Shown here one piece after another: positions 1 to 40,804 of a DNA stretch of 40,804 nucleotides; within the stretch, counting starts at the first letter, position 1; each line of letters starts with the position of its first letter. The stretch spans positions 1 to 40,804 of the forward strand of contig DSAP01000166.1 in the NCBI GenBank assembly GCA_011046415.1, given 5' to 3'. The position numbers and the translations under genes are program-made. The notes below the pieces were generated by a model. That model was given only the letters and a program-made list of their open reading frames with translations, ran no database searches and was not told the origin of the DNA. The stretch comes from a bacterium (GTDB taxonomy: Bacteria; Zhuqueibacterota; QNDG01; JABMRT01).

Positions 1-2
1 AA

Positions 3-62
3 GGCATCAACCTCTGCCGTCTGACCGAAATGGAATTCAGGCCTCCTGTTTCCTTGGAGTGA
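3..62 (+). CDS. possible 3' end of an upstream gene (partial)
   Basis: Frame 3 is open from the window edge to a TGA at 60-62 and reads as a 19-residue tail ending PPVSLE. It could be the C-terminus of a gene lying to the left. The other two forward frames also stop within 70 bases, so the choice of frame is a guess. No family can be recognised. Confidence 0.2.
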   Translation, partial: GINLCRLTEMEFRPPVSLE

Positions 63-130
63 TTGGTTGAGATGAATCCGATTGGGAGCGTGTCTTTCTC
101 ATGGTATTTACAGAAGACACGAGTTTTTTC

Positions 131-159
131 TTGATTTTAATGCCCGGCCTGAATACATT
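131..159 (+). promoter_or_regulatory. candidate sigma-70 promoter for the CsgG-like gene
   Basis: TTGATT (131-136) and TACATT (154-159) are separated by 17 nt. The DNA here is AT-rich and the predicted start point lies about 30 nt before the ATG at 196. The -10 box matches TATAAT in only four of six positions. The candidate glyS promoter has a very similar layout, TTGAAG-17-TACATT. Confidence 0.4.
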
Positions 160-195
160 GTCGATTAGATATGATAATATGTGCCGGAGGAAGAG

Positions 196-1050
196 ATGAA
201 CCGTCGATACCGTCTGGTCTTTAATGCCGTCATCCTGTTTTTGGTTTTCACGGTTTCCGTTTTTTCTCAAGGAAAAATCACCATCGCCGTTCTCGATTTT
301 GAGGCCAAAAACATCACGCAGCAAAGTGCCGAGGCGGTCACGGACATCTTGCGCACCGAACTGTTCAATACAGGCGCATTCAGGGTCGTCGAGCGGCAGA
401 GGATACAGAGAATCCTCGAGGAACAAAAATTCCAGATGTCCGGTCTGACCGATCCGGATCAAGCCGCCGAAATCGGACGTCTCCTCAATGTCGAAAAAAT
501 TATGGTCGGATCCGTCACCCGGCTGGGTTCGACCTTTATCATCAACACCCGGATCGTCGAGGTACAGACCGGACTGGTCGAATTGGCCGAGGCGGCCGAA
601 TGCCGCGGCGGTGAAGAACAGCTCCCCCGCGCCATCACCGAGCTGGCGCTCAAAATCTTCTATAAGGTCGGCCTCGAGGGCGCGATCATCCGCGTCGACG
701 GGGAAGAAATCTACATCGATCTCGGGAATGCCGACGGCGTCAAACTGGGACAGTATCTTGATGTGATCCGGAAAGGGGATGTGATCACCGACCTCGAAGG
801 ACGCATCATCGGAACCAGGCAGGAGACCATCGGGCACGCCCTGATCACGAAAGTGCAGGACCGGTTTTCCGTAGCCGCCGTGCATACCCGGAAAGAAGCG
901 TTCCGGAAGGGAGACTTGGTGCGTCCTTCCGAATCCGATCCGCCCCCGAAACCGGTGGAACGGCCGGCCAGGCGGACCGAAGAACCCGCCCCGAAACCGG
1001 CGGAGAAGGACACCGAGACAAAAAAGGTGGATGTGCCGATCCTGTTCTGA
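196..1050 (+). CDS. CsgG-like exported protein with FlgT-C-like tail
   Basis: Predicted 284-residue exported protein. The ORF track starts at GTG 181, but a GGAGGAAG ribosome site directly precedes ATG 196, and that start gives a clean signal peptide ending near SVFSQG. The signal has no cysteine, so unlike classical CsgG this is probably not a lipoprotein. Residues ~25-155 look like a CsgG/TolB-N fold (IAVLDFEAKN, VVERQRIQRILEEQ, IGRLLNVEKIMVGSV). Residues ~160-245 form a beta domain like the FlgT C-terminal domain, repeating the DGVKLGQYLDV and FRKGDLVR themes. The tail is rich in Pro, Lys and Glu. The gene at 6470 is a paralogue with the same order of domains. The stop overlaps an upstream in-frame ATG of the next ORF. 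The role in outer-membrane assembly or trafficking is inferred. Confidence 0.75.
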   Translation: MNRRYRLVFNAVILFLVFTVSVFSQGKITIAVLDFEAKNITQQSAEAVTDILRTELFNTGAFRVVERQRIQRILEEQKFQMSGLTDPDQAAEIGRLLNVEKIMVGSVTRLGSTFIINTRIVEVQTGLVELAEAAECRGGEEQLPRAITELALKIFYKVGLEGAIIRVDGEEIYIDLGNADGVKLGQYLDVIRKGDVITDLEGRIIGTRQETIGHALITKVQDRFSVAAVHTRKEAFRKGDLVRPSESDPPPKPVERPARRTEEPAPKPAEKDTETKKVDVPILF

Positions 1051-1151
1051 TGACCGACGAGGGAAGGACGACCGGACACGACGTAAAGTATGCGGCGGGG
1101 ATCACAGAATCAACAGTCTCATTATCCTATACCGTGGCGCCGGATCGAAAC

Positions 1152-1961
1152 ATGACTGCGCGACTCTATCAAACCCTGATTGTCTTATTTCTTATATCGG
1201 CTGTCGGCTTCCGGAAAACGGCGGGAGCCTCGTTCTATCCCGGCCTGAATTACGGAAACGCACGGCTCGGCATGCAGGGAATCGGGCTGGCGCAACCGCC
1301 GGACGATGCGGTAACCGGTCACCTGTTCGGCCCCTCCGCCCTGCTCGAGGCCGGCCGATGGACGGCCTCGGTTTCCGGTTATTTCGGCGGATATTCCTTC
1401 GGGTTCGCGGAATATAAGGGCTTTGTGAAGGGCGAAGACGGCCGCGTCCTGACCGATATGTGGGGAGACGCGTTTGTCTTTCTCAGGCAGAATCTGAAGA
1501 GTCCGGGAAGATGGATCCATGCGGAGGGGCGTCTGGCCTATCGCCTTCACCCCCTCTTTTCCCTGACCGCGAACGGGATCTACCGGCGGTACACGCGCCC
1601 CGAACAGCCGGTCACCGCCGCATTGTATACCGTCGATCCGGCGAACTACGCGTGGTACGGCGAGGCGGAAATTGAAACCGTCCTCCCTGCGTACAAGAAC
1701 GAAGGGGCCTTTGCGGGCGGCGGCGGGACCTTCGAGATCGCCGTATTCGGATCCCCTGTTTCGCTCGACGGATCCGCCGCCCTCCTCGCGCCGCTCGACC
1801 GGGACCAGGATCTCAGAACGGTGTGGGACGCCGGTGTATCCTGGAATTCACCGGGAGGGTTCGTCCTGCGTATCGGATACCGGGACGAACGAAATGCCCA
1901 TGATCCGGCGCGGGAACGGATCCGGGGATTTGGGCTGGCGTTACAATACAACGTATTGTAG
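1152..1961 (+). CDS. predicted outer-membrane beta-barrel protein
   Basis: The track ORF begins at 1050 with an ATGA overlap, but its first 34 residues look non-coding. ATG 1152 gives a good signal peptide (TLIVLFLISAVGF) and a 269-residue protein. The mature part alternates polar and hydrophobic residues with many Gly, Tyr and Trp, and ends with an amphipathic strand finishing YNVL, as expected of a beta-barrel. No named family is recognised; PorV/PorQ- or OmpA-barrel-like folds are possible. It follows the CsgG-like gene and precedes another barrel, so the three probably form one outer-membrane unit. The ribosome site before 1152 is weak, so the start is uncertain. Confidence 0.6.
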   Translation: MTARLYQTLIVLFLISAVGFRKTAGASFYPGLNYGNARLGMQGIGLAQPPDDAVTGHLFGPSALLEAGRWTASVSGYFGGYSFGFAEYKGFVKGEDGRVLTDMWGDAFVFLRQNLKSPGRWIHAEGRLAYRLHPLFSLTANGIYRRYTRPEQPVTAALYTVDPANYAWYGEAEIETVLPAYKNEGAFAGGGGTFEIAVFGSPVSLDGSAALLAPLDRDQDLRTVWDAGVSWNSPGGFVLRIGYRDERNAHDPARERIRGFGLALQYNVL

Positions 1962-2023
1962 TCGGTGAAACAAATTGCGGACGCGCCACGCGTTCAACCA
2001 TCCACACAACCAAGGAGGAACCC

Positions 2024-2758
2024 ATGAAGGCAAGAGGAATCGTGATCGCACTGTGCATTTTCTGCCTGGCATCCGGATACGCATTCGCCCAGTCGGGTAC
2101 GGTATTCAGCGTCGGCGTCAGTTACTGGCGTGCTGCCCTCGAATTTGAATTCGAAGAGGAGGATGAATTTGACGTGGATTGGTCCATCAAACCGGCCAAT
2201 TTATTAGGCCCCTACGCCAACGTACGGCTGGGCAACCTCGTGCTCGGCGGATCGATGTTCACCGGAACATTCGTCGTCGACTTCGGGGATCTGTTCGATA
2301 TATGGGATACGAAATATGATCTCAAAATAAAACGGACGGATCTGAATTTCTCGGCGGGGTATTCGCTCTCACGCAACCTGACGCTTTTCGGCGCATATAA
2401 AGATATGACTTACAAATTTGAAGAATCGTTAACATACGAAGATTACTGGACCGGTTACGAGACGACCGAAAAAGACGAATGGGAAGAAAAAGGTTCCTTC
2501 GTCGGCGGCGGTCTGTCCCTGGTCTTTCCGTTCCCGGGTTCGTCTCTGTTTGCTTATGGTTCGGCGGCCTATCTGTCCGCACAGAAAGAGGACTGGTCCA
2601 ATATCACCACCCTCACGGTCGGGCTGGGAATGGCCCTCCAACCCAATCTCTCCGCGATGGTGGGATACCGGGTCGATTCATCGAGCAATGATGATGAGGA
2701 AGGGATCACCGAGAAAATCAAGGGAATCACGGCCACCCTGGCCTATACGTTCCGGTAA
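2024..2758 (+). CDS. predicted outer-membrane beta-barrel protein
   Basis: This 244-residue protein has a strong AAGGAGG ribosome site 6 nt before the ATG and a classic signal peptide cleaved after ASGYAFA. The mature protein is made of alternating amphipathic strands (for example LNFSAGYSLSRNLTLFGAYKDM) with acidic loops, and its final strand ends in Phe-Arg (LAYTFR), close to the terminal aromatic signature of BAM substrates. The length suits an 8-10 strand barrel. No specific family is recognised. A strong hairpin lies 26 nt after the stop, which suggests it is the last gene of the csgG-barrel-barrel unit. Confidence 0.65.
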   Translation: MKARGIVIALCIFCLASGYAFAQSGTVFSVGVSYWRAALEFEFEEEDEFDVDWSIKPANLLGPYANVRLGNLVLGGSMFTGTFVVDFGDLFDIWDTKYDLKIKRTDLNFSAGYSLSRNLTLFGAYKDMTYKFEESLTYEDYWTGYETTEKDEWEEKGSFVGGGLSLVFPFPGSSLFAYGSAAYLSAQKEDWSNITTLTVGLGMALQPNLSAMVGYRVDSSSNDDEEGITEKIKGITATLAYTFR

Positions 2759-2784
2759 TATGTCGGACCGATATGCATCTTGAA

Positions 2785-2820
2785 CCGCCGTCCCCGTCCG
2801 CTTCCGGACGGGGACGGCGG
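2785..2820 (+). terminator. strong GC hairpin after the barrel gene
   Basis: A perfect 16-bp inverted repeat (CCGCCGTCCCCGTCCG and its complement) encloses a CTTC loop, 26 nt after the stop of the barrel gene. It is not followed by a clean T-tract, so it may act as a Rho-type or processing barrier rather than a textbook intrinsic terminator. It separates the first unit from the tRNA-Gly promoter. Confidence 0.6.
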
Positions 2821-2833
2821 CCAAAGATTTGTC

Positions 2834-2861
2834 TTGACTTTTTCAAAATAAGGCTTAATTT
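2834..2861 (+). promoter_or_regulatory. promoter for tRNA-Gly
   Basis: TTGACT (2834-2839) and TAATTT (2856-2861) have a 16-nt spacer and end 29 nt before the mature tRNA. The same TAATTT -10 box appears in the candidate promoters of tRNA-Ala and of the lipoprotein operon at 39762. Confidence 0.55.
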
Positions 2862-2890
2862 GATCCAGAGAAAATCCGGAAAAACGACAG

Positions 2891-2963
2891 GCGAATGTAG
2901 CTCAGTTGGTAGAGCGCCAGCTTCCCAAGCTGGATGTCGCGGGTTCGAATCCCGTCATTCGCT
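2891..2963 (+). tRNA. tRNA-Gly (anticodon CCC)
   Basis: A complete cloverleaf is visible. The acceptor arm is GCGAATG/CATTCGC with discriminator T, the D-stem is GCTC/GAGC, the anticodon stem CCAGC/GCTGG encloses TTCCCAA, and the T-arm carries TTCGAAT. Loop positions 34-36 are CCC, which reads GGG glycine codons. CCA is not encoded. No separate promoter is visible in the 57 nt between this gene and the next ATG, so the tRNA promoter may also serve the genes downstream. Confidence 0.95.
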
Positions 2964-3020
2964 CTTTTTATTGGATGTACGGATTCCAAACTCAACCCAT
3001 TCCTAAGGAGGAGGACAACC

Positions 3021-3932
3021 ATGTTTGGAAATCACAGGGAAATAGGAGCGGTGTGTCTGATGGTTCTGCTTCTTCCTGTCCTCGTATTCGGCCAGGGATA
3101 TGTGCAGCAGATGGGCACGGGCGGCAATGTGGATTGGACCCATCAGGTCATCCGGGCCACGGGTATCGGCGCACCGAATCCGACCGCCCCGCTGGCCGCG
3201 CAGCGCGCCGGGGCCATCAAGGCCGCGGAATCCGACGCCATGCGCAACCTGATCGCCACGGTCAAGGGCGTCAACCTGACCTCCGAGACCATCGTCGAGA
3301 ACGCGATGCTCGCGAGCGATGTCATCACCACCCGGGTGGCCGGAGTGATTCGGGGGTTTCGCAAAGTCGACACCCGTTATCTGTCGACCGGCGATGTCGA
3401 GGTCGAAATCGAAGTCCCGATGACAGGCATCCTGCTCGATGCGCTGTTGCCGGCGACCTTCGGCGGGGGCATGCTGATGACCGGCGCGGTCTGCCCGACC
3501 TGCGGGCAGCCCTGGCCGGCAGGCAGGCCGATGCCGGCGGACATGCAGGCCGCGCATTCGGGTGATTATACCGCCGCCGCGCCGTCCGGCGGAGCCTATA
3601 CGGGGCTGATCGTCGATGCCCGGGGGCTGGGTCTGCGTCCGGCCATGGCGCCGAAGGTGCTCGACGAACAGGGTGAGGAAATCTACGGTTCCCGCTTCGT
3701 GAGCCGCGAATATGCGGTGGATATCGGCATGGCCGGTTATGACAAAGACATCAATCGCGCCCGGTCGAACGAACGCGTCACGGCCAACCCCCTGATCGTC
3801 AAGGGCCTCAAGGCATCTGGTCCGAACAGAACGGACGTGGTGATTGCGGCCGGCGAAGCGGCGCGTATCCATGCCGCGGCCGCGGACATGAACTTCCTGC
3901 AGCGATGCAAGGTGATGTTCGTCCTAGACTGA
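3021..3932 (+). CDS. LPP20 / FlgT-N-like exported protein
   Basis: The track ORF runs upstream through the tRNA; the real start is ATG 3021 behind an AAGGAGGAGG ribosome site, giving 303 residues with a signal peptide ending VLVFGQG. Residues ~45-140 match the LPP20/FlgT-N pattern: an Ala-rich helix (AAQRAGAIKAAESDAMRNL), the ETIVEN segment, the V.RGFRKVDTRYL strand and an EVEIEVPM strand. Cysteines 158 and 161 form a lone CPTCG pair followed by QPWP, like half of a zinc ribbon. The C-terminal ~110 residues (GLIVDARGLGL, YGSRFVSREYAVD) recall the second domain of such proteins. It is not a lipoprotein by its signal. It leads a unit continuing with the TPR-SLH lipoprotein and the FlgT-like gene, which suggests a shared envelope complex. 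Confidence 0.7.
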   Translation: MFGNHREIGAVCLMVLLLPVLVFGQGYVQQMGTGGNVDWTHQVIRATGIGAPNPTAPLAAQRAGAIKAAESDAMRNLIATVKGVNLTSETIVENAMLASDVITTRVAGVIRGFRKVDTRYLSTGDVEVEIEVPMTGILLDALLPATFGGGMLMTGAVCPTCGQPWPAGRPMPADMQAAHSGDYTAAAPSGGAYTGLIVDARGLGLRPAMAPKVLDEQGEEIYGSRFVSREYAVDIGMAGYDKDINRARSNERVTANPLIVKGLKASGPNRTDVVIAAGEAARIHAAAADMNFLQRCKVMFVLD

Positions 3933-3982
3933 GCATATTCAGGGCTCCGATGACACGAACTTTTCCAGGAAAGAGGTGCCTT

Positions 3983-5137
3983 ATGCGAAGACAGACGCTG
4001 TTGTTGATCCTCTCCGGCGTAATCGCCGGACTCATCCTGTCCGGCTGCGGCCCGAAACCCATCGCCAGGGAATCGATTCTGGACACGCCGGAGAATCATT
4101 ATAACCAGGGGCTCCGGGCGCTCGACCGCGGACAACTCGAACAGGCCGCGCAAAATTTCAACCGCGCCACGGCCCTGAATCCCAATTATCCCGGCGGATA
4201 TGTCGGGATGGGGCTGGTGCTCGCGGAGCAAAAACAGTTCAGGCAGGCGCTCGAATCGGTGGACAAAGGTCTGGGCAAGGATAAAAATTTCGTGGACGGC
4301 TACATCGCAAAGGGCCGGATCCTGGTCAAACAGCGCAGGGGGGACAACTGGCTCAAGGACGCGCTGAAAGAATATGAACGGGCCCTGAAAATCAATCCGA
4401 ATTCAGACGCGGCCATGTATCATACGGGAATGGCGTACAAGGGGGCTTTCGAATTCCGTAACGCCGAAAACGCCTTCAGCCGTGTGATCGAGCAGAAAGG
4501 CGACTACGCCAAACCAGCCAACGCCGAATGGGAGCTGGTCCAGAAAATCATCCGGGCGGCCCCCGGAACCAAAATCGGGGCACAGATCGCCCTCATTCCC
4601 CAGATCGACCGGGCCGACCTGGCCGTCCTCTTCATCGAAGAACTCAAGCTCAACGAGGTGATGGCCCAGAAACAGAAGAAAACCTATGACACGGGATTCC
4701 GCGCACCGGACGACCCGACCGCGATGCAGACCACGACCCGGACGCAGATGGCCACGGCGACCGACATCGGGGACCACTGGGCTAAAAACTGGATCGAAGA
4801 CATCCTGAAACTCGGGGTGATCGATCCGTTCCCGGACCGCACCTTCCGTCCGAACGAAAAGATCACCCGTGCAAATTACGCCATGTTCCTTCAGAACATC
4901 CTGCTCGCGGTCACGGGCGATGACGCCCTGGCGACCCGATATATCGGCACGCCGTCGCGTTTTCCGGATGTCAATGCGAGCCATTTTGCCTACAACGCCA
5001 TCTGTCTGGCGGTCGACCGGGGGATTATGAAAGCCGGCACCCTGGACGGCGCCTTCGGCATGGCCGATCCGGTCTCCGGCGCGGACGCGCTTCTGATTAT
5101 CCGGGAACTCCAGAACCATCTCAGGATGACGTTCTGA
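3983..5137 (+). CDS. TPR and S-layer-homology (SLH) lipoprotein
   Basis: ATG 3983, preceded by an AGAGG site, gives 384 residues with a lipoprotein signal and lipobox LSGC, so it is probably anchored by lipid. Residues ~35-180 hold about four tetratricopeptide repeats (AALNPNYPGGY-type and ALKINPNSDAAM-type turns), a protein-protein scaffold. The C-terminal third carries two SLH-type segments: DHWAKNWIEDILKLGVI with FPDRTFRPNEKITRANYA, and FPDV..SHFAYNAICLAVDRGIM. SLH domains bind cell-wall polymers, so a membrane-to-peptidoglycan tether is plausible, but this is inference. It sits 50 nt after the LPP20-like gene and 16 nt before the FlgT-like gene, consistent with one operon. Confidence 0.75.
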   Translation: MRRQTLLLILSGVIAGLILSGCGPKPIARESILDTPENHYNQGLRALDRGQLEQAAQNFNRATALNPNYPGGYVGMGLVLAEQKQFRQALESVDKGLGKDKNFVDGYIAKGRILVKQRRGDNWLKDALKEYERALKINPNSDAAMYHTGMAYKGAFEFRNAENAFSRVIEQKGDYAKPANAEWELVQKIIRAAPGTKIGAQIALIPQIDRADLAVLFIEELKLNEVMAQKQKKTYDTGFRAPDDPTAMQTTTRTQMATATDIGDHWAKNWIEDILKLGVIDPFPDRTFRPNEKITRANYAMFLQNILLAVTGDDALATRYIGTPSRFPDVNASHFAYNAICLAVDRGIMKAGTLDGAFGMADPVSGADALLIIRELQNHLRMTF

Positions 5138-5153
5138 ACTCCGGGAGGCGATT

Positions 5154-6335
5154 GTGAAAAAAATGATCCGTTATGGAATCCCGCTGCTGGCGGGATTCCT
5201 TTTCCTGTTTTCCGGCCACGCGCAGACCGACGAGACCCGTGAGGTAATCTCGAGCGGCGTCGGCTCTATCATCGGCGGCGATGTGGCGCATGCGCGTGAC
5301 AACGCGATCGAAGACGCCCTGCGCAGGGGCATCGAGCAGGTGCTCGGCACCCTGGTCGAGTCGGAGACGCTGGTCGAAAATTTCCAGCTGATCGAAGACA
5401 ACATCATGACCCGGACGCGCGGGTATGTCCAGAGATACGAGGTGGTCAATGAGAGCCGCCGAAGCGCCGAACTCTATGAGGTCGCGGTCCGTGCCGTACT
5501 CAAGATCTCCGACATCCAGGACGATCTCGAAGGCATCGCCACTCTGATGCGCCGTAAAAACACGCCGCGCCTGATGGTGATGATCGAGGAGAAAAACATC
5601 GGCGAGACCCCCGGGTTTCACTACGTTGAAACCGAAATGAATACCGCGGAAACGGCGCTGATGAATTACTTCATGGCCAAGGGATTCCGGTTCATCGACC
5701 GGGCCACGGTGCAGCGGTATCTCGACCAGCAAAAGGCCTCGGCCATCCTGCAGGGCGACGCCGCACTGGCCTCCGCGCTCGGAAAACAGGTCGGAGCCGA
5801 GATGGTCCTGACCGGCAGGGCGATCGCCAAGGCCACCGAAACCGAGGCGTTCGGCGCGCGGATCCGTTCGCAGCAGGCCACCGTGCAGGTCAGGGCCATC
5901 CGCACCGATACGGGCGATATCATCGCCACCTCGAGCGGACAGGGTGCGCACCCGCACATCGACGATGTGCAGGGCGGCGTGCTGGCCATCCAGAAGGCCT
6001 GTGACAAGCTGGCCGGACCGCTCATGACCCAGATCCTGAATCACTGGCAGGCCGACGTCTCGGGCGGCGGCACGATCGTGCTGAATGTCCAGAACGTGGC
6101 CGATTACATGCAGCTCAACCGGTTCAACAACAGCCTGAGATATTATGTCAGGGGTCTGCAATCCGTAACCCAGCGCAGTTTTTCGGACGGCTTCGCGGTG
6201 CTCGAGGTGGTGATGCGGGGCAGCGCGGACGACCTGGCCCAGCGGCTCTCCGGCAGGGACATGGAAGGTATCCGGATCCGCGTCACCGGCATGACCCAAA
6301 ACAGCGTGACCGTGCAGCTGGTGCCTGAAAACTGA
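5154..6335 (+). CDS. FlgT-like exported protein
   Basis: Begins with GTG 5154 behind GGGAGG; ATG 5163 is an in-frame alternative. The 393-residue protein has a signal peptide ending SGHAQT. Residues ~25-125 are FlgT-N/LPP20-like (ARDNAIEDALRRGIEQVLG, ETLVENFQLIEDNI, YEVAVRAVLKI). Residues ~140-290 resemble the FlgT middle/TolB-N fold and share the pattern of the CsgG genes (ATVQRYLDQQ, ALGKQVGAEMVLTG). The last ~90 residues form a further alpha/beta domain (LQSVTQRSFSDGFAVLEVVM). In Vibrio, FlgT builds the H ring around the flagellar motor; no flagellar gene occurs in this window, so the role here is unknown. It lies between the SLH lipoprotein and the second CsgG-like gene. Confidence 0.7.
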   Translation: MKKMIRYGIPLLAGFLFLFSGHAQTDETREVISSGVGSIIGGDVAHARDNAIEDALRRGIEQVLGTLVESETLVENFQLIEDNIMTRTRGYVQRYEVVNESRRSAELYEVAVRAVLKISDIQDDLEGIATLMRRKNTPRLMVMIEEKNIGETPGFHYVETEMNTAETALMNYFMAKGFRFIDRATVQRYLDQQKASAILQGDAALASALGKQVGAEMVLTGRAIAKATETEAFGARIRSQQATVQVRAIRTDTGDIIATSSGQGAHPHIDDVQGGVLAIQKACDKLAGPLMTQILNHWQADVSGGGTIVLNVQNVADYMQLNRFNNSLRYYVRGLQSVTQRSFSDGFAVLEVVMRGSADDLAQRLSGRDMEGIRIRVTGMTQNSVTVQLVPEN

Positions 6336-6469
6336 TCCGTCAGGATCGATCGCTCGCCGCGGGACGGTTTCCGCGCGGACGGATCGTCGGCAACCGGTAA
6401 CGATCATAAATATCAAGACGCGAATGAATCGGACACGGCGTCCGTATTCGATGAGCAAGGAGGCGTACC

Positions 6470-7375
6470 ATGAAAACAAAATTCAGCAAGGGAATCCTGT
6501 TTTTTCTCGTGATGATCCTGTCTGCTTCGGCGTTCGGGCAACTGAAAAAACGCGTCGCGGTCTTCGTGTTTGAAGACAAGACCGATCGCAGCTGGCGCTG
6601 GTGGGACGGCAAGACCCCGGGAGACGGCATGGCGGACATGCTGACCACCGAACTGGTGAAATCGGGGAAATACAGCGTGATGGAACGCCAGGAAATCGCG
6701 AGGATCATGGAAGAACAGAATCTCGGGGTGACCGGCCGGGTCACCGAACAGAGCGCCGCGAAAATCGGCCAGCTGCTCGGCGTCGAACTGGCGGTGATGG
6801 GTGCGGTGACCGAATTCGGACACGCCAAGAGCGACAAGGGCGGACGGGTCAGGGGGTTCGGCCTGGGCGTCAGCAGCCAGAAGGCCACGGTCGCCGTGGA
6901 CGTCCGCTTTGTCAATACGAGCACCGGTGAGATCATCGCCGCCGAGAATATCCGGCAAGAAGAATCCTCCAGCGGGCTCTCTGTGAGCACGCCCCAGGTC
7001 GACTTCAGAAACCGGAATGATTTCGACAACTCACTCGTCGGCAAGGCTACGCGCGCCTGCATCGAGGAGATCGTCGGTCTCGTCGAGAAACAGATGGCCG
7101 TCCTTCCGTGGGAAGGCAAGGTGATTCAGGTCAGCGGCGCAAACATTTTCATAAAGCCGGGGGCGGATTCCGGCGTCAAGGTGGGAGACACCTTCGTCGT
7201 CTACTCCAAAGGCGAGGAACTGATCGATCCCGATACGGGCATTTCACTCGGGAGCGAAGAGACCCGGATCGGTACCATCGAGGTCACAGCCATGATCTCC
7301 GGCGGCCAGGCCGCCAGGGCGACGGCCAAATCCGGGAGCGGTTTCAAGCAGGGAGATTTAATCCGGCTCCGGTAG
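6470..7375 (+). CDS. CsgG-like exported protein with FlgT-C-like domain
   Basis: AAGGAGG lies 7 nt before the ATG. The 301-residue protein has a signal peptide ending ASAFGQ and no lipobox cysteine. Residues ~25-215 are CsgG-like (VAVFVFEDKT, MADMLTTELVKSGKYSVMERQEIARIMEEQ, IGQLLGVELAVMGAVTEFG). Residues ~220-300 are FlgT-C-like (KPGADSGVKVGDTFVVYSKG, FKQGDLIRLR). It is a paralogue of the gene at 196, with the conserved E-RQ-I-RI-EEQ core and the same C-terminal domain but without the Pro/Lys/Glu tail. CsgG-type proteins form outer-membrane export channels, but lack of acylation and the FlgT-C domain argue for a periplasmic FlgT-like role. A 134-nt gap separates it from the FlgT-like gene, so it may have its own promoter. 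Confidence 0.75.
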   Translation: MKTKFSKGILFFLVMILSASAFGQLKKRVAVFVFEDKTDRSWRWWDGKTPGDGMADMLTTELVKSGKYSVMERQEIARIMEEQNLGVTGRVTEQSAAKIGQLLGVELAVMGAVTEFGHAKSDKGGRVRGFGLGVSSQKATVAVDVRFVNTSTGEIIAAENIRQEESSSGLSVSTPQVDFRNRNDFDNSLVGKATRACIEEIVGLVEKQMAVLPWEGKVIQVSGANIFIKPGADSGVKVGDTFVVYSKGEELIDPDTGISLGSEETRIGTIEVTAMISGGQAARATAKSGSGFKQGDLIRLR

Positions 7376-7406
7376 TCTCCGGCGGGACACGGCCGGAAAA
7401 ACTTTC

Positions 7407-7448
7407 AGGCGGCCGGAAACGGTTGAGACCGGCCTTTTCCGTCCGCCT
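7407..7448 (+). terminator. hairpin after the second CsgG-like gene
   Basis: An imperfect long inverted repeat, AGGCGG...CGGAAACGGT...ACCG...TTTCCG...CCGCCT, starts 31 nt after the stop and is followed by CTTTAT. The stem has one mismatch and a small internal loop. It probably ends transcription of the envelope cluster. Confidence 0.45.
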
Positions 7449-7523
7449 CTTTATCCATCACCGGCCAGGTGACGCATACCCGGGGGGGGCTCTGAATAAG
7501 CCGGTTTCGGATCGGGGATGACG

Positions 7524-7553
7524 AGGAGGGCGGCGTGATGCCCTCCTTTTTTT
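7524..7553 (+). terminator. intrinsic terminator directly before the AI-2E permease gene
   Basis: AGGAGGGC and GCCCTCCT form an 8-bp stem with an 8-nt loop, followed by an unbroken T-run. Only 14 nt (GTGGATGAGTTCGA) separate the T-run from the ATG at 7568. There is no space for a conventional promoter after it, so it either works as an attenuator or the downstream genes rely on read-through. Confidence 0.75.
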
Positions 7554-7567
7554 GTGGATGAGTTCGA

Positions 7568-8776
7568 ATGGATATTCAGCAAAGACCTCCAAGGATTCTG
7601 GCCTCGGCCGCAGTCGCGGTGATGCTCGGCGTTTTTTTCTGGTCGGCCCGGAGCGTGCTGTCACCGCTTGTGGTCGGGGGAATCGTCCTTTTTTTTCTCT
7701 TCGGATTGTGGGAGAATCCTCTGGCAAGACGGCTATCTGGGGTCATCGTCATCGTCATGGCCGTCTGGATTTTCCTGATAGCCCAATCCGTTTTCATGCC
7801 GCTGATTTTCGCATTTGTCCTCGCCTATCTCTTCAATCCACTCGTGGACAAGCTGACCGGTTTGAAGATTCCCCGTATCGCGGGCGTGGTCCTGGTCCTC
7901 TTGCTCGCGCTGGGTTCGGTCGTTCTGATCGGGGCGATTCTCATTCCCAGTATGGTTTCGGAGATCCAGGATCTGCTCAGACGCAGTGAAAACATGCCGG
8001 AACGTTTCATGGAACTCGTCGAAACCACCCTGCCCAGGGTGCTCAGGGTTTTGAGGATCGATCCGGCGACCCTGAAGGAAAGGGTCGCCGATCAGATGCC
8101 GACAAGCATCGATCAGGTGTTTTCGGGCATTCAAAAAGGGGTGTCGGGCGCGGGAAACTTTTTGGGACAACTTCTGAATCTGATCCTCGTCCCGGTCATG
8201 ACCTTTTATCTTCTCAAGGATTTCAGCCGGCTCGAATCCTGGTTCATGGGCCTGATCCCCCGGCAGCAGCGCGGCGTGGCGGTCTTTTATCTCTGGCGGT
8301 TCAACCGCATCCTAGGCGGATATCTGCGCGCCCAGGCGATCGTCTGCGTGTTCGTGGGGATTTCGACGGGGCTCGGGCTGGCCCTGTTCGGTATCCAGTT
8401 CGCCGTACTGATCGGCGTCGTGACCGGCCTGCTGAACATCGTCCCGTTTGTGGGCTTTTATACGAGTCTGGTGCTCGTCATCCTCATCGGATTGATCAGT
8501 CCCGATCCGGTTACGACCGTATTAAAAATCACCGGCGTGTTCCTGGTCGTCCAGACCATCGAGTCGTATGTGGTCTCCCCGAAAATCGTGGGCGACCGGG
8601 TCGGCCTGCATCCGGTGGCCGTCATCTTCTCCATCCTGATCTTTTCCCGGTTCTTCGGGTTCTGGGGGCTCCTGATCGGGGTGCCGACCGCGGCCGTCAT
8701 CAAGTTTTTTATCGATGAATGGAAGCGCCGCCAGAAACGGCGGGAATTGCTCGAGGCCGCGCGTCATGGGACTTGA
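7568..8776 (+). CDS. AI-2E/UPF0118 family membrane permease
   Basis: The 402-residue polytopic inner-membrane protein has about eight predicted membrane segments. Two hairpins of segments at the N-terminus are followed by a soluble helical region (~130-205, SEIQDLLRRSENMPERFMEL). After that comes the conserved family core (NLILVPVMTFYLLKDF, GGYLRAQAIVCVFVGI, LNIVPFVGFYTSLV, ESYVVSPKIVGDRVGLHPVAVI) and a basic tail. The PKIVG and LHP motifs are hallmarks of the AI-2E transporter family (TqsA, PerM, YdiK), whose members export signals or ions; the substrate cannot be told. It overlaps the radical-SAM gene by 11 nt, implying translational coupling with the DUF512-der unit. The SD before the ATG is weak, and an intrinsic terminator lies just upstream. 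Confidence 0.85.
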   Translation: MDIQQRPPRILASAAVAVMLGVFFWSARSVLSPLVVGGIVLFFLFGLWENPLARRLSGVIVIVMAVWIFLIAQSVFMPLIFAFVLAYLFNPLVDKLTGLKIPRIAGVVLVLLLALGSVVLIGAILIPSMVSEIQDLLRRSENMPERFMELVETTLPRVLRVLRIDPATLKERVADQMPTSIDQVFSGIQKGVSGAGNFLGQLLNLILVPVMTFYLLKDFSRLESWFMGLIPRQQRGVAVFYLWRFNRILGGYLRAQAIVCVFVGISTGLGLALFGIQFAVLIGVVTGLLNIVPFVGFYTSLVLVILIGLISPDPVTTVLKITGVFLVVQTIESYVVSPKIVGDRVGLHPVAVIFSILIFSRFFGFWGLLIGVPTAAVIKFFIDEWKRRQKRRELLEAARHGT

Positions 8777-10040
8777 GATAGAAGCCGTGGACGCGGGCAG
8801 CCTCGCGGAGCGCGCCGGCCTGCGTGCCGGTGACCGGGTCATGCGGGTCAACGGCCATGCCGTCCGCGATGTCATCGACTTTCAGTACCACGCCGCGGAT
8901 GAGGCGGTGCGGATCGGCTATGAACGGGACGGAACCGCCCGTTCCGTCGAAATCATTCGCGACCCCCGGATTCCGCTGGGAATCGAAGTGGAGCCCATGC
9001 GCTGCACGATCTGCGGCAACCGCTGCGTGTTCTGCTTCGTCGATCAGAATCCGCCCGGATTGCGCAAAACGCTGTACGTCAGGGACGAGGATTACCGCCT
9101 CTCCTTCCTGCACGGCAATTACGTGACCCTCACACGGGTGGGCGGGGCGGAACTCCGGCGCATCGTCTCGCTGCGGTTGTCGCCGCTTTATCTTTCCATC
9201 CATGCGACGGAATACCCCGTCCGCAAACGTCTGCTCGGCCTCGGCTCGGACGACCGTCTGCTCGAGAAGATGCGATTCCTCGCGGATCACGGCATCGAGA
9301 TGCACGGTCAGATCGTGCTCTGCCCGGGCCTCAACGACGGGGCCGTCCTGGAAAGGACGCTCCGCGATCTCGCGGCCTTTCATCCCGCGCTGCAGAGCGT
9401 GGCCGTCGTACCCGTCGGCCTGACGCGTCATCGGGAGGGTCTCCCGGTGCTGCGCCCCGCGGATGCGGATGCGGCGCGCGATATCCTGGCAGCCCTTGCG
9501 GATTTTCAGGCTTCCTGTCTGGGCAGGCTGGGCACCCGTTTCGTTTACGGTGCGGATGAATGGTATGTACTGTCCGGCGCGCCGCTTCCCGATCCGGACG
9601 CGTACGAGGGATATCCGCAGATCGAAAACGGCGTGGGACTGGTCCGCTCGTTCCTGGAAGACCTGATCCGCAAGGCGGAAACGTTTCCCGGGGAGATCGC
9701 GGACACCCTTCCGTCCCTCTGGGTCGTGGGCCAATCCGCGGCCCACGTGCTCGGGGCGGAGGCGCTCCCCGTTTTCCGCAGGATCCGGAATCTCGACCTC
9801 CGGATCAAGGCCGTACCGAACCGGTTTTTCGGTGCGTCCGTGACCGTGACCGGCCTCTTGTCCGGCCGGGACGTCCTGCACGCGCTGCAGGACGAGGCAG
9901 GACCGTACCGCGTGCTGATCCCGCCGGTCTGCCTGAATCCGGACGGTCTCTTCCTGGACGATCTCACCCCCGGGGACCTTTCCCGCGAACTGAACCGGCC
10001 CGTGCGCGTGCTCGCCGGTTTCGAGGATTTCTATGGATAA
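8766..10040 (+). CDS. DUF512 PDZ / radical-SAM-like protein
   Basis: ATG 8766 starts inside the end of the permease gene; the longer track start at 8715 is rejected. The 424-residue protein opens with a PDZ-like segment (LAERAGLRAGDRVMRVNG, residues ~10-35). A cysteine cluster follows, CTICGNRCVFCFVDQ, containing the CxxxCxxC arrangement of radical-SAM Fe-S clusters. The core has the family motifs YVTLTRVG, SPLYLSIHATEP-type and MHGQIVLCPGLNDG. The C-terminal half is the DUF512 domain (VPVGLTRHREGLP, GADEWYVLSG, YPQIENGVGLVRSF). This family is typically encoded next to der, as here, which supports the assignment. Its reaction is not known to me. Expression with der (8-nt overlap) hints at a link to ribosome or translation biology. 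Confidence 0.9.
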   Translation: MGLEIEAVDAGSLAERAGLRAGDRVMRVNGHAVRDVIDFQYHAADEAVRIGYERDGTARSVEIIRDPRIPLGIEVEPMRCTICGNRCVFCFVDQNPPGLRKTLYVRDEDYRLSFLHGNYVTLTRVGGAELRRIVSLRLSPLYLSIHATEYPVRKRLLGLGSDDRLLEKMRFLADHGIEMHGQIVLCPGLNDGAVLERTLRDLAAFHPALQSVAVVPVGLTRHREGLPVLRPADADAARDILAALADFQASCLGRLGTRFVYGADEWYVLSGAPLPDPDAYEGYPQIENGVGLVRSFLEDLIRKAETFPGEIADTLPSLWVVGQSAAHVLGAEALPVFRRIRNLDLRIKAVPNRFFGASVTVTGLLSGRDVLHALQDEAGPYRVLIPPVCLNPDGLFLDDLTPGDLSRELNRPVRVLAGFEDFYG

Positions 10041-11352
10041 ACCCATCGTCGCGATCGTCGGCCGGCCCAATGTCGGCAAATCGACGCTGTTCAACCGGAT
10101 CATCGGCCGCAAGGAGGCCATCGTGGACGACCAGCCCGGCGTCACCCGCGATCGCAAGTATGCGGACGCGGAGTGGCAGCAGGCGTTCTTCACGCTCATC
10201 GACACGGGCGGCTACATCCCGCGCACCGGGGATGTGATCGAGACAGGCGTCACCGCGCAGGTCCGGTACGCCATGGACGAGGCCGACCTGATCCTCTATG
10301 TGGTGGACGCCACCACGGACATCACCGATGTGGACGGCGATGTGGCCGAACTGCTGCGCAAGGGAGGGAAACACTGCATCCTCGTGGCGAACAAGGCCGA
10401 TAACCCGGCCCGCGAACTGGATGCGGCCCGGTTCTACCGGCTCGGCCTGGGAGAGGTCATGCCCGTTTCCGCGATCGGGGGGCGCGGCATCGGCGATCTC
10501 CTCTCGGCCGTCACGGCGCATCTGGCGGACCTGGACTTTGCGCCATCCGCCCCCCCCCTGGATGACGCGGTGCGGATCGCCGTCGTGGGGCGGCCCAACG
10601 CGGGCAAATCGACCTACATCAACACGGTACTCGGCGAGGAGCGGTTGCTGGTGACCGAGACACCGGGCACGACCCGCGACGCGGTGGATGTCCGGTTCAG
10701 GACGCGCGGGCGCGATGTCCTGTTCATCGACACGGCCGGCCTCCGCCGCCGCAAGCGGGTCAGCGAGGATGTGGAATTCTACAGCACGCTCCGCACGCGG
10801 AGGGCCATCGCGGGCTGCGACGTGGCGTGCGTATTCGTGGATGTGACCGAAGGCCCGACCCAGCAGGACATGCATGTGCTGAACGAGGTCATCGAAAGGC
10901 GGAAAGGCATCGTGGTCGTCGTCAATAAATGGGATGTGATCGCAGACGATCCGCATCAGGTCTGGCTCTACCGCCAGAACCTGGATCAAAAAATGCAGGG
11001 GCTGGACTACGTGCCCGTGCTCGAGATCTCCTGCAAATCCGGCCTCCGGGTGAAGCGCGTGCTCCGCATGGCGCTGGACGTGGCGGCGGAGCGGGAAAAG
11101 CGTATTCCTTCTCCGGATCTGAACCGGCTCATCGAGGCATTTCACAGGCACTATCAGCCTCCCGCGGTCCGGGGGAAACGGATCCGGGTGATGTACGGTG
11201 CTCAGATCGGGGTCAAGCCGCCGCTCTTCTCGTTCTTCCTGAATTACCCGGAACTGCTCAAGCCGGAATACAAACGGTATATGGAGAACCGGCTCCGCCG
11301 GGAGTTCGGATTCAGGGGCGTGCCCGTTTCGATGCTGTTCAGGAAAAAATAA
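10033..11352 (+). CDS. der: ribosome biogenesis GTPase Der (EngA)
   Basis: The 439-residue protein has two tandem GTPase domains and a KH-like C-terminal domain, the arrangement unique to Der. Domain 1 has P-loop GRPNVGKS (residues ~8-15), DTGG and NKAD. Domain 2 has GRPNAGKS (~185), the G2/G3 pair GTTRD and DTAGLRRR, and NKWD. The KH-like end carries HRHYQPPAVRGKRIRVMY and the closing R.EFGFRGVPVSMLFRKK. Der acts in 50S ribosomal subunit assembly. The length fits the family (about 435-500). The gene overlaps the DUF512 gene by 8 nt, and its stop is followed after 17 nt by the secreted protease gene. Confidence 0.97.
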   Translation: MDKPIVAIVGRPNVGKSTLFNRIIGRKEAIVDDQPGVTRDRKYADAEWQQAFFTLIDTGGYIPRTGDVIETGVTAQVRYAMDEADLILYVVDATTDITDVDGDVAELLRKGGKHCILVANKADNPARELDAARFYRLGLGEVMPVSAIGGRGIGDLLSAVTAHLADLDFAPSAPPLDDAVRIAVVGRPNAGKSTYINTVLGEERLLVTETPGTTRDAVDVRFRTRGRDVLFIDTAGLRRRKRVSEDVEFYSTLRTRRAIAGCDVACVFVDVTEGPTQQDMHVLNEVIERRKGIVVVVNKWDVIADDPHQVWLYRQNLDQKMQGLDYVPVLEISCKSGLRVKRVLRMALDVAAEREKRIPSPDLNRLIEAFHRHYQPPAVRGKRIRVMYGAQIGVKPPLFSFFLNYPELLKPEYKRYMENRLRREFGFRGVPVSMLFRKK

Positions 11353-11369
11353 AAAAGAGGAAGCGGATT

Positions 11370-13445
11370 GTGTTATCGGGATTTTCCGTGAGGCGATGGA
11401 TACTCGTGGTGCTGGCCGGTTTTACCGCCCCGGGATTCTCCGGCGACCGGATCCGGGAGGATCTGAACTCCGGCCGGATTTCTCAGGCGGATGCCGTGTA
11501 TTATGAGGCGCTCCGGCTGGTTTCTCCGGACGATCTTCCCGGACGGTATGCCCGGTCCGATCCGCCCGTGATCAAGAGCGGCACGCCGGCCGCCTTCGGT
11601 GTCCGTCAGGCCTGGTCCCGGTTGACCGCCGTACAGCGGGATCGGCTCCGCCCTGTCGCGACGCGTCCCCGGCTTCCGTTTTCTTATGTCAGCCCCGACG
11701 GCCTCTTCCGGGTTCATTATGACACCAGCGGAGTCCATGCCGTGCTTATCGAAGACCTGAACGGATCCGGTGTGCCCGATTATATCGAACGCGCGGCGGA
11801 ATATCTCGACCTGGCCTATGACGTCCAGATCCGGCAAATGGGATTCCGTGTCCCGCCCGCCGACCCCGTGGACGGTCCGGAATGGGACGCCTACATCGAG
11901 AACCTGCCGGGCACCTATGGATGGACGACGCCGGACGTCAAGGTCAGTGTCTCGCCGGACCGGTATACCGCGTACATGCGGTTCGACAACGACTACAATC
12001 ATACCTATTCGAAAGGGCTCGACGGCCTGCGCGTGACCACGGCCCATGAGTTCTTCCACGTCGTCCAGTTCGGCTACGTGGCGCGCGACGAATCCGGAAC
12101 CGGCGATTTGGATGACCGGTTCCTCATGGAGGCCTCCGCCACCTGGATGGAAGATGTCGTGCACGGCGATGTAAACGATTACCTGAATTATCTTCCCCAT
12201 TTTTTCAGCCGGAACAACGTCCGGTTCGATCATGTGGACGGCATCCGGGAATACGGTTTGTCGATCTGGTTCCATTTCCTGGAAAAGCGATATCCGGGCA
12301 TGCCGTTCATCCGGCTGATCTGGGAGACCCTCGTCACCTTTCCGGCGCTGCGGGCGCTGGACGAGGTGCTCACGGATTTCGGATCGTCTTTCGGTCGGCA
12401 GCTCGCCTTGTTTTACGGATGGAACCGGATGACCGGATCGCGGGCCGACACGATCCGGTTTTACCCGGAGGGCCATCTGTATCCGGAAATCCGGACGGAC
12501 GGCGCCTTCACCTTTACGAAAGACACGATGCTGACCGAATGGGTGCGGCCCACTGCGGCGCGCTATTACGAATTCAGGGAGGCCGACGGCTACAATCACA
12601 CGCTCATCCCGGTCAACACCGGATCGCCGGCCATGCTGAGCGGCGAGTGCAACGTCCCGCTCCTCATCCGCGATACCCATACGGCCTATACCGAAATCAG
12701 CCCGGGCCGCCATACGGGATTGCTGTCGGAGGACGATGTCGTCTGGGAGCTGACGGCCGTTGTCCGGGACCCGGACGGATCCGACCGGATGATCCGGGTG
12801 CCTACCACTCTGGACGCCCCCCTCGGTTCCATCTCCGGCATCGTCTGGCACGACGTCGACCGCAACGGATTGTTCGACGAAGAAATGGAAACTGGGATCC
12901 GGGACGTGCGGCTGTCTCTGACCGAAGCCGGGGAAGACGGGATTTTCGGATCTGAAGACGACGTCCTCTTCCCCGCGGCCGTGACACAGGCCGGCGGACG
13001 CTTCCGCTTTCCCGGACTCGAGCCGGGCGTGTACCGCGTCGAATTGAGCGACGCCACCCTGCCGGACGGTTTCGTGTCCACGACGGGCGACCCGGCCCGG
13101 ACGGTCATCCTGTCGGAAAACACGGATGTGACGTCTTTGCGTTTCGGTTTCGCGCCCCTCGACTGGCTGCCTGCGGCCTTCCCCCAGCCGTTTCATCCCG
13201 CGCTGCACGGGGAAATGAAGATCCCGTTCACCCTTCAGGAAGCCGGGACCGTACGGCTCGCGCTCTACACCTTGTCCGGTTACCGGCTGCTGGAAGAGAC
13301 CGCGCATTTCAGTGGCGGGCTCCATTTCTTCCGCTGGTCGGGGCTGGACAGCCGGGACCATCCGGTTCCGGCCGGCGTGTATCTGTATGTGCTGGAGGCC
13401 GATTCGCGGGTGCTGAGGCGGGAGAAAATCGCCGTCGTCCGATAA
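11370..13445 (+). CDS. secreted zinc metalloprotease with SdrD-B-like and T9SS-like C-terminal domains
   Basis: The open frame extends back into der, but GTG 11370 behind AGAGGAAG gives a signal peptide (WILVVLAGFTAPGFSG) and 691 residues. Residues ~95-330 form a metalloprotease domain with HEFFH (226-230) and a downstream acidic helix EASATWMED (~254), consistent with H, H and E zinc ligands; this resembles the MXAN_6640-type putative proteases. Residues ~485-585 are an SdrD-B/Cna-B-like domain (ISGIVWHDVDRNGLFDEEMETGI, GRFRFPGLEPGVYRVEL). The last ~90 residues match a FlgD/T9SS-type sorting-like Ig domain (FPQPFHP, GGLHFFRWSGLDSRDHPVPAGVYLYVLEA). It is probably exported and surface-anchored or released. 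Only 17 nt after der, it may be read through from that operon. Confidence 0.8.
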   Translation: MLSGFSVRRWILVVLAGFTAPGFSGDRIREDLNSGRISQADAVYYEALRLVSPDDLPGRYARSDPPVIKSGTPAAFGVRQAWSRLTAVQRDRLRPVATRPRLPFSYVSPDGLFRVHYDTSGVHAVLIEDLNGSGVPDYIERAAEYLDLAYDVQIRQMGFRVPPADPVDGPEWDAYIENLPGTYGWTTPDVKVSVSPDRYTAYMRFDNDYNHTYSKGLDGLRVTTAHEFFHVVQFGYVARDESGTGDLDDRFLMEASATWMEDVVHGDVNDYLNYLPHFFSRNNVRFDHVDGIREYGLSIWFHFLEKRYPGMPFIRLIWETLVTFPALRALDEVLTDFGSSFGRQLALFYGWNRMTGSRADTIRFYPEGHLYPEIRTDGAFTFTKDTMLTEWVRPTAARYYEFREADGYNHTLIPVNTGSPAMLSGECNVPLLIRDTHTAYTEISPGRHTGLLSEDDVVWELTAVVRDPDGSDRMIRVPTTLDAPLGSISGIVWHDVDRNGLFDEEMETGIRDVRLSLTEAGEDGIFGSEDDVLFPAAVTQAGGRFRFPGLEPGVYRVELSDATLPDGFVSTTGDPARTVILSENTDVTSLRFGFAPLDWLPAAFPQPFHPALHGEMKIPFTLQEAGTVRLALYTLSGYRLLEETAHFSGGLHFFRWSGLDSRDHPVPAGVYLYVLEADSRVLRREKIAVVR

Positions 13446-13451
13446 AAAGGC

Positions 13452-13480
13452 TTGCTTTTCAGGACGGAGTATATTAATTT
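13452..13480 (+). promoter_or_regulatory. candidate promoter for tRNA-Ala
   Basis: TTGCTT (13452-13457) and TAATTT (13475-13480) are 17 nt apart, ending 14 nt before the mature tRNA. TATATT at 13470 is a further AT-rich candidate. The -10 sequence is the same TAATTT seen at tRNA-Gly. Confidence 0.45.
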
Positions 13481-13483
13481 AAT

Positions 13484-13702
13484 GCGCGTTTTTTGGGGCT
13501 GTAGCTCAGCTGGGAGAGCGTTTGACTGGCAGTCAAAAGGTCGTCGGTTCGATCCCGATCAGCTCCACCGATTCTGAATTGCCTGTTTCACATGATTTTG
13601 CCGGATTCCGGGATCGTGTAGTGCAGGCTTTTTTTGCAGACTAGTTGAAGTTTATGATGACACTTGCCCTTTTCAAAGAATTAATTGAACCAAAAAACGC
13701 GC
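13484..13702. repeat. 13-bp inverted repeat flanking tRNA-Ala
   Basis: GCGCGTTTTTTGG at 13484-13496 recurs as its exact complement CCAAAAAACGCGC at 13690-13702. The left copy overlaps the first two bases of tRNA-Ala; the right copy lies 50 nt from the end of the TRAP permease gene. Both sit beside TTAATT. It may be chance in AT-rich DNA, a large stem, or a trace of rearrangement. Confidence 0.4.
13495..13567 (+). tRNA. tRNA-Ala (anticodon GGC)
   Basis: A full cloverleaf is visible. The acceptor is GGGGCTG/CAGCTCC (one G-U pair) with discriminator A, the D-stem is GCTC/GAGC, the anticodon stem TTTGA/TCAAA encloses CTGGCAG, and the T-arm is ATCGG-type with TTCGATC. Positions 34-36 are GGC, reading GCC/GCU alanine codons. 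CCA is not encoded. It stands alone between the protease gene and a convergent transporter block. Confidence 0.95.
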
Positions 13703-13751
13703 CTCTGAAAAATAGAAATTTTATGGCTCGCCGTTTGGCTTTTCTATGTCG

Positions 13752-15974
13752 TTAATCAGGAGAACAACGTTTAACCTGGAACCGCCCCGCCGCCCGCACC
13801 TTCTGAAACCCGAACAAGCCCAGAAAAATCAGCAACCCCACGGCCTGCATGACGAACCGGCCAAAGGGCATATACACCTCGAAGGCTCCCGGCCGGAACA
13901 TGGTGGCGCAGGCCAGGATCAAAATCAACCGTTCCAGCCAGGAACACCGCACCACCAGATAACCTTGCAGGGCCGAGGCAAAGGAAAACATGGCCGCCAG
14001 GCCGGTGACAAAAATCCAGCCGATCTTGAAGGGGTCGTCGATCCAGATGATCCGGCCGGTTTCGGTAATCCCGGAAATCATCAGAAGTTCATTGTTAAAC
14101 AAAAAAATAAAGGGCAGAATGGCCGTGCGCAGGTCATAGGTAAACCCCTGGATGCCGGTCTTGATGGGATCGGAACGGGCAATCGCCGATGCGGCATAGG
14201 CCGCCAGGCCCACGGGCGGGGTGTCGTCGGCCAAAATCCCGAAATAAAATACGAAGAGATGGGCCGCGACCAAGGGAAAAACGAGTCCGGCATCCGCGCC
14301 CAGTTGAATGATCACCGGAGCCGTAAGGGTGGCCATGATGATGTAGTTGGCCGTGGTGGGCATACCCATGCCCAGGATCAGACTGGTCATGGCCGTAAAG
14401 AGCAGCATGAGGACCATGTTACCCATGGAAATGGTGTCGATCAGCGTAATAAAACGGCCCACGAGTCCCGTGATGGTCACCACGCCCACGATGATGCCGG
14501 CCGTGGCCGTGGCGATCCCCACCGAAATCATGTTTCGGGCTCCGGCCAGAAGGCCGTTCCAGACATCCATCAGGCCCTGCCGGCAGGCCTGCCACATAAA
14601 CGCCTTCAGATCCAAGTTCGGGGCCAGTGTCTTGGCCCGGCGATGAACCCCCAGGCTGAGGTAAGCGATAATGGGACGTTGAACCCCCATGATCACCATC
14701 AAGGACTCGATCGCCAGCAGGGCCGATGTGACCGGGGAGCGGCGCAGGACCACCAGATAAAACAAAAGCACCCCCAGGGGAATCAGAAAATGCATGCCCC
14801 GCAGGAAGGTTTTTAACAGGGACGGCAGTTCGGCCCGGGGACTGGCTTTTAACCCCAGTTTGAGGGCCTCCAGATGCACCACATAAAACAGGGCCAGGTA
14901 GGAAATGATGGCCGGTAACAGGGCCGCCCGCACGACTTCCATGTAAGGCATGCCGATGATTTCAGCCATTATGAAGGCCGCGGCCCCCATAATGGGCGGC
15001 ATGAGCTGACCGTTGGTGGAAACGGCCACTTCCACGGCCGCGGCCTTGTATGCCGGCAGGCCCACTTTTTTCATCAGGGGAATGGTGAAGGTGCCGGTGG
15101 TGACGGTGTTGGCGATGGAAGAACCGGATACCAGCCCGGTCAAACCCGAAGCCACTACCGCGGCTTTGGCCGGCCCGCCGCGAAAGGTACCCAGTCCGGC
15201 AAAGGCCACATCAATGAAATATTTTCCGCCACCGGCCTTGTCCAGCAACGCGCCAAAGAGGACGAAAAGAAAGACGAAATCAACGGACACCCCTAGGGGA
15301 ATGCCGAAGACGCCCGTGGTGGAGAGATACATGTCACTGATCACAAAGTCCATGGGCACCCCCCGGTGCCGCAAGACCTCCGGCAAATGGGGACCGGCGA
15401 AAACATAGGCCAGAAAGATGATGGCCAGGATACTCAAGGCCGGTCCCAAGGCCCGGCGTGCCGCCTCCAGCAGCAGCACCAGAAGAATGATGCCCATCCA
15501 GACGTCGAGGACGTTGGGCAGTCCCTGACGGTAGATTAGGGCCTTGTAATCCCACCAGATATAAAGGGCCGCGGACGCGGCTAAAATCGCCATGACAATG
15601 TCATAAAACGGAATGCGGGTACGGATGGATTTTCGGGTGAAACGAGGCAGAATCTTGCGGATCCAGTCCGCCCGGATGGGGGGGCGGCGCTGTTTGTAGG
15701 CCGGATAGGCCAGGAAACAAAGACAGATGGCAAAGGCCAGGTGCCAGGCCCGGGCAATGTGGGAATTGATGGGCCTGTAGGCGATGCTGATCTGAAAGAT
15801 CGACCAGGCCAGGCAGAGGAGGGTCAATATCCAGGAGGCAATCCGACTCCTGGGTGCCCTGGCCCCGGCCTCCACCAAGGCCACGATGTCTTCGGCGTCC
15901 TGTCTTGGCCTGGTTTTGAGCGCTTCCTCCGGTAACGCGACTGGGGCGTCCGGTGCGGCGGGATGTTCGGCCAT
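13752..15974 (-). CDS. TRAP transporter fused 4TM/12TM permease (TAXI type)
   Basis: This 740-residue protein has about 17 predicted membrane segments. The N-terminal ~200 residues resemble the small DctQ-like subunit fused to the large DctM-like subunit, as is usual for TAXI-type TRAP systems. Recognisable DctM-like stretches include FGALLDKAGGGKYFIDVAFA, GGPAKAAVVASGLTGLVSGSS, NTVTTGTFTIPLMK, QLMPPIMGAAAFIMAEI, LILGMGMPTTANYI and FGILADDTPPVGLAAYAAS. TRAP permeases drive Na+ or H+ coupled uptake of organic acids delivered by a periplasmic binding protein. Its partner gene lies 70 nt upstream on the same strand. The pair runs opposite to its neighbours and is bordered by AT-rich DNA on both sides, so acquisition by transfer is possible. 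The substrate is unknown. Confidence 0.93.
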   Translation of the reverse strand: MAEHPAAPDAPVALPEEALKTRPRQDAEDIVALVEAGARAPRSRIASWILTLLCLAWSIFQISIAYRPINSHIARAWHLAFAICLCFLAYPAYKQRRPPIRADWIRKILPRFTRKSIRTRIPFYDIVMAILAASAALYIWWDYKALIYRQGLPNVLDVWMGIILLVLLLEAARRALGPALSILAIIFLAYVFAGPHLPEVLRHRGVPMDFVISDMYLSTTGVFGIPLGVSVDFVFLFVLFGALLDKAGGGKYFIDVAFAGLGTFRGGPAKAAVVASGLTGLVSGSSIANTVTTGTFTIPLMKKVGLPAYKAAAVEVAVSTNGQLMPPIMGAAAFIMAEIIGMPYMEVVRAALLPAIISYLALFYVVHLEALKLGLKASPRAELPSLLKTFLRGMHFLIPLGVLLFYLVVLRRSPVTSALLAIESLMVIMGVQRPIIAYLSLGVHRRAKTLAPNLDLKAFMWQACRQGLMDVWNGLLAGARNMISVGIATATAGIIVGVVTITGLVGRFITLIDTISMGNMVLMLLFTAMTSLILGMGMPTTANYIIMATLTAPVIIQLGADAGLVFPLVAAHLFVFYFGILADDTPPVGLAAYAASAIARSDPIKTGIQGFTYDLRTAILPFIFLFNNELLMISGITETGRIIWIDDPFKIGWIFVTGLAAMFSFASALQGYLVVRCSWLERLILILACATMFRPGAFEVYMPFGRFVMQAVGLLIFLGLFGFQKVRAAGRFQVKRCSPD

Positions 15975-16044
15975 CGGTGGCTTCCTATATTTGGTTATGG
16001 ATCCTGTTTTGCGACAGGCTCTTGAGGGGAGGCCGCCATACCGG

Positions 16045-17010
16045 CTACATCCAGCCTTTTTCCTGATAATACGTGATGGCCCCGGGATGAAAAGGCGCAG
16101 AAAGTCCTTTCAGCATTTCCTGGGGATCGAGGTTTTTAAAGGCCGCATGGGAGGCTTTGAGCTCGGCCAGGTTGTCGAAAACCGTTTTGACCAGATCATA
16201 TACCACGGCATCGGCTACGGATTCGTTGGTGACCACGGTGGCGGTGACGGCATAGGTTTCGATATCCTGGTTCACGCCTTTGTAAGTCCCGGCCGGAATT
16301 TTGGTCATGATGTAATAGGGATGCTTATCCACAAATTGTTGAATCCCTTTGGAATTGATGGGTACGATGACCAGATCAACGGATTGGGCCGGTTCTTCGA
16401 TGGCGGCGCTGGGATTGCCCACGGTAAAGAAGAAGGCGTCGATTTTACGGTCCACCAGAGCCCGGGAGGCTTCAGCCTGTTGCAGGCCTTCGGCCCGGAT
16501 ATCCTTGTTTGGATCGATGCCGTAAATCCGCAGCACATCCTCGGCATTGCCGCGCTGGCCCGAACCGGGATTACCGATATTGATGCGTTTGCCCTTCATA
16601 TCTTCAACCTTGCGGATGCCCGTATCCTTGCGGGTCACCAGCAGAACGGTTTCCGGATGCATGCTGAACACACTGCGCAGGGTTTTCAGGGGTTTTCCTT
16701 CCCAATCGGCGGTCCCGTAAAAGCCCTGCCAGTTACGATCCGACTGGGCCACGCCGAAATCGAAGGCCTGACGTTCGATGGCGTTGATACTGAACACCGA
16801 ACCACCGGTTGGCCGGCCGATGTAGTTGTATTTCTGGCCCAGGTGCTTGTTCATGATGTTGCTGATTTGCAAAGCGACCTGGTAATAGACGCCCGTGATG
16901 GACGCGCCTCCAAAAAGAATGTCCTGCTTGGCTGCCGCCGGTCGGACCGTCAAGGTCAGAGACAGGGCCAGCACCGTTGTCAACGGGATGAATCTTCTTC
17001 TGCACAACAT
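16045..17010 (-). CDS. TAXI-family TRAP solute-binding protein
   Basis: The 321-residue periplasmic protein has a signal peptide (VLALSLTLTVRPAAAKQ) and a GAGGTG ribosome site before the ATG. The TAXI-family opening is visible as LFGGASITGVYYQVALQISN, followed by RPTGGSVFSINAIERQAFDFGVAQSD and the FSMHPETVLLVTRKDTGI and GKRINIGNPGSGQRG segments. These proteins bind a carboxylate and hand it to the fused permease encoded just downstream. The C-terminal FKNLDPQEMLKGLSAPFHPGAITYYQEKG is also typical. The length is normal. No regulator is beside it, so the substrate cannot be inferred from context. Confidence 0.93.
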   Translation of the reverse strand: MLCRRRFIPLTTVLALSLTLTVRPAAAKQDILFGGASITGVYYQVALQISNIMNKHLGQKYNYIGRPTGGSVFSINAIERQAFDFGVAQSDRNWQGFYGTADWEGKPLKTLRSVFSMHPETVLLVTRKDTGIRKVEDMKGKRINIGNPGSGQRGNAEDVLRIYGIDPNKDIRAEGLQQAEASRALVDRKIDAFFFTVGNPSAAIEEPAQSVDLVIVPINSKGIQQFVDKHPYYIMTKIPAGTYKGVNQDIETYAVTATVVTNESVADAVVYDLVKTVFDNLAELKASHAAFKNLDPQEMLKGLSAPFHPGAITYYQEKGWM

Positions 17011-17548
17011 CAGAACACCTCAGCATGGTTTGATTTATATTCGATGTAATCATTGGGATAACCATGAAATCAATACAACCGTTAACGACAAACCCTTTCT
17101 CACGAACTGTCGTGTTGATTATTTGAACTCGGGTTTTCATCTTGACATCTGGCAGTTAATAATAATCGGAATCAAGATATTTCCAGAGCAGCCATTTTTC
17201 ATGAGTGTTTTCATACCTGGAAATTCCGAATACGGGCTGTCGGATCCCGGTCCGGATAAATACGTCTCTAAAATCTCGTCGAGGATATCGCGTAAAATAC
17301 TTCACGGCTAAGCGGTTTTCACCCTCTACACATCCAGGAAGCCGAACCAGGCCGTCCGTACCGCCGGATGAAGAATTTGAATGCTATATCATCGGATTTA
17401 TAATATAAAACAACGGAACCAATGTCAAGTATAAAAACGATGTAAGATTTATTTCCCGGAAAGTCTGAATGGGAGATCTTTTCAAAACAACTTGATACCT
17501 CCAGAATCACCAGATATACGGATCAGTAAAATTAACAAAAAAGAGTTC
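17011..17548. other. AT-rich spacer with no recognisable gene
   Basis: About 540 bases that are more AT-rich than the surrounding genes. Short open frames exist on both strands (for example 17205-17408 plus and 17319-17510 minus), but none has a credible ribosome site together with a protein-like composition. The minus-strand part next to 17010 should contain the TAXI gene promoter; TATAAA-like sequence is present around 17035, but no clear -35 could be picked. Confidence 0.5.
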
Positions 17549-17584
17549 CGTCCCGGACCTAGGCATGGTCTTTGGTCCGGGACG
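17549..17584 (-). terminator. intrinsic terminator of the SH3-like mini-gene
   Basis: CGTCCCGGACC and its exact complement form an 11-bp stem with a 14-nt loop. Read on the minus strand it is followed by GAACTCTTTTTTGTTAATTTT, a T-rich tract. It starts only 9 nt after the stop of the mini-gene at 17594, so it is most likely its terminator. Confidence 0.8.
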
Positions 17585-17593
17585 ATCTGAGTA

Positions 17594-17784
17594 CTACTTT
17601 TTCACCTCCCTCACATACGTATCCGCCGCCCAGCCTTCCGTGTTCTCGAGAATCCCGAGTTCCGCGGGCCTTCCAGGAGCACGGCCGCGCGTTCGCCCTG
17701 GGGGCTGCGCCGCAGGTTGAGCGATTCGGTCGCGACGACCGCCCGTGAGAGGTCCGGATTCTTTTCGAAAGAAATCGGTTTCAT
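17594..17784 (-). pseudogene. frameshifted mini-gene encoding a bacterial SH3-like domain
   Basis: On the minus strand ATG 17784 follows a GGGAGG-type site. The first frame reads MKPISFEKNPDL then VVATESLNLRRSPQGERAAVLLEG, a typical bacterial SH3 start. After LLEGP the frame turns to nonsense, but a neighbouring frame continues ELGILENTEGWAADTYVREVKK to a TAG at 17594. One missing base near the GGCCCG run (about 17672) explains this; restored, the protein would have about 63 residues. A terminator follows. With no other domain or secretion signal visible it is either a small SH3 protein, a decayed end of a larger wall-binding protein, or a sequencing error. The ORF track shows only the broken frame. 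Confidence 0.7.
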
Positions 17785-17983
17785 GCCTCCCGTTCCCCTC
17801 CCTGCCCTGAAATAAATTAAAAACAGTTTATAATTAGGAGCCGTTCGTGCTAAGCTGCTTTTCAACCATAATGTCTACCGAAGATCCATAAATATTTACT
17901 TTCATGTGTTCTTTCAGATTCTATTTCTGCAAACGAAATAATTCACCCTCGTATCCGGATTTCCGACCCATTCAAAAATTTCC

Positions 17984-18012
17984 TTGAAGTCGGGACGATT
18001 TCGATGTACATT
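17984..18012 (+). promoter_or_regulatory. candidate promoter for glyS
   Basis: TTGAAG (17984-17989) and TACATT (18007-18012) are 17 nt apart, about 60 nt before the GTG start. The spacing is ideal and the boxes are moderate matches. The layout resembles the candidate promoter at 131-159. Confidence 0.45.
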
Positions 18013-18071
18013 GTTAATCGTTTTACGTAAATGGAGTTATCGAATCTGAAACGTCCCAAGGAGGGTTCAGG

Positions 18072-19586
18072 GTGTCCAACATCACCATGGAAAAAATAGT
18101 CTCCCTGTGCAAACGGAGGGGATTCATCTTTCAGTCGAGCGAAATCTACGGCGGCCTCAAGGCCAGTTATGATTACGGACCACTCGGCGTGGAGCTGAAA
18201 CGGAACATCAAGGACGCCTGGTGGCGCGACATGGTGCATGGTCGCGAGGACATCGTGGGCCTCGACTGTTCGATCATCATGCATCCGGATGTCTGGAAGG
18301 CCTCGGGCCATCTGGCCGGATTCAGCGACCCCCTCGTGGACTGCAGGAACTGCAAGGAACGGTTCCGGGCGGACAAGGCGCCCGGGGCCGAGCCGGGCGC
18401 GACCGTCACCTATGCGGAGGGCGGGAAGTCCGGCGGCAAGAAATTGTCCGGAACCGTGGACCCACGCGGATACGTCTGTCCCGTGTGCGGCTCCCCGGAC
18501 CTCTCACCCGAGCGCCAGTTCAACCTCATGTTCCGGACTTCCCTGGGGCCGGTAGACCCCCTGCAGCAGATCGCGGATGCGGCCGGGGAACTGGCCGCGC
18601 TGGACTCCAAATCCCGCATGGCGCGGCTGGCCGAAATCGTGGGCCAGTCGGCCGTATATCTCCGCCCGGAGACGGCCCAGGGCATGTTCGTCAATTTCCG
18701 GAATGTCCTCGACAGCTCGCGCCTCAAGCCCCCGTTCGGCATCGCCCAGGTCGGCAAGAGCTACCGCAACGAAATCACCACCTCGAATCTGACCTTCCGT
18801 ACCTGCGAATTCGAACAGATGGAGATGGAGTTCTTCTGCAAGCCGGGAACGGACGAAGAATGGTTTGCCTACTGGCGGGATACGCGGCTGGAATGGTATA
18901 TCCGTCTCGGCATTCATCGCGACCGGCTCCGCCTCCGGGATCATGAACCCTCGGAACTGGCCCATTACGCCAAGGCTTGCTCGGATGTGGAGTATTTCTT
19001 CCCCTTCGAAAACGTCGTCGGCACGGGCGAATGGGGCGAACTCGAGGGCATCGCAAACCGCACGGACTACGACCTGAAGAAACATTCCGAATACTCCGGA
19101 AAGGAGCTGGAATATTTCGATCCCGACACCCAGGAGCATTACACACCCTATGTGATCGAACCGGCGGCGGGCGCCGACCGGGCCGCGCTCGCGTTTCTCT
19201 GCGACGCATATGACGAAGAAACCGTGATCACGCCGAAAGGCCAAGAGGAGACGCGGACCGTGCTCCGCTTTCACCCCCGCATCGCGCCGATCAAAGCGGC
19301 CGTGTTCCCCCTGGTTAAACGGGACGGGATGCCCGAAAAAGCCCGTGCGATCATCGGAACTCTCCTGAAGGAGGGGATCAACTGTTTTTACGACCAGTCC
19401 GGCGCGGTCGGCCGCCGCTACCGCCGTATGGACGAGGCCGGAACGCCGTTCTGCATCACGGTCGATTCCCAGACCCTGACGGACGACACGGTCACGATAC
19501 GCGATCGGGACACGATGGCCCAGGAGCGGGTTCCCGCCGGCGGACTCGGAGAAATCCTCAAACAGCGGATCTGGGGTGAAAAATAA
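18072..19586 (+). CDS. glyS: glycyl-tRNA synthetase, homodimeric class II type
   Basis: GTG 18072 lies after AAGGAGGG; the next ATG is five codons on. The 504-residue enzyme charges tRNA-Gly with glycine using ATP in the cytoplasm. It starts with the family signature MEKIVSLCKRRGFIFQSSEIYGG and DYGPLG. Class II motif 2 is seen as GKSYRNEI with FRTCEFEQMEMEFF. A Cys pair at CRNC and another at CPVC (~95-145) probably bind zinc. The C-terminal anticodon-binding domain has KEGINCFYDQSGAVGRRYRRMDEAGTPFCITVD. It is slightly longer than the ~460-residue Bacillus type because of the zinc-containing insertion. It stands alone with its own promoter; a new promoter follows for ssb. Confidence 0.97.
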   Translation: MSNITMEKIVSLCKRRGFIFQSSEIYGGLKASYDYGPLGVELKRNIKDAWWRDMVHGREDIVGLDCSIIMHPDVWKASGHLAGFSDPLVDCRNCKERFRADKAPGAEPGATVTYAEGGKSGGKKLSGTVDPRGYVCPVCGSPDLSPERQFNLMFRTSLGPVDPLQQIADAAGELAALDSKSRMARLAEIVGQSAVYLRPETAQGMFVNFRNVLDSSRLKPPFGIAQVGKSYRNEITTSNLTFRTCEFEQMEMEFFCKPGTDEEWFAYWRDTRLEWYIRLGIHRDRLRLRDHEPSELAHYAKACSDVEYFFPFENVVGTGEWGELEGIANRTDYDLKKHSEYSGKELEYFDPDTQEHYTPYVIEPAAGADRAALAFLCDAYDEETVITPKGQEETRTVLRFHPRIAPIKAAVFPLVKRDGMPEKARAIIGTLLKEGINCFYDQSGAVGRRYRRMDEAGTPFCITVDSQTLTDDTVTIRDRDTMAQERVPAGGLGEILKQRIWGEK

Positions 19587-19607
19587 TCCCCGAAAGAGGG
19601 ATATGTC

Positions 19608-19636
19608 TTGACAAACTGTCCCGAAAATTGTAAACT
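19608..19636 (+). promoter_or_regulatory. sigma-70 promoter for ssb
   Basis: A perfect TTGACA (19608-19613) is followed after 17 nt by TAAACT (19631-19636), with TATAAC overlapping. It lies in AT-rich DNA just after glyS and leaves a leader of about 140 nt before the ssb ATG. Confidence 0.75.
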
Positions 19637-19781
19637 ATAACGTCTTTGCAATGCGCTCTCAGCGGCTTTCGGAACCATGGAAAGGCGCGTGGTCAGAGAA
19701 AAGGGTTCTCGCGCCACCTCCCGGACGGGACGGCACCCCAAAGGCATCGTCTATCAATCTCATGGTCAAAAGGAGGTTCGT

Positions 19782-20201
19782 ATGGCAAGAGGACGCGGAA
19801 CCGTCAACAAAGTTACTTTGATCGGCCGGCTGGGTGCCGATCCGCAATTGAAGTATACACCTTCAGGGCGGGCCACCGTGAACTTCAACCTTGCGACCAA
19901 CGCATCCTGGAAAGACCAGGACGGCAACACACAGGAGAGAACCGACTGGCACCGGATCGTGGCCTGGAGCAAGCTGGCCGAGGTCATGGGGGAATGGCTG
20001 AAAAAGGGCAGCCTGGTCTATCTGGAAGGACGCCTGCAGACCCGGACATACGACGACGACAAGGGCGTGAAACGGTATATCACCGAAGTGGTCGCCTCCG
20101 ACATGGAGATGCTCGGCGGTAAGGGACAGGGCGATGCTTCGGATTCGGCCGCCCCTGCCGACATCCCCGAAGGGGAGCCCGAGGACGATCTGCCGTTTTA
20201 A
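19782..20201 (+). CDS. ssb: single-stranded DNA-binding protein
   Basis: The track ORF starts upstream at 19677, but AAAGGAGG directly before ATG 19782 and homology fix the start, giving 139 residues. The OB-fold is recognisable: [64 protein letters not shown] and [14 protein letters not shown] short acidic linker leads to the canonical acidic tip DDLPF, the docking peptide for SSB-interacting repair and replication proteins. SSB coats single-stranded DNA during replication, recombination and repair. The linker is shorter than in E. coli SSB (178 residues). It is transcribed from its own promoter and ends at a clear terminator. Confidence 0.97.
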
Positions 20202-20212
20202 CATCGAGACAG

Positions 20213-20244
20213 AAAAGGATCCGGTCCGCATCCCGGATCCTTTT
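20213..20244 (+). terminator. intrinsic terminator between ssb and cdd
   Basis: AAAAGGATCCGG and CCGGATCCTTTT form a near-perfect stem around a short loop, ending in TTTTCTCTT. It begins 11 nt after the ssb stop and ends only 14 nt before the cdd start codon. Confidence 0.8.
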
Positions 20245-20258
20245 CTCTTGGTTACCCC

Positions 20259-20657
20259 ATGGACAGCGACAGAGATCTCTTCGAAATAGCGAAACGGGCG
20301 CTCGGGAATGCTTACGCCCCCTACTCCCGGTTCCGTGTCGGCGCGGCCGTCCTGACTCGGGAAGGAAACGTGTATTCAGGCTGCAATGTGGAGAACAGCT
20401 CCTACGGGCTGACCGTGTGCGCCGAACGAAACGCCGTATTCAAGGCGATTTCAGAGGGTGCCCGGGCATTCGATACCCTGGCGCTGGTCTCGGAATCTTC
20501 GCATCCCGTCTCTCCCTGCGGGGCCTGCCTGCAGGTCCTTTCGGAATTCACTCCCGCGCTGCGCATCCTGCTGTGCACGCCGGACGGAATTCGTCGAACA
20601 ACGACACTGTCGGAGCTGCTTCCGGATGCCTTCGGGCCGGACGACCTCCCACGATAA
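20259..20657 (+). CDS. cdd: cytidine deaminase
   Basis: The 132-residue protein matches the small tetrameric cytidine deaminases. It has the substrate loop YAPYSRFRVGAAVLT, the first zinc motif CNVENSSYGLTVCAERNA (catalytic Cys and Glu) and the second motif PCGACLQVLSEF, giving three zinc cysteines. The enzyme hydrolyses cytidine and deoxycytidine to uridine and deoxyuridine in pyrimidine salvage. No good Shine-Dalgarno is visible before the ATG, and the ssb terminator ends 14 nt upstream. It leads a compact run (pilT, pilU-like, nucleoside phosphorylase, methyltransferase), so it may share regulation with the purine salvage gene. Confidence 0.96.
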   Translation: MDSDRDLFEIAKRALGNAYAPYSRFRVGAAVLTREGNVYSGCNVENSSYGLTVCAERNAVFKAISEGARAFDTLALVSESSHPVSPCGACLQVLSEFTPALRILLCTPDGIRRTTTLSELLPDAFGPDDLPR

Positions 20658-20683
20658 CCGCAACAGAAACGGTGTGAAACGAA

Positions 20684-22039
20684 ATGACCCCCCCCCTGCC
20701 CTCTTTCGATGCGTTCGTCGAAAAAATGCTGATTCACAACAAACTCATCGGAGAAACCCAGCTGAAACAGGCCCGGACGTTCCTGGATCAGAACTCCGGC
20801 CAGACGCTGCTCGATGTCCTGACCCGGGCCGGCATCGTGAAGGAGCGCCACGCGGAGATCATCCGGCGCCGGTATCAGGAACTGCAGTCCGGGGGAACCA
20901 ACCAAACCGCATCCGTCGCACCGGAGCCGCCCCCTTCCGGCGCCCCGTCCGCGAAGCCGGACGGCCAGGCGGCCCGGACGCTGCCCGATTATCTGGCCGC
21001 GAGCCGCAAACTGGGCGCATCCGATCTCCACATCATCCCCAATCTGCCGCCCGTCATCCGGCTGCACGGCCGGCTGAAACGTCTCCAGGACCGAAAGCTT
21101 TCCGCGGAAGAGACGGAGGCGCTGCTGTTCGGCGTGCTGTCTCCGGAGGCGCGGGACCGGCTCCATCACAATCAGGCGCTGGACACCTGCCTCGAGATTC
21201 CGGGCCAGGGGCGCTACAGGAGCTGCTTCATCCGGCAGACCACCGGCTGGGACGGCGCGTTCCGGATCATCCGCACCGAAGTGCCGACCCTGAAATCGCT
21301 GGGCCTGCCGGAAAGCGTCCAGCGGCTCACCGAATACAACCAGGGACTGGTCCTCGTGACCGGACCGGCGGGGGCGGGCAAATCCACGACGCTGGCCGCC
21401 ATGGTCGAGCTGGTCAATCAGACCCGGAACGAGCACATCATCACGCTCGAAGATCCGATCGAATATGTCTTCACGCCCGTCAAATCGCATATCAGCCAGC
21501 GCGCCGTCGCGTCTCACACGCTGAGTTTCGCCGCGGCCCTGCGCGCGGCCCTGCGTGAGGATCCGGACGTCATCCTGATCGGCGAACTCCGTGACCGGGA
21601 CACCGCATCTCTGGCCATCACGGCCGCCGAAACCGGCCATCTGGTATTCGCCACGCTGCATACGAACAGCGCTTCCCAGACCATCATGCGGCTCATGGAT
21701 TTTTTCCCGCCCGACCAGCAGGGACAGATCCGGGCCATGGTCAGCGAATCGATCCGCGGCATCGTCTGCCAGCGTCTGATCCCGGCGAAATCCGGGGACG
21801 GCCGGGTATTGGCGCTCGAGATCATGTTCAACAATTCGGCCATCGCGAACCTCATCCGGGAAGACAAGTTGTTCCAGATTCCCAACATGATCCGCATCAA
21901 CCGCAGGGACGGCATGCAATTGCTCGAGGAATCCATCCAGGAACTGCTACGGGCCGGCCGGATCGATCCGACGGAGGCCCATCATGCGATCGTGGAACAG
22001 ATGCTGTTCCAGGATCAGGGCGAAAACAAGGGGCGCTGA
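20684..22039 (+). CDS. pilT: PilT-type ATPase with extra N-terminal domain
   Basis: The 451-residue protein belongs to the type IV pilus retraction ATPases. The ATPase core (~100-440) has Walker A GPAGAGKSTT (~227), the Asp box EDPIEYVF, Walker B VILIGELRDRDT, His box HLVFATLHTNSA and the PilT-like AIANLIRE segment. Residues 1-70 are an added helical domain (IGETQLKQARTFLDQNSGQTLLDVLTRAGI) resembling the N-domain of PilB/GspE ATPases, joined by a Pro/Ala-rich linker; standard PilT (~345 residues) lacks this. PilT depolymerises pilin to power twitching and DNA uptake. It precedes a second PilT-family gene by 9 nt. The gene symbol is by similarity, since PilT2-type paralogues are possible. Confidence 0.88.
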   Translation: MTPPLPSFDAFVEKMLIHNKLIGETQLKQARTFLDQNSGQTLLDVLTRAGIVKERHAEIIRRRYQELQSGGTNQTASVAPEPPPSGAPSAKPDGQAARTLPDYLAASRKLGASDLHIIPNLPPVIRLHGRLKRLQDRKLSAEETEALLFGVLSPEARDRLHHNQALDTCLEIPGQGRYRSCFIRQTTGWDGAFRIIRTEVPTLKSLGLPESVQRLTEYNQGLVLVTGPAGAGKSTTLAAMVELVNQTRNEHIITLEDPIEYVFTPVKSHISQRAVASHTLSFAAALRAALREDPDVILIGELRDRDTASLAITAAETGHLVFATLHTNSASQTIMRLMDFFPPDQQGQIRAMVSESIRGIVCQRLIPAKSGDGRVLALEIMFNNSAIANLIREDKLFQIPNMIRINRRDGMQLLEESIQELLRAGRIDPTEAHHAIVEQMLFQDQGENKGR

Positions 22040-22048
22040 GGAAAACAT

Positions 22049-23119
22049 ATGGCGAAAATCGACAGCCTGTTCGACGTCCTGCTTGCACAAGAGGGCTCCG
22101 ATCTGCATCTGCTCGAGGGAGAGCGGCCCAAGATCCGCGTCCACGGGTGGCTGAAGCCCATCGAAAAGGAACCGGCGCTGACACGCGAAACCCTCCAGGG
22201 TTATCTGGAGGAAATCTGCGAGCCGGACCGTTGGGCACGTTTCCTCGAAACCATGGACCTCGATTTCGCCTACGAGAAGGATGCCCGGTTCCGGTTCCGT
22301 TCCAATTACTATTTTCATCTGAAGGGCATGGGAGCGGTTTTCCGGACCATCCCGACCGAGATCCAGACGATGGAGACGCTGAATCTTCCCCCCGTCCTGA
22401 AAACATTCGCACAGTTGCGCTCCGGCCTGGTGCTCGTGACCGGACCCACCGGTTCGGGAAAATCCACGACTCTGGCCGGACTGATCGATTATATCAATCA
22501 GACCGATTCCCGCTATATCCTGACGATCGAAGAGCCCATCGAATTCGTCCATCAGAACAGGAAGAGTCATTTCTGCCAGCGGGAGGTCGGCGTGGATACG
22601 CCCTCCTTCGCGGCCGCCCTGCGCGACGCCTCACGCCAGGATACGGACGTCATCCTCGTGGGCGAGATGCGCGATTACGAGACCATCGCGCTCGCCATTT
22701 CCGCGGCGGCCATGGGCACGCTGGTCTTCGGGACGCTGCACACCAATTCGGCGAGCAAGGCCATCGACCGGATCATCGATGTGTTCCCGGCCGAGGAACA
22801 GAACAAGGCCCGCACCATGCTGTCCGATTCATTGCGCGGCGTCTGTGCGCAGCTTCTGTTGAAACGCAAGGGCGGCGCGGGACGGATCGCGGCGAATGAA
22901 ATCCTCCTGGCGACCCAGGGGTTGTCCAAGAGCATCCGCGAGGGCAATCTCTCCAACATCCGCAACATCATCCAGGCCGGCAAGTCCAACGGCATGCAGC
23001 TCATGGACGACGTGATCGAGAAATATCTCGCCGAACGGATCATCGACGGCGAGGAGGCCTATTTCAAGGCCCAGGACAAGAAGCGTTTCATCCAGTACGC
23101 GCCGAAGGGACTGGCGTAG
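22049..23119 (+). CDS. PilT/PilU-family pilus retraction ATPase
   Basis: The 356-residue hexameric ATPase has the normal PilT length. It shows an N-terminal PAS-like fold (LLAQEGSDLHLLEGERPKIRVHGWL), Walker A GPTGSGKSTT (~132), Asp box EEPIEFVHQN, Walker B VILVGEMRDYET and His box TLVFGTLHTNSASKAIDRIIDVFP. The AIRNLIRE signature of PilT is replaced by GLSKSIREGNL, so a PilU-type accessory retraction role is likely. The tandem PilT-PilU arrangement is common in type IV pilus systems. No pilin or pilus assembly gene lies in this window. It follows the first ATPase by 9 nt. Confidence 0.88.
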   Translation: MAKIDSLFDVLLAQEGSDLHLLEGERPKIRVHGWLKPIEKEPALTRETLQGYLEEICEPDRWARFLETMDLDFAYEKDARFRFRSNYYFHLKGMGAVFRTIPTEIQTMETLNLPPVLKTFAQLRSGLVLVTGPTGSGKSTTLAGLIDYINQTDSRYILTIEEPIEFVHQNRKSHFCQREVGVDTPSFAAALRDASRQDTDVILVGEMRDYETIALAISAAAMGTLVFGTLHTNSASKAIDRIIDVFPAEEQNKARTMLSDSLRGVCAQLLLKRKGGAGRIAANEILLATQGLSKSIREGNLSNIRNIIQAGKSNGMQLMDDVIEKYLAERIIDGEEAYFKAQDKKRFIQYAPKGLA

Positions 23120-23150
23120 GCCGCGGTTTCCTCATCATAAGGACAAGACA

Positions 23151-23996
23151 TTGAGACCGGACATCTGGCAAAAGGTTCAGGATACGGCGGAATGGCTTCA
23201 AAGCCGGATCCGGAACCGCGAACCGCGCATCGGCCTGGTGCTCGGCTCGGGCCTCGGCGCCCTGGCCGACCGGCTTTCGGACCCCGTGGTCATCCCGACC
23301 TCCGAAATCCCGCTCTGGCCGGTCTCGACCGTCTCCGGCCACCGCGGCCGGATCGTGTCGGGCGGCCTGGACGGTGTGCCGGTGCTCGTCCAGCAGGGAC
23401 GCGTCCATTATTATGAAGGGTACGGGATGGACGAGGTGGTCTTCGCCGTGCGCGTCTTCGCGGGACTCGGCATCCGGAGCCTGATCATCACGAATGCATC
23501 CGGCGCCCTGAATCCCGATTTCTCCCCCGGCGACCTGATGCTCATCACCGATCATCTCAACGCGATGGGCGTCAATCCCCTCGTCGGGCCGAACGACGAC
23601 CGCTTCGGCCCCCGGTTCCCGGACATGTCCGCGCCGTACGACCCGGAGTATCTGCGAATTGCCGGGGCGGCGGCCGAAGCGGAGAAAATCCGGGTGCGGA
23701 ACGGCGTGCTCGTGGCGGTGACGGGCCCCAGCTACGAAACCGCCGCGGAAGTCCGCATGCTACGCCTGTTGGGCGGCGACGCCGTCTGCATGTCCACCGT
23801 GCCCGAAGTCATCGCCGCGGTTCATCTGGGCCTCCGCGTCCTCGGCGTCTCGTGTATCACCAATCTGTCCACAGGCCTTTCCGACACCAGGCTCCATCAC
23901 GCGGAGGTCGAAGAGGGCGCGCGCCGGGTGGCGGAGGATTTCCACCGCCTGATACGGCGCGTCGTGAAGGCCATTCATCCCGGCCGGCCGGGATGA
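23151..23996 (+). CDS. punA: purine nucleoside phosphorylase
   Basis: Starts with TTG 23151 behind AAGGA; no ATG lies nearby in frame. The 281-residue enzyme belongs to the trimeric PNP/MTAP family: phosphate loop GLVLGSGLG, HRG, QGRVHYYEGY, ITNASGAL, MLITDHLNAMGVNPLVGPNDD, TGPSYETAAEVRMLR, MSTVPEVIAA and ITNLSTGLS. It splits inosine or guanosine with phosphate into base and ribose-1-phosphate. The first residue of the usual GMSTVPEV motif is Cys here. With cdd it suggests nucleoside salvage. Its stop overlaps the next start as ATGA. Confidence 0.93.
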   Translation: MRPDIWQKVQDTAEWLQSRIRNREPRIGLVLGSGLGALADRLSDPVVIPTSEIPLWPVSTVSGHRGRIVSGGLDGVPVLVQQGRVHYYEGYGMDEVVFAVRVFAGLGIRSLIITNASGALNPDFSPGDLMLITDHLNAMGVNPLVGPNDDRFGPRFPDMSAPYDPEYLRIAGAAAEAEKIRVRNGVLVAVTGPSYETAAEVRMLRLLGGDAVCMSTVPEVIAAVHLGLRVLGVSCITNLSTGLSDTRLHHAEVEEGARRVAEDFHRLIRRVVKAIHPGRPG

Positions 23997-24592
23997 AGCC
24001 CTGGGACTGGAAGGCCGGCTGGTATCCGTCTGTCCGGCGCCTCCCGCTGATCGGCGCCATTCTGAATTCGGAGATCCGGTCCCTGAAGACGCTTCTGGCG
24101 GAATCCGGCGTGCAGGCGAATCGGATCCTGGACGTCGGCGCCGGCGCGGGGGATTCGTGGGCGTTCTTTTCCGGAAGCGCCTCCGGCGTCGGCGTGGATT
24201 TGTCCTTCGGGATGCTGAAAAGGGCGCGGTCGCGTTTCCCCAAACTGGACCTGGTCTCCGCCCGGGGGGACGCCCTGCCGTTCCGGGATGGATGTTTTCC
24301 CTTTCTCTCCCTCGTCGGCGTGGCGGAGTATGTCCGGGACAAGAAAAAGCTGCTCGGGGAATGCGGCCGCGTGCTCGCGCCGGCCGGCCATCTGCTCGTC
24401 ACGGTCCCCGCGGCCGGACCGTTCACGGTGATGCGGAATCTGCTGGGCAGCCGGATTCATCCGGTCGAAAAAAGGGAATGGGAGGCGCGGCTCGCGAAGG
24501 ACGGGTGGCACATGCGGGGTTTCCGCGAAACATGGCTCCAACGGCAATATTTGCTCCGGAAAAACAACCCGCAGGAGAGTTTTCCGCCATGA
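23993..24592 (+). CDS. class I SAM-dependent methyltransferase
   Basis: ATG 23993 overlaps the phosphorylase stop (ATGA); the longer track start is rejected. The 199-residue protein has SAM-binding motif I ILDVGAGAGDS (~44), motif II VGVDLSFGML, motif III-like ARGDALPF and the post-motif VLAPAGHLLVTVP, as in the Methyltransf_11/UbiE-like fold. The segment SLVGVAEYVRDKKKLLGEC fits the usual motif before the Rossmann end. The substrate is unknown; lipid, quinone or small-molecule methylation are all possible. Translational coupling to both neighbours suggests joint expression, but their functions are not obviously linked. Confidence 0.85.
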   Translation: MKPWDWKAGWYPSVRRLPLIGAILNSEIRSLKTLLAESGVQANRILDVGAGAGDSWAFFSGSASGVGVDLSFGMLKRARSRFPKLDLVSARGDALPFRDGCFPFLSLVGVAEYVRDKKKLLGECGRVLAPAGHLLVTVPAAGPFTVMRNLLGSRIHPVEKREWEARLAKDGWHMRGFRETWLQRQYLLRKNNPQESFPP

Positions 24593-26220
24593 AAAGAAGA
24601 ATCCTTCCTTGTATGATCCTGCTCACGGCAATGCAGATCCTTGTGGCGCAGCCCCTTTCCGACCGCCAGATCCATTACCGCCCCGGAGACTGGATCAGCT
24701 TTCCGGTGACGCGTTTCATCACCGCCATCGCCCTCGATCACGAGACCGTGTATTTCGGGTCCGGTGAAGGCATCCTGAGATACCGGTATTACGAGAGCCG
24801 CTGGGATGCGCCCCTGACGGTCAGCGACGGGATCGAAGGGCATGCTGTCGGCGCGCTGGCCTGGGATCCCGCCTCCGGATACCTCTGGGCCGCCACGGAC
24901 CGCGCGCTCAATTACCGCGTCCCCGCCTCGGACCGCTGGCATCAAATCCTGAACGCCGTGCCGCTGTGCGGAGAGATCCGTGACCTGGGCGTCGGCGTCC
25001 GGCACCTGTGGATACGGGGAACGCAGGGCCTCTTCCGGATGGAACGCGGGGACGTCCTGATCCGGGAGGCGACCCCGGATGAGGCCGAGGATGACCGGGC
25101 GGACTGGGGCGACCGGCCGTACCGGGACACGCCGGAAAACCCCCTTCTCCTCTTTCCGGAAGGCGGCATGCTGTTCTTTCCGGAAGGATACCTGCAGGAC
25201 ACCCGCCTCCGGAAATATCCGTTGTCGCGGATTCTGCCGGATGATTTCAGCAATCTCTGGATCGGCACACGGGGACTCGGCGCGGCCCGCGCGGAATTAC
25301 TCACCAGGACCCTGACCCTGATACCCCACGGACCGTTCATGCCCGACGTGCGTGCCATGGCCTGGGACGGCGGCGGGATGTGGATCGGCGGCGTCGCATC
25401 CCGGGAACGCGAAGGCGGCATCACCTGGTGGGACATGGAATCCGGCGACTGGGTTTACTTCGAGGCCCCGTTCAACGCCGATCTCCGCAGCCATGATGTC
25501 GCCGCCATCGCCGCGGGAGACGGGGCCGTCTGGTTCGGGACGCGGCAGGGGCTCTCCCGGTATGACAAACAAAAAAACGCCTGGCGGACCTGGACCGTCG
25601 GGGACGGACTCTGGTCGGACGCGGTGACTACCCTGGCGCTGTCGGAAAAAACGCTCTGGGTCGGCACGTCGCTGGGGATCAACGAGATCGCGCTTCCCGG
25701 GCTGACGATGCGCCGGGTGCGCGAGAAACCCCTCGTCCACCGGCGCATCCATTTCATGGAGCCGGACGGGGACGATGTCTGGGCCGGGACGGACGAGGGC
25801 ATTTACCGGTACATGTCCCGGGAGAAACGGTGGGAGTACGTGCCCGGTTACGAGGGCATGCTCGTCCGAAACGTGACGGCGCTTTCCGTGACCGATTCCG
25901 ACATCTGGTTCGGCACGGACGACGGGGTCGCGGTCCTCGACCGGAAGACCGGCCGTTGGGAGGGCTACCCCATGGATCTGTTTTTCGACGGGGATGTCTT
26001 CAACGTCCTTCTCGCGGATGCGGAAAATGTCTGGGCGGGAACGAACCGGGGTGTCCTGAAATTCAAACGCGCGGAGAACCGCTGGAGGCGCTTTACGGTC
26101 GCGGACGGACTCTTGGACGACGCGGTCCGGTGGATTCTGTTGGAACAGAATCATGTCTGGTTCGGCACGGCGCGCGGCCTCACACGGTTTTACTGGAATG
26201 CGCCGTACCGGACGGATTGA
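24589..26220 (+). CDS. exported beta-propeller protein with Reg_prop-like repeats
   Basis: ATG 24589 overlaps the methyltransferase stop (ATGA); the track start at 24157 is too long. The 543-residue protein has a signal peptide (CMILLTAMQILVAQP). The rest consists of blade repeats of the two-component-regulator-propeller type, for example VYFGSGEGILRYR, LWVGTSLGINEI, VWAGTDEGIYRY, IWFGTDDGVAVLDR and VWFGTARGLTRF, giving a large propeller of seven or more blades. Unlike hybrid sensor kinases it has no kinase or membrane part, so it is probably a periplasmic or surface binding module. A similar repeat protein at 36967 carries a sorting-like tail; this one does not. It is the last gene of the cdd-to-propeller run. 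Confidence 0.8.
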   Translation: MKRRILPCMILLTAMQILVAQPLSDRQIHYRPGDWISFPVTRFITAIALDHETVYFGSGEGILRYRYYESRWDAPLTVSDGIEGHAVGALAWDPASGYLWAATDRALNYRVPASDRWHQILNAVPLCGEIRDLGVGVRHLWIRGTQGLFRMERGDVLIREATPDEAEDDRADWGDRPYRDTPENPLLLFPEGGMLFFPEGYLQDTRLRKYPLSRILPDDFSNLWIGTRGLGAARAELLTRTLTLIPHGPFMPDVRAMAWDGGGMWIGGVASREREGGITWWDMESGDWVYFEAPFNADLRSHDVAAIAAGDGAVWFGTRQGLSRYDKQKNAWRTWTVGDGLWSDAVTTLALSEKTLWVGTSLGINEIALPGLTMRRVREKPLVHRRIHFMEPDGDDVWAGTDEGIYRYMSREKRWEYVPGYEGMLVRNVTALSVTDSDIWFGTDDGVAVLDRKTGRWEGYPMDLFFDGDVFNVLLADAENVWAGTNRGVLKFKRAENRWRRFTVADGLLDDAVRWILLEQNHVWFGTARGLTRFYWNAPYRTD

Positions 26221-26239
26221 ATCGGTTCCTGCGCGCCGA

Positions 26240-26389
26240 TCAGCCGTTCACACGGCGGTTCTTGCCCTTTCCGGGACGAATCGGCTGAAACGCGGCCAGC
26301 CGGATATGCAGGGCCTCGCCCACGCGGGCGATCGACAAAGACACAAGGAACATGACGATAAAAAAGAAAGACAGCAACACCGCCAGCAT
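26240..26389 (-). CDS. small predicted membrane protein, 49 residues
   Basis: Too short for the ORF track. GAGGAGC lies 6 nt before ATG 26389 on the minus strand. The product begins MLAVLLSFFFIVMFLVSLSIA, a single hydrophobic membrane helix, followed by a basic tail rich in Arg and Lys (IRPGKGKNRRVNG). It ends 20 nt past the propeller gene stop, convergent to it, and lies 184 nt downstream of the FucP-like gene on the same strand. The shape fits a small membrane protein that could regulate or stabilise a membrane partner, but no family is recognised. No homologue was searched. Confidence 0.5.
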   Translation of the reverse strand: MLAVLLSFFFIVMFLVSLSIARVGEALHIRLAAFQPIRPGKGKNRRVNG

Positions 26390-26517
26390 GATTTTGCTCC
26401 TCTTTACGGCTCCGGCACGAAAAGCTTCAATTTTTATGCCAGATCAAACGCGCCGCGGTCCGCAACCCGGCGGCAATCATAAATTGCGCCTCACCGGAAA
26501 GACGCATGAAGCGGAAA

Positions 26518-26548
26518 CGGTCCGGGACGGCGGCGGATCCCCGGACCG
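26518..26548 (-). terminator. hairpin after the FucP-like gene
   Basis: CGGTCCGGG and CCCGGACCG form a 9-bp GC-rich stem around a 13-nt loop, 26 nt beyond the symporter stop. On the minus strand it is followed by TTTCCGC, a weak T-tract. It may partly terminate and let some transcription continue into the 49-residue ORF. Confidence 0.45.
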
Positions 26549-26573
26549 GAACATCCCCATCCGGAAGAAACGA

Positions 26574-27917
26574 TCAGGCCGATCCCGGCAGATCCTTCCG
26601 GCTGGCGACCGCCCCGTAATAGGCGATCACGGCGAAACAGACCAGGGGCATCCAGTAAGAGGCCCGGATGCTTCCCGTCAAATCCGACACCGCGCCCTGG
26701 AGCTGGGTGAGCACGGCCCCGCCCAAAATAGCCATGATGAGGCCGGACCCGCCGAGCTTGGTGTCTTCGCCCAGCCCCCGGCACGCCAGCCCGAAAATGG
26801 TGGGAAACATCAGGGACATGCATCCCGAAACGGCGACCAGGGCGTACACGCCGGCACGCCCCCCCGCGTGGATGACAACCAGCGTGAGCACGATCGCCGC
26901 GGCCGAAAGCAGGGCCAGCAGATTGCCCGGCGTGATATGGCGCATCAGCCAGGTGCAGACGAACCGCGAGAGGGTAAAGAGGATCAGCGCCGCCATGTAA
27001 TAGGTCGCGGCCAGGTCTTCCGGGGTTTTTCCGGCCGGAAGGTCCATCCGCTCCAGCCCCAGCTCCTGCATGACATACCGGATGGTAAACGACCAGACGC
27101 CGATCTGGGCGCCGACATAGAAGAACTGGGCGGCCACGCCCCACAGGTAATGCCGGTTCCGGATCAGCCGCCCGAATGTCGGCCCGATATCGAGCGGACC
27201 GCCCGCATCGGCCGTTTTGGGCATGTTTTTGTTGACGGCGATGAGAACCCAGGTCAGGGTCAGGATCAGTCCGACCGTCACATAGGTCATGGTCACGGCG
27301 TTCAGCTCGCCGGCCTGCACGGATTGAAGCGCCTCCGGCGTCATGGCGGCGCGCTCCTCCGCGCCTGACCGGTCGAGATGCGACAGGATGAACAGCTTGC
27401 TCACCATCACGCCCGCGATCGATCCGATGGGATTGAAGGACTGGGCCAAATTGAGCCGGCGCGTGGCCGTTTCCTCCGGACCCATGGCGAGGATGTAGGG
27501 ATTGGCGGCCGTTTCGAGGATCGAGAGTCCGCCGAACAGGATCCAGATCGCGGCCAGGTAATATCCGTATCCGGCCGTCAGCATCGCCGGATAGAAGAGC
27601 ATGCATCCGGCCGCGTAGAGGCCCAGCCCCAGGAGTACGCCGGATTTGTAGGAAAATTTCTTGATGTAGAGGGCGGCGGGAATCGCCAGCAGGCCGTATC
27701 CCGCGCCGTAGCACACGACCTGAATCAGGGCGGTTCGGGAATCGGACATGCTCATGATTCGCTTGAACGCCGCGAGCAGGGTGTCGGTCATGTTGTTGGC
27801 CAGCCCCCACCAGGCGAACAGGCTGGTGAGCAGGATGAAAGGCCACAGGATGCGACGCGGGACGAGTGGAATTCCGTCAGGCGTTCGGGTTGCGGCGGGA
27901 GGCGGTGAGGTTTTCAT
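26574..27917 (-). CDS. FucP-like sugar:proton symporter (MFS)
   Basis: The 447-residue protein has 12 predicted membrane segments and belongs to the FucP branch of the major facilitator superfamily. It shows FAWWGLANNMTDTLLAAF in TM1, GYGLLAIPAALYIKKFSYKSGV, the strong FucP signature LETAANPYILAMGPEETATRRLNLAQSFNPIGS, and a matching second half. This family imports L-fucose, glucose/galactose or related sugars with protons. It is divergently oriented from a Gfo/Idh/MocA oxidoreductase 261 nt away, supporting a role in sugar uptake. A near-perfect extended -10 promoter lies upstream. The precise sugar cannot be told. Confidence 0.9.
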   Translation of the reverse strand: MKTSPPPAATRTPDGIPLVPRRILWPFILLTSLFAWWGLANNMTDTLLAAFKRIMSMSDSRTALIQVVCYGAGYGLLAIPAALYIKKFSYKSGVLLGLGLYAAGCMLFYPAMLTAGYGYYLAAIWILFGGLSILETAANPYILAMGPEETATRRLNLAQSFNPIGSIAGVMVSKLFILSHLDRSGAEERAAMTPEALQSVQAGELNAVTMTYVTVGLILTLTWVLIAVNKNMPKTADAGGPLDIGPTFGRLIRNRHYLWGVAAQFFYVGAQIGVWSFTIRYVMQELGLERMDLPAGKTPEDLAATYYMAALILFTLSRFVCTWLMRHITPGNLLALLSAAAIVLTLVVIHAGGRAGVYALVAVSGCMSLMFPTIFGLACRGLGEDTKLGGSGLIMAILGGAVLTQLQGAVSDLTGSIRASYWMPLVCFAVIAYYGAVASRKDLPGSA

Positions 27918-27957
27918 CGAAGAGTCCCTTTCTGCTCATGAATGATTTGGATGAGAT

Positions 27958-27966
27958 ATTATACCA
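27958..27966 (-). promoter_or_regulatory. extended -10 promoter for the FucP-like gene
   Basis: On the minus strand TGGTATAAT gives a perfect TATAAT with the TGn extension, about 40 nt before the start codon. A -35 match is poor (GTGCTT at 17 nt), as expected of extended -10 promoters. AAAGGGA serves as ribosome site. Confidence 0.65.
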
Positions 27967-28178
27967 TTTTTTGACAGGAAAAGCACGGGGTTTTTGCGAT
28001 TTGTGATGGATCTCCGCCCGGTCGTTTCGTACATCCAGGGGCGGCGGGACCGAGGGGAAACGTCCGGAGACGGAATGCCGGGTCCCTCCTCCGGCCCCCT
28101 CCTTCCCCTTCGGGGATCGGACCGGCGGACAGGATGGATACGGAACTCCGCAAACCGGCGCGGAAAAGGAGGATGTCG

Positions 28179-29213
28179 ATGCCTGGGACGGTGAAAATCG
28201 GCCTCATCGGGGCCGGCATGATCGGCGACGTGCTGATCGGCGCGGTGCGCAGGGACGGACGCGCGGATGTCACGCACATCGCGGCCCGCACGGAACAAAC
28301 ACTCCGGGACAAGCTGCGGAAATTCGGGATCCCATGCGGCACCACGGATTACCGGGAGCTCCTGCGCGATCCGGCGCTCGACGCGGTCATCATCGCCTCT
28401 CCCCCGTTCACCCATCTCAAGATGACACGGGACGCGCTCGGGGCAGGCAAACATGTCCTGCTCGAAAAACCCATGGCGATCCGCCACGGGGACCTGGAAA
28501 CGTTTTTGGAAACGGCCGCCCGGCATCCGGATCTGACCGTGCTGGACTGTTCCTGCCGCCACACCCGGCTGACCCCCCGATTCCGCATGATCCGGGATAT
28601 CGTCGATTCCGGCGCGCTGGGGGAGATCTATCATATTCATCACCGCGCGTTGACGCGCGGCACGTTCATCGAATACAATCCGGCGGGCGCCTGGGCGCAC
28701 CGAAGGGAGCTGGCGGGCGGCGGCCCCTTCCTGGATCTGGGCGTGTACGACCTGGCCTTCCATCTCGGCCTGATGGACGACAGGCCACGGCTCCGGTCCG
28801 TCCGGTCGTTCACACGCGGCGGGCTGAAGCACTTTCCCGATCCGGCCTTCGAATCGGACATCGAGGAACACGGCGCGGCCTGGATGGAATTCGACACCGG
28901 GCTGACCTGGTATTATGAGCGGGGCGCCGGCTTACCCTGCGAGGCCCCGAACCGGACTCACTTGCACGGCACCCGGGGATCTCTCCGCTTCGGTTACAAC
29001 AGCTGGGATCCGCCGGAGCTGGAATTCTTCCACATGGAAAACGGAAAAGAAATCCTGGAAACGCGGATCATGCCGTCGCAGGGCGGGGAAGAGGACAACC
29101 TCGAGCTGATCCGGCATTTTCTGGATGTGATCCTCGACGGGGCGGAACCCCGGATGCCCGTGGAACTCGCGGCCAGGCATCTCGACATCCTGTTCCGGAT
29201 TTTGTCCGGCTGA
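28179..29213 (+). CDS. Gfo/Idh/MocA family oxidoreductase
   Basis: AAAGGAGG is 6 nt before ATG 28179; the ATG at 28173 would abut the SD and the track start at 28134 has no support. The 344-residue protein has the NAD(P)-binding Rossmann motif GLIGAGMIGDV, the AVIIASPPFTHLKMTRDAL stretch and the family signature GKHVLLEKPMA (EKP). GGGPFLDLGVYDLAFHLGL in the C-domain matches the usual G-DhgxHxxD region, and His in AFHL may serve in catalysis. Members oxidise or reduce sugars or inositols. Lying beside and opposite a FucP-like symporter, it probably processes the imported sugar. Confidence 0.9.
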   Translation: MPGTVKIGLIGAGMIGDVLIGAVRRDGRADVTHIAARTEQTLRDKLRKFGIPCGTTDYRELLRDPALDAVIIASPPFTHLKMTRDALGAGKHVLLEKPMAIRHGDLETFLETAARHPDLTVLDCSCRHTRLTPRFRMIRDIVDSGALGEIYHIHHRALTRGTFIEYNPAGAWAHRRELAGGGPFLDLGVYDLAFHLGLMDDRPRLRSVRSFTRGGLKHFPDPAFESDIEEHGAAWMEFDTGLTWYYERGAGLPCEAPNRTHLHGTRGSLRFGYNSWDPPELEFFHMENGKEILETRIMPSQGGEEDNLELIRHFLDVILDGAEPRMPVELAARHLDILFRILSG

Positions 29214-29361
29214 GGTGGCGGATGCGCGGATTTCCCGTCCGGGATTTTCACACCGCGGAGATCCGGAATCAGCCGGCCCGGAACGGCCGGGGAAGAAACC
29301 GGATTCTCCGGTCCTGGTTTGCCCGGACAGATTATTATGGACGATGGAAAACCCTTCCCGA

Positions 29362-30483
29362 TCAGGAAAACCGGCGCGCCAGCCAACTCATCTCCTGATA
29401 CACCGCACCCTCCGGACAGGACTCGTTACAGCACATGCAGTTGATGCAGAGGTCATAGTCGGTGACGGGCAATCCGTCTTTCATCTCGATCGCCCGGACA
29501 GGACAGGCCCTGGCGCAGACCCCGCAGCCCGTGCATCTGGAAACATCGGTCCGGGGCTTGACCCACAGGAACCGCCCGGCCCAGCGTACCAGCCCCCGGG
29601 GCACCCAGCGGAGCAAATGGGTGGGCGGTAAAACGAAATCGGACAGGGCTACCGATTCGATTCCGGGACCCCCAATGCGGATCCGGTCCAAGTCGGATTC
29701 GCCGACCCCCCGTTCCCCGGCGATCCGGGTGGTATGCACCTCTCCCGGTTTGTATCCCATGATCCGGTTCGCCACAGCGTCGAGTGCGATGCCGTCGGCG
29801 CTCGCGAGAATGAGCCCCACCCTTCGCGATGAACCCGTAGAGGGTCCGTTTCCTTCCATGGCAAATACCGCGTCCATCACGGTCAGCACAGGCCGGATAC
29901 AGGTGTAAATATCCACCAGGACGCGGCTGAAATCTTCGGGTTTGGGATAAAGCTTATGATACCGCGCCTTCTGAAACCCGGGGAGGCATCCATACAGATT
30001 TTTCACGGCGCCGGTGTACAGGGTCAGTCCGTGCGTCTTCATCTTGGGCAGGTTGATGACCACGTCCGCCTCGAGAACATGCCTGGCCAGGTGATATTCG
30101 GATCCGTCGATCATCCGGGCGATCGTGCCTCCCGCCTCGAAATTGAGGAGCGGAACACCGGTTCGTTCGGCCACTGCACGATATCCCGTGGCCTCCCAGT
30201 ACCGCGCGAGTCCGCGGAAAACGGCGGACGGGCTGTCTCCGACCCGGACCTCCCCTCCGGCTTGCTGCGCCTCCCGGATCACCGCCTCGAGCACCGCCGG
30301 ATGCGTGGTCACGGCCCTGTCTGGACTCTTTGCCGAAAGCATGTTGGGCTTGATGAGGACCTTTTGTCCACTTCGGATGTAGGCCCCGATACCGCCCAGC
30401 GATGAAAGTGTTGCGTGCACCGCATCCGTGACCCGGGCGTAATCATAATCATCGCATTTTCGGATGGCGACTTGGGACGTCAT
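29362..30483 (-). CDS. DUF362 protein with two 4Fe-4S clusters
   Basis: The 373-residue cytoplasmic protein has a DUF362 domain (~5-285) with VLIKPNMLSAKSPDRAVTTHP, ADVVINLPKMKTHGLTLYTGAVKNLYG and the ADGIALDAVANRIMGY end. A C-terminal ferredoxin-like module follows, with CTGCGVCARACP and CINCMCCNESCP, two full Cx2Cx2CxxxC(P) sets for 4Fe-4S binding. DUF362-ferredoxin fusions occur in many anaerobes and are suspected electron carriers or iron-sulfur enzymes, but I know of no firm function. It starts 3 nt after the dprA stop, so it belongs to the obg-dprA unit. Confidence 0.88.
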   Translation of the reverse strand: MTSQVAIRKCDDYDYARVTDAVHATLSSLGGIGAYIRSGQKVLIKPNMLSAKSPDRAVTTHPAVLEAVIREAQQAGGEVRVGDSPSAVFRGLARYWEATGYRAVAERTGVPLLNFEAGGTIARMIDGSEYHLARHVLEADVVINLPKMKTHGLTLYTGAVKNLYGCLPGFQKARYHKLYPKPEDFSRVLVDIYTCIRPVLTVMDAVFAMEGNGPSTGSSRRVGLILASADGIALDAVANRIMGYKPGEVHTTRIAGERGVGESDLDRIRIGGPGIESVALSDFVLPPTHLLRWVPRGLVRWAGRFLWVKPRTDVSRCTGCGVCARACPVRAIEMKDGLPVTDYDLCINCMCCNESCPEGAVYQEMSWLARRFS

Positions 30484-30486
30484 CTA

Positions 30487-31578
30487 TCATACCCTGACAA
30501 ACTTCATGCCGGACAATTGCTTGACGAACCCCTTAATTTCGAGGCCGAGCAGCGCGGTCAGAGATTCGGAGGGGGAGAGAGCGCATGCCTGGACCAGGGC
30601 ATCGATATGCACGGGCTGAACGGACAGATGATCCCAGAGCCGCCGTTCGGTTTCATTCAGGGTCTCGAGAGGCGGGGTCGTCTCCGCCCCGGCACCCGTT
30701 TTCCCTTTCCACTGCGGAAACTCCTGAAGGATGTCCCCGATCGTTTCAACCAGTTTCGCGCCCTGCTTGATCAGCCGATGCGGTCCCTTGCTCTGCATGC
30801 TGTGGATGGAGCCGGGAACCGCGAAGACCTCCCGGTTCTGTTCCAGGGCCAGATAACCGGTGATCAGCGCGCCGCTCTTCTGGCCCGCCTCGACGATGAC
30901 GGTTCCGAGGCTCAACCCGCTGATGATCCGGTTGCGTTTGGGGAAATTGGGTCCGGACGGCTCCGTACCCAGCGGAAAATCGGAGAGAACCGTCCCGTTC
31001 TCGATGATGGATTCATACAGGCCGCGGTTTTCAGGTGGATAAATCACATCCACCCCGGATCCGACGACAGCGAGGGTGGTCCCGCCTGATTTGAGAGCTC
31101 CCCGGTGTGCGGCCGTATCGATACCCCGGGCCATCCCGCTGACGACGGGGATGTCGTGGCCGGCGAGCTGCCGGGCCAGGGACTCGGCGATGCGTCTGCC
31201 GTAAGATGTGGGATTTCGGGTACCCACGACGGCGATCCTCCCTGAGCCGGGCAGCTCCCAATTGCCTTTCACATAGAGCAGCACGGGAGGATCGTGAATC
31301 CGTTTCAAAAGCGGGGGATATGCGTCATCCCAGAAAGAAATCAGCCGGACGTTTTCCTGTCCGGCCAGACGGAGCTGTTTCTCCGCGAAACCGGGATCGG
31401 CGTGCCGGCGGATGTTCTCCGCGGTGACATCGTCGATTCCCTCGACACGGCGGAGGACTTGTAGAGAGGCGCGAAGGACCGCGTCCGCAGAGCCCAAGAC
31501 GTGGATCAGATTCCGGATGCGTTTCGGCCCGACACCCGGCACGGAGATGAGGGTAAGCAGGGAAAACACGTCATCCAT
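30487..31578 (-). CDS. dprA: DNA processing protein DprA
   Basis: GGAGG precedes ATG 31578, giving 363 residues; the track start at 31626 is too early. Residues ~1-70 are a helix-hairpin-helix/SAM-like domain (LISVPGVGPKRIRNLIHVLG). The Rossmann-like core has the DprA motifs VVGTRNPTSYGRRIAESLA, VVSGMARGIDTAAHRGAL, TLAVVGSGVDVIYPPENRGL, FPKRNRIISGLS, VVEAGQKSGALITGYLALEQNREVFAVPGSI. A winged-helix C-terminus follows. DprA loads RecA on incoming single-stranded DNA in natural transformation. With two pilus retraction ATPases in the same window this is consistent with competence, though not proof. It overlaps obg by 8 nt. Confidence 0.96.
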   Translation of the reverse strand: MDDVFSLLTLISVPGVGPKRIRNLIHVLGSADAVLRASLQVLRRVEGIDDVTAENIRRHADPGFAEKQLRLAGQENVRLISFWDDAYPPLLKRIHDPPVLLYVKGNWELPGSGRIAVVGTRNPTSYGRRIAESLARQLAGHDIPVVSGMARGIDTAAHRGALKSGGTTLAVVGSGVDVIYPPENRGLYESIIENGTVLSDFPLGTEPSGPNFPKRNRIISGLSLGTVIVEAGQKSGALITGYLALEQNREVFAVPGSIHSMQSKGPHRLIKQGAKLVETIGDILQEFPQWKGKTGAGAETTPPLETLNETERRLWDHLSVQPVHIDALVQACALSPSESLTALLGLEIKGFVKQLSGMKFVRV

Positions 31579-32563
31579 CCCGCGACCTCCGGGTTTCGTC
31601 GGACAACCTCGCGACCAGCCGGTCAAGCCCGTATCCGGTCAGGCTCGATATGGGAATGCAGTCGATCCCGCCGAGGGAGTCAGGCAGCTTTTGAATCTGT
31701 TCTTGGGTGAGAATATCCGTCTTGGTCAGGACGACAAATCCGGATTTCCGGAGGAGGGATGCGTCGAATTGTGCCAGTTCATTGCGGAGCACGCCCAGGA
31801 CTTTATCGGGATCCTCCGCATCTGCCTCGATCAGGAAAATGAGGATCCGCGTGCGCGCGATGTGCCTGAGAAACCGGTCTCCGAGCCCTTTGCCCGCATG
31901 CGCCCCCTCGATCAATCCCGGAATATCCGCCGCCACGATGCTCCGGTAGCCCGGGAGGCGCACGAAGCCGAGATTCGGCGTCAGTGTGGTGAACGGATAC
32001 CCGGAGATCTTGGGACGCGCAGCCGAGATACGGGAAAGCAGGGTGGATTTTCCCGCATTCGGCAACCCGACCAGCCCGACATCGGCCAGAAGTTTCAATT
32101 CGAGATGAAGCGAGTGGGACTCCCCGGGCTGCCCCGCCTCGGCCCTGTCGGGCGTCTGATGCGTCGCCGTGGCAAAACGTGCGTTTCCTTTCCCGCCCGC
32201 TCCGCCGCGCGCCACAATGATTTCCTGGTCTGGTTCCGTCAGATCCCCCAGAAGCTTTCCCGTGTCCCGGTCCCGGATCAGGGTCCCGGCCGGAACGCCG
32301 ATATGAATGGATGCCCCCGAGCGTCCTGTTTTTTTTCCTCCCGCTCCATGTTTTCCGTCGCCGGCACGGTATTTCCTCCGGCGTCCGATTTCGAAAAGGG
32401 TAGACAGATTGGGGTTGACCCGCATCAGGACATCACCGCCATTCCCTCCATCTCCGCCGTCGGGTCCGCCTCTGGGTACAAATTTTTCACGGCGGTAACT
32501 CACGCAACCGTTACCGCCCCGCCCAGCCTGTACGGTAATCCCGATTTCGTCGACAAAGCCCAT
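31571..32563 (-). CDS. obg: GTPase Obg (CgtA)
   Basis: ATG 32563 (track: 32602) gives 330 residues that start properly with GFVDEIGITVQAGRGGNGC. The Obg domain is glycine-rich (GGPDGGDGGNGGDV, GGAGGKGNARFATATHQTP). The G domain has P-loop GLPNAGKST (~165), FTTLTPNLG, DIPGLIEGAHAGKGLG and TKTD. Obg binds the 50S subunit and links ribosome maturation with growth and stress. No C-terminal OCT extension is present. An intrinsic terminator of the exbB-tonB operon ends 16 nt before the ATG, so it is unclear what promoter drives obg. Confidence 0.97.
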   Translation of the reverse strand: MGFVDEIGITVQAGRGGNGCVSYRREKFVPRGGPDGGDGGNGGDVLMRVNPNLSTLFEIGRRRKYRAGDGKHGAGGKKTGRSGASIHIGVPAGTLIRDRDTGKLLGDLTEPDQEIIVARGGAGGKGNARFATATHQTPDRAEAGQPGESHSLHLELKLLADVGLVGLPNAGKSTLLSRISAARPKISGYPFTTLTPNLGFVRLPGYRSIVAADIPGLIEGAHAGKGLGDRFLRHIARTRILIFLIEADAEDPDKVLGVLRNELAQFDASLLRKSGFVVLTKTDILTQEQIQKLPDSLGGIDCIPISSLTGYGLDRLVARLSDETRRSRDG

Positions 32564-32573
32564 GGCAATATCC

Positions 32574-32610
32574 TGGCACAAAAAAAGGCAGTGACAACAC
32601 ACCGCCTTTT
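32574..32610 (-). terminator. intrinsic terminator between tonB and obg
   Basis: On the minus strand AAAAGGCGGTG and CACTGCCTTTT pair (with one G-U) around TGTTGT, and the T-run continues (TTTTTTT). It lies 30 nt after the tonB stop and ends 16 nt before the obg start codon. Confidence 0.8.
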
Positions 32611-32639
32611 CTGCGCAAACTTTTTTTAAATGCCTGCGA

Positions 32640-33278
32640 TTATCGTAACCTGAAATCGACCGGTACGGCGATCCAGACCTTCACAGCCCGATCGCGCTGT
32701 TTGGCCGGTTTCCACTTTACCGCCTTGATGGCTTCGATGGCCGCTTCGTCACATCCGTTCGGTCCAAGCGACTGGATAACCCGTGTTCGCTGTACGATTC
32801 CCTCCTCATCGACCTGCGCATAGATCAGAACACGTCCTTCGACGCCGGCTTTTCGGGCGATTTCAGGATAAACCAGTCTCCGCTGAATCGCGGCAAATCC
32901 GCCGATGGGTTCGGGGGGTTCATCATAAGGCACGAAAACGATGGCATCGTCATCATCGGGAGGTGGCGGGGGCGGGGGCGCCTCATCCGAAATGTCGAAC
33001 TGGGTGAAATCGATCGTCTCGTCATCCGGCAGGCTTTCGTCTTCAGAGGCAATGGGAATCGTGGGCCGCGAGGGCGCCTGCTCCTGCCTCTGCTGTTGTG
33101 TCAACGGCACCTCTTCGACCCGGATAATATCATAACGTACGTCCTCGAAAGCGCCTCTTACGCCGACCTTCTTAAAAGCCTGCAACAAGACAATATGAAG
33201 GGCCAGGGAGATGACAAGACCGAGTTCGATGAGTTTCTTATATTGAAGTTTTAACGTTTTGGTGGGTGTGTCTCTCAT
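32640..33278 (-). CDS. tonB: TonB-like energy transducer
   Basis: The 212-residue protein has a single N-terminal membrane anchor (LGLVISLALHIVLLQAF, ~18-34) and a periplasmic linker with seven prolines followed by four aspartates. The C-terminal TonB domain is recognisable by YPEIARKAGVEGRVLIYAQVDEEG and EAAIEAIKAVKWKPAKQRDRAVKVWIAVPVDF. TonB transmits proton-motive energy from ExbB/ExbD to outer-membrane receptors. The linker is acidic rather than the usual Pro/Lys/Glu mix. GAGGTG precedes the ATG. It is the fourth gene of the exbB-exbD-exbD-tonB operon and is followed by a terminator. Confidence 0.92.
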   Translation of the reverse strand: MRDTPTKTLKLQYKKLIELGLVISLALHIVLLQAFKKVGVRGAFEDVRYDIIRVEEVPLTQQQRQEQAPSRPTIPIASEDESLPDDETIDFTQFDISDEAPPPPPPPDDDDAIVFVPYDEPPEPIGGFAAIQRRLVYPEIARKAGVEGRVLIYAQVDEEGIVQRTRVIQSLGPNGCDEAAIEAIKAVKWKPAKQRDRAVKVWIAVPVDFRLR

Positions 33279-33291
33279 CCTGAATCACCTC

Positions 33292-33699
33292 TTAATCGCC
33301 ATACTTTGCGGCATAATTGACTCTCAGGGCATCCACATCACGTAGCTGTTCCTGAATATCGGAAACAACCCCCATATTTAACCTTTGATCGAATTTCAAG
33401 GAGACGATGAGTCGGGGGTTGTCAACGCGTTTCTGGTACATGATTTTTGAGATATCTCTCACCCGGACGAGTTTGTCGTCGATTGAAATCTCTTCCCGGC
33501 TCCTTGCCCAGATACTGGATACATTCTTTTTCGATTCAAGTTTCTCGATTTTTTGGGCCGTGGGCAACTCCAGGGGAAGCCCCGATGATTGCCGCAATAC
33601 CGTGGAAACCATAAAAAACAGAAGCAACATGAAAACGATATCCGGCAGGGAGGCGGTCGGAATCTCGCTTTTTGCACTTGATTTTTTCTTAAATTCCAT
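33292..33699 (-). CDS. exbD: ExbD/TolR family protein (second copy)
   Basis: The 135-residue inner-membrane protein has one N-terminal membrane helix with the conserved aspartate (LPDIVFMLLLFFMVST), needed for proton-driven motor function. The periplasmic domain ends LIVSLKFDQRLNMGVVSDIQEQL. It lies 13 nt before tonB and 21 nt after the other exbD. The two copies differ strongly outside the helix, so they probably have distinct roles or form a heteromeric motor. Confidence 0.92.
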   Translation of the reverse strand: MEFKKKSSAKSEIPTASLPDIVFMLLLFFMVSTVLRQSSGLPLELPTAQKIEKLESKKNVSSIWARSREEISIDDKLVRVRDISKIMYQKRVDNPRLIVSLKFDQRLNMGVVSDIQEQLRDVDALRVNYAAKYGD

Positions 33700-33720
33700 C
33701 GACTCTTCTCCTGAGGTCTG

Positions 33721-34125
33721 TCATTCAGGCTCGGCAAGGGATATGCGCGGCTGTCCTGCGAACGCCATCTGCACACGATCCAGGACGCTCATAAAATGTT
33801 GATAGGATGTCTCCCGGTCTGTTTTGATCGACACGATCAGTCTGTCATTCTGGGCCAGCCGCAGACGAATCACTTCACGAATATCCTGAATCCGGATTTC
33901 TTCCCCATCCAGTGCCACTTCGCCCGCCGCATTGATCAAGACCTCGGCGATATTGTGTCTTGGAATCGGCCTGACATCGCCTCTCGGAGGCAGGGTCAGC
34001 TGCAACCCCTTGTCCATATCCAGACTCGTGGTCACCAGAAAGAATGTGAGGAGAAGAAACGCGATGTCAGCCAGCGACGCCGTGGGAATCTCGACCTCGC
34101 GGCTTCGCTTTTTATCGAGCAACAT
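33721..34125 (-). CDS. exbD: ExbD/TolR family protein (first copy)
   Basis: The 134-residue protein has a membrane helix with the essential Asp (LADIAFLLLTFFLVTT) and the ExbD periplasmic fold (LQLTLPPRGD, EVALDGEEI, DRLIVSIKTDRETSYQHFMSVLDRVQMA). It partners with ExbB to harvest the proton gradient. It is the second gene of the operon, 21 nt after exbB. The CAGGAG site precedes the ATG. Confidence 0.93.
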   Translation of the reverse strand: MLLDKKRSREVEIPTASLADIAFLLLTFFLVTTSLDMDKGLQLTLPPRGDVRPIPRHNIAEVLINAAGEVALDGEEIRIQDIREVIRLRLAQNDRLIVSIKTDRETSYQHFMSVLDRVQMAFAGQPRISLAEPE

Positions 34126-34146
34126 GATGATAGACTCCTGTCCTGA

Positions 34147-34758
34147 TTATTTTTCGCCCCGTGCGACCAGGTGGTCGATCAGCTCCGCGGAAGACTCTTC
34201 CATATCGATCACGAGCGCGTCAATCCGTGAAATAAAATAATTATGGAAAAGCTGAAGAATGATGGCGACGACCAGACCGAAAAGTGTCGTCAGCAGGGCG
34301 ATCGAAATGCCGCCGGCCACGATGGAGGGCGAAATATCATTGGCCTTCTTGATGTCGTCGAAAGCGATGATCATGCCCCGGACGGTCCCGGTAAAGCCAA
34401 GCATCGGAGCGATTGAGATGAATGTGGAGAGCCAGATGAGCCCGCGCTCCAGAAATGCCATCTCGATCGAACCGGCGTTGGCGACAGCCTTTTCCACGGC
34501 CTCGAGACCCTTGTTCGCGCGGCGAAGCCCTGAGTCAAAAATGGATGCAACCGGGCCTTTGGTCTTCTGGCAGACCTTCAGGGCATCTTCGGTGCCGCCC
34601 TTGTCGAGTGCTGCGGTTACTTCTGCGAGAAATCTGCGGGTATTGACACTCGCACGGGTTAAAGAAATGAAACGTTCGATACTGATTGCGATCCCGAGAA
34701 TCAGACAAATCAGAATCGGCCACATGAATTCACCGCCCTGAACAAAATACTCAACCAT
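34147..34758 (-). CDS. exbB: ExbB/TolQ family proton channel protein
   Basis: GGAGGG 8 nt before ATG 34758 fixes the start; the track start at 34779 is on the wrong side of the SD. The 203-residue protein has three predicted membrane helices. Helix 1 is in WPILICLILGIAISIE. The MotA/TolQ/ExbB core has FISIAPMLGFTGTVRGMIIAF and GGISIALLTTLFGLVVAIILQLFH. It forms a pentameric proton channel with ExbD. The gene heads the operon behind a near-consensus promoter, so the TonB system is probably strongly expressed. No TonB-dependent receptor is visible in the window. Confidence 0.93.
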   Translation of the reverse strand: MVEYFVQGGEFMWPILICLILGIAISIERFISLTRASVNTRRFLAEVTAALDKGGTEDALKVCQKTKGPVASIFDSGLRRANKGLEAVEKAVANAGSIEMAFLERGLIWLSTFISIAPMLGFTGTVRGMIIAFDDIKKANDISPSIVAGGISIALLTTLFGLVVAIILQLFHNYFISRIDALVIDMEESSAELIDHLVARGEK

Positions 34759-34830
34759 TTGTTTTGACCCTCCATGCAAAGGAATAATAAGTGTCTTGCT
34801 TCAGACGAAACCTCTCAGAAATACCGTGAC

Positions 34831-34859
34831 AGTATAAAGAATTTGGATGTAAATGTCAA
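34831..34859 (-). promoter_or_regulatory. near-consensus sigma-70 promoter of the exbB operon
   Basis: On the minus strand TTGACA (34854-34859) is followed by exactly 17 nt and then TATACT (34831-34836). This is the best promoter match in the window. The start point should fall about 65 nt before the exbB ATG. Confidence 0.85.
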
Positions 34860-34951
34860 CCATTTTTTACTCTTACCCGATGGAGTACACAGGACCCATC
34901 CGCGATGATGTGTACGAAGAAAAAACCGGGATTCGGCTTCAATCTCGCCTC

Positions 34952-35827
34952 TTACAGGCTGAATACCGCGGTAAGACTGTGGGCATCTCCCAGGCCGGAA
35001 CGGAAAGGTATGAACCCGTAAGAAATCCGGATTTTTTCCAGATCGAAACCGATGCCCGCCGTCAGGCCGCGCGTCTCATGCCCGGATTGATATCCGGCAC
35101 GCAGGGCGATCCGGCCGAACCCGACCCACTCCAGTCCGGTATGGACACCGGGGTCGCCCCCCCGGATCCGAACGCACTCCACCGCCGCCTCCCACCGTCC
35201 TCCCGGACCGGCGGTCCGGTATCCCGCTCCAACACGGATCGTCAGGGGCAGCTGAACGGCGTCCTGACGGAGCTTCCCCGTCTTCCCGATATGCTGGACC
35301 GCGGCGCCGATGCGAAGACCGGAGAGGCCGGGAGACCAGACCATCCCCAGATCGCCTCCGATCCCGGTGGCCTCGTCGATATAAATTTTTTCGTAATAAC
35401 CGTTCAGCCGGACGCCGAAGGAGAATGCCGGGGACACCCGCCTGGCGTAAGCGATCCCGAACACCGCATCATTCGCCGAGAACGTGCCGACCGGCTGTTC
35501 GGAAGGCACGATGCGGTGTTCGATGCCGCCGACATGGGAATAGTGAAGCGACAGCCCGAATCCGGAACGCGAAAAAGCGAATGCGCCGGCCTGCACCTCC
35601 TGTATCCAGCGGTTGACGGTCAGGGCCGCTTCCGGAGAAGGCGACACCGCCAGCAAGGCGGGATTCCAGTACATCGCGGAAGCGCCCGTGGAGGACGCCG
35701 CGCCGGTGAATCCCATGGCCGCGCCCCGGGCGTCAAGCCCGGCCTGAAGCAGGGTAAACCCGGCGGCACACAGGGAAGGGAGGGCCAGAACGAACAGCGG
35801 CGGCAGAATTTTTCGAAAACGATTCAT
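34952..35827 (-). CDS. PorV/PorQ-like outer-membrane barrel protein
   Basis: AAGAAGG before ATG 35827 gives 291 residues; the track start at 35938 runs into the upstream gene. A signal peptide (ILPPLFVLALPSLCAAG) is followed by the family opening LLQAGLDARGAAMGFTGAASSTGASAMYWNPALLA, the typical GAR..GMG.A......A.A...NPAGL motif of the PorV/PorQ/FadL-type family. The rest alternates in strands of a beta-barrel (FGVRLNGYYEKI, GLEWVGFGRIALRAGYQSG) and ends in ...LTAVFSL. In Bacteroidota PorV and PorQ shuttle T9SS cargo at the surface. It lies 14 nt after another barrel of the same family. Confidence 0.75.
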   Translation of the reverse strand: MNRFRKILPPLFVLALPSLCAAGFTLLQAGLDARGAAMGFTGAASSTGASAMYWNPALLAVSPSPEAALTVNRWIQEVQAGAFAFSRSGFGLSLHYSHVGGIEHRIVPSEQPVGTFSANDAVFGIAYARRVSPAFSFGVRLNGYYEKIYIDEATGIGGDLGMVWSPGLSGLRIGAAVQHIGKTGKLRQDAVQLPLTIRVGAGYRTAGPGGRWEAAVECVRIRGGDPGVHTGLEWVGFGRIALRAGYQSGHETRGLTAGIGFDLEKIRISYGFIPFRSGLGDAHSLTAVFSL

Positions 35828-35841
35828 CGAAACCTTCTTTG

Positions 35842-36831
35842 TTAAAAACGAAAAGACCAGGAAAAGACATGGTTGCCGCGCGGCGCGACCGGATCCGATA
35901 CGTAGGCATAGTCGATCTGCAACCGCCTGCCGTGCCACTCCCGCCCGTAACCGGCGCCGGCCGAGAGGTTTTCTTCATGCATTCCACCACGCAAAAAAAC
36001 TCCGGGAAGGCATTCCCATTCACAGCCGCCGCGGAAAACCGCAGGCCGGGATTCGGTCTGCCGGACATTCAGGTTCAGGATGAGTCCCGTAACGGGATTC
36101 CAGGCCAGACCCAGTGTCCATGTCCGGGGAAACGGATCGACCCGCTTGGGGGCCTGCTCGTACATTTTCTGTGAATCCCAGGTGTTTTTGGAACGCAGAT
36201 CCTGAAGGACGGCGCCGATGGAAACGGAAGGAAAGGGACGGATCATCAGCCCCGCATCGAAACCGACACCGGTCGAGGCCATCGCACCGCCGTCATCCAG
36301 GAGGCCGGGCATACGGCTGTAGAGCACCCGGGTGCTGAATCCGATTCCCAGAATCGGGGCGGGACGGATCGCAAAGGAAAAATGGAAGGCATGTTCATCC
36401 ATTGACAGCATGCCCGTATGCGCGCCATCGAAATCGCGGCCGTCGATCCGATCCACGCCCGCGGAGAGCCAGCCGAGGGCGAAACCCGCACTGAACGGCG
36501 GTCGTGCCGTACCGGTTTCCGATGTGACGGCGCGCCCCCCCAGCGATTGCGCATACCCGATGTGATGGAGTTTGCGGTCGAGCGCCATCGAAGAAAGGCT
36601 GATGGTCGCGTGCCGCCCGTCCAGGAAAACGGACCCGGCCGGATTGTACGTGACCGCGTCGGCATCGCCCGTGAGCGCGGCGCCCCCCCCGCCCATGCCC
36701 TGATAGCGCGCCCCGACACCCACGCGGAGGAAAGCGCCTGCGGCGCCGCCGCGTCCGACCTCATCGGCATGGACGGACAGGGAAAGACACAACAGGACGG
36801 AAAGAACCCCGATTTTTTTCACATCTTTCAT
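35842..36831 (-). CDS. PorV/PorQ-like outer-membrane barrel protein
   Basis: The 329-residue protein has a signal peptide (LSVLLCLSLSVHAD) and opens with GGAAGAFLRVGVGARYQGMGGGGAALTGDADAVTYNPAG, which strongly resembles the PorV/PorQ family start. Further barrel strands follow (ISLSSMALDRKLHHIGYAQS, GIGFSTRVLYSRM, GFDAGLMIRPFPSVSIGAVLQDL) and a C-terminal strand ending SWSFRF with the aromatic terminal residue. It is the third gene of the surface operon, 135 nt after the propeller gene. A role in receiving the sorting-tailed propeller protein is inferred. Confidence 0.78.
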   Translation of the reverse strand: MKDVKKIGVLSVLLCLSLSVHADEVGRGGAAGAFLRVGVGARYQGMGGGGAALTGDADAVTYNPAGSVFLDGRHATISLSSMALDRKLHHIGYAQSLGGRAVTSETGTARPPFSAGFALGWLSAGVDRIDGRDFDGAHTGMLSMDEHAFHFSFAIRPAPILGIGFSTRVLYSRMPGLLDDGGAMASTGVGFDAGLMIRPFPSVSIGAVLQDLRSKNTWDSQKMYEQAPKRVDPFPRTWTLGLAWNPVTGLILNLNVRQTESRPAVFRGGCEWECLPGVFLRGGMHEENLSAGAGYGREWHGRRLQIDYAYVSDPVAPRGNHVFSWSFRF

Positions 36832-36966
36832 CGGACCAACACCATCCCTCGTAAGAGCATACCCGTCACCAACCGTCTCCTGCTTTTTTCGATTTCCGCC
36901 ATCCGTGTCTGCGGGTCAGCCGCCCGTCTTGCTCAGGACCGGACGGTATCCTGAGGCGAAATCCGT

Positions 36967-38427
36967 TCAATTCACAACCATGACTTTACCCCATAGCGGA
37001 GGGCGTCCGGGGATGTCGATCCGGTAAAAATAGACCCCGTTGGCCACCATGTCTCCGAGATCGTTTCTCCCGTTCCAAGCCTCGGCATGATCACCGGGAG
37101 GACGGAACGCCTGTTCGATCAGGCTGCGAACCCGTTTCATCCCGAAATCATAGATGCGCACGGTCACGGCCGCGTCCCGGACAAGCCGGTACTGGAACCG
37201 CACGTGGCCGTCATCTCCCGCGCGGTTGTGCCGCAGCGGAGAGAATGGGTTGGGAAAGGCATAGGTTGCCGGAGTCCCGTCTTCGCCCGGGGACATGTAG
37301 GCCTGAAATATGCGCCATTCAAATCCGTCCGGAGAATAGGCCAGCCCGTCGGATGTGCCGACCCAGAGTCCGGATTCGCCGTCCGCCGCCGCCGTATGAA
37401 CGCCCGTGGCGTAAAGACGCCTGCCGGTCGCAGCGGCCCGGTATTCGGGGAACACGGCCCATGTCGCGCCTGCGTCGATGGATTTATAGAGTCCCTCATC
37501 CGTGGCCGCGTACACGATGGAATCGTCGACGGCAAAATTATGCGCGAAGACGCCCGGGAGCACGACCCGCCAGGTGAGCCCGCCGTCTTCGGTCACCGAC
37601 ACGGCGCGGTACTCGCTCTCCCCGAGCGCGTTGACCGTCGCGGCCCACAGGAGGTCTCGCGATGCGGTTTTTTGGGATTTCAGCGCCACCACGAAATTTC
37701 CGGAGATGCCGTGCGGCTGATTCTGATGGGTGAAGGTGGTCCAGTTCTCCCCTTCGTCCGTGGATTTGTGAATGCCCCCGGCCGTGCCGACCCAGACCGT
37801 CTGACCGTCATAATGAACGGAAAAAGCCCGGTGGCTCAGATGATCCAGCGCCGCGAACGGCAGGCCGTCCACCGTGACCACCTCCCAGGCGGCATCCGGA
37901 TCCTCGACGGCGGATCGTCTCAGTCCGCCTCCGAAACTGGCGATCCAGACATGATCCCGCGAGATGGCGATATCATAGGTCAGGTTCTGGACATGGGTGG
38001 TCGTGGGTTTGTACCGCGTCTCATCCCGGCTGTCCCTGGGCTGCGGCATCCAGCGCCAGGTCTGTCCGCGATCCGTGGATACGGACAGCCCGCCCCCCGC
38101 GGGGAGATTTCCTGCATCCCGAATGAGCGTGTCAAACGCGGTCGCCACCCAGATCAGCGCGCCGCGCTTGGCGACCGCGCTCACCCCGCCCTTGCCGAAT
38201 CCGTCCTCGCGGGAGTAATGAAGCCATGTGTCTCCCTTGTCCGCGGTATAGGAGAGTCCGCTGCCGGATCCGACCCAGACCGTGTCTCCGGAGACGAAAA
38301 GATCATTGATGCCGTTGCTGTTGAGCCGGGCGGAGATTTCGGAAAGGACCGCGTGGGTCCGGGCGTGAAGAGCCGCCGGCCCCCGGATTATTAATAGAAA
38401 GGCGATAAAGAGAATGCTCCGTTTCAC
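36967..38427 (-). CDS. exported propeller (BNR/sialidase-like) protein with T9SS-like C-terminal domain
   Basis: Starts at GTG 38427, with GGAG of its ribosome site inside the end of the upstream gene. The 486-residue protein has a signal peptide (ILFIAFLLIIRGPAALHA). Residues ~30-385 form a propeller with Asp-box style repeats (TADKGDTWLHY, STDRGQTWRWM, STDEGENWTTF, TEDGGLTWRVV, SIDAGATWAVF) and WVGT blades. The last ~90 residues are a FlgD/T9SS-type sorting-like domain: YAFPNPFSP, the amphipathic AAVTVRIYDFGMKRVRSL, AWNGRNDLGDMVANGVYFYRI and KVMVVN. It lies 4 nt after the lipoprotein gene and just ahead of two PorV/PorQ-like genes, suggesting a surface-exposed product. Confidence 0.82.
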   Translation of the reverse strand: MKRSILFIAFLLIIRGPAALHARTHAVLSEISARLNSNGINDLFVSGDTVWVGSGSGLSYTADKGDTWLHYSREDGFGKGGVSAVAKRGALIWVATAFDTLIRDAGNLPAGGGLSVSTDRGQTWRWMPQPRDSRDETRYKPTTTHVQNLTYDIAISRDHVWIASFGGGLRRSAVEDPDAAWEVVTVDGLPFAALDHLSHRAFSVHYDGQTVWVGTAGGIHKSTDEGENWTTFTHQNQPHGISGNFVVALKSQKTASRDLLWAATVNALGESEYRAVSVTEDGGLTWRVVLPGVFAHNFAVDDSIVYAATDEGLYKSIDAGATWAVFPEYRAAATGRRLYATGVHTAAADGESGLWVGTSDGLAYSPDGFEWRIFQAYMSPGEDGTPATYAFPNPFSPLRHNRAGDDGHVRFQYRLVRDAAVTVRIYDFGMKRVRSLIEQAFRPPGDHAEAWNGRNDLGDMVANGVYFYRIDIPGRPPLWGKVMVVN

Positions 38428-38431
38428 CGGT

Positions 38432-39586
38432 TTACTCCGTCACTTCCATTTCATGGCGGATCACCTCGCTCGTCAGGCTTCCGCGGTCCTCGGCGTAAAA
38501 ATCGAAACGATAAATTCCGAGCGCATTTTGCGGACCGATCCCGATCATCAGGGAATAGATGCCGTCTCCGGCTTCCGCATCACCCTGGGTTCCGTCGTCG
38601 GTCATGAGGAACGGATTGCCCTGTGACGCGGATCCGTCCGGCCTGAATGTGTTGAAATAGACCCGCAGGATGTCGTCGGGCCCCTGGGGATCGATTGCCT
38701 CGACCGTGAGCAGGATCGGTTCTCCGGCGTTCCGGGAGATCCGGTCCGGCGCTTGCAGTTTGGAAAGCACGGGCGGATCGTTCCGCCGGATCACCGCCGT
38801 CACGCCGACGAAAGGACGGCTTTCGAGTCCGCGGCGGTCCCTGGCCTGGAACCGGAACGTATAGTCTCCGGAACTCAGGAAAACGGGACGCAAATCCCGG
38901 CGGACGGCGAACCGGCCGTCTCCGGCCGTGGAATCTCCGTCTTCACCCTGGTCGTTCAATTGCAGCCGGCAGGATGGTGCGGGAGAATACGGCGGATAGA
39001 CATCACACCAGACCGAATCCACTTCCCCGGGATCCTGGGGGTCGAACACGGTGATTTCAAAATACGCGTTTTCCAGTTCTTCCAGGTCCGGAAGCACCGG
39101 GAAAACAGGATGAGACAGCCGGGGAGGATCATTCGGCGCGCCCGCCGCCACGACGGTGGAATCCGCGGCGGGATCGCTCTCATGTCCCGACCTGTCGACG
39201 GCGATGACACGGATCGCGAAGCGTCCCGTCCGTCCCGAAAAGACGGCGGGGAAAAGCAGGCCGTAAAACAGGCCGTCTCCGGCGATGATGTCTCCGTTCT
39301 TTCCGTCGTCCGCCATTTCCGCTTCATGACGGACCTGTCCTGATGCGTCGAGGACGGAAAACCGGACGGCGGCGATATCCGAGAGTCCCTGCGGATCTTG
39401 GACCCTCACCCGGACGGCTGAAGGCGATGGCGATCCGATCCGGATCGTATCCGGCACGGAAAGCCCGGAGAGATAGGGATGCACCGCATCCTCGGATACG
39501 GGATTTTGGACCTCACAGCCCGAAAAAACCAGCACGACAATAAAAGAAACAGCTGCAAGTAAAATAAGATATGATTTATGCATCAT
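38432..39586 (-). CDS. lipoprotein with three tandem ~118-residue repeats
   Basis: The track ORF starts at 39703, but that lies in the leader; ATG 39586 (or 39583, the next codon) gives 384 residues. A lipoprotein signal with FSGC is visible. The mature protein holds three tandem repeats in which xxDGxxGDxxAGDG recurs near residues 93, 212 and 330 (DDGKNGDIIAGDG, DQGEDGDSTAGDG, DDGTQGDAEAGDG). Each is preceded by a DPQ strand and ended by a DR-G-ES strand. The acidic loop resembles a calcium-binding turn, and the repeats look Ig-like. No named family is recognised. It leads the operon with the propeller and PorV/PorQ-like genes, so it may be a surface or periplasmic anchor. Confidence 0.78.
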   Translation of the reverse strand: MMHKSYLILLAAVSFIVVLVFSGCEVQNPVSEDAVHPYLSGLSVPDTIRIGSPSPSAVRVRVQDPQGLSDIAAVRFSVLDASGQVRHEAEMADDGKNGDIIAGDGLFYGLLFPAVFSGRTGRFAIRVIAVDRSGHESDPAADSTVVAAGAPNDPPRLSHPVFPVLPDLEELENAYFEITVFDPQDPGEVDSVWCDVYPPYSPAPSCRLQLNDQGEDGDSTAGDGRFAVRRDLRPVFLSSGDYTFRFQARDRRGLESRPFVGVTAVIRRNDPPVLSKLQAPDRISRNAGEPILLTVEAIDPQGPDDILRVYFNTFRPDGSASQGNPFLMTDDGTQGDAEAGDGIYSLMIGIGPQNALGIYRFDFYAEDRGSLTSEVIRHEMEVTE

Positions 39587-39597
39587 GGGTTGAATCC

Positions 39598-39663
39598 AAA
39601 AAAAAATCCGAACACCGCAAGGGAAAAGACACCTCTTGCCGAAAGGCATTCCTCGGTTCGGAT
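39598..39663 (-). terminator. structured leader ending in an intrinsic terminator
   Basis: On the minus strand ATCCGAAC (39663-39656) pairs with GTTCGGAT (39613-39606), followed by a T9 run and, 11 nt later, the ATG. Between the arms lie two small hairpins that share bases and could exclude each other (TGCCTTTCGGCA and GCAAG...CTTGC). A clear promoter sits about 100 nt upstream. This is the layout of a transcription attenuator or riboswitch-type leader, although no known class is recognised. It could instead be the terminator of the pdxJ-like gene. Confidence 0.6.
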
Positions 39664-39761
39664 CATCTCGGGCCTCTAACAACATCCGTTTACTGGACAT
39701 CACAAAACTTCACATTCTCAAGATGCGCTCAGAGGCCTCCGTTTCGAATCAAAATCAATCC

Positions 39762-39790
39762 AAATTAATAAAACCGGCCCGATTTGTCAA
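39762..39790 (-). promoter_or_regulatory. promoter of the surface lipoprotein operon
   Basis: On the minus strand a perfect TTGACA (39785-39790) and TAATTT (39762-39767) are separated by 17 nt. It lies 8 nt after the stop of the pdxJ-like gene and implies a leader of roughly 170 nt before the lipoprotein ATG. Confidence 0.7.
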
Positions 39791-39798
39791 GTCCTTTA

Positions 39799-40512
39799 TC
39801 AATGCACGAGTGCGGCCAGATCCCGTACCGCCGCTTCCATGCCGATCCAGAGCGCCCGGCCGAACACGGTGCGTCCCGCGCAGACCTCGCCGATCCTTAC
39901 GTTGGACAGGATGGAAGGGATGTTCTGATATGTCACTCCGTTGATCACCGAAGCGGAAAGACCCATCTTTTCCGCGGCCAGAGAAACGCCGGACAGGTTC
40001 TCGAGCAGGTCGTCCCTGTCGGCGGCTTTTTTAAGGGATTCGAGCCGGCCCAGATGAAGCATCACGCCGTCCGCGCCGAGCCGGGCGGCGGCCTTGATCT
40101 GCGGGATCATGGGCTCCACCAGGAGGCTGACCCTAATCTCCTGCGCCCTGAAATCCCGGACGAGTTTTTCGATCGGCCCGGCCTGGCCCAGGGCGTCGAG
40201 GCCGCCGCCCGGCGTGGCGCCCGGCTTCTTGGCGGGAACGAGAACAACCTGGTTCGGAGAATATCCCATCGCTTTGGAGGCCAGGCTGTCCAGGGCGGGC
40301 ACGAAGAGGACAAAGTCCGTCCGGATCATCTCCCGGACGATCCGGATGTCCCGGTCCGAAAACGGACCGGCCTCGTCCGGGAGCGTGCAGGCGATGCCGT
40401 CGGCCCCGCCGATTTCCGCGAGGAGCGCCGCCCTCACGGGATCGACCTCCCTCGCCTTCGCCGCCTCGCGGAACTCGGCGACGGGTCCCAGATGGATGAC
40501 CAGTCGGGCCAT
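39799..40512 (-). CDS. PdxJ-like TIM-barrel protein, probably catalytically inactive
   Basis: GGAGGTG before ATG 40512 gives 237 residues, the usual PdxJ length. The overall fold aligns well: DPVRAALLAEIGGADGI, SDRDIRIVREMI, NQVVLVPAKKPGATPGGGLDALGQ, IRVSLLVEPMIPQIKAAARLGADGVMLHLG and GLSASVINGVTYQNIPSI. PdxJ makes pyridoxine 5'-phosphate, but residues that carry its chemistry are replaced. The NIDH segment reads IHLGP, the VHLREDRRH loop reads CTLPDEAGP, the NLEMA glutamate is lost (DFVLFV), and NAGHG.NY reads VINGVTY. I therefore regard it as a PdxJ-fold paralogue with another role or substrate. It lies alone upstream of the lipoprotein operon. Confidence 0.78.
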   Translation of the reverse strand: MARLVIHLGPVAEFREAAKAREVDPVRAALLAEIGGADGIACTLPDEAGPFSDRDIRIVREMIRTDFVLFVPALDSLASKAMGYSPNQVVLVPAKKPGATPGGGLDALGQAGPIEKLVRDFRAQEIRVSLLVEPMIPQIKAAARLGADGVMLHLGRLESLKKAADRDDLLENLSGVSLAAEKMGLSASVINGVTYQNIPSILSNVRIGEVCAGRTVFGRALWIGMEAAVRDLAALVH

Positions 40513-40553
40513 GATTCACCTCCAAGGGTTGGATGCTGTCGTTCTTCTGTCGA

Positions 40554-40569
40554 TCAGCATGGATGCTGA
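40554..40569. promoter_or_regulatory. operator-like inverted repeat upstream of the pdxJ-like gene
   Basis: TCAGCAT-GG-ATGCTGA is a perfect 7-2-7 inverted repeat, 42 nt from the start codon. A direct copy of its right half, GGATGCTG, recurs 30 bp away at 40531. The minus-strand TTGACT at 40578-40583 could be a -35 box, which would place the repeat over the -10 region. A regulator is unknown. Confidence 0.4.
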
Positions 40570-40703
40570 CATTGTTTAGTCAAGGAATCCGTGGTTCGGG
40601 AAAACATGCACAGGATTGAACATTCCCGGCACAATATCACGCCGTAAAAAAAATGGAAACAATCAAATCCGGCATGGTTAAGTATTTGCGAAAAAGGGAC
40701 TGA

Positions 40704-40804
40704 TCATGAGGCCTCAATCTCCTTCAGGGTTTTGCCTTCTTGGTTCTTCCATGCGATAAGGCCATTTGCATGACCGCCATGGACTACAGATGCAGCCGCA
40801 CTGG
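40704..40804 (-). CDS. C-terminal end of a DUF4357-containing protein (partial)
   Basis: Cut by the right edge and too short for the ORF track. The minus strand reads SAAASVVHGGHANGLIAWKN then QEGKTLKEIEAS and stops at a TGA (40704-40706). The SAAxxVxxG.xANG...W....GKTL pattern matches the DUF4357 domain, which usually ends GIY-YIG nuclease-family or related proteins. The rest of the gene lies outside the window, so the full function is not known. Confidence 0.65.
   Translation of the reverse strand, partial: SAAASVVHGGHANGLIAWKNQEGKTLKEIEAS

Follow-up and report, generated by a model that had tools for sequence, protein, structure and literature searches.

The stretch of DNA analysed here (the window, 40,804 nucleotides) carries near one end a reverse-strand open reading frame of the PdxJ type, which starts with ATG, encodes 237 residues and has a coding-like GC composition by codon position (0.70/0.45/0.82). 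The contig ends 292 bases upstream of this gene. The features of the locus are collected in Table 1.

Table 1. Features of the divergent pdxJ locus, in window coordinates.
Feature	Coordinates	Strand	Basis
PdxJ-fold protein lacking the PNP synthase active site, 237 aa	39799..40512	-	ORF list, Pfam, alignment, model
Shine-Dalgarno GGAGGTG ahead of the ATG	40517..40523	-	direct reading
Codons 7-10 (H-L-G-P), counterpart of the E. coli PdxJ N-I-D-H motif	40483..40494	-	alignment
Codons 43-50 (TLPDEAGP), counterpart of H45-LREDRR-H52	40363..40386	-	alignment
Codon 70 (F), counterpart of catalytic E72	40303..40305	-	alignment
Codons 97-101, within the mobile active-site loop	40210..40224	-	AlphaFold2 pLDDT and PMC10471632
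Codons 191-192 (N-G), counterpart of catalytic H193 and phosphate-cradle G194, glycine retained	39937..39942	-	alignment
Codons 213-214 (G-R), counterpart of phosphate-cradle G215-H216, glycine retained	39871..39876	-	alignment
End of the C-terminal helix with stop; AVRD(M/L)xALVH almost unchanged across the 11 sequences of the window's order	39799..39838	-	alignment
End of a DUF4357 ORF, stop at 40704-40706	40682..40804	-	123 bases identical to the end of contig C191 (L161) of the same genome
Downstream genes c3, c6, c5, c5	34952..39703	-	order recurs 3' of divergent pdxJ in many genomes of KSB1

Membership of the PdxJ superfamily was established by both a full-length profile match and a PdxJ-type barrel. 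The Pfam family PF03740 matched residues 4-235 (232 residues) with 143.9 bits (E=6e-42; cut-off 24.5), and the PdxJ crystal structures were matched by sequence with an E value of about 1e-30. All NCBIfam pdxJ equivalog models also matched the protein, but each below its own cut-off, with 121.4 bits against 192.75 for TIGR00559 and 149.1 against 190 for PRK05265. Automatic mislabelling as pdxJ, anticipated in the original prediction, is likely at the Pfam level, but the NCBIfam cut-offs would withhold the name.

The AlphaFold2 monomer model was of high confidence (pLDDT 92.2, pTM 0.90), the only segment with pLDDT below 50 being residues 97-101, inside the mobile active-site loop that spans residues 95-105 in E. 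coli PdxJ (PMC10471632). The best 16 PDB matches to the model were all PdxJ proteins. Compared with known PdxJ (PF03740, TIGR00559; PDB 1HO1, 1M5W, 5DLC, 6RG0), the protein has the same length and TIM-barrel, with a TM score of up to 0.94 at about 30% identity, in agreement with the PdxJ length and fold first proposed from the sequence. The barrel scaffold is indeed kept; however, the segment VLVPAKKPGATPGGGLD, which had been put forward as kept scaffold, is not inert: it includes the mobile active-site loop, itself altered.

The alignment between the window protein and E. coli PdxJ contained no internal gaps, and this ruled out a simple misplacement of the catalytic residues. The catalytic trio H45, E72 and H193 is replaced by T43, F70 and N191, so that the equivalence that would have overturned the original prediction is absent. 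Among 17 active-site positions of the PdxJ structures, 14 are replaced: besides the trio, N9, D11, H12, R20 and R47 are changed to H7, G9, P10, A18 and P45, R50, H52, T103 and E104 to A48, P50, P101 and G102, and E153 and H216 to M151 and R214. The substitution of the NIDH segment, the VHLREDRRH loop, the NLEMA glutamate and the NAGHG histidine, noticed at first reading, was therefore borne out. The only survivors are T102, G194 and G215, also the only ones retained among the contacts to DXP and phosphate (R20, H52, T102-E104, G194, G215 and H216). Positions invariant in canonical PdxJ were retained at 3/17 sites in the active site versus 36/70 elsewhere (Fisher p 0.015), and the bias toward active-site loss ran in the same direction in all 38 divergent relatives. 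All of these relatives lack E72, H193, H52 and T103, and 33 of them also lack H45, while the five residues H45, E72, H193, H52 and T103 are present in 30/30 canonical relatives. The phosphate-cradle glycines are largely kept in the divergent sequences (G194 in 30/38, G215 in 38/38). With its equivalog scores below the cut-offs and its catalytic residues replaced, the window protein is almost certainly not a PNP synthase, a function excluded as far as sequence can exclude it.

The vitamin B6 pathway was then reconstructed in the genome to which the window belongs (3.1 Mb, 92% complete). Searches of this draft returned no second PdxJ, as was to be checked for the original prediction, and no PdxA match, leaving the DXP pathway without its partner enzyme. 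A complete pdxS-pdxT pair is present with the two genes adjacent; the divergent pdxJ is not linked to it (contig C14 against C3). PdxS (SOR/SNZ), a PLP synthase subunit, is likewise a barrel protein of PLP synthesis, but it belongs to a separate family and has its own intact gene beside pdxT, and so it is not the product of the window gene. With PdxS and PdxT present and both PdxA and a second PdxJ absent, PLP is made by the ribose-5-phosphate route, which leaves a PNP synthase without an evident place. This makes it hardly credible that the protein still synthesizes PNP through other residues: the fold and family are unchanged and PdxA occurs in some carriers of divergent PdxJ, but H45, E72 and H193 are all gone in a gap-free alignment and the organism's own genome has no PdxA and relies on PdxS/PdxT. 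The gene thus differs from known pdxJ in being accompanied by PdxS/PdxT rather than by the DXP pathway, a tie on which the original prediction was silent.

The same association was observed throughout the phylum, for which we use the name KSB1, also found in a paper on the phylum Zhuqueibacterota (PMC11683472). Among 75 KSB1 genomes at least 75% complete, nearly all of them drafts, 36 had a divergent PdxJ, 34 had a canonical PdxJ and the remaining 5 had no PdxJ. PdxS occurred in 35/36 carriers of divergent PdxJ versus 0/34 carriers of canonical PdxJ (Fisher p 6e-19, with related genomes that are not independent); the single divergent carrier lacking PdxS, G041, is a draft. This tight co-occurrence, together with the retained cradle glycines G194 and G215, would suit a protein that senses or regulates the new PLP route by binding a phosphorylated B6 vitamer or precursor, leaving it unconverted, and acting on PdxS/PdxT or on PLP enzymes. 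We consider this improbable, as the pdxST genes are unlinked in the window's genome and the residues contacting DXP and the second phosphate are gone.

PdxA was patchily distributed across the divergent carriers and is retained in many PdxS-bearing KSB1 genomes that lack a canonical PdxJ, where it perhaps has a PdxA2-like use; part of the old pathway can therefore linger for other purposes. The complete KSB1 genome G027 has PdxS and two PdxA matches but no PdxJ hit, indicating that the divergent gene can be lost and that its role is not universal. In some KSB1 genomes of the canonical type there is a further PdxJ-like gene (L069:7465-8187, L070:7408-8139, L071:1877-2605, L072:7440-8165), which retains most of the active site (N9, R20, H45, H52, E72 and H193) and has its own motifs (NNK, RHRPD[QE]RH and DHGW) and different neighbours; it is possibly a second functional type. 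Among named canonical PdxJs, the one from candidate division KSB1 bacterium KSB J3 (L085) was closest to most divergent KSB1 sequences, and the PdxJ of G048 is 100% identical to it. A scan of named genomes with one short pattern returned almost only canonical PdxJs and no named divergent member.

The phylogenetic analysis placed the 38 divergent sequences in one clade (support 90/88) beside canonical KSB1 PdxJ. The clade comprises the window's order (11 sequences, 100/100), clade A (22 sequences, 100/100), family f9 (3) and family f11 (2); the tree has long branches, that of the window's subgroup included. Loss of E72, H193 and H52 is thus common to the whole clade, and both the tree and the gene position support the derivation from PdxJ originally suggested. 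Close pairs of divergent sequences gave dN/dS values of 0.03-0.18, with 0.13-0.15 inside the window's order, indicating that the protein is under selection, and the pdxJ reading frames of the divergent genomes are full-length and free of stops. Pseudogenization was ruled out by the dN/dS values and the intact reading frames. Clade-wide catalytic loss, intact reading frames and purifying selection thus occur together, as in a retained dead orthologue. For the same reasons, and since residues specific to the clade have become newly conserved, it is very improbable that the gene is a decaying relic or a frame retained only for translational coupling in an operon, although the active site is lost, the branches of the window's subgroup are long and G027 has lost the gene.

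The gene neighbourhood was compared between divergent and canonical loci. Upstream of divergent pdxJ there is usually c2, a lipoprotein-like protein of about 210 aa with no Pfam match, and then c1, a transmembrane protein with the divergent polysaccharide deacetylase domain PF04748. Canonical KSB1 pdxJ, which has the full active site and occurs in genomes devoid of PdxS, is preceded by the same c2-c1 pair, and the divergent gene is therefore its positional orthologue. A spare paralogue beside a real pdxJ, a distinction that the original prediction did not draw, was ruled out by the search of the organism's own genome and by the gene's place at the ancestral locus. Contig C191 (L161) of the same genome bears c2, c1 and a DUF4357 ORF, and from its exact 123-base overlap with the window the order of the locus is most likely c2 - c1 - DUF4357 - divergent pdxJ - c3 - c6 - c5. 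The DUF4357 ORF lies here between the PF04748 gene and pdxJ, whereas c1 and pdxJ are mostly adjacent in relatives, with no such ORF between them.

On the 3' side of divergent pdxJ the next gene encodes an HD protein, a beta-eliminating lyase or a HAD protein, or else the c3-c6-c5 block starts at once. Protein c3 is Ig-like with a lipoprotein-like start, c6 is a BNR/two-component propeller whose representative L062 terminates in a FlgD_ig/CHU_C type IX-like domain, and the two c5 proteins are PorV/TraF-like outer membrane proteins; the block has the appearance of a conserved surface system. In many genomes of clade A and f9, the gene directly 3' of divergent pdxJ encodes an HD-domain hydrolase of about 190 aa (e.g. 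L057:6776-7339), which was not found beside canonical KSB1 pdxJ, and many clade A genomes have a DUF4921 (HIT/GalT-like) gene upstream of c2-c1-pdxJ (L048:4253-5659 and relatives). Only the HD gene (and DUF4921) distinguishes divergent loci from canonical ones; no copy of either was seen beside the pdxJ of the window, where the contig end is reached upstream. Since the c2 - PF04748 arrangement goes back to canonical pdxJ, the neighbourhood alone is little informative and does not point to a new function.

The pattern of conservation within the pocket differed between the two main groups of the clade. In the sister clade A the ancestral residues are swapped for an equally conserved set (E. coli numbering: C9 and N11, each in 22/22, with Q12, D52, A72, P74, Q153, N155 and R193), which, together with the HD-domain hydrolase gene 3' in many clade A and f9 loci and absent beside canonical pdxJ, argues for a neofunctionalised enzyme, a barrel whose different active site would convert a small phosphorylated substrate. 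These positions are free to vary in the window's order, with P, T, S, R or A at 45, Q, F, L, K, I or R at 72 and many residues at 193, and the C/N/Q set is missing from the window protein. A new enzyme is on the whole a possible reading that we do not favour, most plausible for clade A, where it is as probable as a non-catalytic partner or binding role, and less so for the window's order. In the latter, conservation has newly arisen at the C-terminal helix (AVRDM.ALVH) and at a small number of further sites. Because the barrel mouth is variable while the two cradle glycines and above all this helix are conserved, a non-catalytic role is favoured there.

Our preferred reading, with a probability of roughly 0.5, is that the window gene is a vertically inherited KSB1 pdxJ repurposed in situ and kept for a second role, likeliest that of a non-catalytic partner. 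That the gene is a repurposed positional orthologue we regard as very probable; the assignment of a non-catalytic partner role to the window's order is more tentative, at slightly short of even odds. According to this reading of the in situ repurposed pdxJ, gain of PdxS/PdxT would have made PNP synthesis dispensable, and the protein, once freed from its enzymatic duty, would have been retained for the second role. In the window's order it might serve as an oligomeric scaffold or ligand-binding partner of the co-located envelope genes c2 and PF04748. Pseudoenzymes maintain an intact fold under purifying selection without the ancestral catalytic residues, and divergent PdxJ resembles them in all three respects.

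Altered PdxJs were also found outside KSB1 when the low-scoring full-length PdxJs of a wider sample were re-examined. Nine PdxS-bearing genomes (G133, G134, G135, G154, G183, G255, G289, G363 and G395) carry a PdxJ in which most active-site residues are gone, although E72 still aligns in G135 and G255 and H45 in G183; G170 and G265 have a divergent PdxJ and no PdxS hit. Several of the nine occupy loci of the pdxJ type, which read PF04748 - pdxJ - asparaginase II - HAD in G134 and G395, c2 - c1 - pdxJ in G363, PF04748 - pdxJ in G135, a duplicated c2 - pdxJ in G154 and G289, and glmM - pdxJ in G255. The tree requires at least 5 changes between live and dead forms and several of its rows have very long branches, for which reason a repeated origin of dead PdxJs is likely, short of proven. 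Such recurrence raises the option, rather unlikely in our estimate, that PdxJ has an old second function outside B6 synthesis, tied to a conserved operon with PF04748 (polysaccharide deacetylase) and lipoprotein-like genes or with glmM. This function would be the sole remnant whenever PdxS/PdxT are gained, so that dead PdxJs would recur, and one KSB1 copy, in clade A, would by now be a new enzyme with a conserved Cys-Asn pocket.

No description of a dead PdxJ family was found in the literature, in a search that fell short of most subscription journals. A genome-wide survey relied on pdxJ as its signature for the DXP-dependent route to B6 and listed ten genomes with both routes, including Caldithrix abyssi and Fibrobacter succinogenes, in which the DXP route is possibly incomplete (PMC9997740). 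Inferring the pathway from pdxJ would be wrong in about half of the KSB1 genomes sampled and in some other PdxS-bearing genomes, and dead PdxJs are a direct candidate reason for the incomplete-looking DXP routes of genomes with both pathways. That strong purifying selection still maintains the fold when the one activity known for it is no longer needed implies that PdxJ-type proteins have a function so far unrecognised.
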